DNA of 40,820 nucleotides. It comes from an uncultured Acetobacteraceae bacterium (GTDB lineage Bacteria > Pseudomonadota > Alphaproteobacteria > Acetobacterales > Acetobacteraceae). The DNA is taken from assembly GCA_937873095.1 (NCBI GenBank), contig CALMVI010000102.1, forward strand, positions 1-40,820, given 5' to 3'. The translations under genes and the position numbers were made by a program. The notes beneath the pieces are model-generated. The model saw nothing but the letters and a program-made list of their open reading frames with translations, was not told the origin of the DNA and did not search any database. Positions 1 through 40,820 of this stretch are shown piece by piece (within the stretch, counting starts at the first letter, position 1; each line of letters begins with the position of its first letter).

Positions 1-91
1 GAGCAAGACGGATATAGGGAATCCGGCTATTACAAGGGCGGAAGAGCGCAGCGACATCCGCCATCGCCGTCGCACAAACGCCGGACGCACG

Positions 92-1075
92 TCACTCCGC
101 CGCGACCAGCGCCGTTTGCCGGCCGCGATACCGGTCGAACGCGCTCATCTGGTGCACGCAGCTCAGCGTGCAGGTCGGGCTGCACGATTTCTCGGTGTGA
201 AACTCGCGCCGCAGATCCGCGGCGTCGTAGTCCAACAGAGGAATGCCCGGGTAGCCGCGCTGCTGCGAGCACCAGTGCACGCGGCCGTCCTCGGCCACGT
301 AGAGGTAGCGCGCGCCCGCCCGGCACTTCCAGTCGTTCGGGCGGCCGTGCATCAGGTTGCGCTGGAACAGCCAGTAGTTCAGCGCGTGCACGATGGACGG
401 CGAGATCTTCGTCACCTGACGGTAGGCGCTCATCTGGTCGGCGGTCAGCGGCTCCAGCGTGCCGTGGTCGTCGTGCAGCACGCCCACCGAGTGCTGCAGC
501 CCGTACCGCGCCGCCGTCCGCGCGACCGTCACCACGTCCTGCGTGCGCTCGCGGCTGACGCCGAGCACCGAATTCACGTTCACCTTGAAGCGCGCATGCT
601 CCGACAGCAAGGCGAGCTTGCCCTCGACCGAGGACAGGCTCTTCATCGACACCGCATCGGGCCGCAAATTGTCGATGCTGATCTGCATGCCCTGCAGCCC
701 GGCCGCGTTCAGCCGATCGATCCAGCTCCTTGTCAGCCGGAAACCGTTGGTGATCATCGTCACGATCATGCCGTGGGCGCGCGCGGCGCGGATTGCCTGG
801 TCCAGCTCAGGGTGCAGCAGCGGCTCGCCGCCGGTGAACGTGATCGCCGCGGTCTTCAGCTTGGCCAGATGGTCCACCCAGGCGAGCAGGGTGGGCAGCG
901 GCACGGGGGCGGAGTGGTCGTCGTATTCCGAGCAGTAGCCGCAGGCGAGGTTGCAGCGCCGCGTCACCACCACCTGCGCCAGCAGCGGGGTGTAGCGCGA
1001 GCCCAGGACCCGGCCCAGGAACCGCCATACGGACGCAGCACCTCCCGAGCGGTTGAAACCTGCGGCCTGGCTCAT
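92..1075 (-). CDS. Radical SAM protein with C-terminal Cys-rich (SPASM/twitch-like) domain
   Basis: The 327-residue product carries the radical SAM signature C41-x3-C45-x2-C48 for the 4Fe-4S cluster that cleaves S-adenosylmethionine. A GGEP motif at 82-85 fits the SAM-binding strand. The C-terminal third has C251, C269 and then C298-x3-C302-x3-C306, a pattern typical of SPASM or twitch domains that bind auxiliary clusters. The start is the ATG at 1075, whose ATGA overlaps the stop of the upstream glycosyltransferase, so the two are translationally coupled. Residues upstream of this Met in the same frame are not protein-like. The substrate cannot be read from the sequence. The coupling suggests modification of a glycan, lipid or peptide made with the glycosyltransferase (inference). 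Confidence 0.88.
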   Translation of the reverse strand: MSQAAGFNRSGGAASVWRFLGRVLGSRYTPLLAQVVVTRRCNLACGYCSEYDDHSAPVPLPTLLAWVDHLAKLKTAAITFTGGEPLLHPELDQAIRAARAHGMIVTMITNGFRLTRSWIDRLNAAGLQGMQISIDNLRPDAVSMKSLSSVEGKLALLSEHARFKVNVNSVLGVSRERTQDVVTVARTAARYGLQHSVGVLHDDHGTLEPLTADQMSAYRQVTKISPSIVHALNYWLFQRNLMHGRPNDWKCRAGARYLYVAEDGRVHWCSQQRGYPGIPLLDYDAADLRREFHTEKSCSPTCTLSCVHQMSAFDRYRGRQTALVAAE

Positions 1076-2217
1076 GATGAAGGGATCCCGTGCGCGATGA
1101 CGCCGTCGTAGAGGCCCTCCAGTACCGCACCTTGCCGTGCGCTGTCGAACCGACGCTCCACGAAGGCGCGGCCCGCCGCCCCCATGCCCAGGCGCGCGGC
1201 CGGGTCGTCCAGCAGCCGGGCGATCGCCGCGCCGAGCGCTTCGGCGTCGCGCGCGGGCACCAGCAGGCCGGTCTGCCCGTCGACCATCCCCTCGGGGATG
1301 CCGCCGACGCGCGATGCCACGACCGGAACGCCGCTCGCCGCCGCTTCCAGCAGCACCATGCCGAGCCCTTCGACGCGACCGGAGGCGGTGAGCACGCTGG
1401 GCAGCACCAGCATCGCGGCCCGGCGGACCCGTTCGAGCACCCGCGCGTGCGGCAGCGCGCCCAGGAACCCGATCCGGTCGCCGAGCCCCGTCGAGGCCGC
1501 CATCGCCTGCAGCGGCCGACGGAGCGGGCCGTCGCCCACGATCTCCAGCCTTACGCCTGGATGGCGCTGCGCCAGCCCGGCGAACGCGGCGATGAGGTAT
1601 CGCGTGCCCTTCATCTCCACCAGCCGGCCGACATGCAGGATGGCGGGCGTCTCCTCGCCGGGCGCCCTCGCCCGGACGGCCGCGACGTCGATACCTGTGT
1701 AGTGCAGCCGGATGCGCGCGGGGGGGAACCCCATCGCCAGCACGCGGTCGCGGATGAACGAGGAGACGCACAGGAACAGGTCGCCCGACGCGGCAAGCCG
1801 GCGCCGGAACAGGGCGAAGTTCGCCCAGGCCGGCGAGGCCAGCAGCGCCGCGGTGGACAGCGTCGCATCGAAGCCGTGGAACGTGGTCACCAGCGGCACG
1901 CCCAGCCGGCGCGCCACCGGCAGCGCGTACACGCCGTCGGTGCCGAAATGCGCGTGCACCAGCGCCGGCCGCAGGCCGCCCAGCAGGCGCAGATAGCCGG
2001 CCGGGCTGCGCGAGAGGACCTGCCAGCCGATGCGCGGCAGGGCAAGCCAGGCAGGATCGTCGCGCAGGCACAGCGAGCGCGCCCCGTCCGGCGCGGGGCC
2101 GAACCGCAGCCGTCCGAGATAGGTGGCCCGGTAGCGCCGCAGCTGCTGCGCCTGCTGGGCCACGAACGGTTCGGACACCCGGAACAGGTTCTGGCGGAAC
2201 ACGACGACGTCACGCAT
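1072..2217 (-). CDS. Glycosyltransferase family 4 (GT-B fold)
   Basis: The 381-residue protein transfers a sugar from a nucleotide donor, acting in the cytoplasm or at the inner membrane face. The N-terminal half is the acceptor domain, with the HAHFGTDG and TFHGFD stretches common in exopolysaccharide GT4 enzymes. The C-terminal half has the donor-binding segment GRLVEMKG at 197-204 and the retaining-enzyme EX7E motif, E283 to E291. I chose the ATG at 2217 because the product then begins MRDVVVFRQN, a usual GT4 first strand; a start at 2268 would add 17 basic residues. It is the first gene of a two-gene operon with the radical SAM gene and is divergent from lptF across about 160 bases. Sugar and acceptor are unknown. 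Confidence 0.9.
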   Translation of the reverse strand: MRDVVVFRQNLFRVSEPFVAQQAQQLRRYRATYLGRLRFGPAPDGARSLCLRDDPAWLALPRIGWQVLSRSPAGYLRLLGGLRPALVHAHFGTDGVYALPVARRLGVPLVTTFHGFDATLSTAALLASPAWANFALFRRRLAASGDLFLCVSSFIRDRVLAMGFPPARIRLHYTGIDVAAVRARAPGEETPAILHVGRLVEMKGTRYLIAAFAGLAQRHPGVRLEIVGDGPLRRPLQAMAASTGLGDRIGFLGALPHARVLERVRRAAMLVLPSVLTASGRVEGLGMVLLEAAASGVPVVASRVGGIPEGMVDGQTGLLVPARDAEALGAAIARLLDDPAARLGMGAAGRAFVERRFDSARQGAVLEGLYDGVIAHGIPSS

Positions 2218-2377
2218 CGCGGCGCGCTTGCGGAGCCGGCGGACCGGCCGTAGAGGGGGCGCGTGCACACAGCATCGTTACGCGCCGCCAGGCCATGCTG
2301 CCCGGCCGGGTGAACCACCCGGCCTGCGAAGCGGTGCGCGCCCTGCCTGTCCCATGCGGACGATTGGATAACCCGGC

Positions 2378-3466
2378 TTGATCATCAGCCGCTACCTGCT
2401 GGGCGAGATCAGCCGCCCGCTCGTCGTCGTGCTCGGCGCGCTGGTGGCGCTGTTCGCCGGCTACAGCCTCAACAGCTTCCTCTCAGACGCGGTGAACGGC
2501 CTGCTGCCGGCCGGCGCGATCGCCGAGCTGACCGGCCTGAAAGTGCTGATCTCGCTGGAAGTGCTGATCCCGGCGTCGCTCTACATCGCCGTGCTCGTCT
2601 CGTTCGCCCGACTGTACGGAGACTCGGAGTTCACCGCCATGTTCGCGCTCTCCATGCGGCCGGTGATGGTCATGCGGACGGTGCTGACGCTGGCGGGCGG
2701 CCTCGCGGTGGTGGTGGGCTGCCTGTCGCTGTTCGTGCGGCCCTGGGCGTACCAGCGGCTGCACCTGCTGACCAGCCGGGCGGCTACGCTGCTCGACCTG
2801 GACGCGGTGCAGCCCGGGTCGTTCTACGTGGACCAGAACGGCGCCAGGGTGATCTATGTCGGCCGCCGCGCCGGACCGGGCGCGCCGGCGCAGGACGTGT
2901 TCGTGCGCCTGATCCACCCCGACCGGACCGAGATCATGTCCGCCCGCTCGGCCGACATGCTGCCCGGCCCCACCGCGGGCAGCAGCCCGCAGGTCTATCT
3001 CGACCGCGCCTTCGTCTACGAGGTGGACCACGACCACGGCGGCCAGGACCAGGTGCTGCAGGCGGACGGGATGGTGGTCGACCCCAACAGCCGAGAGGGC
3101 GCGCCGCCCGGCTACAGCGCGGTCGCCGCCAGCAACCGGCGGCTGGCCAAGTCCGGCGTCAGCGAGGACGTGGCCGAATTCCAGTGGCGGCTGTCCACCC
3201 CGCTCTCCACCCTGCTGCTCGGCATGCTGGGCATCCCGCTGGCGCGCAAGAAGCCGCGGGAGACCCGCTATTCGATGATCGCGGTCGCGGTGCTCGCCTA
3301 TTTCGGCTACTACCTGCTGTTCACCTCCGCCCGCACCTGGGTGCAGCACGGCGCCATCGCGGGCTTTCCTGGGATCTGGTGGGTGCCCGCCATCCTGACG
3401 CTGGTGGTGCTGACCGCGCTCTACATCCCCAGGCTCGATTTCGGCCTGCGGCGGGAACGGGCGTGA
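2378..3466 (+). CDS. lptF: LPS export ABC transporter permease LptF
   Basis: This 362-residue inner-membrane protein has the YjgP/YjgQ layout: N-terminal membrane helices (about 13-33, 59-79, 100-120), a periplasmic beta-rich domain (about 130-265) and C-terminal helices (about 275-352). With LptG and the LptB ATPase it extracts lipopolysaccharide from the inner membrane and passes it to LptC/LptA. The segment LSTPLSTLLLGMLGIPLARKKPR is the conserved start of the second membrane block. The start is a TTG at 2378, after which the product reads MIISRYLLGEISRP, as expected for LptF. lptG follows after 7 bases. LptB, LptC and LptA are not in the window. Confidence 0.93.
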   Translation: MIISRYLLGEISRPLVVVLGALVALFAGYSLNSFLSDAVNGLLPAGAIAELTGLKVLISLEVLIPASLYIAVLVSFARLYGDSEFTAMFALSMRPVMVMRTVLTLAGGLAVVVGCLSLFVRPWAYQRLHLLTSRAATLLDLDAVQPGSFYVDQNGARVIYVGRRAGPGAPAQDVFVRLIHPDRTEIMSARSADMLPGPTAGSSPQVYLDRAFVYEVDHDHGGQDQVLQADGMVVDPNSREGAPPGYSAVAASNRRLAKSGVSEDVAEFQWRLSTPLSTLLLGMLGIPLARKKPRETRYSMIAVAVLAYFGYYLLFTSARTWVQHGAIAGFPGIWWVPAILTLVVLTALYIPRLDFGLRRERA

Positions 3467-3473
3467 GGGCCGC

Positions 3474-4607
3474 GTGGCGCTGAGCCGCCTGCCCGGCCAC
3501 AGCCTGCTCACGCGCTACGTCCAGCTCGGCACGCTGCGGGCGTTCACGCTGGTCGCGGTCACGCTCGACTGCCTGTTCAGCCTGCTGGAGTTCGTCGACC
3601 AGCTCGCCTCCGTGGGAGAGGGGCACTATCACGTCAGGGACGCGTTCATCTACGTCGTGCTGACGGCACCCGGGCGACTGCTGAAGGTCATCCCGATCTC
3701 CATGCTGCTGGGCGCCCTGCTGGCGCTCGGCGCCCTGGCCAGGAACGCCGAGCTGACCGCCATGCTGAGCCTGGGCGTTGCCGAACGCCGGGTGATCGGC
3801 GCCGTGCTGCTGCTGACGCTGCCGGTCGCGGCGCTGCTGTTCGCCCTGTCGGAATACGTGATCCCGCCGGCGCAGCAGCTCGCGCATGCACGGCGCGAGG
3901 CCGCCCTGTCGGCGCCGGAAAACCCGCAGGCCGATGACAGGGTCTGGGTGCATGCCGGGCGGGAATACCTCCATGTGGAGCGGTTCGCGGCGCTGGGCGA
4001 GCCGGTCGGGATCGACATCTACGCGTTCGCCGCCGATGGCAGCCTGGACCGCCTGGTGCACGCCGAGCGGGCAAGGCCGCAGCCGGACGGGACCTGGACG
4101 CTGCTCGGCGTCAGGGTCAGGCGGGTGGCGGACGGGCGCTTCACGACCGACAGCCTGGCTTCGTCCGACTGGCGGCCCTTCGTCTCGCCGCGGCAGCTGC
4201 GGCTCCTGGCCCTGCCGGTCGACAGCATCCCGCCGAGCGTCCTCTACGCCCAGGTGTTCTCGGGCGGCGACCGGCAGGACGTGACGCGCTACGACCGGGA
4301 GTTCTGGGCGAAGGCCGACCTGCCGCTCTCGGTCGTGGCGATGGTGATGATGGCGGCGCCGTTCGTGTTCGGGCGGGTGCGGACCCAGAGCACGGGGGTG
4401 CGGCTGGCCTACGGCGTCGGCTTCGGCATCGTGTTCTCGCTGGTGCAGCAGATCATCGACCATCTGGGGCTGCTGCTGAGGGTGAGCCCCGCGGTGACCG
4501 CGACAGGCCCCTCGTTCGGCGTCATCGCGCTGGCGCTGTACCTGCTTCGCGACGTCTACTGGCCGGGCCTGGCCCATTCGCCTGTTCCGCATTCGACAGC
4601 AGGCTGA
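3474..4607 (+). CDS. lptG: LPS export ABC transporter permease LptG
   Basis: The 377-residue product is the second permease of the LPS exporter and partner of LptF. It starts at a GTG 7 bases after the lptF stop, so the two are an operon. N-terminal helices cover about 20-120, including the family-typical PGRLLKVIPISMLLGALLAL and NAELTAMLSLGV. A periplasmic domain covers about 130-270, and C-terminal helices follow (SVVAMVMMAAPFVFG and VGFGIVFSLVQQIIDHLG). About 86 bases at the 3' end overlap the 3' end of the convergent CDP-alcohol phosphatidyltransferase gene, so one of the two C-terminal tails is probably not conserved. Confidence 0.93.
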   Translation: MALSRLPGHSLLTRYVQLGTLRAFTLVAVTLDCLFSLLEFVDQLASVGEGHYHVRDAFIYVVLTAPGRLLKVIPISMLLGALLALGALARNAELTAMLSLGVAERRVIGAVLLLTLPVAALLFALSEYVIPPAQQLAHARREAALSAPENPQADDRVWVHAGREYLHVERFAALGEPVGIDIYAFAADGSLDRLVHAERARPQPDGTWTLLGVRVRRVADGRFTTDSLASSDWRPFVSPRQLRLLALPVDSIPPSVLYAQVFSGGDRQDVTRYDREFWAKADLPLSVVAMVMMAAPFVFGRVRTQSTGVRLAYGVGFGIVFSLVQQIIDHLGLLLRVSPAVTATGPSFGVIALALYLLRDVYWPGLAHSPVPHSTAG

Positions 4608-5466
4608 GGAACCGCGCCGCGGCCAGGCGCTGGCCGCCGAGCAGGACGGCCAGCACGGCGTTCAGCACCGTCGCCTCGTAAACGAAGTAGAGCAGCGGCG
4701 CCCCCGACACGGCGAACAGGAAGATGGCCAGCGTCCGGTAGTTCGCCGACATCACCGACCACCGGCGCACCCGGGGTGCGAAGGCCGCGCGATAGGCCGA
4801 ACGCAGCGCGCCCTCCGGACCGGCGCGCATCAGCCGGGCCAGCCGCACGCGCGCGGCCGGGTCCAGCCCGCCGCCGAACAGCTGCGCCCTGGCGTAAAGC
4901 CGGTGCAGCCAGGCGGCCACCCTGCCGGCCAGCGCCCCCGCTTGCGGCGGCGCCGACAGGTCGGGCAGCGCCGCCGACGCCTTGCCCCTGCCCCAGAACT
5001 CGTAATCCTGCCGCTGCAGCTCGTAGGCCGCGGACTGCACGGCGTGGCACGCACCCGAGACGGCCACCAGGAGCCAGACCCAGCCGCCATGACGCTGACC
5101 GAGTGCGGCGGCCAGCCCGACATAGACCGCGCCGAAGGTCACGTAGTCGCAGATGCCGTCCAGCACCTTGCCGGTAGCCGATTGCGTGTGCGTCAGCCGG
5201 GCGAGCTGTCCGTCGGCGCCGTCCAGCACGTGCCAGGCCAGCATCAGCAGCAAGCCCGCCACCGCGTAGGCCGGGCCGGCAACGCTGCGGTGGTAGGCGA
5301 ACCCGGCGGCCAGGCCGCACGCCATCCCGGCCAGGGACACGGCGTTGGGCGACACGCCCAGCCTGGCCAGCCACGGGGTGAGCCGGCTCGACACCGGGTG
5401 GATGACGGCCCTGTTCGTCCACTCCTCGATCTCGGCCGTGCGCTTGACCGGTTCGGCCGCTGTCAT
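4522..5466 (-). CDS. CDP-alcohol phosphatidyltransferase family protein
   Basis: This 314-residue membrane enzyme has the full family signature: D82-x2-D85-G-x2-A89-R90-x8-G99-x3-D103-x3-D107. These residues bind Mg2+ and the CDP-alcohol and displace CMP onto an acceptor hydroxyl. Hydrophobic helices lie at about 42-80, 105-125 and 255-290. I chose the ATG at 5466, where MTAAEPVKRTAEIEEW begins; an upstream extension in frame is arginine-rich and unlikely. The gene follows the cytidylyltransferase after 22 bases, suggesting that the neighbour makes its CDP-activated substrate. The nearest known arrangement is the fused inositol-1-phosphate cytidylyltransferase/DIPP synthase. The acceptor is unknown. 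The last about 28 codons overlap convergent lptG. Confidence 0.88.
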   Translation of the reverse strand: MTAAEPVKRTAEIEEWTNRAVIHPVSSRLTPWLARLGVSPNAVSLAGMACGLAAGFAYHRSVAGPAYAVAGLLLMLAWHVLDGADGQLARLTHTQSATGKVLDGICDYVTFGAVYVGLAAALGQRHGGWVWLLVAVSGACHAVQSAAYELQRQDYEFWGRGKASAALPDLSAPPQAGALAGRVAAWLHRLYARAQLFGGGLDPAARVRLARLMRAGPEGALRSAYRAAFAPRVRRWSVMSANYRTLAIFLFAVSGAPLLYFVYEATVLNAVLAVLLGGQRLAAARFLSLLSNAEQANGPGPASRRREAGTAPAR

Positions 5467-5488
5467 CGCCGCGCGTCCACCACGCCGC

Positions 5489-6202
5489 TCAGAGCCGCCC
5501 CGACTGCAGCAGGGCCGTGGCCTTGCCCAGCGAGGCAAGGTCGTCGACGTCGATCCACAGCCGGCCGCCGATGTCGAACACGCCGGCCCTGCCCTGCCGC
5601 GCCAGGACGTTCATCGCCGCGGTGATGCTGTCCTCGCCCGCGGCCTGGCTCGCCTGCAGCGCGTCGAAGATGCCGGGCGTGCACAGGAACACGCCGGTGT
5701 CGAAGCAGTCGTATTCCGGCAGCAGCTTGCCGATCCTCTCGATCCGCCCGTCGCGCGACTGCACGCGCGTCACGTCGTCCAGGTCGACCAGCGGGTTGTC
5801 CAGACGGCGGTCCACCGCCAGCACGGCGCCGCCCGCCGGGGGCGGCGCGTCGATCAGGGCGCGCAGGATGGCCGGGTCGACCACGTGGTCGCACATCGTC
5901 AGCACGAACGGCTCGCCGAGGAGCGGCCTGGCCTTCCACAGCGACACGCCGTTGGCGCGGTGCCACTCGTCGTTGACCACGTGCCGCACCTGCACCCCCT
6001 GCCGCGCCGCGAACACGTCCAGCCGCGCCCGCAACTCGCCGCCGCGAAAGCCGCTGACGACGACGAAATCCGTGATGCCGGCGGCATGCGCGCGGCTGAT
6101 CACGTGCTCGATCAGCGCCATGCCGAGCAGCGGCACCAGCGGCTTGAGTTCCACGTCATGCAGCCTGGCACCCTGCCCGGCAGCGACGATCACGCATTTC
6201 AT
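5489..6202 (-). CDS. Sugar/inositol-phosphate nucleotidyltransferase (IPCT-like)
   Basis: The 237-residue protein is a single nucleotidyltransferase domain. Visible landmarks are the nucleotide loop AAGQGARL (7-14), K20-P-L, the N84-G-V-S segment, D105 in MCDH, the FDTG turn at 167-170 and WIDVDD at 216-221. As I recall the families, the combination of a CDH/GDH metal site, a DCxDTG segment and W-x-DVD is closest to inositol-1-phosphate cytidylyltransferases, which make CDP-inositol from CTP. Other CTP or NTP sugar transferases remain possible. It lies 6 bases after the DXD glycosyltransferase and 22 bases before the CDP-alcohol phosphatidyltransferase, which would use its product. Family assignment is firm; the substrate is inferred. 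Confidence 0.85.
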   Translation of the reverse strand: MKCVIVAAGQGARLHDVELKPLVPLLGMALIEHVISRAHAAGITDFVVVSGFRGGELRARLDVFAARQGVQVRHVVNDEWHRANGVSLWKARPLLGEPFVLTMCDHVVDPAILRALIDAPPPAGGAVLAVDRRLDNPLVDLDDVTRVQSRDGRIERIGKLLPEYDCFDTGVFLCTPGIFDALQASQAAGEDSITAAMNVLARQGRAGVFDIGGRLWIDVDDLASLGKATALLQSGRL

Positions 6203-6208
6203 GGACGG

Positions 6209-7258
6209 TTACGGTCTGCTCGGGGCGGCGGTGCGCCCCTGCGTAGGAAGGTCGGGGCCGGCTGGCAAGCGTGCCGCCAGAGCAGTGGGCACGCCGGCGC
6301 CGGCCGGCAACGAATCCAGATGCGCACAGACCAGCGCGCTGTAGAGCTGTCGATGCCTGTCGCGGCGGACGGTATCGGGCGTGATCCCGGCAACAGCGTG
6401 CGCGGTGCGGACGGAGGCGTACCAATGCACGATCCGGGTCTCGGCCGACAGCACCCGGTCCAGCCGGACGTTCGCGGCGGTGCGGAACCAGTGCCGCGAG
6501 ATTTCCGGCGCCAGCGGGGAGAACACCGAAGGCGGGTGCACGACGAGCCCCTCCCAAGCCTGGCGCGCCAGCATCCGCTGCAGCAATCCAGGGCCGAGCG
6601 CGGTGCGCGCGCCGAGATCGATCGGCTCCCCGGCCATCTCGCGCAGCATGGCGGCGATGAACGCCGATTGCGGCACGGCGCCCATGACGGCGTTGTTGAC
6701 GCTGCGGGCGTAGAACCGCTCCACATGCCGGAACGCCCGCCAGCCGCCGGGCACGCTGCACAGCAGCTTGCGTATCGCGTCCAGGCCAAGATGGCGCCCG
6801 AGCACCAGAGGCGAGCGCGAGCGCCGCACGCTGTCCGGCCAGACGATCGACTCAGATCCCACGAACGCCTCCGCCGCCAGCAGCGGCGTCAGGGGGGCGA
6901 CCGTGATCGTGTCGAGGTCCAGGTACACCCCGCCCTCGGCATACAGGATCGCCGCGCGTAGCAGGTCGGCGCGCATCACCGGCCGGTCCAGCGCCGCGTA
7001 CAGGGCCCGCAGCGAGTCGCCCAGGCCGAGCACGCGCCCGGTCCGCAGCAGGTAGTCGGGCGCGTCGAGCAGGGAGAGGCGCACGCCCTGGGCCGAGGCG
7101 AGCGCGCTCGGCACGGGCCCCTCGTCGAGCGGGCAGGTGTGGTGCAGGACGATCTCGGCAATCCCGCTGCGGCCGGCCGCCGACAGCACGGCAAAGGCGT
7201 AGGCCCAGGGCAGGGTCGGCCCGATCCAGCAGAAATGCAGCCGCGCGGGAATGCTCAT
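6209..7258 (-). CDS. DXD-containing glycosyltransferase (GT32-like, capsular type)
   Basis: The 349-residue product opens with IPARLHFCWIGP, the usual first strand of GT32-type enzymes. The donor/metal motif is R96-A-D98 followed by YAEGGVYLDLDT (106-117), with the DXD at D114 and D116. Such enzymes transfer a hexose or hexosamine from a nucleotide sugar in the cytoplasm. The ATG at 7258 gives the standard N terminus. The last about 30 residues are Pro/Ala-rich and may be a tail. It sits between gloB (61 bases upstream) and the cytidylyltransferase (6 bases downstream), in an apparent leftward operon. A role in decorating the lipid or glycan made by the next two genes is inference. Confidence 0.82.
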   Translation of the reverse strand: MSIPARLHFCWIGPTLPWAYAFAVLSAAGRSGIAEIVLHHTCPLDEGPVPSALASAQGVRLSLLDAPDYLLRTGRVLGLGDSLRALYAALDRPVMRADLLRAAILYAEGGVYLDLDTITVAPLTPLLAAEAFVGSESIVWPDSVRRSRSPLVLGRHLGLDAIRKLLCSVPGGWRAFRHVERFYARSVNNAVMGAVPQSAFIAAMLREMAGEPIDLGARTALGPGLLQRMLARQAWEGLVVHPPSVFSPLAPEISRHWFRTAANVRLDRVLSAETRIVHWYASVRTAHAVAGITPDTVRRDRHRQLYSALVCAHLDSLPAGAGVPTALAARLPAGPDLPTQGRTAAPSRP

Positions 7259-7319
7259 CCCGGACCGCCGCCCGCGCGCCGCAGCATTGCCTGCCGGGCG
7301 GCGTGGCGGCCCCGAACCG

Positions 7320-8045
7320 TCAGAAACGGTCCTTCGCCGCCCTGATCTCGCCGAGGCGGGACGCGCTGCCGGCGCGCATGAACGGGTTCTGCGCAAGCTC
7401 GTCGCGCAACAGCGAGGGCACCGTCGCCCTGCCCTCCTCGCGCAGGCGCCGGACCGCCTCGGCGCGCGCCAGCAGCGCCTGGTTGCCGGGCTCCACGGTG
7501 ACGGCGAAGCGGGCGTTGCCCTCGGTGTATTCGTGGCCGCAGCACACCAGCGTCTCGCCCGGCAGTTCGGAGAGGCGCCGCAGCGACTCGAACATCTCGT
7601 CGGCCGTGCCCTCGAGCAGGCGGCCGCAGCCGAGCGAGAACAGCGTGTCGCCGCAGGCGAGCACGGCGCCGTCGGCCCAGTGGAACGCGACATGGCCGCG
7701 CGTGTGGCCAGGCGTGTCGATGACGAGGCATTGCGTGCCGCCGAACGCCGCGTGCTCGCCTGGGCAGACCGCCACGTCCAGGCGCGGCAGGCGGTGCGCG
7801 TCGGCGCGCGCGCCCACCACCTGGCAGCCGTAGCGGGCGCGCACCTCGTCGGTGCCGGCCACGTGGTCGGCGTGGTGGTGGGTGAGGAAGATCGCGTCCA
7901 GCCTGCCGCCTGCGGCGTCCACCGCGCGGAACACCGAAGCCGGCTCGGCCGGATCGACGATGCCGACCGCCCCCGTGGCACCGTCGCGCAGCAGCCAGGC
8001 ATAGTTGTCGGAAAACATCTCCACCGCCTGCACGCTCACAGCCAT
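7320..8045 (-). CDS. gloB: Hydroxyacylglutathione hydrolase (glyoxalase II)
   Basis: This 241-residue cytosolic metallo-beta-lactamase-fold enzyme hydrolyses S-D-lactoylglutathione to D-lactate and glutathione in methylglyoxal detoxification. The binuclear metal site is complete: THHHADH at 55-61 (H56, H58, D60, H61), H114 in TPGHTRGH, D133 in CGDTLF and H171 in CCGHEYTEGN. The C-terminal glutathione-binding part (NPFMRAGS) is present and the length is normal. The ATG at 8045 is used. It is divergent from a methyltransferase gene; from memory this gloB/methyltransferase neighbourhood recurs in alphaproteobacteria. Confidence 0.95.
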   Translation of the reverse strand: MAVSVQAVEMFSDNYAWLLRDGATGAVGIVDPAEPASVFRAVDAAGGRLDAIFLTHHHADHVAGTDEVRARYGCQVVGARADAHRLPRLDVAVCPGEHAAFGGTQCLVIDTPGHTRGHVAFHWADGAVLACGDTLFSLGCGRLLEGTADEMFESLRRLSELPGETLVCCGHEYTEGNARFAVTVEPGNQALLARAEAVRRLREEGRATVPSLLRDELAQNPFMRAGSASRLGEIRAAKDRF

Positions 8046-8120
8046 TGTTTCGGTCCGTCTTACCGTTCACGGTGCGCGCGCAGCCTGTCTGCGCCCGCCT
8101 CACCCGGACCCTGAACGACT

Positions 8121-8813
8121 TTGCACAGCGATGCCAGCAGCGCGCCGGCCTTCTACGCCACCCCGCTCGGAGCGTGGGCGGCGTCGGCCATCCGCGGCCG
8201 GCTGCGGGCGGTGTGGCCGGACCTGACGGGGCAGTCCGTCCTTGGCCTGGGCTACCCCGCGCCGTTCCTGTCCTGCTGGGACGCGCAGGCCTATCGCTGC
8301 CTCAACGCCACCACCTCGCACCACCAGCCGCCCCCGCCAGGCAGCTGCGCCATCGATGCCACGCACCTGCCGTTCCCCGACCTCGTCTTCGACCGCATCC
8401 TGATCGTCCACGGCGTGGAGCCGGTGGGCCAGGACGGCCGGCTGCTGCGCGAAGTCTGGCGCGTGCTCAAGGATGACGGCCGCATCCTGGTCGCTGCCCC
8501 CAACCGCGCCGGCCTGTGGGCGCATGCCGAGAACACCCCGTTCGGGCAGGGTCAGCCCTATTCGCGGCAGCAGCTGCATCGCCTGCTGGCCGCCGCGATG
8601 TTCCGGCCGGAGACGCAGGACAGCGCGCTGTTCGCGCCGCCGAGCCGCTCGCCCATCCTGATGCGGACCGCGCCGGCCTGGGAGAGGGTGGGCCATGCCA
8701 TGCTGCCGGACCTGGCGGGCGTCATCGTCGTGGAAGCCGTCAAGGACACCTACGCCGCCCTGCCCACGCATGCGCCGGCGCGGCGGGTGGTCGTGGTCGC
8801 CGAAACCGCCTGA
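8121..8813 (+). CDS. Class I SAM-dependent methyltransferase
   Basis: The 230-residue product has a shortened methyltransferase-11-type fold. The SAM-binding first strand appears as GQSVLGLGYPAP (about 37-48), DATHLPFPDLVFDRILIVHG covers the later motifs, and EVWRVLKDDGRILVAAPNRAGLWA is the typical post-III region. The start is the TTG at 8121; no good ATG exists near the N terminus. Its stop overlaps the ATG of the membrane glycosyltransferase (TGATG at 8811-8815). The substrate is unknown. Confidence 0.83.
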   Translation: MHSDASSAPAFYATPLGAWAASAIRGRLRAVWPDLTGQSVLGLGYPAPFLSCWDAQAYRCLNATTSHHQPPPPGSCAIDATHLPFPDLVFDRILIVHGVEPVGQDGRLLREVWRVLKDDGRILVAAPNRAGLWAHAENTPFGQGQPYSRQQLHRLLAAAMFRPETQDSALFAPPSRSPILMRTAPAWERVGHAMLPDLAGVIVVEAVKDTYAALPTHAPARRVVVVAETA

Positions 8814-10180
8814 TGCGGCCCGGCTGGGCGGCGCTGGCGCTGGTCGCCGTACTCCTGGGCGCGTTCTGGGCGCGCCAGCCGGCCCAGGCGCTGTCGATGT
8901 TCGACCAGCCGTTCTACCTGGGGATCGCGCACGACCTGGTGCAGGACGGCCGGTTCACCGACGGGTTCATGTTCGCCAGGGCCGGCGACGACGGCACGCG
9001 GCCCGCCGGCATGCGCTTCGGGCCGCTCTACCCGGCGCTGGTCGCCGCGACGGCGGAGCTCGACCCCGGCGTGCGGCGCGGCATGGACTGCGTGGTCGGG
9101 ACCGAGGGGCGCGACCCGCACTGCCCGAGCCGGGCGGCGAGCCTGCGCGGCCTGCAATGGGCCGCACTCTGCGGCGTGTACTGGCTGGTGTGGTGGATGG
9201 GCGGCGTCATCGGCGGGCCGGCGGTGGCCTGGCTCGGCCTGCTGGTCGGGCTCGGCGCGGCGCCGCTGCTGCTCGCATCGGCCGGAATGGTGATGACGGA
9301 AATCGTCTGCCTCGGGCTGACGACAGGGGCCTCGGCGGCCGGCGTTGCCGCGTGGCGGGCGGCCGGGCGCGCGCGTGCTGCCTGGTGCGGGCTGGCCGGC
9401 GCGGCGCTGGGTCTGGCCGTGCTGACCCGCCCTGGCCTGCTGTGCCTGCTGCCGCTGGCCGTGGCGGCGGCGCTCGCCGGCGGACAAGGCTGGCGTGCCT
9501 CGGCCGGCGCTCTGGCGCTGGGCGCGGGCCTGGTGCTGGCGCCCTGGCTGGCGCGGAACTGGCTGGTGCTGGGGCAGTTCGGCCTGACCCGGTCCTATGC
9601 CAGCCATACCCTGGCGCAGCGCATCGCGTTCGACATGATGGACAGGCGCGAATACGCGCTGGCCTATGTCTGCTGGCTGCCGGATGGGCGCGGGATCGGC
9701 AGCATGCTGGCCGGCGCGCATGCCTGCGACCGGTTCGGCTGGGACGACCCCACCTCGTTCTACCGGCTCGGCATGCGTCACATGGTGCCGGAAACGCTGG
9801 CGGCGTCTGGCGGATACGAGCATCATCTAGGCTACCTGCTGCACCACTACGTGTTTCGCATGATGCTGAAACATCTGCTGGTTTCGGTGCCGCTGGCGTT
9901 GCGGGGGGCCTACGTGTCGCATTGGTGGGGTCTGGTGCTGTTTCCGCTCGCCCTCGGGGCGACACTCCGCGCGCTGGGCCGAGGCACGGCGTTTGCGCCG
10001 TTACCGTTCCTGATCGTGGCGCTGCCGGCCTGGGCCATGCTGGCCTTCAACGCGGCGGTCGCCGTCAACCAGGTCCGCTACAACCTGATGCTGGTCCCGG
10101 CCTACGCGGTGGCCGGCGGGCTGGCCGCGGCATGGGTCGGGCGGCGGGCGGCAGCCCGGGCCGCCCTGGTGGCCGCGTGA
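8813..10180 (+). CDS. Polytopic membrane protein, GT-C/GT39-like glycosyltransferase
   Basis: The 455-residue product has about ten predicted membrane helices. After the first helix there is a periplasmic loop with an acidic cluster (FDQPFYLGIAHDLVQDG), placed where GT-C enzymes keep catalytic acidic residues before GPLYPALVA. These enzymes take a sugar from a polyprenyl-phosphate carrier on the periplasmic side. The stretch LTRPGLLCLLPLAVA followed by LAPWLARNWLVLGQFG is characteristic of this superfamily. The ATG at 8813 overlaps the upstream TGA, and its own last bases overlap the GTG of the next gene, so three genes are coupled. Assignment to GT39 itself is tentative. Confidence 0.75.
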   Translation: MRPGWAALALVAVLLGAFWARQPAQALSMFDQPFYLGIAHDLVQDGRFTDGFMFARAGDDGTRPAGMRFGPLYPALVAATAELDPGVRRGMDCVVGTEGRDPHCPSRAASLRGLQWAALCGVYWLVWWMGGVIGGPAVAWLGLLVGLGAAPLLLASAGMVMTEIVCLGLTTGASAAGVAAWRAAGRARAAWCGLAGAALGLAVLTRPGLLCLLPLAVAAALAGGQGWRASAGALALGAGLVLAPWLARNWLVLGQFGLTRSYASHTLAQRIAFDMMDRREYALAYVCWLPDGRGIGSMLAGAHACDRFGWDDPTSFYRLGMRHMVPETLAASGGYEHHLGYLLHHYVFRMMLKHLLVSVPLALRGAYVSHWWGLVLFPLALGATLRALGRGTAFAPLPFLIVALPAWAMLAFNAAVAVNQVRYNLMLVPAYAVAGGLAAAWVGRRAAARAALVAA

Positions 10181-10515
10181 GCGCGGTTCCGTTCGTCCTG
10201 GACGGGCTTGTGGCCCGGCTGACCCCCGCGCGCGGCGCGTCGCTGGCGCTGGGCCCTGGCCAGCGCGGGCGCGATCCCGGCGCCTGCATCCTGTTCGACG
10301 CCGGTGCGGGCATCGGCACGCAGGACCTGTTCGCCGCGTTCTGGCGCGACGAGCTGCCCGTCATGGACTGGTTCGACGACTTCCTGTGCGACGAGGCGAT
10401 GGATGTGTTCCTCGCCCGCCTGGCCAACCCGCCCCCCGAGGAGGAGGAGCCGGAGATGATGTACTCGAGATCGCAGCTGCCGACCGTCGGCAGCGACGTG
10501 ATGGAGCAGTTCTGA
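10177..10515 (+). CDS. Small acidic protein of unknown function
   Basis: This 112-residue product starts at a GTG that overlaps the preceding TGA (GTGA at 10177-10180). I do not recognise a family. The N-terminal part is Gly/Ala-rich; the C-terminal half is strongly acidic (WFDDFLCDEAMDVFLARL, then PPPEEEEPE) and ends in SDVMEQF. It has no signal peptide or membrane segment. Coupling to the membrane glycosyltransferase suggests a cytosolic accessory or regulatory role, which is inference. A non-conserved reading frame is possible, but the codon bias matches its neighbours. Confidence 0.55.
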   Translation: MSAVPFVLDGLVARLTPARGASLALGPGQRGRDPGACILFDAGAGIGTQDLFAAFWRDELPVMDWFDDFLCDEAMDVFLARLANPPPEEEEPEMMYSRSQLPTVGSDVMEQF

Positions 10516-10558
10516 GGGCCGAGGCGCCGCCGGGAAGGCGGTTCCGCGGCGTGTCGAC

Positions 10559-10996
10559 GTGAGGCGGACCGTCTCCGCGCCCGTCCTGCTGGTGTTGGCG
10601 GCACTGTCCGCGGCGGCTGCGCCAACGTCCACGACCCGCGCGGTCGACGACCCCAGATACTACACCAGGGATCCCGACGAGACGGTGATCACCGACCTCG
10701 CCTCGTGGTCGCACCCCACCAAGGCCGTGTTCGAGGCGCACCACCTCGTCCTGACCAAGGTGGAGCTGATGTGGAACAAGAAATTCCCCGTCTTCCACGT
10801 CAGGAGTTTCGGGGCCGACCCGAATGCCGGACCGGCGCACCCGTTCTTCGCGTCGCTGGAGATGGACCTGGTCCACGCCAATGGCGGCAACGCGTTCAAG
10901 ATGGTCGAGGACGAGGGCCACGACGGCTTCGTCGTCTCCTACGACCGCAAGAAGCGCGAGATTTCCGAGGAACTCGTGCAGCAGGAGTCGCCCTGA
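10559..10996 (+). CDS. Secreted small protein of unknown function
   Basis: The 145-residue product begins with a signal peptide (MRRTVSAPVLLVLAALSAAAAP; cleavage near 20-22). The mature part has no cysteines. It reads as a mixed alpha/beta domain, with FPVFHVRSFG, AHPFFASLEMDLVHANGG and GHDGFVVSYDRKKREISEEL. I do not recognise the family. The start is a GTG at 10559, 43 bases after the preceding gene, so it may be the last gene of the methyltransferase operon. The export signal implies a periplasmic location. A hairpin-rich terminator-like region follows immediately. Confidence 0.68.
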   Translation: MRRTVSAPVLLVLAALSAAAAPTSTTRAVDDPRYYTRDPDETVITDLASWSHPTKAVFEAHHLVLTKVELMWNKKFPVFHVRSFGADPNAGPAHPFFASLEMDLVHANGGNAFKMVEDEGHDGFVVSYDRKKREISEELVQQESP

Positions 10997-11002
10997 AGCG
11001 CG

Positions 11003-11088
11003 CCCCCTGTGAATGGGGGTCTGGGGTTTCAAACCCCAGCGGGGTCCAGGGGCGTCGTGCGAGGCACGCTAGAGCGTGACGCCCCTGG
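11003..11088. terminator. Cluster of palindromes between convergent genes (bidirectional terminator or intergenic repeat)
   Basis: Between the secreted-protein stop and the putA stop lie three nested inverted repeats. They are a CCCCC/GGGGG hairpin at about 11003-11019, a nearly perfect palindrome CTGGGGTTT-C-AAACCCCAG at 11021-11039, and an 11-bp inverted repeat (11046-11056 with 11078-11088) enclosing two smaller stems. The position is right for termination from both sides. The density of palindromes also resembles dispersed intergenic repeats I recall from Acetobacteraceae, which is unverified here. Confidence 0.65.
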
Positions 11089-11093
11089 CCTTG

Positions 11094-14000
11094 TCACTCC
11101 TCCGCCGCCAGCAGCGCCGCGTTGCCGCCGGCGGCCGCCGTGTTGACCGACACGGTCTGCTCGACGCCGAAGCGGCGCAGGTAATCCGGCCCGCCCGCCT
11201 TGGGGCCGGTGCCGGACAGGCCGGAGCCGCCGAACGGCTGAACGCCAACCACCGCGCCGATCATGTTGCGGTTGACGTAGATGTTGCCGGTGGACAGGCG
11301 CGCCGCGATCCGCTCGGCCGCAGCGTCGATGCGCGTATGGATGCCGAGCGTCAGGCCGTAGCCGGTGGCGTCCAGCGCGTCGAGCAGCGCATCCTGCTCG
11401 GACGCCCTGTAGCGCACCACGTGCAGCACCGGCCCGAAGATCTCCTCTGCCAGGTCGCGCGGATGGTCCAGCTCGAAGATGTGCGGCGCGACGAAGAAGC
11501 CCTGGCCGGGCGCCTCGCCCGCGTAGTGCACGCGCGCGCCGGCCTTCATCCGCGCGATGTGCTCCAGCAGCCGCGCCTGCGCCTCGGCATCGACCACCGG
11601 GCCCACATGCACGCTCGGGTCGCGCGGATCGCCGAGCTTCAGCTCGCGCGCCGCACCGGCCAGCATGGCGATCACGCGGTCGGCCACGTCGTCCTGCACG
11701 CAGAGCAGCCGCAGGGCCGAGCAGCGCTGGCCGGCGCTGCGGAACGCGCTCGTCGCCGCATCGTCCACCACCTGTTCGGGCAGCGCGGTCGCGTCCACGA
11801 TCATGGCGTTGATGCCGCCGGTCTCTGCGATCAGCGGCACGATCGGGCCGTCCTTGGCGGCCAGCGCGCGGTTGATCGCCCAGGCCGCCGCGGTGGAGCC
11901 GGTGAACGCGACACCGGCCACCGCCCGGTGCGCCGCCAGCCGCGCGCCGATCGCGCCGTCGCCGGTCACCAGGTGCAGCGCGCCGGCGGGCACGCCTGCC
12001 TGGTGCAGCAGGCGCACCGCTTCGGCGGCGACCAGCGGCGTCTGCTCGGCGGGCTTGGCGACCACGCTGTTGCCGGCCGCCAAGGCGGCGGCCACCTGGC
12101 CCACGAAGATCGCCAGCGGGAAGTTCCAGGGCGAGATGCACAGCCATGGGCCGCGCCCGCGGTGGCGCAGCACGTTGCGCTCGCCGGTCGGCCCGGGCAG
12201 GACTTGCCCGTCGCCGAACAGTTGCCTTGCCTGCGCCGCGTAGTAGCGCAGGAAATCCACAGCCTCGCGGATCTCGGCCACCCCGTCGTCCAGCGTCTTG
12301 CCGCCCTCCTCGGCGAGCAGGAACAGCAGCCGCCCGCGCCGCGCTTCCAGCAGGTCGGCCGCCCGTTCCAGGGCGGTGGCGCGCACGCTTGCCGGGGTTG
12401 CCTGCCACGCGCGGAAGCCGGCGCGCGCCGCCTGCATCGCCGCGTCCGCCACCTCCTGCGTCGCGTCGGTCACCTGCCCCACCGCGCGCGTGCCGTCGAC
12501 GGGCGAGAGCGCCTGGCGGGCCGCGCCGGCCTGGACCGCGCCGTCGACCACCGGCGCGGCCGTGGCAGCACCCTCGTTCTGCGCCACCGCGTCGAGTAGC
12601 GCCTGCAGCCCCGCCGCGTGGCCGAACTCCACGCCCGAAGAATTGCGCCGCCCGTCGCCGAACAGCGCCGACGGCAGCGGCAGCGACGCGTTGCGCGCGC
12701 GCTCGGGCGCACCCACGACGGCGGCGGGCCGGCGCAGCAGCGTCTGCACCGGCACGTCGGCGTCGGCTGCCACCGACACGAAGGAGGAGTTGGCCCCGTT
12801 CTCCAGCAGGCGGCGCACCAGATAGGCCAGCAGGTCGCGATGCACGCCCACCGGCGCGTAGGTGCGCACGCCGATGCCTGGGTGCCCCTCCAGCAGCGCG
12901 CCGTACAGCGCGTCCCCCATGCCGTGCAGGCGCTGGAACTCGTAGCCCTCGGTGTCGCCGGCGCGCTCGATCACGCTGGCTACGGTCAGCGCGTTGTGGG
13001 TGGCGAATTGCGGGTAGATGCGCGGCCGCAGCGCCAGCAGCCGCTCGGCGCAGGCCATGTAGCACAGATCCGTCATCGCCTTGCGGGTGAACACAGGATA
13101 GTCGGCGAGCCCACGTTCCTGGGCGCGCTTGATTTCGGTGTCCCAGTAGGCGCCCTTGACCAGCCGCACCATGAACCGGCGATCCAGCCGTTCCGCGAGC
13201 TGGCCCACCCAGTCGATCGTCTCGCGCGCCCGCTTGCCATAGGCCTGCACCGCCAGCCCGAACCCGTCCCAGCCGGAGAGCTGGCGGTCGGCGGCAACGG
13301 CTGCGATCACGTCGAGCGACAGTTCCAGCCGGTCCGCCTCCTCGGCGTCGACGGTGAAGTTCAGGCCGTGCAGGCTGGCGCTGCGGGCCAGCGCGCGCAC
13401 CCGTGGCACCAGCTCGTCCATCACGCGCGCGCGGGACACCGCCTCGTAGCGCGGATGCAGGGCGGAGAGCTTGACGCTGATGCCGGGGCGGTCCGGCAGC
13501 GGCTTGTTGCCGGCGGCCCGGCCGATCGCCTCGATCGCGTCCGCGTAGCTCGCGTGGTACTGCGCCGCGTCCTCGGCGGTGCGGGCGCCCTCGCCCAGCA
13601 TGTCGAAGCTGTAGCGGAACACCCGCCCGGTGCGGGACTGCGCGCGGCCCAGCGCCTCGCCGATGGTCTGGCCGAGCACGAAATGGCTGCCCATCACCCG
13701 CATCGCCTGGCGCATGGCCGCGCGCACCGCGGGCAGCCCCAGCCGTCGCACCACGCCGCGCAATATGCCCTCCGGCGTGTCGGTGACGCTCACCAGGCGC
13801 GCGCCCAGGCCCAGCGCCCAGGCGGACGCGCCGACCAGGAGCGAGTCCGGGCGGCTGTCGCCCTGGGCGAAACCGCCCTGGCCGAGCTTGTCCTCGATCA
13901 GCCGGTCGGCGGTGGCGTCGTCCGGCACCCGCAGCAGCCCCTCGGCCAGCACCATCAGGGCCAGGCCTTCGGGGGTGGACAGCGAATACTCGCGCAGCAG

Positions 14001-14186
14001 CGCCTCGATGCCGCCGATCCCGGCTGCACTGGCGCGGATGGCGCCTACCAGCCGCCCTGCCTCGGCATCGATCCGCGCCTCCCGCGCCTGCGGAAGCGTG
14101 GCCGTTTGCAGGAACTCTGCCGCCAGCACGCCGTCGTCGGGCGCATAGGACGGACGGAACGCGGCCAGCCCCGCGACCGCGTTCAC
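11094..14186 (-). CDS. putA: Bifunctional proline dehydrogenase / glutamate-semialdehyde dehydrogenase
   Basis: This 1030-residue enzyme oxidises proline to pyrroline-5-carboxylate with FAD and then to glutamate with NAD+. The FAD/PRODH barrel spans about 90-470 (ISVKLSAL 236-243, RLVKGAYWDTE 341-351, YPQFATHN 391-398). The aldehyde dehydrogenase domain spans about 550-1020: FTGS 761-764, E788 in AETGG, catalytic C822 in AGQRCSAL and PFGGSGLSGTG 984-994. It lacks the N-terminal ribbon-helix-helix repressor domain and long C-terminal extension of larger PutA proteins, so it is the short form and should not autoregulate. The GTG at 14186 overlaps the stop of the hydrolase gene (GTGA), which makes them an operon. 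Confidence 0.96.
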   Translation of the reverse strand: MNAVAGLAAFRPSYAPDDGVLAAEFLQTATLPQAREARIDAEAGRLVGAIRASAAGIGGIEALLREYSLSTPEGLALMVLAEGLLRVPDDATADRLIEDKLGQGGFAQGDSRPDSLLVGASAWALGLGARLVSVTDTPEGILRGVVRRLGLPAVRAAMRQAMRVMGSHFVLGQTIGEALGRAQSRTGRVFRYSFDMLGEGARTAEDAAQYHASYADAIEAIGRAAGNKPLPDRPGISVKLSALHPRYEAVSRARVMDELVPRVRALARSASLHGLNFTVDAEEADRLELSLDVIAAVAADRQLSGWDGFGLAVQAYGKRARETIDWVGQLAERLDRRFMVRLVKGAYWDTEIKRAQERGLADYPVFTRKAMTDLCYMACAERLLALRPRIYPQFATHNALTVASVIERAGDTEGYEFQRLHGMGDALYGALLEGHPGIGVRTYAPVGVHRDLLAYLVRRLLENGANSSFVSVAADADVPVQTLLRRPAAVVGAPERARNASLPLPSALFGDGRRNSSGVEFGHAAGLQALLDAVAQNEGAATAAPVVDGAVQAGAARQALSPVDGTRAVGQVTDATQEVADAAMQAARAGFRAWQATPASVRATALERAADLLEARRGRLLFLLAEEGGKTLDDGVAEIREAVDFLRYYAAQARQLFGDGQVLPGPTGERNVLRHRGRGPWLCISPWNFPLAIFVGQVAAALAAGNSVVAKPAEQTPLVAAEAVRLLHQAGVPAGALHLVTGDGAIGARLAAHRAVAGVAFTGSTAAAWAINRALAAKDGPIVPLIAETGGINAMIVDATALPEQVVDDAATSAFRSAGQRCSALRLLCVQDDVADRVIAMLAGAARELKLGDPRDPSVHVGPVVDAEAQARLLEHIARMKAGARVHYAGEAPGQGFFVAPHIFELDHPRDLAEEIFGPVLHVVRYRASEQDALLDALDATGYGLTLGIHTRIDAAAERIAARLSTGNIYVNRNMIGAVVGVQPFGGSGLSGTGPKAGGPDYLRRFGVEQTVSVNTAAAGGNAALLAAEE

Positions 14187-15145
14187 AGCCGGTCTCCCAC
14201 CTGGCCCAGGAACTCGAGCAGCACCGCGTTGGTCTCCTCCGGCCTTTCCTGCTGGATCCAGTGGCCCGCACCGGCCGGCCGGCGTTCCATGCGCAGGTCG
14301 GCGCAATGGGCGCGCATGTTCTCCAACTGGCCCGGCAGCATGTAAAGCACCGCCTCGTACTCGCCGGCCAGGAAGCCCGCGGGCTGGCGGATGACGGCGT
14401 CGCCGTAGGCGCGCGCGTCGGCGGCGTTGCGGTCGAAGTTGCGATACCAGTTCAGCGGCCCGCGCCAGCCCCCGGCCTGGAACGCGGCGGCGTAGGCGGC
14501 CAGGTCGGCGTCGGTCATGAACCCGAGCGGACCCGGCGGCGCGGGCGAAAAACTGTCCAGCAGCCTGGCGTCGCGCGGCGCCGACCGGCCGGCGCGCGCG
14601 GCGAAACCGGGGCCGCTCGCGCTGTAGTAGATGCCGCGCAGCGCCTCGGGCAGGTCGCTGCCCGCCAGTTCGGCCTCCGCCACGCCCTCCTGCTGGAAGT
14701 AGCGCATGTAGAAGAAGCGGTCCGGAAACCGCGCCTCGATGATGTCGAAGAACGGCGTGCGCGACGGCTTGGCGTGCGGCACGCTCATGCCGAACACGGC
14801 GGCGACGTGCGCGGGGAAGCGCAGCGCGCAACGCCAGGCGACGGGGGCGCCCCAATCGTGCCCCACCGCCACCCAGGTGTCGGCACCAAGCGCGCGCGCC
14901 ACGGCCTGCATGTCGTCGGCCAGCGTGTCCAGCGTGTATGCGGTGATTGCGTCCGGCTTGTCGCTGGCGCCGTAGCCGCGCATGTCCGGCACTGCCACGC
15001 GGTAGCCGGCTGCGGCCAGGGCCGGGACCTGGTTGCGCCAGCTCAGGCCCAGTTCCGGCCAGCCATGCATCAGGATCACCAGAGGCCCCGATCCCTCGAC
15101 CTGCACGGCCAAGGACACCCCGTTCGCCTGCACGCGCTGCACCAT
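14183..15145 (-). CDS. Alpha/beta hydrolase, epoxide-hydrolase-like
   Basis: The 320-residue protein has the oxyanion motif HGWPE (27-31) and the nucleophile in GHDWGAP, where Asp97 replaces the Ser of esterases. That is the hallmark of epoxide hydrolases and haloalkane dehalogenases. H295 in GAGHW is the probable base. The cap domain contains FFYMRYFQQEG, a typical position for the epoxide-activating tyrosines. The ATG at 15145 gives a standard N terminus. It is cotranscribed with putA through a GTGA overlap and is divergent from the DUF1489 gene. The physiological substrate is unknown, and a link to proline catabolism is not established. Confidence 0.88.
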   Translation of the reverse strand: MVQRVQANGVSLAVQVEGSGPLVILMHGWPELGLSWRNQVPALAAAGYRVAVPDMRGYGASDKPDAITAYTLDTLADDMQAVARALGADTWVAVGHDWGAPVAWRCALRFPAHVAAVFGMSVPHAKPSRTPFFDIIEARFPDRFFYMRYFQQEGVAEAELAGSDLPEALRGIYYSASGPGFAARAGRSAPRDARLLDSFSPAPPGPLGFMTDADLAAYAAAFQAGGWRGPLNWYRNFDRNAADARAYGDAVIRQPAGFLAGEYEAVLYMLPGQLENMRAHCADLRMERRPAGAGHWIQQERPEETNAVLLEFLGQVGDRL

Positions 15146-15207
15146 GTTCGCTCCCTAAGCCGTGCCATCATCGGCGCAACGCACAAGCCGTGCTAGATGC
15201 CTCGCCA

Positions 15208-15624
15208 ATGCCGCTACACCTGATAAAACTGTCCGTGGGGGCCGCCAGCCTGGACGATCTGCGCCAGTGGCAGTTGCAGCACGGGGCCGCCTTTCCTCCG
15301 CTGCGCCATCGCACGCGCAATTTTCCAAGGCGGGTGGTCGAAGTCCTCGATGGCGGCTCGATCTACTGGGTGATCAACCGCCTGGTCACCGCCCGTCAGC
15401 GCATAACCGGCATCGCCGAGGGCACGCGAGACGACGGCACGCGCTGCACCGAGCTGTTTCTCGACCCGCTACTGGTGCCGGTGCAGCCGAGTTTCAAAAA
15501 GCCGTTTCAAGGCTGGCGCTACCTGCCGCACGAGGACGCGCCGCGCGATGTGGTGCGCGGTGAGGTGGATGCGGCGTTGCCCGAGGCGCTGCGGCGCGAG
15601 CTTGCTACGCTGGCGTTGATTTAG
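15208..15624 (+). CDS. DUF1489 family protein
   Basis: The 138-residue product begins MPLHLIKLSVGAASLDDL and contains TRNFPRR, GGSIYWVINRLVTARQRI and the C-terminal PFQGWRYLPHEDAP segment. I recognise these as the alphaproteobacterial DUF1489 family, whose function is unknown. The length is normal for the family. The ATG at 15208 follows 62 bases of divergent promoter region shared with the hydrolase gene. It has no signal peptide or membrane segment, so it is probably cytosolic. Confidence 0.88.
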   Translation: MPLHLIKLSVGAASLDDLRQWQLQHGAAFPPLRHRTRNFPRRVVEVLDGGSIYWVINRLVTARQRITGIAEGTRDDGTRCTELFLDPLLVPVQPSFKKPFQGWRYLPHEDAPRDVVRGEVDAALPEALRRELATLALI

Positions 15625-15646
15625 GGTCGGCATTAAGCAACATCAC

Positions 15647-15792
15647 CTTGGCCGGGCTCGTCCCGGCCATCCATGCGGTGGTGCCCCCGAAATGTTCGCC
15701 TGAGAGCAAACATCTCTCACCAGGCAGCGCGAACCACGCTAGGCGCATGGCGTTTGACTACCGCGTGGATGGCCGGGACAAGCCCGGCCAAG
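15647..15792. repeat. 146-bp element bounded by 27-bp inverted repeats
   Basis: Arms 15647-15673 and 15766-15792 are inverted copies with a single mismatch; the core of each arm reads GGCCGGGAC(A/G)AGCCCGGCC. The 92-base interior has a smaller imperfect hairpin (ATGTTCGC paired with GCAAACAT). No ORF is visible inside. Arms of this composition occur as dispersed repeats in alphaproteobacterial genomes, from memory. It could be a miniature mobile element or a strong terminator for the DUF1489 gene, 22 bases upstream. Confidence 0.7.
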
Positions 15793-15866
15793 GAGCCTGG
15801 GCTTGGTTTTTACGCACAGTAATCTCGAAGGCACGAACATCTGACCAACGACCCGCACAGAATTTT

Positions 15867-16153
15867 TCAACTCACTTCAGCCGTTTTCCAATTCAATGCA
15901 GGTGCGAGTTCGCTGAAGCACGTTGGGCAGACCCCATCATATCTCTCGCCCTTTGGGTAATCTGAACCAGTCGCGTAGCCTTCGTGCAGGATGTCGGGGC
16001 CATCACATTCCGCGAACTTTGCCCAGCACGCCGCGCAATGGTCGTGATCCCGGCTCTCGTTCCACCGGAGACAGGGCCGCAAGTGCAGCGTGAGGCCTGC
16101 AAGATGGCGAGCGTTTTGTATCTGCCACGCATACGGGTTTCGTCGCTGCTCAT
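15867..16153 (-). pseudogene. Small Cys-rich (zinc-finger-like) protein gene with probable 1-base frameshift
   Basis: The 3' frame encodes LRPCLRWNESRDHDHCAACW and continues to HEGYATG and GVCPTCFSEL, a conserved-looking small domain with two CxxC knuckles (CAAC and CPTC), likely a metal site. Upstream in the same frame NPYAWQIQNARHLAGLTLHL also looks protein-like but has no start codon. The ATG at 16153 encodes MSSDE in another frame. One extra A in the AAA run (complement of 16138-16140) would join MSSDE to NPYAWQ and give a 95-residue protein. Either the gene is broken, a TTG at 16082 starts a 71-residue product, or there is a sequence error. The surrounding region is less GC-rich than its neighbours. 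Confidence 0.6.
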
Positions 16154-16166
16154 GAAATGAATGGCT

Positions 16167-16385
16167 TCAACAGCACCGCATCCCACCGCCCGCGTTATAC
16201 CGCGCCGCCTGCCGCTCGCGAAAAAACTCTTCCCGCTTCATCGGTCGCCGATCAGGATGGTTAGCCTCGACATGCGCGACGTACCCAGCATAATCCGGTA
16301 TCCCCACCATCAACTGCGCCGTTTGGCCGACGCCGCGCACCAACGCGGATACATCGAGGCTACGTCCGAAGCAGCGGCATATCAT
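16167..16385 (-). CDS. ybdD: YbdD/YjiX family protein (CstA partner)
   Basis: The 72-residue product has the family core [34 protein letters not shown] and the C-terminal MRCC. YbdD-type proteins are encoded after cstA/btsT and are small cytosolic partners of those pyruvate/peptide transporters. The ATG at 16385 lies inside the end of cstA (26-base overlap), so translation is coupled. The length and the ending in two cysteines are normal for the family. Confidence 0.9.
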
Positions 16386-18408
16386 GCGCCGACACCTCCA
16401 TCGCCGTCACCCGTCCATCGGCCAGCGCGCGCGCAATCGACCGCGCACCCGCGCCCAGCATCAACGTCACCACGCCCATGAACAAGGCCGTCAGCCCGCA
16501 ATCGACGTAGTCGTTGAACAGGACCTGCCGCATGTCGGCCACCGTTTTCGCCGGCGCCAGCACGTGGCCGCCGGCCAGCGCCGTGCCGAATTTTGCCGCG
16601 TGCGCCAGAAAGCCGATGGCGGGCACGGGCGAGAAGATCTTCTCCCACCCTGCCGTCAGCGTGCAGACCGCCAGCCAGCCGGCGGGCGCCAGCGCCACGG
16701 CCGCGTAACGCTGCCGCTTCAGCTTGAACAGCACCACCGCGCACAGCGTCAGCGCGATCGCGGCCAGCATCTGGTTCGATATGCCGAACAGCGGCCACAG
16801 CGTGTTGATGCCGCCCAGCGGATCGATCACGCCCTGGTAGAGGAAGTATCCCCAGCCCGCCACCGCGACGCCGGTGGCCGCGATGTTGCCCGCCCAGCTT
16901 TCGGTGCGCCGCCAGGCGGGCACGGCCAGGCCCGCCAGGTCCTGGATCATGAAGCGCGCCACCCGCGTGCCGGCGTCCAGCGTGGTCAGGATGAACAGCG
17001 CCTCGAACAGGATGGCGAAATGATACCAGAACGCCATCAGCGCCCGCCCGCCCAACGCACCGGACAGGATCTGCGCCATGCCGACCGCGAGCGTCGGCGC
17101 CCCGCCCGCGCGCGACAGGATCGTCGCCTCACCCATGTCGTGTGCGATCTGCGTCAACGCGTCGGGCGTGATCGCAAAACCCCAGTTTCCGACGGCCGCC
17201 GACGCGGATGCGGCAGTGGTGCCGATCAGCGCCGCCGGCGCGTTCATCGCGAAATACGCGCCGGGCTGCAGCACGCTGGCCGCGATCAGCGCCATCACGG
17301 CCACGAAGGACTCGGCCAGCATGGCGCCGTAGCCGATCATGCGCGCCTGCACCTCGTTCTCCAGCATTTTGGGCGTGGTGCCGCTGGAGACCAGCGCGTG
17401 AAAACCGCTGACCGAGCCGCAGGCGATGGTGATGAACAGGAACGGAAACAGGCTGCCCGCGAACACCGGCCCGGTGCCGTCGACGAACCGGCTGACCGCA
17501 GGCATGCGCAGCTGCGGCATCACCACCGCGATGCCCAGCGCCAGCGCGCAGATCGTGCCGATCTTGAGGAAGGTGGACAGGTAGTCGCGCGGCGCCAGGA
17601 TCAGCCACACCGGCAGCACGCTGGCCACGAACCCGTAGCCGATCAGCATCAGCGCCCAGGCCCGGCCGGAGTAGGTGAACCAGCGCGCGGTCGCCGGGTC
17701 GGACGCGATCACGCCGCCGTACCACAGCGCCGCCATCAGCAGGACAAAGCCCAGGCCCGACATTTCCAGCACCCGGCCGGGGCGCAGGAACCGCCCATAC
17801 AGGCCCATCAGAAGCGCGATCGGCACGGTGGCGAACACGGTGAAGCTGCCCCAGGGCGAGCCGGCCAGCGCCTTGACCACCACCAGACCCAGCACCGCCA
17901 GCAGGATCACCATGATGGCCAGGATGCCCACGCTGGCGATCACGCCCGCGAACGCCCCCATCTCGGTGCGGATCATGTCGCCGAGTGACCGCCCGTCGCG
18001 CCGCACGGACAGGAACAGGACGAGGAAGTCCTGCACCGCGCCCGCGAACACCACGCCCACCAGGATCCACAGCGTGCCCGGCAGGTAGCCCATCTGCGCC
18101 GCCAGCACCGGCCCCACCAGGGGACCCGCGCCGGCGATGGCCGCGAAATGGTGGCCGAACAGCACGTAACGGTTGGTCGGAACGTAATCCAGGCCATCGT
18201 TATGCACGTGGGCGGGCGTCCGCCGCGCAGGGTCCAGCCCGGTCACCCGCGTCGCCAGGAACAGGGAGTAGAAACGGTAGGCCAGCGCGTAAACGCACAG
18301 CGCCGCCGTCACCAGCCACAGCGCGTTCACCGTCTCGCCCCGGTGCAGCGCCAATACGGCCAGGCACGCGGCACCCAGCACCGCCACTGCTCCCCACAGC
18401 ACCCGCAT
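16360..18408 (-). CDS. cstA: Carbon starvation protein A family transporter
   Basis: The 682-residue polytopic inner-membrane protein (about 16-18 helices) imports pyruvate and/or peptides when carbon is scarce. The conserved N-terminal core is present: [11 protein letters not shown], then [20 protein letters not shown] (77-96) followed by [15 protein letters not shown], and the VQDF segment. The C-terminal block includes [18 protein letters not shown] chose the ATG at 18408, preceded by a purine-rich AGGAAACGGAAC; an upstream in-frame extension of 49 residues has no protein character. ybdD overlaps its 3' end. No clear CRP-like or two-component operator could be pointed to upstream. Confidence 0.93.
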
Positions 18409-18436
18409 CGTTCCGTTTCCTTTGTTGAGGAGCAAA

Positions 18437-18901
18437 TTACGGCGAAGAGCCGCTGCTTGACAGGGGTGGGTCGGGCGGCAGGTGATTGGCGGCAAGCCAG
18501 GCGGCGCGCTCGGCCGGATCATCCGGGTCGAAGCGTAGTTTAACATGGATGCCACTGGCCTGGAGTGTAGCGATGCGCAGGAAGGAGAGGTTGGGAACAG
18601 TCACGGTCAGGACCGTAGAGTTGGACCATGCGATGCGCGGACGCTCCTCCGCGTGCCCCCCGGTGTCGACGCCCAGTATCGTGGTAGATCCCACCCGAAC
18701 TTCTGCGGTCACGTCGGGAGAATAGCCCCCAATGCCGCACGCCCAATCGACAACAACCGCCGAGCGCATCCCGTCTGGTGCAGATGTGCGAGAGACAATG
18801 GTGCTCCGGCAACCCTCAGGTGCGGCCAGGGCGGGCGTCAACGTGGCGACCAGAAGAGTGCCGAGCAGCGCCGAGGCTGCCATGCCGACGGGCCAACTCA
18901 T
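18437..18901 (-). CDS. Secreted protein of unknown function
   Basis: The 154-residue product has a signal peptide (cleavage after LTPALA, near residue 26). The mature domain has a cysteine pair (about C31 and C55) and is beta-rich (DVTAEVRVGSTTILGVD, STVLTVTVPNL, GIHVKLRFD). It ends in DPDDPAERAAWLAANHLPPD and a Ser/Pro tail. I do not recognise the family. Its ATG overlaps the stop of the upstream 175-residue gene (ATGA), so they are made together. A periplasmic partner or immunity-type role is a guess from that layout. Confidence 0.68.
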   Translation of the reverse strand: MSWPVGMAASALLGTLLVATLTPALAAPEGCRSTIVSRTSAPDGMRSAVVVDWACGIGGYSPDVTAEVRVGSTTILGVDTGGHAEERPRIAWSNSTVLTVTVPNLSFLRIATLQASGIHVKLRFDPDDPAERAAWLAANHLPPDPPLSSSGSSP

Positions 18902-19425
18902 CGCCGTTCGGCGACAGGTTGGATGCGTCCCGTCTCGAACAATTGGTAACCCGTCTCTGTATTAGCGACGTTGCGCGCTGGCAGGTGTGTGTAGGTGCGG
19001 TCCATCACCGTGACGGAAGGATAGTGGCTTCGAAGACGTGCGTAATCATCTTGGATGGCGAGGATTTCGCTTCGCTTCATGCCGGACGATGCGGCGTAGA
19101 GTCCGATAGCCACAGTGGCGTAGTCGACGAATTCTGCGTGGAAGTGGTTGCCGATACGCTGCGCGTCCCAATCACCGCCCTGTCGGAAGCGTGAAAGCTC
19201 GGCCAGCGTGTGTTCGAGCATGTAGAGGCCGACGCCGCCGGGATCCTCGCCGTAGCTGTAGCGGAGTAACGCCTCGTAGGTGCGCTTGTCGAGCGCACCC
19301 TGGTTGACGAAGAGGTGGGGATCCAGGCCGGTGGGCCGCATCATCGGCCGACCAAATCTGTCGTGGATCGGCGTGTTGGCGTCGTCGGTGAAAACAACCG
19401 CCGCTTCGCGTGGATCGGCAGCCAT
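18898..19425 (-). CDS. Unknown protein, possibly toxin/effector-like
   Basis: The 175-residue product has no signal peptide, membrane helix or cysteine. It has an N-terminal segment VVFTDDANTPIHDRFGRP, a helical middle (YEALLRYSYGEDPGGVGLYM) and a block GNHFHAEFVDYATVAIGLYAASSGMKRSEI that faintly resembles the GN-x-(H/N)-(F/Y)-x-G style region of polymorphic toxin type 44 domains. That resemblance is weak and from memory. The start is the ATG at 19425. It is coupled by ATGA to a secreted protein. Function is unassigned. Confidence 0.6.
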   Translation of the reverse strand: MAADPREAAVVFTDDANTPIHDRFGRPMMRPTGLDPHLFVNQGALDKRTYEALLRYSYGEDPGGVGLYMLEHTLAELSRFRQGGDWDAQRIGNHFHAEFVDYATVAIGLYAASSGMKRSEILAIQDDYARLRSHYPSVTVMDRTYTHLPARNVANTETGYQLFETGRIQPVAERR

Positions 19426-19502
19426 GCGCCCTCCCCAGCTGACTGAAAAAATCCTTTTCGGCGTCCAAGCCGATCTCGCATCCCGGCCTCCGGCTGCCGA
19501 TG

Positions 19503-20813
19503 CTACCGTGTCGAGCTTGCGGGAGCGGGGCTGGTCACGAAGCCGGCGCCCGAAATCTCGAACACCGTGCCACCCCCGGTGTCGCCGCCCGCGCCGCCGC
19601 TGGTCGTCGTGCCATAGAGGTTGCCGGCCGCATCGACCGTCAGCCCGGCCTGCGGGATGTCGCCGTCGCCCTGCCCGGTGAACGCGTGGAGCGGAGTCAT
19701 CGTCGTGTGGTCGGCAGACAGCTTGAACACGGCGCCGAGGTAAGCGCCGTCGCCGAACTCGTCCGCGCCGCCGTTCGTGGTCCCGTACAGGTTGCCGGCT
19801 GCGTCGACCAGCAGCGTGCCCTGCGGCACGGCCCCGTTGGGATCGTTGCTGCCGAAGGTGGCCAGCGTCACGAGCTTGCGGTGGCTGGGACCGGCGAGCT
19901 CGAAGATGGTGCCGCCGAAGCCAGGGCCGCCGGCGCTGGTCGTGCCGTAAAGGTTGCCCTCAGCGTCCAGCGTGAGGCCGCCTTGCGGGTTGGCGCCGTT
20001 CGTGCCGTCGAACGCGGCGAGCGTGGTCAGCGTCTGGTGGTCCTGCCCGGACAGCTCGAACACGGTGCCGTAGCTGCCGGGGCCGCCGGTGAACGTCGTG
20101 CCGAACAGGTGGCCGGCCGCATCGGCCACCAGGGTCGAACCGGGGCGTGCGCCGTTGACGCCGGCGGTGAACGACACCAGCGTCGTCAGCGTCGTGCGGC
20201 CTGGACCGGACAGCTTGAAGACGGTGCCGTTGCCGTTCGCGCCGCCAACGCTGGTCGTCCCGAACAGGCTGCCGGCGAAGTAGGGGTATCCTGGAATGTG
20301 ATACTGTCCTGACGAATACAGCGCCAGCCCGCCGACCGGACTGGCCCCGTTGGCGCCCGTGAACGACGCCAGGCTGGTGAAATGATGATGGCCTGCGCCG
20401 GACAACTGGAACACCAGGCCATCGCCCGACGAACCGCCGGCCTCGGCAGTCCCGTAGAGGTGGCCGAACGCATCGAGGGTCAGCGCAGAGACAGGCATCG
20501 TCCCGTTGCTGCCCGTGAAGTCGACCAGCGTCTGGAATTTCGTGTGGTCCTTGCCGGACAGCTCGAAGACGATCCCCTGGCCGGACGCGCCACCTGGCTG
20601 GTAGCCGGTTCCGCCAAACGCGGTCGTTCCGTACAGATTGCCCGCAAAGTCGAACGTCACCCCGGCGAGCGGCACCAGGCCGTTCGGGCCGGTGAACGAC
20701 ACAAGTGTCGTGAAGACGGGCGCAGCCGCATCCGCAGCGTCAGCCGCAGCAATACAGGGAAGAACAACGCCAGCCATCAGGATCGCGCGTGCAATGTTCA
20801 TCGTGATCTTCAT
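19503..20813 (-). CDS. Secreted TIGR03803-type tandem repeat protein
   Basis: The 436-residue product has a signal peptide (AILMAGVVLPCIAAADA) and seven repeats of about 50 residues built on GNLYGTTxxGGxxGxGTVFELSG followed by LxxFTGxNGAxP. This is the repeat defined by TIGR03803, predicted to fold as a beta-propeller-like exported protein. The ATG at 20813 directly precedes the signal peptide; 20837 and 20801 are alternatives. The C terminus ends in SPAPASSTR with no recognisable sorting or autotransporter domain. Function is unknown. Confidence 0.85.
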   Translation of the reverse strand: MKITMNIARAILMAGVVLPCIAAADAADAAAPVFTTLVSFTGPNGLVPLAGVTFDFAGNLYGTTAFGGTGYQPGGASGQGIVFELSGKDHTKFQTLVDFTGSNGTMPVSALTLDAFGHLYGTAEAGGSSGDGLVFQLSGAGHHHFTSLASFTGANGASPVGGLALYSSGQYHIPGYPYFAGSLFGTTSVGGANGNGTVFKLSGPGRTTLTTLVSFTAGVNGARPGSTLVADAAGHLFGTTFTGGPGSYGTVFELSGQDHQTLTTLAAFDGTNGANPQGGLTLDAEGNLYGTTSAGGPGFGGTIFELAGPSHRKLVTLATFGSNDPNGAVPQGTLLVDAAGNLYGTTNGGADEFGDGAYLGAVFKLSADHTTMTPLHAFTGQGDGDIPQAGLTVDAAGNLYGTTTSGGAGGDTGGGTVFEISGAGFVTSPAPASSTR

Positions 20814-20864
20814 CGTGCCGGTCTCCACGGGGGGCACCTATTCTGGCCCTCTGCCAGCCTCCTA

Positions 20865-22172
20865 TCAGTAAAGCAACTTGCTCCGCAACGTGCCATCAGC
20901 ATAGCGCGTCTTGTAGGCGCCCCGCCGCTGCAACTCCGGCACCACCAAATCCACGAAAGTCTCGAAGCACTCGGGCGTCACCGTGCGCGCCAGCACGAAA
21001 CCGTCCAGATCGGCCCGTGCCACCCAGTCCTGCATGGTGTCGGCGACCTGCGAGGGCGATCCCACCACCGGCGGCTGACGGCCGCCCAGGCCGATCTGCC
21101 GGGCGAAACTGCGCCTGGTCACGGCCGGCCCCTCGGTCAGCGCCGCCAGGTTCGAGGTCACGGCCTGCGTGCCGCCCGTGCGAGGGATCGGGTCGTCGTC
21201 GCCCAGGGCGGCAAAGTCCACGCCCATGGAGCCCGCCGACTGCACCAGTGCGCCCTCCACGCTGGCGTATCGCTCGTACTCCTCGTATCTGGCCTGCGCC
21301 TCGGCGGCGCTGCTGCCCACAACGACCGTGATGCCGGCGAACACGCGCAGCGTGCGGCCGAGTGCGGCCGCCTCGGCGCGCAGGCCGGCGACCAGGCGCG
21401 CCACCTGCGGCGGCGTGGTCGCGTTGACGAACACGCACTCGGCATGCTCGGCGGCAAAGCGCCTGCCGCGGGCCGACGCGCCCGCCTGGTAGATCACCGG
21501 GGTCCGCTGCGGCGAGGGCTCGCACAGGTGCCGGCCGCGCATGCTCCACCCGGCGCCGCGATGGCCCACCTCGCGCACCCTGGCGGGATCGGCATACACG
21601 CCGGACCGCCGGTCGCGCAGCATCGCCCCGTCATCCCAGCTCTCCTCCCACAGCAGGCGCAGCGCGCGCATGACGTCGTCCGCCGCGTCGTAGCGCGCGT
21701 CATGCGCCCCCTGCCGCTCCAGGCCGAGCGCGCGGGCCGCCGAATCGAGGTAGCCGGTCACCACGTTCCAGCCGATGCGCCCGCGCGTGAGGTGGTCCAG
21801 CGTGCTCATCCGCCGCGCGAACACGAACGGGTGCTCGGCGCCGGTGTTGGCGGTCACGACGAAGCCCAGATGCCTGGTCGCCTGCGCCATCGCCGGCACC
21901 AGCATCGCGGGGTCCAGGTTGGGCACCTGCACGGCGTGGCGCAGGGCCGCGTCGGCCGAGCCGCCATACACGTCGTAGACGCCCAGCACGTCGGCCAGGA
22001 ACAGCCCGTCGAACAGCCCGCGCTCCAGCGTGCGCGCCAGCCCCACCCAGTGGTCGAGGTCGGTGTAGGCGGCCGAACGGTCGCGCGGGTGGCGCCACAG
22101 GCCCTGCTGGATGTGGCCGACGCAGGCCATGTCGAAGGCGTGCAGCCGGATTTCGCGCGGGGGCGAGGTCAC
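20865..22172 (-). CDS. FMN-dependent monooxygenase, NtaA/SnaA/DszA family
   Basis: This 435-residue luciferase-like monooxygenase uses reduced FMN from a separate reductase and O2. Family landmarks are FDMACVGHIQQGLWRHP at the N terminus, FDGLFLADVLGVYD (about 54-67), the flavin-phosphate region HLTRGRIGWNVVTGYLDSAARALG (127-150), and QRTPVIYQAGASARGRRFAAEHAECVF. Relatives oxidise nitrilotriacetate, dibenzothiophene sulfone or alkyl sulfonates; this substrate is unknown. The GTG at 22172 overlaps the moaE stop (GTGA), so it belongs to the moaDE operon. No flavin reductase is nearby. Confidence 0.88.
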   Translation of the reverse strand: MTSPPREIRLHAFDMACVGHIQQGLWRHPRDRSAAYTDLDHWVGLARTLERGLFDGLFLADVLGVYDVYGGSADAALRHAVQVPNLDPAMLVPAMAQATRHLGFVVTANTGAEHPFVFARRMSTLDHLTRGRIGWNVVTGYLDSAARALGLERQGAHDARYDAADDVMRALRLLWEESWDDGAMLRDRRSGVYADPARVREVGHRGAGWSMRGRHLCEPSPQRTPVIYQAGASARGRRFAAEHAECVFVNATTPPQVARLVAGLRAEAAALGRTLRVFAGITVVVGSSAAEAQARYEEYERYASVEGALVQSAGSMGVDFAALGDDDPIPRTGGTQAVTSNLAALTEGPAVTRRSFARQIGLGGRQPPVVGSPSQVADTMQDWVARADLDGFVLARTVTPECFETFVDLVVPELQRRGAYKTRYADGTLRSKLLY

Positions 22173-22618
22173 CAGCGGGCCGAGGCCTCTGCATCCTCCT
22201 CGCGCGCCTCGACCCAGCGCGTGGTCCCGTCGGGCAGCTCCTCGGACTTCCAGAACGGCGCGCCGGTCTTCAGCCAGTCGATCAGGTAGCCGGTGCCGTC
22301 CAGCGCCGCCTGCCGGTGGCGTGCCGCGGCCAGGACCAGCACGATGCGCGCGCCCGGCAGCAGCCGGCCCACCCGATGGATCACCGTGCAGCCCAGCAGA
22401 TCGAACCGCCGCTGCGCCTCGGCCGCGATGGCCTCGAGCGCGGGCTGCGTCATCGCCGGGTAGTGCTCCAGAGTCAGCGCGGCGATCGGGCGGGCCGCGG
22501 TGCTGCGCACCACGCCCAGGAAGCTCGCCACCGCACCGGCCTCGGCCGCGGCCGCGAGCAGGGCGTCGGTCTCCTCCTTGAGGTCGAAATCCGCCACCTG
22601 AACCCGCACCCTGATCAT
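22169..22618 (-). CDS. moaE: Molybdopterin synthase catalytic subunit
   Basis: The 149-residue protein converts precursor Z (cPMP) to molybdopterin using sulfur from thiocarboxylated MoaD. Conserved features are FLGVVRS (33-39), LEHYPAM (50-56), HRVGRLLPG (81-89), AARHRQAALDG (98-108) and LKTGAPFWKSE (116-126), including the active-site Arg and Lys residues. The length is normal. It lies 4 bases after moaD and overlaps the monooxygenase gene. Other molybdenum cofactor genes are not in the window. Confidence 0.95.
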   Translation of the reverse strand: MIRVRVQVADFDLKEETDALLAAAAEAGAVASFLGVVRSTAARPIAALTLEHYPAMTQPALEAIAAEAQRRFDLLGCTVIHRVGRLLPGARIVLVLAAARHRQAALDGTGYLIDWLKTGAPFWKSEELPDGTTRWVEAREEDAEASARW

Positions 22619-22622
22619 CGGC

Positions 22623-22886
22623 TCAGCCGCCGGTCACTGGGGGGAAGAACGCCACCTCGTCGCCCGCGCCGACCGCCGTGTCCTGGCGCGCGAACACCTG
22701 GTTGACCGCCGCGCGCACCAGGGCGGGGCTGGCGAAGGCCGCATCGTGGCCAGGGCTGCGGCCGCGCAGCCAGGCGACCAGGGCCGCCACCGTGTCGACC
22801 CCTTGGGGGAGCGTTACCTCCTCCTCGCCGGCGCCGACGCGCTCCCTCACCCAAGCGAAATACAGGATCGTGACCGGTTTCGTCAT
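22623..22886 (-). CDS. moaD: Molybdopterin synthase sulfur carrier subunit
   Basis: The 87-residue ubiquitin-like protein begins with VTILYFAWVRERVG and ends in the diagnostic FFPPVTGG, whose terminal Gly-Gly is thiocarboxylated by MoeB and donates sulfur to MoaE. The NQ and GDEVAFFPP segments match the family. The ATG at 22886 is used. It is the first gene of the moaD-moaE-monooxygenase operon and is divergent from the secreted hydrolase, with 92 bases between the starts. Confidence 0.95.
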   Translation of the reverse strand: MTKPVTILYFAWVRERVGAGEEEVTLPQGVDTVAALVAWLRGRSPGHDAAFASPALVRAAVNQVFARQDTAVGAGDEVAFFPPVTGG

Positions 22887-22978
22887 GGCTCCCTATACCG
22901 GGCCGCGCCCCTGCCACCAACGTGCCGAAACGCCAGAGTCGCGTTGCGGCGGACAGCCAGCCGACGCTATGCACCGCC

Positions 22979-24952
22979 ATGCTCGCTCGTCTGCTCTGCC
23001 TGGCCGTGCTCGCCTGGGCGCCGTTCGCGGCGGCGCAGACCATCACCGTGGGCGGGCTCACGCTGACGCACTGCATCGACCAGTACGACGGGTATTGCGG
23101 CACCCTGGCCCGCCCGCTCGACCCGAGCGGCCGCGTCCCAGGCAGCATCGGCATCGGCTTCGAGTTCTACCCGCATACCGGGCCGGACGCGCCGGCCGGC
23201 ACCATCGTGGCGCAGGAGGGCGGGCCCGGCTACTCCACCACCGGCTCGCGCGACGGCTACGTTCGGCTGTTCACGCCGCTGCGCAACCGGCGCGACATCC
23301 TGCTGATCGACAAGCGCGGCACCGGCCGGTCCGGCGCCATCGACTGCCCCCGGCTGCAACAGGCGCGCGACCCGCACCTGGCCGCCATCCGCGCCTGCAG
23401 CTGGCAGCTCGGCCGCACCGCCTGGCTCTACGGCTCGGACCTGGCCGCAGACGACGTGGCCGCCGTGCTGGACGCGCTGTCGACCGGCCCGGTCGACTAT
23501 TACGGCGACAGCTACGCCACCTTCTTCGGCCAGGTCTTCGCCACCCGCCACCCTGACCTGCTGCGCACGATGGTGCTGGACAGCGCCTACCCCGTGCTCG
23601 GCGGCACGCCGTGGTTTGCGAGCGAGATCGAGAACGGACCGGTCTCGCTGGAACGCGTCTGCGCGCGCTCGCCCGCCTGCCGCGACGCGGTCAAGGCGGG
23701 CGGGCCGAGCGCCACCGCCCGGCTGCAGGCGCTGCTGACCTCGCTGCGCCGCACCCCCGTCACCGGCGAGGCGCCCGGCGCCAACGGCGAGAGGCGTGTC
23801 GTGACCGCGGACGCCGCGGCGCTGTTCCTGGTGTTCGCGACCGTGGGCGACACCCTGGTCGCCTATCGCGACCTGGACGCCGCCGCCCGCGCCTATCTCG
23901 ACGCGCAGGACCCGTTGCCGCTGCTGCGCCTGGTGGCCGAAGCGGAGGACGGCAACGCGGGCGGCGGCCCGGCGCGCGCGTTCAGCACAGGACTCGCGAC
24001 CGCGGTGCAGTGCGAGGATTACCGCCCGCTCTACGACCTGCGCGCGCCGGAGGCCGAGCGCCGGCGACAGTTCGCGGCCGCCATCCGGGCGAAGTCGGCG
24101 GGCGACCCGGGGCTGTACGCGCCGTTCACCCTGGGCGAGGTGCTGGCCGCACCTACCGACCCGGAGGCGCTCGACAGCTGCCTGGTCTGGCCCGCGCCGC
24201 CCGCCGGCGTCACCCCTGGCCAGCCGGTGCCGCCCGACGCGGTGTTCCCGAAGATCCCCGTGCTCGTGCTGGCGGGCGAGCTCGACACCGTGACCTCGCC
24301 GCGCGAGGCGGCCCGCACCACGGCGCTGTTCCCCGAAGCCTGGTTCGTGGTGGTGCGCAACACCGGGCACGAAACCGCGGTCGGCGATGGCGGCGTGTTC
24401 GTGCCCCCTTACGGCGGCGACATCGCCCGCTGCGCCGGCCCGATCGTGCTGCACTTCGTCGAAAGCGGCGGTGATCCGGGCGACACGTCCTGCGTGCTGC
24501 GCGTCCGGCCGGTCCGCACCGTGCCCGCGTTTGCCGCGCGCTGGCGCGACGTGGCGCCTGCCGCCCCGCGCGACGGCAACGCGGCCGCGGCCGACGCGCT
24601 GGCCCTGGCATCGGCGGCGGCCGAGACGGTCGGCGACGCGGTGGCCCGCTACGCGGTGACCACAAGCGGCACGGTCGCCGGCCTGCGCGGCGGCCACTTC
24701 ACCCTTGGCGCCAACGGCCACGGCTACACGCTGCACCTGGCGGGACTGCAATGGACCGAGGACCTGACGGTGACAGGGACGGTGGACTGGAACCAGCTCG
24801 ACGGGCGGATAGAGGCCGACGTCGCCCTGTCCGCCTCCGGCCACCTGGGCGCGCTCGCCATCGCCTGGGACGACAGGGCGACCGACGCGGTGGCCCGCAT
24901 CTCCGGGCAGGTCGACGGCCAGCACGTGGAGGCCGAACGCACCGCGCCGTGA
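22979..24952 (+). CDS. Secreted alpha/beta hydrolase of the TAP (tripeptidyl aminopeptidase) family
   Basis: The 657-residue precursor has a signal peptide ending AAAQ (about residue 20). The mature enzyme has the oxyanion GGPG (81-84), DKRGTGRSG (111-119), nucleophile S178 in GDSYAT, acid D436 in LAGELDTVTS and base H464 in NTGHET, a full S33/TAP-like triad. Beyond the hydrolase, about residues 530-657 form an extra domain with LRGGHFTLGANGHGYTLHLAG, probably a beta-sandwich. The ATG at 22979 starts directly at the signal peptide; an earlier in-frame start at 22922 would add 19 residues in front of it. It probably releases peptides or hydrolyses esters in the periplasm or outside. Confidence 0.86.
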   Translation: MLARLLCLAVLAWAPFAAAQTITVGGLTLTHCIDQYDGYCGTLARPLDPSGRVPGSIGIGFEFYPHTGPDAPAGTIVAQEGGPGYSTTGSRDGYVRLFTPLRNRRDILLIDKRGTGRSGAIDCPRLQQARDPHLAAIRACSWQLGRTAWLYGSDLAADDVAAVLDALSTGPVDYYGDSYATFFGQVFATRHPDLLRTMVLDSAYPVLGGTPWFASEIENGPVSLERVCARSPACRDAVKAGGPSATARLQALLTSLRRTPVTGEAPGANGERRVVTADAAALFLVFATVGDTLVAYRDLDAAARAYLDAQDPLPLLRLVAEAEDGNAGGGPARAFSTGLATAVQCEDYRPLYDLRAPEAERRRQFAAAIRAKSAGDPGLYAPFTLGEVLAAPTDPEALDSCLVWPAPPAGVTPGQPVPPDAVFPKIPVLVLAGELDTVTSPREAARTTALFPEAWFVVVRNTGHETAVGDGGVFVPPYGGDIARCAGPIVLHFVESGGDPGDTSCVLRVRPVRTVPAFAARWRDVAPAAPRDGNAAAADALALASAAAETVGDAVARYAVTTSGTVAGLRGGHFTLGANGHGYTLHLAGLQWTEDLTVTGTVDWNQLDGRIEADVALSASGHLGALAIAWDDRATDAVARISGQVDGQHVEAERTAP

Positions 24953-25000
24953 CGGGTGCGGCAGGGTGGCCGGATTTCATCCGGGCTGGGGCGCGCCTAC

Positions 25001-25234
25001 ATGGGGTCCATGCGCTACGCCGAATACGCCCTGATGCTGGTGCCTGTCGGGCTGGCGATCGCCTGGATGTTCGGCGTGCGCGGCCTCAGCCGTCGCGGCA
25101 CCATCGCCGCCTGCCTGCTGCTGGCGGGGATGGGCGGCGCGCTGTACTGGATGGGCAACAGCCGCAGCTTCACCGGACGCTACACGCCGGCGCGCCTGCA
25201 GGGTCAGACCGTCGTTCCGGGCCATGCGGGGTAG
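25001..25234 (+). CDS. Small membrane protein (DUF6111-like)
   Basis: The 77-residue product (74 if the ATG at 25010 is used) has two hydrophobic helices, EYALMLVPVGLAIAWMFG and TIAACLLLAGMGGALYWMG. It ends in TGRYTPARLQGQTVVPGH, which matches the YxPA...G..VPGH ending I recall for DUF6111 proteins, commonly encoded just before the CCA-adding enzyme. Its TAG stop overlaps the start of that gene by 11 bases. Function is unknown. Confidence 0.78.
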   Translation: MGSMRYAEYALMLVPVGLAIAWMFGVRGLSRRGTIAACLLLAGMGGALYWMGNSRSFTGRYTPARLQGQTVVPGHAG

Positions 25235-26396
25235 GTCCGAGCGGTTCGGCGTCCTCGACGATCCGGACCTCGCACCGGTCCTGGCGGCCCTGCCGCGCGC
25301 CCGGCTGGTGGGCGGCTGCGTGCGCGACAGCCTGGCCGACCGCGCCGTGGCCGACATCGATCTGGCGACCCCAGACCTGCCGGACGCCGTAGCGGCGGCA
25401 CTCGGCAGCGCCGGCATCAGGGCGATCCCGACCGGCGCCGCGCACGGCACCATCACCGCGCTGTCCGGCGGCCAAGCGTTCGAGATCACTACGCTGCGGC
25501 GCGACCGCGAGACCGACGGGCGCCACGCGGTGGTCGACTGGACCGACGACTTCGCCGAGGACGCCGCCCGGCGCGACTTCACCATCAACGCGATGTCGCT
25601 GGACCAGGCGGGCACGCTGCACGACTATTTCGGCGGCCGCGCGGACCTCGCCGCCGGCCGCGTCCGCTTCGTCGGCCGCGCGGCGCTGCGGGTGGCAGAG
25701 GACCACTTGCGCATCCTGCGCTTCTTCCGCTTCCACGCCCGCTACGGGACCGGACCGCCCGACGCCGAGGCGGTGTCGGCGATCGGCGCCGCGGCGGACC
25801 GGGTCGGGCAGCTCTCTGCCGAACGGGTCTGGAGCGAGGTCAAGCGCATACTCGCCGTGCCCGACCCCTGGGCGGCGCTGACGCTGATGGACGTGCTCGG
25901 CGTGCTGGCGGCGGCCCTGCCGGACACCGCGCCGACAGCCACCCTGGCCGCCATGCTTGCCGAGGGGGCGCCCGCCGACCCGGTGCTGCGCCTGGCCGCC
26001 ATGCTGACCGGCGACCCCGGGCGGCTGGCCCTGCGGCTGAGGATGGCCGGCGCCGAACGCGCGCGGCTGGCGGCGCTGGCCGCCGGCCGCGCCCCCTCGC
26101 CAGACGACGACGACGCGACGCTTCGCCGCCGCCTGGCCGACGAGGCGCCCGACATCCTGATCGGCCGAAGCTGGCTCGCAACCGCCGGCGCGCACGAGCT
26201 GCGCCGGCGGCTGGCGTCGCTGCCGCAGCCGGTCTTCCCGCTGGAGGGGCGGCACGGCCTGGCGCTCGGGCTCTCACCCGGCCCCTTGCTGGGCCAGGCG
26301 CTGCGCCAGGTCCGCGCCTGGTGGCTGGCAGGGGGCTGTGTCGCCAGCCTTGCCGACTGCCAGGCGCAACTGCTGGCATTCGCCGGCGCCGACTGA
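25224..26396 (+). CDS. cca: CCA tRNA nucleotidyltransferase
   Basis: The 390-residue class II enzyme adds or repairs the 3'-CCA end of tRNAs. The head domain has LVGGCVRDSL (28-37) with the metal-binding D44-I-D46, and then ARRDFTINAM, the conserved base-recognition region. RVAEDHLRILRFFRFHARYG is the RNA-binding/neck motif. The C-terminal body is helical and less conserved, as in alphaproteobacterial relatives. The ATG at 25224 overlaps the upstream small membrane protein gene. Poly(A) polymerase I is excluded by the size and the short form of the body. Confidence 0.93.
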   Translation: MRGRSERFGVLDDPDLAPVLAALPRARLVGGCVRDSLADRAVADIDLATPDLPDAVAAALGSAGIRAIPTGAAHGTITALSGGQAFEITTLRRDRETDGRHAVVDWTDDFAEDAARRDFTINAMSLDQAGTLHDYFGGRADLAAGRVRFVGRAALRVAEDHLRILRFFRFHARYGTGPPDAEAVSAIGAAADRVGQLSAERVWSEVKRILAVPDPWAALTLMDVLGVLAAALPDTAPTATLAAMLAEGAPADPVLRLAAMLTGDPGRLALRLRMAGAERARLAALAAGRAPSPDDDDATLRRRLADEAPDILIGRSWLATAGAHELRRRLASLPQPVFPLEGRHGLALGLSPGPLLGQALRQVRAWWLAGGCVASLADCQAQLLAFAGAD

Positions 26397-26426
26397 TACT
26401 GGACCGTGTCGCCAACATCGTCAGCC

Positions 26427-27083
26427 ATGGACCAGAGCATCGAGACCGGACGCCTGCGCAAGCCGCGCGGCCAGGGCGCCTCCAGGCGGGGCGAGATACT
26501 GGACGCCGCCAAGCACCTGTTCGCCGAGGAGGGCGTGGCGCACGTGACGATGCGGCGCATCGGTGCGGCCGTCGGCGTGTCGCCCACCGCGCTCTACATG
26601 CATTTCGCCGACAAGGACGCCCTGCTGGCGGCGATCGCCCAGGACACGTTCGCCGAGCTGCTGCACCGGCTGGAACAGAGCAAGACGGCGGGCTGCACCC
26701 CGCTCGAGCAGTTCCGCGCCGGGCTGCGCACCTATATCGAGTTCGGCCTGGCGCGCCCGGACGAGTACCGGCTGACGTTCATGACCCGGCTGTTCCGCCG
26801 GCTGGACGCCAGGACCTGCGCCGTCGAGATGGCCGACCGGACCTTCGCCGTCCTGGAGGACAGGATAGCCGAGCTGATCGGCGAGGGCGTGTTCCGCCAG
26901 GGCGAGGCGCTCGACTTCGCCGAGGCGGTATGGGCCGCCCTGCACGGCACCACGGCCCTGCTGCTGGACCAGGCCGACAACCTGCGCAACGAGGGCGACG
27001 CCCTGGTGTCGGCGAGCATCGCCCTGATCGAGAACGGGCTGCTGCACCCGGAGTACCGCAGCAGCAAAACTAAACCTTGTTAA
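26427..27083 (+). CDS. TetR/AcrR family transcriptional regulator
   Basis: The 218-residue protein has an N-terminal DNA-binding domain with helix-turn-helix residues VTMRRIGAAVGVSPTALYMHF (about 40-60) and a helical ligand-binding domain. MDQSIETGRLRKPRGQGASR is a basic lead-in. The ATG at 26427 is preferred; 26406 is an alternative. The TAA stop lies inside a 19-bp perfect palindrome that probably is its operator and faces the next gene. The gene begins about 30 bases after cca. Confidence 0.9.
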   Translation: MDQSIETGRLRKPRGQGASRRGEILDAAKHLFAEEGVAHVTMRRIGAAVGVSPTALYMHFADKDALLAAIAQDTFAELLHRLEQSKTAGCTPLEQFRAGLRTYIEFGLARPDEYRLTFMTRLFRRLDARTCAVEMADRTFAVLEDRIAELIGEGVFRQGEALDFAEAVWAALHGTTALLLDQADNLRNEGDALVSASIALIENGLLHPEYRSSKTKPC

Positions 27084-27093
27084 CTTAACAAGG
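27075..27093. promoter_or_regulatory. Perfect palindrome, probable TetR operator
   Basis: CCTTGTTAA-C-TTAACAAGG is a perfect 9-bp inverted repeat with a one-base centre. It spans the stop codon of the TetR gene and stands out as AT-rich in a GC-rich region. A TAATAT hexamer at 27095-27100 could be a -10 box for the downstream gene, placing the palindrome over or next to the -35 region. Size and symmetry fit TetR-family operators. Confidence 0.68.
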
Positions 27094-27123
27094 GTAATAT
27101 ACCTTCCGGGTGTCGTCTCGATC

Positions 27124-27129
27124 GGGAGG
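27124..27129 (+). promoter_or_regulatory. Strong ribosome binding site for the RND-fragment gene
   Basis: GGGAGG lies 5 bases before the ATG at 27135. It is a good match to the anti-Shine-Dalgarno sequence and supports this ATG as a true start, and so the small gene as an independently translated unit rather than mere debris. Confidence 0.7.
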
Positions 27130-27134
27130 TTCAC

Positions 27135-27725
27135 ATGCTCACCCTGTCCCACTGCCAGGTCGCCGCCGCCGCACGCCGGTTCGAACAGGCCGGCCTCGCG
27201 GCTCTCGGCGCCGCCGCACTGGCCGCGGCCGTGCTGGTGTCGCCCGCACTGCCCAGGCTGAACGGCGCGTCCGTGCCGCCGGCCCGTACGGAGCGGGTGC
27301 TGACGCTGTCCGCCCCGGACGGCTCGCTGACCCGGCTGCGCGACGCGGCCGAGCAGGCGCGCGCCGAGCTGCTGGGCAGACCCGGCGTCGGCGCGGTGAC
27401 GCTGCGCGGCCTGGTCACGACGGGGCTCGAGGTGGAGTACGCGCCGGCGAGGCTGGCCCGGTCGGGCGTCACAGTCGGCGACCTGCGCGCAGCCGTGCCG
27501 GCGCAGTCCGTGGCGCCTGGGCGCATCGTGCTGTCGCTGGACGCCGCGCAGGGCGGCCCGCAGCCGGTCGCCGACCGCATCGTCCACGGCCGCGGCAAGG
27601 CGGTCCGGCTCGGCGACGTCGCGACAGTGGCGCGGGTGGCCATCGCGCCGGTATCGACGCTGAGCCGCAACGGGCATCCCGCGGTCGAGCTCGTCGTGCT
27701 GCCCGCGCCCGGCGTGTCCGACTGA
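27135..27725 (+). CDS. Free-standing fragment of an RND efflux pump porter domain
   Basis: The 196-residue product has an N-terminal hydrophobic segment (about 19-39). The rest resembles the periplasmic porter part of HAE-1 RND transporters: DAAEQARAELLGRPGVGAV (70-88), LEVEYAPARLARSGVTVGDLRAAV (98-121), GKAVRLGDVATVARV (154-168) and STLSRNGHPAVEL (174-186). Normal RND pumps have about 1030 residues with 12 helices; here the membrane core is missing. A strong RBS and an upstream TetR gene with an operator palindrome suggest regulated expression. It could be an internally deleted pump gene or a small anchored protein that modulates another pump. Neither can be decided from sequence. Confidence 0.72.
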   Translation: MLTLSHCQVAAAARRFEQAGLAALGAAALAAAVLVSPALPRLNGASVPPARTERVLTLSAPDGSLTRLRDAAEQARAELLGRPGVGAVTLRGLVTTGLEVEYAPARLARSGVTVGDLRAAVPAQSVAPGRIVLSLDAAQGGPQPVADRIVHGRGKAVRLGDVATVARVAIAPVSTLSRNGHPAVELVVLPAPGVSD

Positions 27726-27766
27726 CACGGACCCCCACGGCTTTCGCCGCCGGCGCATCGGTGGCT

Positions 27767-27870
27767 AGAGCACTTCCCGAGCCAACAGGCTCGGGAGTAG
27801 TGCTCTTCGCCATTGTTTCCTGGAGCATTACTCCCGACCGGGTGATTTCACCCGGTCGGGAAATGCTCTA
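27767..27870. repeat. 104-bp dual-hairpin element, copy 1
   Basis: Hairpin 1 is 27767-27806: outer arms AGAGCACT/AGTGCTCT and inner arms TCCCGAGCC/GGCTCGGGA. After 16 bases, hairpin 2 is 27823-27868: outer arms GAGCATT/AATGCTC and inner 14-bp arms beginning TCCCGACC. It ends in TA. The same layout and the same total length recur at 32599-32702 with different stems. The element ends immediately before the lactate permease start region, so it could act as a terminator for the RND-fragment gene, a leader structure for lctP, or a dispersed repeat. Confidence 0.8.
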
Positions 27871-27895
27871 AGTGGCGCAAAGCCTTGGGGGGGCC

Positions 27896-29503
27896 ATGTT
27901 CCATCAGCCGCTGACGCCAGTTGCGGGCAGCCTCGTGCTGTCCTTTCTGGCGGCGACCCTGCCCATCGCCACGGTGCTGGTGCTGCTGGGCGTGCTCAGG
28001 CGGCCGGCTTGGCAGGCCTCGCTGGCGGGCCTCTGCGTCGGGTTCGCCGTCGCCGTGTTCGGCTGGGGGTTTCCGCCGCTGCTGGCGCTGGACGCCGCGG
28101 CGGCGGGCGCGGTGTTCGCGCTATGGCCGGTCATGTGGATCGTGGTCAACGCGCTGCTGCTCTACAACATCGCCGTCATCTCGGGCCGGTTCGACGCCTT
28201 CCGCGACTGGATCCTCGCCCACCTGCCAGACGACCGGCGGGTGGTCCTGGTGGTCATCGGCTTCTGCTTCGGCTGCCTGCTGGAGGGCATCTCCGGCTTC
28301 GGCACACCGGTCGCGATCACCAGCGCGCTGCTGATCCTGGTGGGCTTTCCGCCGCTCGAGGCGCTGACCTTCACGCTGATCTTCAACACGGCACCGGTGG
28401 CGTTCGGCGCGCTGGGCGCGCCGGTGACGGTGCTGGGCCAGGTCACCGGCCTGTCGCCCGTCATCCTCGGCGCCATGATCGGGCGCCAGCTGCCGTTCAT
28501 GGCCCTGCTGCTGCCGTTCTACGTCATGGGCCTGTACGGTGGGGTCAGGAGCATACGCGCGCTGTGGCCGGTGCTGCTGGTGGCCGGCGCGAGCTTCGCC
28601 GCGGGCCAGTTCGTCAGCTCCAACTATCTCGACTACGCGCTGACCGACGTGTTCTCGTCGCTGACCGCGCTGGTCGTCACCCTGCTGTTCCTGCAGGTCT
28701 GGCGGCCCGCGCCGGATGCGGCCTTCGCGGTGCAGGCGAAATCGGCCGATGCGGCCCGGCCCGGCCGCGCCGTGCCCGGCTGGCAGGGATGGCTGCCCTG
28801 GGTGGTCGTGTCGGCCGTCGTGATCGTGTGGACGCATTACAAGGTGCCGGATACCGGCGCGTACCCCGTGCTGTGGCCCGGCCTGCACAACCGGGTCAGC
28901 ATAACGCTGTACCACGACAGGCTGTACGCCGCGAAATACGTGTTCCAGCCGCTCGCTTCAGGGACCGGCATCCTGGTCGCCGCGATCCTGACGGCGGCGC
29001 TGGTCGGCGTGGGTCCTGCCGGTTTCGTGCGCGCGGCGATCGTCACCTGGCGGCAGGCGCGCATCGCCATCCTGACCGTGGCGCTGATCGTGGCGCTGGC
29101 CTATCTGATGAACTATTCCGGCCTGAACTACACGCTCGGGCTCGCGGTCTCGCATGCCGGGCTGTTCTTCCCGCTGCTCTCGCCCTTCCTCGGCTGGGTC
29201 GCGGTGTTCCTCTCCGGCAGCGACACCTCCGGCAACGCGCTGTTCGGCAACCTGCAGGTGGTCGCGGCCAACCAGCTCGGGCTCAACCCTGTGCTGATTG
29301 CCGCAACCAACTCCTCGGGCGGTGTGATGGGCAAGATGATCTCGCCCCAGAACATCGCCACCGGCGTGTCGGTGACCGATCTCAAGGGCCAGGAGGGCAC
29401 GGTTTTCGCGCGCACCTTCAAGCACTCGGTGGTGCTGACGCTGGTGCTCGGCGGCCTGGTGCTGGCCCAGCAATACCTGGCGCCGTGGATGATCCCTAAA
29501 TGA
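27896..29503 (+). CDS. lctP: L-lactate permease
   Basis: The 535-residue polytopic protein of the LctP/LldP family imports lactate (and glycolate) with protons. Typical sequences are TPVAGSLVLSFLAATLPIAT at the N terminus, CLLEGISGFGTPVAI, FNTAPVAFGALGAPV, LNYTLGLAVSHAG, FLSGSDTSGNALFGNLQVVAA and ATNSSGGVMGKMISPQNIA. I chose the ATG at 27896, giving MFHQPLTPV as in relatives; a GTG at 27872 would add 8 residues and begins 2 bases after the dual-hairpin element. No lactate dehydrogenase lies beside it. It is convergent with the amino-acid permease, with only 4 bases between stops. Confidence 0.94.
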   Translation: MFHQPLTPVAGSLVLSFLAATLPIATVLVLLGVLRRPAWQASLAGLCVGFAVAVFGWGFPPLLALDAAAAGAVFALWPVMWIVVNALLLYNIAVISGRFDAFRDWILAHLPDDRRVVLVVIGFCFGCLLEGISGFGTPVAITSALLILVGFPPLEALTFTLIFNTAPVAFGALGAPVTVLGQVTGLSPVILGAMIGRQLPFMALLLPFYVMGLYGGVRSIRALWPVLLVAGASFAAGQFVSSNYLDYALTDVFSSLTALVVTLLFLQVWRPAPDAAFAVQAKSADAARPGRAVPGWQGWLPWVVVSAVVIVWTHYKVPDTGAYPVLWPGLHNRVSITLYHDRLYAAKYVFQPLASGTGILVAAILTAALVGVGPAGFVRAAIVTWRQARIAILTVALIVALAYLMNYSGLNYTLGLAVSHAGLFFPLLSPFLGWVAVFLSGSDTSGNALFGNLQVVAANQLGLNPVLIAATNSSGGVMGKMISPQNIATGVSVTDLKGQEGTVFARTFKHSVVLTLVLGGLVLAQQYLAPWMIPK

Positions 29504-29507
29504 CCCG

Positions 29508-30800
29508 CTATGGCCGGCCCCGCCTGACCAGGCGGGTAGCGGCGAACAGCGCGACGCTGGCCAGGATGACGGCGAACAGGCCCAGGACCTGGTCGCGCTG
29601 CGCCGAGCCGACCAGCAGCACCATCGTCGTCATGCCGAGCACCGACGCCACGGGCAGGACGCGGAAATCGGCCGGCGGACCCAGCGCCCGCGTGCCGCGC
29701 CGGTGCAGCACCCAGGCGGCGCCGCAGCCCAGGAAGTAAAGCCCGGCCGTGTTGAGGGTGGAGGCGGTGACGAGGCCGGTGAAGCTGCCAGACAGGGCCA
29801 GCCCGGCGGCGATCGCGCTGTGCACGCCGATGGCGACGTTGGGCGTGCCCGTCCTGGGGTTGGCGCGGCCGAGTGCTGCTGGCAGCAGGCCGTCGCGCGC
29901 GAAGGCGAACAGGATGCGCGGCGCGCCCAATATGTCGCTGGCGATGAAGCCGAGCATAGACAGCCCGGCCCCCGCCACCAGCACCAGGCCCGCGGCCAGG
30001 CTGACCCTGCCCGCGGCTTCGGCCAGCGGCGCCGTGGCCTGCGCGAGATCCGGCCCCAGCAGGCGCTGCGCCACCAGCTGGATGGCGATGTAGAGCACCA
30101 GCACGAACCCCATGGCGCCGAACAGGGCGCGCGGCACGGTGCGGTGCGCGTCGGCCACTTCGCCGCTGGCGCCGAGCACGGTTTCCATGCCGCTGAACGC
30201 GAACACCGCCAGGATCACCGCCTGGCCGAAGCCCGCGGCGGGCGGCGGCGCAACGGGCGGCGGTGCGGCAGGCGCCGCCCACAGCCAGAGCGAGACGAAC
30301 AGCAGCAGCGGCAGCAGCTTGACCGCGGTCACGACCGAGACCAGGCCGGCGCCGCCCCGCACGCCGCGCGCGTTGACCAGGGCGATGCCGCCAATCGCGG
30401 CCAGGATGACCATGGCCCGCCCGAGTCCGGCAGAGACGGCAGGCACCACGCTGCCGATGGTGGCGGCGAACGCGGCCGCGATGCCGCCGCAGGCGAGCAC
30501 GCTGGCGGTCCAGGTCATGATGCCGCACAGGAAGCCCGCCAGCGGCCCGAACGCGTCGGCCACGTAGCCATAGACGCCGCCGCTGGTCGGCATCCGGCTG
30601 CCGGCCTCGGCCAGGCACAGCACCACCATCGCCATCGCGGCCGCACACAGCAGGTAGGCCAGAGGCGCGCGCTGCCCCGCGGCATGGGCCATCGCCGCGG
30701 GCAGGCTGAATATGCCCGCCCCGACCACGCCGTTGACGATGGCTGCCCCCAGCGCCCACGGCCCGATATGCCGCCGCAGCCCGTCGTCGCGAGATGTCAT
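29508..30800 (-). CDS. APC superfamily amino-acid permease
   Basis: The 430-residue protein has about 12 membrane helices. The first shows the substrate-site signature AAIVNGVVGAGIFSLPAAMA (19-38), followed by SRMPTSGGVYGYVADAFGPLAGFLCG. FSGMETVLGASGEVADAHRTVPRAL is the conserved helix 6 region. It imports or exchanges an amino acid or polyamine; specificity cannot be read. The ATG at 30800 is used. A Pro/Ala loop (about 180-190) is unusually rich in proline. Confidence 0.9.
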   Translation of the reverse strand: MTSRDDGLRRHIGPWALGAAIVNGVVGAGIFSLPAAMAHAAGQRAPLAYLLCAAAMAMVVLCLAEAGSRMPTSGGVYGYVADAFGPLAGFLCGIMTWTASVLACGGIAAAFAATIGSVVPAVSAGLGRAMVILAAIGGIALVNARGVRGGAGLVSVVTAVKLLPLLLFVSLWLWAAPAAPPPVAPPPAAGFGQAVILAVFAFSGMETVLGASGEVADAHRTVPRALFGAMGFVLVLYIAIQLVAQRLLGPDLAQATAPLAEAAGRVSLAAGLVLVAGAGLSMLGFIASDILGAPRILFAFARDGLLPAALGRANPRTGTPNVAIGVHSAIAAGLALSGSFTGLVTASTLNTAGLYFLGCGAAWVLHRRGTRALGPPADFRVLPVASVLGMTTMVLLVGSAQRDQVLGLFAVILASVALFAATRLVRRGRP

Positions 30801-31050
30801 CGCCGCATTTCAACGGTGCGCCAGGCGCCGGGTCAAGGCGTGCGGCGCCCGTTCGTTCCGGTTTCCGCATCGCTTTGCCGGTGCCGCTCGGAGCGATGAA
30901 AAAAGTTTTGTGTCAGTGATGGAACCCGCATCGTTTGCCGTTGCACTGGGCGCTCGCATGACGTCTAGTTCACGCAACATCCTGCCCGGACGAGATGCAG
31001 GATCGGCTTCGACACATACGGCCCACGCATTCCCCGAATGGTGCTGAGCG

Positions 31051-32571
31051 ATGAGCAAGCTTGCGAACTCCGTCGATGCCGCCTCTGAAGAAGCCGCTGC
31101 ACCCGGCTCGCCGCCCCGGTCGCGCCCCGAATCGCGTGAGGAGTATCTCGACCGCCTGTCGGCGGTGCTGGGAGTCGACCGGACGCGGATGATCGCCTCG
31201 GCCTGGTCCGGCGACACGGTGCCCGCGTGGCTGCAGGAAACCCCTGCCGACGAGCCGGCCGCGCGGCCGGCCAGGCGCCGCCGCAACGGGCTGGCGGCGC
31301 TGCGGCAGACGACGATGCTGTGCGTGACGGCCGCGCTGGGATCCTGCCTGTTTCTCTACTGGGGCAAGAGCCAGGCGGCGATGGCCGACCGCGAGATCGG
31401 CCGCATTCTGCACGCCACGCAGGAGGCGCATGCGCGAGTCTATGCCCTGCGCGCGGAGTGGGCGCTGCTGAACCAGCCGGACCGCCTGCGGGACATGGCC
31501 GACCACCATCTGGCGCTGCGGCCGATCGCGCCCGAGCAGTTCGCCGAACCGGCCAGGTTCGCCGACCGCCTGCCGCTCCCCGCCACGGGGCCGGCAGTGG
31601 AGAGCCCGGACGAGGACACCGCCGTCGCCGCAGCCGAGCCGGCGCCGCCCACGGTCCGGAACGCGTCGGCCGTGGTTAAGGTGGCGAGCGCCCCCGAGGC
31701 CGCCTCGGCCGAGCAGGAGCACGCGCTGGCCGCCTCGGCCGAGCAGGAGCCCGCCCTGGCCGCATCGGCCGAGCGGGAGCCCGCCCTGGCCGCCTCGGCC
31801 GGGCGGGAGCCCGTCCTGGCAGCGGCGGGGCAGGAGCAAGCTGCGCAGGCGGCCGAACCGGCGGCGCCGACCGAGGCCGCCGCATCCGACGCGGTTCAGC
31901 CGCCGGCCAGGGTCGCGGCGGCGCGGGCGGACCAGGTCCCGGCCACGGACGAGGATGCCGACGACGCGCCGCTGCGCCACGTCCGCGTGCACGCCGCCAG
32001 GGCGGTGCCGACGCCGAGATACCTGACGCCCATGGTCGCCGAGGCGCGCCAGCCGATGCGCGTGCGCGACAGCGGAGAGGCGCTGCTGAACGGCGAGCCG
32101 GAGGCGATGCACCTGCATGCCGCCGCCACCCGCGTGTCGGCCACCGCCGCGCTGTCGCCGCTGGCGCGCGCCGAGGCGAGCCGGATGGCACGCCGCACGA
32201 TCGTGTCGAGGATCGACCTGCCGCACTGGCTGCTGCAGGCCCACCTCGTGCGCCCAGGCCGGTCGGAACCGCCGCACGCGCTCGGCGCCCCGCTGCCGCT
32301 GGCGGCCCCGCAGCCGCAGCCGGCCGCCGTGCAGCGCGTGGTCGCCCGGCCAGCCGCCGAGCCGGAGCATGCGCCGGTCCAGCAGGCGCAGGACCAGGCC
32401 TACGATCCGCCGCCCTACCGGCCGGCCTATCGCCCGGCCTACCCCTACGGCAATCCCTACCGCCCGTATTACGGCCAGGCCTATGGCGGCGGCTATTACG
32501 GCAACCCTTACGGCAACCCCTATTACCGCAGCTACGCGCCGCCGCCGCCGCCGAACGGCTATTATCAATAG
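31051..32571 (+). CDS. FtsL-like membrane protein with long low-complexity C terminus
   Basis: The 506-residue product has a cytoplasmic N terminus with a small helical unit (about 29-62). One membrane helix follows (about 87-104), then a coiled-coil segment and EWALLNQPDRLRDMADHHLALRPI, which closely resembles the periplasmic part of alphaproteobacterial FtsL. FtsL proteins are usually near 100-150 residues. Here the region continues with an Ala/Glu-rich stretch holding four 10-residue repeats (217-256), an Ala/Pro region and a Tyr/Pro/Gly-rich tail (451-506). The ATG at 31051 has no strong RBS. Division genes are absent nearby, so it is probably an FtsL paralogue or an envelope protein using the same fold. 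Confidence 0.75.
   Translation: MSKLANSVDAASEEAAAPGSPPRSRPESREEYLDRLSAVLGVDRTRMIASAWSGDTVPAWLQETPADEPAARPARRRRNGLAALRQTTMLCVTAALGSCLFLYWGKSQAAMADREIGRILHATQEAHARVYALRAEWALLNQPDRLRDMADHHLALRPIAPEQFAEPARFADRLPLPATGPAVESPDEDTAVAAAEPAPPTVRNASAVVKVASAPEAASAEQEHALAASAEQEPALAASAEREPALAASAGREPVLAAAGQEQAAQAAEPAAPTEAAASDAVQPPARVAAARADQVPATDEDADDAPLRHVRVHAARAVPTPRYLTPMVAEARQPMRVRDSGEALLNGEPEAMHLHAAATRVSATAALSPLARAEASRMARRTIVSRIDLPHWLLQAHLVRPGRSEPPHALGAPLPLAAPQPQPAAVQRVVARPAAEPEHAPVQQAQDQAYDPPPYRPAYRPAYPYGNPYRPYYGQAYGGGYYGNPYGNPYYRSYAPPPPPNGYYQ
31699..31818 (+). repeat. Four tandem 30-bp repeats within the FtsL-like gene
   Basis: Units at 31699, 31729, 31759 and 31789 encode AASAEQEHAL, AASAEQEPAL, AASAEREPAL and AASAGREPVL. 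The length is a multiple of three, so copy-number change would keep the frame. A degenerate fifth unit (AAAGQEQA) follows. Confidence 0.9.
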
Positions 32572-32598
32572 GCGATCCGGCGGCACCGACCGTGTGTC

Positions 32599-32702
32599 AG
32601 AGCGGATTCATGCTGACTGTGTCAGCCTGATCCGCTCTAAGCTTTTCTTTGGCGAGCAGCTTTATCAGCCAGACTGATTCCAGTCTGGCTGATGCTGCTC
32701 TA
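32599..32702. repeat. 104-bp dual-hairpin element, copy 2
   Basis: Hairpin A is 32599-32638: outer arms AGAGCGGA/TCCGCTCT and inner arms GCTGAC/GTCAGC. After 15 bases, hairpin B is 32654-32700: outer arms GAGCAGC/GCTGCTC and 13-bp inner arms ATCAGCCAGACTG/CAGTCTGGCTGAT. It ends in TA. It lies between the FtsL-like gene and the convergent channel gene. The final CTA of the element is the complement of the channel gene's TAG stop codon. It probably terminates transcription from both sides. Confidence 0.82.
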
Positions 32703-34127
32703 GTTGCGCATCCGCACGCCGAGGACGAAGCCGAACAGGCCGAGCAGGACGGTGCCCAGCACCGTCTGCACGCTGGACAGCAGCACGCCCAGCTGGCCTG
32801 ACGGCGTCAGCCCGACCTCCGACGTACCGACGGTCGTCATCGAGTCGAGGCTGAACAGAAGGTAGTCCACCGGCCGGAACGCCGAAGCCGGCGCCAGCCC
32901 GCCTGCGCCGCGCGGGTGCAGGCAGCCGGCGAGCCAGTAGACGACGGCGAACCCGAGCAGCACCGCCAGGAACGCCCGCAGCACCCGGCCCACGCTCTCC
33001 CCATAGTCGCAGAGCCATTCCGACAGGCAGTCGTTCAGCCAGCGCAGGCCGAAGCGCAGCGCCGCGCGGCGCTCGCCGGCTCCGAACGCCGCGGCGGCGC
33101 GCTGGCGATGCAGCTGCTTGTCCATCCTGCGGCGCCTGCGGAACGCCCAGCTGGCGTCCTGCGCGCTGCCCAGCGAGCGGAAGTTCTGCTCCAGCACGAT
33201 GTAGCTTTCCACCGCCGCCTCCCACTCGCCCGCGGCCTCCTCGCCCGTGGCGCCGCCCAGCTGGACGGCGCGCATGCGCGTGCGGTCCAGCCAGGCATTG
33301 GCGAAGCGGGCATGGCGCAGCGTGCAGGAGGTCAGCGGAACGTGCGGCAGCACGGCCTCGCTGAGGTCGGCGCCGGAGAGGTCAGCGCCGTCCAGCACCG
33401 CGTCACGCAGGTTGGCGCCGCGGAACCGCGCGCCCGCCAGCCTGGCGCGCCGGAGCGTGGCGCCGCCGAGATCGGCCCCTGCCAGGTCGGCGCCGCCCAG
33501 CTCCGCCTCGTCCAGGCGCGCGTGGCGGAAATCGGCGCGCTGCGCCTCGATCCGGCCGAGCTGCGCGCCCCACAGATCGGCGCCGGACAGGTCCGCCCCA
33601 TCCATCACCGCGCCGGTGAAGCGGGCAAAGCGCAGCCTGGCGCGGGCCAGCCTGGCATCCTCCAGCAATGCGGAGGAGAAATCGGCTTCCCCCGCATCGA
33701 CTTCGGTGAGGTCGGCGCCGATCAGGTCGGCTTCCCGCAAATTGGCCTGTTCGAGCCTGGCGCCGGCAAGGACGATGTTGCTGCCGCCCGCCCCGCTCAG
33801 ATCGGCGCCCGTCAGGTCCGCCCGGCTCAGCTGCGCCGCGCGCAGACTGGCGCCGGCGAGCGACCGGCCGGCCAGGCACAGGCCGCCTGCCGACGCGTCC
33901 CACCAGGGCGCCCCCCGGCCGCGCCCGCCCAGGGCGGCGGCCGACACGTCCGCGCGGTCGTAGCAGCGGCGGCTCTCGCCGCCCGGCGGGCAGGCCGCCA
34001 GGGCGATCAGCGCCTCGGTCGCGGCCGGATCGGCGTCCGGCAGGCGACCCCTGGATCTGGCCGGCACGGCGGATGGCGTGGCGGCCGCAGGCACTGCAGG
34101 GGGCAGGGCGTTCGGCGGTTCAGGCAC
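32700..34127 (-). CDS. Pentapeptide-repeat protein with C-terminal ion-channel (2TM) domain
   Basis: The 475-residue protein has an N-terminal Pro/Ala leader. A long run of pentapeptide repeats follows (about 88-290; A(D/N)LxxADLSGADL pattern), forming a right-handed beta-helix. Next comes a helical linker rich in basic residues (about 300-370) and a two-helix pore domain (about 380-475). The pore loop reads SLDSMTTVGTSEVG, with T432-V433-G434-T435-S436 where potassium channels have TVGYG, so selectivity may differ. The GTG at 34127 overlaps the end of the response regulator gene by 8 bases, which suggests coupling to the signalling cassette. The stop falls in the dual-hairpin element. Confidence 0.83.
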   Translation of the reverse strand: MPEPPNALPPAVPAAATPSAVPARSRGRLPDADPAATEALIALAACPPGGESRRCYDRADVSAAALGGRGRGAPWWDASAGGLCLAGRSLAGASLRAAQLSRADLTGADLSGAGGSNIVLAGARLEQANLREADLIGADLTEVDAGEADFSSALLEDARLARARLRFARFTGAVMDGADLSGADLWGAQLGRIEAQRADFRHARLDEAELGGADLAGADLGGATLRRARLAGARFRGANLRDAVLDGADLSGADLSEAVLPHVPLTSCTLRHARFANAWLDRTRMRAVQLGGATGEEAAGEWEAAVESYIVLEQNFRSLGSAQDASWAFRRRRRMDKQLHRQRAAAAFGAGERRAALRFGLRWLNDCLSEWLCDYGESVGRVLRAFLAVLLGFAVVYWLAGCLHPRGAGGLAPASAFRPVDYLLFSLDSMTTVGTSEVGLTPSGQLGVLLSSVQTVLGTVLLGLFGFVLGVRMRN

Positions 34128-34488
34128 TGGCCGGCGCCAGCGCCTCGATCTGCGTCAGCAGGCGGGAGAACTCGATCGGCTTGGCGTGGTAGTCGTCGCA
34201 GCCCGCGGCCAGCGCCTTTTCACGGTCGCCCGACATCGCGTGCGCGGTCAGGGCGATGATCGGGATGCCCGCCGTGGCGGCAGCACCCTTGAGGGTGCGG
34301 GCCACCGTCCAGCCGTCGACCAGCGGCAGGTTCATGTCCAGCAGGATCAGGTGGGGGAGACCGGCGGTGGCGCGGTCGAGCCCGGCCTGCCCGTCGGTCG
34401 CGACCTCGACCGCGTAGCCCCTGCGCGACAGCCTTCGGGACAGGAAGTCCCAGATCTCCTCGTGGTCCTCGACTAGAAGCAGGCGCAT
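34120..34488 (-). CDS. Single-domain response regulator (REC)
   Basis: The 122-residue protein is only a receiver domain: acidic pair E7-D8, phospho-acceptor D51 in LLDMNLP, T81 in ALTAHA and K103 in HAKP. It has no output domain, so it acts by protein contact or in a phosphorelay. The ATG at 34488 starts MRLLLVEDHEE. It lies 32 bases after the hybrid kinase and overlaps the channel gene start. It is clearly a paralogue of the receiver at 37536-37922. Confidence 0.92.
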   Translation of the reverse strand: MRLLLVEDHEEIWDFLSRRLSRRGYAVEVATDGQAGLDRATAGLPHLILLDMNLPLVDGWTVARTLKGAAATAGIPIIALTAHAMSGDREKALAAGCDDYHAKPIEFSRLLTQIEALAPASA

Positions 34489-34520
34489 GGCATCTCCGGG
34501 CGCCGAGCCGGCGCAACATG

Positions 34521-37427
34521 TCAGTGGGCGGCGGGGGCGGGCAGCTCGCCGTGCCCCGCCTCGACCGCCGGCGTGAGCAGCCGCAACTCGCCTGCGAGCT
34601 GCTTGAGGTTCGTCTGGCCCTTGCTCAGCACCCGGTCGGCCCCGTCGAGCCGGCGGCGCTCCTCGGCGTCGAGGTCGCGCGCCGTCAGCACCACCACGGG
34701 GATGTGCTCGCAACCCGGCCGCCGGCGCAGCTCGTGCAGGAAGGCGAACCCGTCCATCAGCGGCATCGTCAGGTCGAGCAGGATGAGCTGCGGCGGCAGG
34801 CAGGTCACCCGCTCGAGCGCTTCCTGGCCGTTGGCCGCCTCGTCCACCGTCCAGCCGTTGCGTTCGAGCACGGTGCGCAGCCTTGCGCGCGCGTCCGGGT
34901 CGTCGTCCACCACCAGGATGTCGCCTGCATCGCCGTGGAAACGGTCCATGACCTGCTTGAGCCGGTCCCACTCCACCGGCTTGAGCACGGTGTCGGCCGC
35001 CCCCAGGGAGGCGCCGAGGCCAGGCTCGTTGACGAACGTCACCATGACGACCGGGATGGTGGCGAGCGAGGAGTCCGCCTTCAGCGTGCTGAGGACCGAC
35101 CAGCCGTCCATCTGCGGCATCATCACGTCCAGCAGGATCGCGTGCGGGCGCGCGTTGCGGGCGATCTCGATGCCGGTGCGGCCGTCGGGAGCGGTCCTGA
35201 CCCCGAAACCCTCGCGCTCGAGGAAGCGGGTCAGAAGGTCGCGCTGCGAGGGGTCGTCGTCGATGACCAGCACGGTGTGGCGCTGCCGGGCGTCGTGCGT
35301 CGCGGGGTCGCCGGCGTCGGCCGCCACGTTCTCCGGCAGCACGGCCGGCAGCCGGATGGTGAAGACCGACCCCTCGCCCGGGCGGCTGGTCACGGAGATG
35401 TCGCCGCCGAGCAGCCCGCAGAACGCGCGCGTGATCGCAAGCCCGAGGCCCGTGCCGCCGAACTTGCGCGTGGTCGACGCGTCGGCCTGGCTGAACCGCT
35501 CGAACAGGCGCGAGAGCTGCTCCGGCGTCATGCCGATCCCGCTATCGGCGACGGCGAAGATCAGCGTGTCCCCGTCGCGCTCGGCCGACAGCACGATCCG
35601 CCCGTTCTCGGTGAACTTGGCGGCGTTGCTGACCAGGTTGAACAGGCATTGGCGCAGCTTGACCTGGTCGGTGTGCATGACGCCGAGTTCGCCTCGCACG
35701 TCGATGGCGAGCTCGTTGCCCTTCTGCAGCACCAGCGAGCCGACCGTTCCCGCCACGTCGCGCACCAGCGTCTCGACCGGGAAATCCTCGGCGAACGTGG
35801 TCATCCGGTCGGCTTCGATCTTGGAGAGGTCGAGCACGTCGTTGATCAGGCTCAGCAGGTGGCGCGCGTTGGACTGGATCTTGCGCACGTCGCCGAGCAG
35901 GTGCGCCTCGCCCGTCTCCTCCATCTCCTCCTCGATCATCTCGCTGTAGCCGATCACGGCCGACAGGGGAGTGCGCAGCTCGTGGCTCATGTTGGCCAGG
36001 AACTGGCTTTTCGCGCGGTTGGCCGCCTCGGCCGCGTCCTTGGCGGCGCTCAGCTCGTCCTGCGCCGCGCGCGCCTCGGTGATGTCGGTGTGGGTGCCCA
36101 CCCACTCGCGGACCTCGCCGTCGTCCAGCAGCGGCACCGCGCGCGCCTCCATCACCCTGTACTCGCCGTCGGCGCGGCGCAGGCGGTAGTCGGCGAGGTA
36201 CGCCGAACCGGTCTCCACCGCCTCGGCCCAGCTGGTGCGCGCCGCGTCCCGGTCGTCCGGGTGCACGGCGGCGCCCCAGCCGCCGTTTTCGTACTCGGCC
36301 GCCGCCTGGCCGGTGAACGTCGTCCAGCTGGGCTGCGCCCCCTTCAGCTCGCCCGCAGGATCCGCGGTCCAGACGATGGACGCCCAGGCCTGGATCAGCG
36401 TGCGGTAGCGCTCCTCGCTCTCGCTCAGCCGACGCTCGAACCGACGCCTGACGGTCACGTCGTTGACCACGATCCCCGCCCCGGCACCACCCTCGCGCAG
36501 GTCGGAGGGCAGCGGGAAGAAGCCGAACTCGTAATCGTGCATGCGGCCGCGCCCGGAACGCTCCCGCGCGCTGAAATCGATGCCGGTCAGGGTGCGGCCA
36601 TGCTCCAGCGCCGTGGCAAGACGCGGCTGCAGGGTTTCGCGCAGGTCAGGCACCAGATCCCAGATGCTGTGGCCGGTGGCCAGGCCCAGCACCTGCTCGC
36701 TCATCGTGGCGAGCGTCTGGTTCATCTGCCGCAGGTGCAGGCCCTCGTCGAGGAAGCCCATGCCGAACGGGGCGTGGTCGAGCACGCTGCGCAGCAGGGC
36801 GACGCTCGCACGTTCGGCCCGCCGGCGCTGGTAGGCGAGCTGTGCCAGGCAGGCGAAGGCGGCCAGGGTGGCCAGGGCGGCTGCGGCGTCGAGCACGGGG
36901 GTGAGCCGGTTCTCCCGCCGTTCGGCCCGTTCGAGCTGTTGTCGGGCCGCAGCCTGCAGCCGGTCGACGGCGGCGCGCACGCGGTCCATCGACGCCTTGT
37001 CCTGCCCGGACCGGACCAGGGCGGTGGCGGCGTCCAGTCCCTGGCTGCGCCTGGCCTCGATGACGCGTCGGGCGAACTCCTGCTTGGCATCGACGAGTGT
37101 GGCCAGCACCCTGCCCGACGCATCGTCCGTGGCGATGCCCGACAGCAGCCCCGGCAGCGCGGAAAGCGCCGCGTTGTAAGGCTCGAGGTACTCGTCCGCG
37201 CCGGTCAGCGCGTAACCGCGCTCGCCGGTCTCCAGATCCTTCATCTGCGACAGCAGGCGTTCGGCCGTCACCACTGCCCCGTTATGCTCGGCTATGGCCT
37301 GACGCGCCTGCCTCGACACGGCAAGCGACCAGGCAGCGGCCGAGAGACCCGCCACGAGCAGCAATCCGGCGGTGATGCTCAGCCACCCGGCGCCGCGCCT
37401 GGCACCTCCGCCACTATCTTCGACCAT
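34521..37427 (-). CDS. Hybrid sensor histidine kinase (CHASE3-PAS-PAS-HisKA-HATPase-REC-REC)
   Basis: The 968-residue inner-membrane kinase has two helices (about 15-36 and 179-199) around a periplasmic CHASE3-like sensor ([16 protein letters not shown] at 61-76). Two PAS domains follow (about 210-325 and 335-452). The HisKA box holds H482 in [11 protein letters not shown]. The ATPase domain shows N601 in NAAKF, DSGIGM (628-633) and GGTGLGL (657-663). Two receivers follow, with D767 and D885; the first ends VLKP, while the second has VLSKG, where K936 follows Ser in place of the usual KP context. It lies between two single-domain receivers on the same strand, indicating a multistep phosphorelay. 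The signal is unknown. Confidence 0.94.
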
Positions 37428-37535
37428 GTCTGTCCACCCGAGGCGTAGATGCTCTACGCAGCGCCTGTCGGGACGTTCCTGCGCCGCCCTCCCCGCGCGT
37501 GACCGCTCGCCCGCAGCACGGCCAGGGGCGTGCCG

Positions 37536-37922
37536 TCAGCCGGACGCGTCCTCGCGCTTGAGCAGCGCGTCGTCGATCTGGACCAGCAGGCCGGGCATGT
37601 CGACCGGCTTGGAATGATAGTCGTCGCAGCCCGCGTCCAGCGCGCGCGCCCGGTCGCCCGCCATCGCGTGCGCGGTGAGCGCGATGATGGCGACCTGGGA
37701 GGCGGGCGGCGGCCCGGCCCGCAGCGTCTTGGCCACCGTCCAGCCGTCCATCACCGGCAGGTCCATGTCCAGCAGGACGATGTCGGGCGCTTCGGCCGCG
37801 ACCTGGTCGAGCGCCTGCTGCCCGTCATGCGCCAGCACCACCTCGAAGCCGCGACGCCGCAGCCGGCGGGACAGGAAGTCCCACAGCTCCTCGTGATCCT
37901 CGACCAGCAAGATCTTCGTCAT
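37536..37922 (-). CDS. Single-domain response regulator (REC)
   Basis: The 128-residue receiver has E8-D9, D52 in LLDMDLPVMDGW, T83 and K105 in HSKP. It shares WDFLSRRL, MDxPxxDGWTVAxTL and AGCDDYHxKP with the receiver downstream of the kinase, so the two arose by duplication. The ATG at 37922 begins MTKILLVEDHEE; an in-frame upstream extension is arginine-rich and unlikely. It is the first gene of the leftward signalling cassette, about 108 bases before the kinase, and divergent from the AI-2E permease gene. Confidence 0.91.
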   Translation of the reverse strand: MTKILLVEDHEELWDFLSRRLRRRGFEVVLAHDGQQALDQVAAEAPDIVLLDMDLPVMDGWTVAKTLRAGPPPASQVAIIALTAHAMAGDRARALDAGCDDYHSKPVDMPGLLVQIDDALLKREDASG

Positions 37923-38037
37923 GTCGTAGGGCCTCCTGCGCCGCGGGCGTAACGCGCCATAGCTCGCCCCGGACATCGCCGATGACGGAACTTACCGCCA
38001 ATCTCGTCTTTGCAGTATCGCAGCGGCAGGCAGGACG

Positions 38038-39906
38038 ATGACAGCCTCCACCCAGATCACGCTTCCTTCGGCAAACCACTCCTACAGCGTCGACCAGCCC
38101 GCGGGCACCACCCGGCGGGCGGGGCTGGCCGCCCTGAACGCCGGCGCCGTCGTGGTCGCAGGCCTCTATCTCGGGCGGGAGCTGCTGGTGCCGATCGTGC
38201 TGGCCGTGCTGCTGGCCTTCGTGCTGGCGCCGCCCGTGGTGCTGCTGCAGCGGGCCAGGCTCGGCAAGACGTTCTCCGTGCTGCTGACGGTCGTGCTGGC
38301 CTTCGTGGCGATCGGCGGCATCGGCCTGGTGGTGTGGCGGCAGGCCAGCGCCCTGGCCGACAACCTGCCGAGCTACGGCGCCACCATCCAGCACAAGATC
38401 GCCACCCTGCCGATGGGGCAGCAGATCGCCGAGCAGCTCGACAGCGTGCTGCACCCGGTGCTGGGAACCGCGGCCGTCGACAAGCTCGGCGGCGGCCCGG
38501 TCCGCACCAACGTCGCGGTCGTCGCGGCCAAGCCCGCTGGGCAGGCGGGAGGCGGCAACTCGACCCTGGTCGTGGTGAAGACCGTGGTGCAGCCGCTGCT
38601 CGGGCCGCTGGCGACGCTTGGCGTGGTGCTGATCTTCGTCGTCTTCGTGCTGCTGTTCCGGGAGGATCTGCGCGACCGGCTGGTGCGGCTGGTCGGGCGG
38701 CAGGACCTGCACCGCACCATCCTTGCGATGAACGACGCGGCGTCGCGGCTGTCGCGCTTCTTCTTGATCCAGGTGGCGCTGAACACCGGGTTCGGCGTGT
38801 TCATCGCCGCAGGCCTGGCGGCCGCCGGCCTGCCCAACCCGGTGCTGTGGGGCATCCTGGCCGCGCTGATGCGCTTCGTGCCGTTCATCGGCACCTACAT
38901 CGCGCTGGCGCCGCCGCTGCTGCTGGCGCTGGCGGTCGCACCCGGCTGGACGATGGCGCTGATCGTGCTGCTGCTGTTCGTGGTGAGCGAGCTGATCATG
39001 GGCCAGGTGATCGAGCCGCTGCTCTACGGCCACAGCACGGGCATGTCGCCGATCGCGGTAATCCTGTCGGCCACGTTCTGGGCGTTCCTGTGGGGGCCGG
39101 TGGGCCTGCTGCTGGCCACCCCGCTGACGGTCTGCCTGGTGGTGATCGGGCGCCATGTCGACGCGCTGAGCTTCCTCGAGGTCATGCTGGGCGACGAGCC
39201 GCCGCTGGCGCCGGCAGAGACGTTCTACCAGCGCGCCCTGGAGGGCAACGCGCGCGAGCTCGTCAAGCAGGCGAAGCTCGCGATCGGCCGCAGCTCGCTG
39301 GCCGAATACTACGACCACGTGGCCATGGAGGGCCTGGCGCTGGCACAGACCGACCTCGCGCGCGACGCGCTGGCGTTCGAGCGGCTGGAGGCGATCCACG
39401 CGCATATCGAACGCCTGCTGGCCGAGCTGGCGCAGGGCCGCCAGGCGGTGCCTGCGGGCGAGGCGCCGGTGCCCCACGACTGGCAGCAGGAGGGTGCGGT
39501 CGTCTGCATCCCTGCCCGCGGCCAGCTGGACGACCTGGCCGCCACGATGGCGATGCAGGTGCTGCAGGGCGCGGGGTTCGGCGCCTCATGCCTCTCCAAC
39601 CTGGTGCTGGGCGCGCGCGACCCGGCCGAGGCGGGGATCGGCCAGGCCAGGCTCTGCTGCCTGTCGGTCCTCGAACAGGGCAGCAGCCCGTCGGCGGTGC
39701 GCTACCTGCTCAAGCGGATCGGCAGGCAGATGCCGCACGCCGCCGTGGTCGTCTGCCTGTGGCACGCGTCCGGCAACAGCCCGATGCTGGCGGCGCTGCG
39801 GTCGGAGGGCAGCCAGGAGACGATCGTGCTCTCGCTCGGCGAGCTGGCGGCGCTGACCCGGGCGATCTGCGCCCGCCAGCCGAGGCCGGTGGCGCTGCCG
39901 GCCTGA
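38038..39906 (+). CDS. AI-2E family transporter with soluble C-terminal domain
   Basis: Residues about 30-375 of this 622-residue protein form the AI-2E/PerM-type permease, with about eight helices and the conserved MRFVPFIGTYIALAPP and VIEPLLYGHSTGMSPIAVI. Members export small molecules, although autoinducer transport is unproven for most. The remaining about 245 residues are soluble: a helical linker (380-470) and an alpha/beta domain (about 483-610) with VVCIPARGQLDDLAATMAMQ and a later VVVCLWHASGN. Its strand-helix pattern recalls cobalamin-binding-like Rossmann domains, but no DxHxxG motif is visible. The ATG at 38038 follows AGGACG. It is divergent from the response regulator. Confidence 0.85.
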   Translation: MTASTQITLPSANHSYSVDQPAGTTRRAGLAALNAGAVVVAGLYLGRELLVPIVLAVLLAFVLAPPVVLLQRARLGKTFSVLLTVVLAFVAIGGIGLVVWRQASALADNLPSYGATIQHKIATLPMGQQIAEQLDSVLHPVLGTAAVDKLGGGPVRTNVAVVAAKPAGQAGGGNSTLVVVKTVVQPLLGPLATLGVVLIFVVFVLLFREDLRDRLVRLVGRQDLHRTILAMNDAASRLSRFFLIQVALNTGFGVFIAAGLAAAGLPNPVLWGILAALMRFVPFIGTYIALAPPLLLALAVAPGWTMALIVLLLFVVSELIMGQVIEPLLYGHSTGMSPIAVILSATFWAFLWGPVGLLLATPLTVCLVVIGRHVDALSFLEVMLGDEPPLAPAETFYQRALEGNARELVKQAKLAIGRSSLAEYYDHVAMEGLALAQTDLARDALAFERLEAIHAHIERLLAELAQGRQAVPAGEAPVPHDWQQEGAVVCIPARGQLDDLAATMAMQVLQGAGFGASCLSNLVLGARDPAEAGIGQARLCCLSVLEQGSSPSAVRYLLKRIGRQMPHAAVVVCLWHASGNSPMLAALRSEGSQETIVLSLGELAALTRAICARQPRPVALPA

Positions 39907-39933
39907 GCCGCGCCGGGCGTTGGTGGGGGCGGG

Positions 39934-40428
<495 letters not shown>

Positions 40429-40820
40429 ATGGTTATCGACACCTCCGCTGTTGTCGCCATCTTGTTGAATGAGGCAGATGCAGTCCTTTACGCAACAACG
40501 CTGCAGACAGCCTCGCCGCGCCTTCTGTCGGCCGTAACGCGGGTGGAGCTATCTTTCGTGATCGAAGGTCGCAAAGGCGAGAAGGGTCGGGTTGAACTAG
40601 AACAATTTCTTGCAGTGCTCGACGGCGACATTGTTCCCGTCACGCCGCAGCATGTCACCTTCGCGATCCAGGCGTTTCGCACGTATGGCAAGGGGCGCCA
40701 TCCGGCGGCACTGAACATCGGCGACTGCTTTTCCTACGCACTGGCAGAGGCGACCGGGTATCCGCTGCTGTTCAAGGGAAACGATTTTGCGCATACCGAT
40801 CTGCAATCCGCACTGGCCGG
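40429..40820 (+). CDS. vapC: VapC-type PIN-domain ribonuclease toxin (runs off the window)
   Basis: At least 130 residues are present, and the reading frame is open to the window end; probably only a few residues are missing. PIN-domain acidic residues are visible: D4 in MVIDTSA, E in TRVELSF, D in NIGDCFSYALA and D in KGNDFAHTD. VapC toxins cleave tRNA or rRNA when freed from VapB. The start abuts the vapB stop. The GKGRHPAALNIGDCF segment is highly typical of the family. Confidence 0.92.
   Translation, partial: MVIDTSAVVAILLNEADAVLYATTLQTASPRLLSAVTRVELSFVIEGRKGEKGRVELEQFLAVLDGDIVPVTPQHVTFAIQAFRTYGKGRHPAALNIGDCFSYALAEATGYPLLFKGNDFAHTDLQSALA

What the first reader, a model, noticed from the sequence alone, without database searches (positions are those of the whole stretch)
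27767..27870. Dual-hairpin 104-bp element with a same-length, stem-divergent partner
This element and the one at 32599-32702 both consist of a 40-nt hairpin with AGAGC/GCTCT outer arms, a 15-16-nt spacer, a 46-47-nt hairpin with GAGC/GCTC arms, and a terminal TA: exactly 104 bp each. The paired stems differ almost completely yet pair fully in each copy, as covariation would give. Within each copy the two inner stems share sequence (TCCCGA here, TCAGCC in copy 2), so the hairpins could exchange partners. This suggests a structured repeat family or a regulatory RNA rather than two chance terminators.
Basis: seen in the sequence. Interest (0 to 1): 0.72.

Follow-up and report, generated by a model that had tools for sequence, protein, structure and literature searches.

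The report
Two-hairpin mobile repeat ending genes
The element is one copy of a common family of tiny, probably mobile DNA repeats, each made of two hairpins and of a kind already known from other alpha-proteobacteria, and a good part of its copies supply the stop codon of the gene next to them.

Summary
Both 104-bp elements are two hairpins with a linker, folding far better than shuffled sequence. They belong to a dispersed family: a covariance model from 37 own-genome copies gives 150 matches (the scoring cap) in this 3.7-Mb genome and finds relatives in 22 of 24 own-family genomes of one sample (2 of 5 in another). Paired positions covary (30 of 35 pairs with two-sided changes). Size, anatomy, TA termini and a GANTC (CcrM site) in the second loop of 24 of 37 copies match the described CIR repeats of Caulobacter and Brucella; rhizobial copies share the layout. 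So: a new host lineage of a known kind, best read as a MITE-like mobile element rather than a regulatory RNA.

Added here, not seen for CIR in the texts I could read: YTAR flanks with evidence for TA duplication; subfamily-specific terminal inverted repeats, with stem sequence shared between both hairpins of one element; and the outer TAG often serving as a neighbour's stop codon (17 of 19 coding ends in that frame, window copy 2 included; also 5 of 6 rhizobial records that touch a gene). Stop donation is already reported for GTAG REPs (PMC3733652). No autonomous transposase was found. The host encodes CcrM; any methylation role is inference.

The parts
27766..27870 (+). Copy 1: complete two-hairpin element, TA to TA (subfamily C, core TCCCGA)
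   Evidence: model match E 1.3e-11 in own genome
27767..27806 (+). Copy 1 hairpin 1 (40 nt, AGAGC/GCTCT outer arms)
27807..27822 (+). Copy 1 linker, contains the family motif TTGTTT
27823..27868 (+). Copy 1 hairpin 2 (46 nt); loop GATTT at 27844-27848 where 24 of 37 own-genome copies have GATTC (a CcrM site)
32598..32702 (+). Copy 2: complete two-hairpin element (subfamily B, core TCAGCC); left T of the terminal TA is C here
   Evidence: model match E 2.4e-19
32599..32638 (+). Copy 2 hairpin 1 (40 nt)
32654..32700 (+). Copy 2 hairpin 2 (47 nt), with GATTC (GANTC) in its loop at 32676-32680
32700..32702 (-). Outer TAG of copy 2 = stop codon of the pentapeptide-repeat gene 32700-34127 (-)
   Evidence: coding frame test; pentapeptide domains; stop at the same place (TGA) in the same-genus relative G001
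27135..27725 (+). Gene upstream of copy 1: 196-aa fragment-like AcrB/D/F-family ORF
27896..29503 (+). Gene downstream of copy 1: L-lactate permease
31051..32571 (+). Gene convergent towards copy 2 (no Pfam match)

Best explanation
Both elements are copies of a short non-autonomous mobile repeat of the CIR type (CcrM-associated intergenic repeat of alpha-proteobacteria; rhizobial RIME and Brucella Bru-RS repeats look like the same broad family). The unit is TA-GAGC..hairpin 1..linker with TTGTTT..hairpin 2..GCTC-TA. SHOWN HERE: a dispersed high-copy family; covarying stems; absence from the relatives' junctions compared; YTAR flanks; subfamily-specific terminal inverted repeats; frequent coincidence of its outer TAG with a gene's stop codon. 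SUPPORTED BY ONE CASE PLUS TANDEM COPIES: insertion duplicates a TA. INFERRED: a transposase supplied in trans, now or in the past, recognises the ends and inserts at the TA of YTAR. In a GC-rich genome, stop codons are a sizeable share of the few tolerated YTAR sites. Because both ends read TAG going inward, insertion into a TAG or TAA stop in either orientation gives the gene a new stop and does little harm, while the mRNA gains a strong 3' hairpin. GANTC in the loop makes many copies potential CcrM methylation sites; its effect is unknown.
For: Copy number: 150 model matches in the genome, equal to the scoring cap; 37 copies aligned. Covariation: 22 of 35 pairs with two-sided changes within the genome and 30 of 35 across 32 elements from many genera, 82.8% of cells paired against 35-40% when slid. 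Distribution: 22 of 24 own-family genomes and 1 of 16 others in the relatives sample; 47 of 289 class genomes; all 23 positives of a 199-genome phylum sample lie in the same class. Target: Y before TA in 36 of 37 and R after TA in 36 of 37 copies (first counted on 32). TA duplication: at the L035 junction, removing the element and keeping exactly one TA restores a reading frame ending ...LMETHR*, colinear with ...MMETQR* in same-genus G002, while none or two TAs do not; two back-to-back copies share one TA (L068). Recent insertion: no copy in the relatives' stretches compared. Terminal inverted repeats: identity at positions 7-20 is 0.51 within and 0.40 between elements, 0 of 10,000 permutations. 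Stop codon: 17 of 19 coding ends in the frame where the terminal TAG is the stop, P 6e-7; the annotated stop equals the element's TAG in 5 of 6 fetched rhizobial records in which the repeat overlaps a CDS. CIR features per PMC2229807 section 7.
Against: No autonomous partner: own-genome IS5-group (PF13340), IS630 (PF13358) and Y1 transposase loci show no TAGAGC terminal repeats. Movement itself was not seen; no genome close enough for a base-exact empty site was available. The one-TA frame test rests on one locus and assumes no other indels there. An element that simply carries its own TA at one end would look alike without any duplication. 13 of 37 own copies, copy 1 among them, lack GANTC in the hairpin-2 loop, and 6 of 47 positive genomes show no RAMA-domain hit. 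In the class sample 3 of 5 own-family genomes have no match, and none of the Acetobacteraceae loci among 80 named ones has a copy. One shuffle control (further pair types) is not exceeded (212 of 500). Stop-codon placement may follow from where YTAR survives in GC-rich DNA: 6 of 35 YTAR sites in 60 kb lie at called stops, with a crude gene caller.
Confidence: 0.82

Rival explanations
1. Structured regulatory or sRNA family: the two hairpins act in RNA, with the shared inner stems allowing a switch between alternative folds.
For: Strong folding on both strands, covariation, possible partner exchange in subfamily C (-56.0 against -70.8 kcal/mol).
Against: Palindromic DNA covaries too, and these fold about equally well on both strands. 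No Rfam match. No sigma-70-like promoter in 27500-33000 (that scan does not cover other promoter types). No copy in the relatives' stretches compared. Exchange arms weaker in sum in all 8 elements computed. YTAR flanks and TA termini are not explained.
Confidence: 0.06
2. Two chance intrinsic terminators or 3'-end stabilisers specific to the neighbouring genes.
For: Copy 2 lies between two convergent genes and copy 1 follows a gene stop; the hairpins are strong.
Against: No terminator-like site with a T run at either copy. Same architecture at well over 100 genomic places.
Confidence: 0.02
3. REP/REPIN-type element: hairpins moved as single-stranded DNA by a RAYT (Y1) transposase, without target duplication; the terminal TA belongs to the element.
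For: One Y1-family transposase gene in the genome, RAYT-like by its REP flanks. Hairpin-built unit. Extra linker-hairpin units follow some copies (L067; overlapping or partial matches on C60, C75 and C115). A TA carried by the element would give the same boundaries. GTAG REPs too often donate a TAG stop (PMC3733652 passage).
Against: The Y1 gene is flanked by its own, different repeat, which contains GTAGGGCGGA/TCCGCCCTAC. Symmetric Y-TA / TA-R preference and terminal inverted repeats point to a double-strand cut-and-paste enzyme.
Confidence: 0.1

Closest known systems
[quoted passage not shown] Chen and Shapiro 2003, not held, seen only as described in PMC2229807)
   Same: About 110 bp, two long inverted repeats forming two arms joined by a linker, GANTC at the terminal loop of one stem-loop, TA at the termini, abundant in intergenic DNA of alpha-proteobacteria.
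   Different: Found here in Acetobacteraceae with at least four stem-sequence subfamilies in one genome. Terminal inverted repeats and TA duplication (listed as absent and unknown in PMC2229807) are supported here. 13 of 37 copies lack GANTC in the hairpin-2 loop.
RIME (Rhizobium-specific intergenic mosaic elements; Osteras 1995, title and citing passages only; paper not held)
   Same: [quoted passage not shown] A rhizobial-type consensus that I recalled hits 109 plasmid records, mostly Rhizobium, Bradyrhizobium and Sinorhizobium; copies printed have TAGAGC-type ends and a two-hairpin layout.
   Different: That these plasmid copies are what the paper calls RIME1 is recalled, not tested. GANTC sits in the other, shorter hairpin of that type (L291).
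Bru-RS1 / Bru-RS2 (Brucella; 103 and 106 bp, PMC10800456 passages)
   Same: Same size, related palindromic repeats. IS711 inserts at YTAR with TA duplication and favours Bru-RS (PMC3163539, PMC2266754 passages), the same target as found here for the repeats themselves.
   Different: Sequences were not fetched or compared here.
GTAG REPs (PMC3733652, passages)
   Same: Palindromic repeats close to gene ends whose termini often provide a TAG stop codon to flanking ORFs.
   Different: 20-40 bp single palindromes with a GTAG tag and RAYT transposases; here a 104-bp two-hairpin unit bounded by TAGAGC/GCTCTA.
RUP and other bacterial MITEs with TA duplication (PMC2229807, passages)
   Same: About 100 bp, TA termini, target TA, proposed trans-mobilisation.
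   Different: RUP's ends match IS630-Spn1; no such partner was found here. The two-arm structure differs from the single end-to-end stem.

Membership tests
CIR repeats | about 110 bp, two long inverted repeats as two arms with a linker | tested here: met
CIR repeats | GANTC at or in the terminal loop of one stem-loop | tested here: met
   24 of 37 own-genome copies, always at the same position; copy 2 yes, copy 1 GATTT; 11 of 32 in the multi-genus set
CIR repeats | 5'TA3' at the termini | tested here: met
   left TA in 32 of 37 (CA in 5, copy 2 among them), right TA in 34 of 37
CIR repeats | repeated in intergenic DNA of alpha-proteobacteria | tested here: met
   named copies in Asticcacaulis, Rhodoblastus and Rhizobium etli; intergenic position checked only for the 37 copies, by frame and GC
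CIR repeats | sequence similarity to the published CIR1-CIR4 | not tested
   the 2003 paper is not held and its sequences were not fetched; nearest named test is the Asticcacaulis excentricus copy (E 7.7e-7)
MITE (transposase-mobilised) | terminal inverted repeats | tested here: met
   (positions 7-20, within 0.51, between 0.40)
MITE (transposase-mobilised) | target-site duplication | tested here: inconclusive
   one locus by reading frame, back-to-back copies sharing TA, YTAR flanks; no base-exact empty site
MITE (transposase-mobilised) | an autonomous element with the same ends | tested here: not met
   IS5-group, IS630 and Y1 loci of the own genome only
GTAG/CGTC REPs (PMC3733652) | 20-40 bp single palindrome tagged by GTAG or CGTC at one end | tested here: not met
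   104-bp two-hairpin unit bounded by TAGAGC/GCTCTA; the genome's Y1 gene has its own GTAG-type repeat; that paper reports CGTC repeats as missing in Acetobacteraceae
Intrinsic terminator | GC-rich stem followed by a T run | tested here: not met
Known Rfam RNA | match at gathering score | tested here: not met

The most novel reading that the evidence does not exclude
CIR-type repeats are stop-codon-replacing transposons: a trans-acting enzyme inserts them at YTAR, which in GC-rich genomes often means the TAG or TAA of a gene, and their ends are built as TAG in both directions so that any insertion gives the gene a new stop, a strong 3' hairpin and, via the looped GANTC, a CcrM-methylatable mark. 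The four arms of one element co-evolve because they are copies of one enzyme-binding site.
Probability: 0.35. Interest if true: 0.57.

Novelty: new member of a known kind. Interest (0 to 1): 0.39.

Why it matters
The source I could read leaves open how CIR repeats move and marks their target duplication as unknown. The data here give a concrete target (YTAR), a testable TA duplication, terminal inverted repeats and a reason why such repeats crowd at gene ends: their own ends are stop codons, as already noted for the GTAG REPs. That makes the mobility question testable by looking for empty sites, and it warns annotators that many 3' gene ends in alpha-proteobacteria may lie inside a mobile repeat.

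Tried and rejected
Rfam scan of the window: nothing. Naive AGAGC...GCTCTA pattern: barely above its reversed control. Y1/RAYT as mobiliser: its locus carries a different, GTAG-type repeat. IS5-group copies (PF13340): no TAGAGC terminal repeats in the own genome; two plasmid IS5 relatives of that transposase gave GTGTCTGTCCG-like repeats in a loose scan. IS630 (PF13358): two related copies, ends unlike TAGAGC. Single-arm pattern search for larger elements: listed places were not followed one by one. Orthologous window region in named genomes: lactate permease found in 80 loci, but blastn showed nothing beyond it in the 14 printed, so no named empty site; R2 found 2 copies in those 80 loci, both in Rhodoblastus. 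Partner exchange between hairpins: in sum always weaker than the normal fold; an earlier constrained-fold attempt gave no usable result.

Rows dropped: of the window plus 40 own-genome stretches, copies cut by a contig end (L031) or running into N (L032), one spurious second match in L062, and four stretches without a clean two-hairpin match (L042, L043, L046, L047) were left out of A1. The joined-flank script used 32 of the 37 copies, one of them dropped for N; the flank bases were later recounted on all 37. 11 of those 31 junctions were sent as the empty-site query, with about 29 stray bases of neighbouring flanks pasted in by mistake. A3 comes from 31 sources rescored at E up to 1.5e-6. The 26-element tests keep one per genus or subfamily.

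Literature: 8 of 10 searches used, of which I saw listings, plus passages of PMC2573895, PMC3233446, PMC2873474, PMC2267715, PMC10800456, PMC3163539, PMC3733652, PMC2229807 (one section whole) and PMC2266754. I saw no description of this repeat in Acetobacteraceae. Chen and Shapiro 2003, Osteras 1995 and Halling and Bricker 1994 were not read.

Full report
WHAT IS THERE. The two window elements are as described: 40-nt hairpin, 15-16-nt linker, 46-47-nt hairpin, terminal TA, 104 bp. Both strands fold far better than shuffles. Copy 1 lies between an AcrB/D/F-like 196-aa ORF and the lactate permease gene; copy 2 lies between two convergent genes, the right one a pentapeptide-repeat protein.

A FAMILY, NOT A PAIR. 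In the own genome (3.69 Mb, 162 contigs) I fetched 40 stretches around pattern hits and aligned 37 complete copies including the two in the window. At least four stem-sequence groups occur, sorted by eye: A (GTTCAC core, with hairpin 1 paired mainly in its outer half), B (TCAGCC; window copy 2), C (TCCCGA; window copy 1) and D (GCTTCAGG). All share TAGAGC/GCTCTA-type ends, the order short hairpin, linker, long hairpin, and nearly constant length; most linkers hold TTGTTT. A covariance model gives 150 matches at E up to 0.1, which is the number scored, some overlapping in arrays. In a 40-genome relatives sample it finds 22 of 24 genomes of the same family, the own one included, and 1 of 16 others. 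A broader model from 32 elements finds 47 of 289 class genomes, own-family 2 of 5; all 23 positive genomes of a 199-genome phylum sample belong to the same class. That output does not say how many of the 199 lie outside the class.

COVARIATION. Within the genome, 22 of 35 pairs show two-sided changes and 82.5% of cells pair, against 30-36% when slid; the number of further pair types is not above shuffles. This is mostly between subfamilies, so events are few. Across genera, 30 of 35 pairs change on both sides with 82.8% paired against 35-40% slid, and all shuffle controls are exceeded. The A3 alignment was fitted to the model and leans towards it.

ENDS AND TARGET. The base before the left TA is a pyrimidine in 36 of 37 copies and the base after the right TA a purine in 36 of 37: YTAR. 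In 5 copies the left TA itself reads CA and in 3 the right one is changed. The outer arms are terminal inverted repeats whose inner positions match better within an element than between elements. Two copies back to back share one TA (L068). At the L035 junction (upstream ORF taken as DnaX, downstream as YbaB from recall; names not tested), the gene as it stands ends after 5 codons inside the element; removing the element and keeping one TA restores a C-terminus ending METHR*, like METQR* in same-genus G002, while zero or two TAs do not. The broad model finds no copy in the 20 relatives' stretches fetched. Both flanks matched in four comparisons (L060 in G001 and G002, L044 in G002, L035 in G002), mostly one flank in the others; on several sides similarity ends within 10 bases of the element's boundary, on others further out.

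STOP CODONS. I asked for each of 74 ends whether coding sequence, judged by third-position GC, runs into the element, and in which frame. 19 ends passed; 17 are in the frame where the terminal TAG is the stop codon (one of these, L044 right, has TAC by mutation), 1 each in the other frames (P 6e-7). That is 16 of 37 elements. Window copy 2 is one: its right TAG ends the pentapeptide gene, where G001 has TGA at the same place. Of 11 rhizobial or Caulobacter-family plasmid records with the repeat that I fetched, 3 carry no annotation there, 2 have no gene overlap and 6 overlap a gene; in 5 of these 6 the annotated stop is exactly the element's TAG (not). Most of the six were picked because the listing showed a gene, so 5 of 6 speaks only to the exactness of the overlap. 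YTAR is rare here: 35 sites in 60 kb, 6 at called stops, 8 in genes and 21 intergenic, element ends included, so target scarcity may explain much of the effect. Donation of TAG stops is already reported for GTAG REPs (PMC3733652 passage).

METHYLATION. The hairpin-2 loop carries GANTC in 24 of 37 own copies, always at the same position, and in 11 of 32 of the multi-genus set. The window has 23 GANTC sites against about 106 expected from base composition, a shortage that CcrM organisms are known for (recalled). The genome encodes a CcrM: L308, N6_N4_Mtase plus RAMA domains, E 3e-135 to the solved CcrMI 6pbd.

KNOWN FAMILY. PMC2229807 (section 7 read; other passages) describes CIR repeats with this anatomy, and its table gives no terminal inverted repeat and an unknown target duplication. 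Bru-RS1 and Bru-RS2 (PMC10800456 passages) and RIMEs (PMC2573895 passages) are of like size or kind. IS711 targets YTAR with TA duplication and favours Bru-RS (PMC3163539 and PMC2266754 passages). A recalled rhizobial consensus found 109 plasmid records; the Asticcacaulis excentricus (E 7.7e-7), Rhizobium etli, Sinorhizobium fredii (both E about 2e-4) and Rhodoblastus copies match the broad model, while two other Rhizobium copies and one Mesorhizobium copy score weakly (E 0.016-0.32).

HOW IT WORKS, MY VERDICT. A non-autonomous, two-hairpin, TA-inserting repeat of CIR type, probably moved in trans by an enzyme not found here. It is not a dedicated regulatory RNA. A side effect on 3' ends of mRNAs is plausible and untested.

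Noticed in passing
L068:259-467 (own genome C106): Two elements of different subfamilies (A and B) sit back to back and share a single TA.
   Followed up: yes
G000:C60:3770-4054, C75:16360-16613 and C115:64675-64905; L067 (own genome): Overlapping or partial model matches suggest arrays in which extra linker plus hairpin-2 units follow a complete element; seen in sequence only after the L067 copy.
   Followed up: partly
L156 (own genome C100:9149-9478): Single Y1-family (RAYT-like) transposase gene flanked by its own repeat with GTAGGGCGGA/TCCGCCCTAC and GCGGATGTCGCTGCGCTCTTCCGC.
   Followed up: partly
L272, L273, L275, L276, L279 (same-genus genomes G001 and G002): Where this genome has the two-hairpin element, the same-genus relatives often carry a different AT-rich hairpin repeat (AAAAGTTTTTTGCTTCTTTTTT...): 5 of 11 loci checked, but only 2 hits in 147 kb of own-genome sequence.
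   Followed up: partly
window 27135-27725: 196-aa ORF matches only positions 151-289 of the 1021-position AcrB/D/F model, so it looks like a leftover piece of an RND transporter.
   Followed up: no
L295:1501-1604 (Mesorhizobium pWSM1497) and L303:401-503 (Bradyrhizobium p186_1): Annotated genes end on both sides at or next to the element: the left stop is the element's TAG, and a minus-strand gene ends about 100 bp further on.
   Followed up: partly
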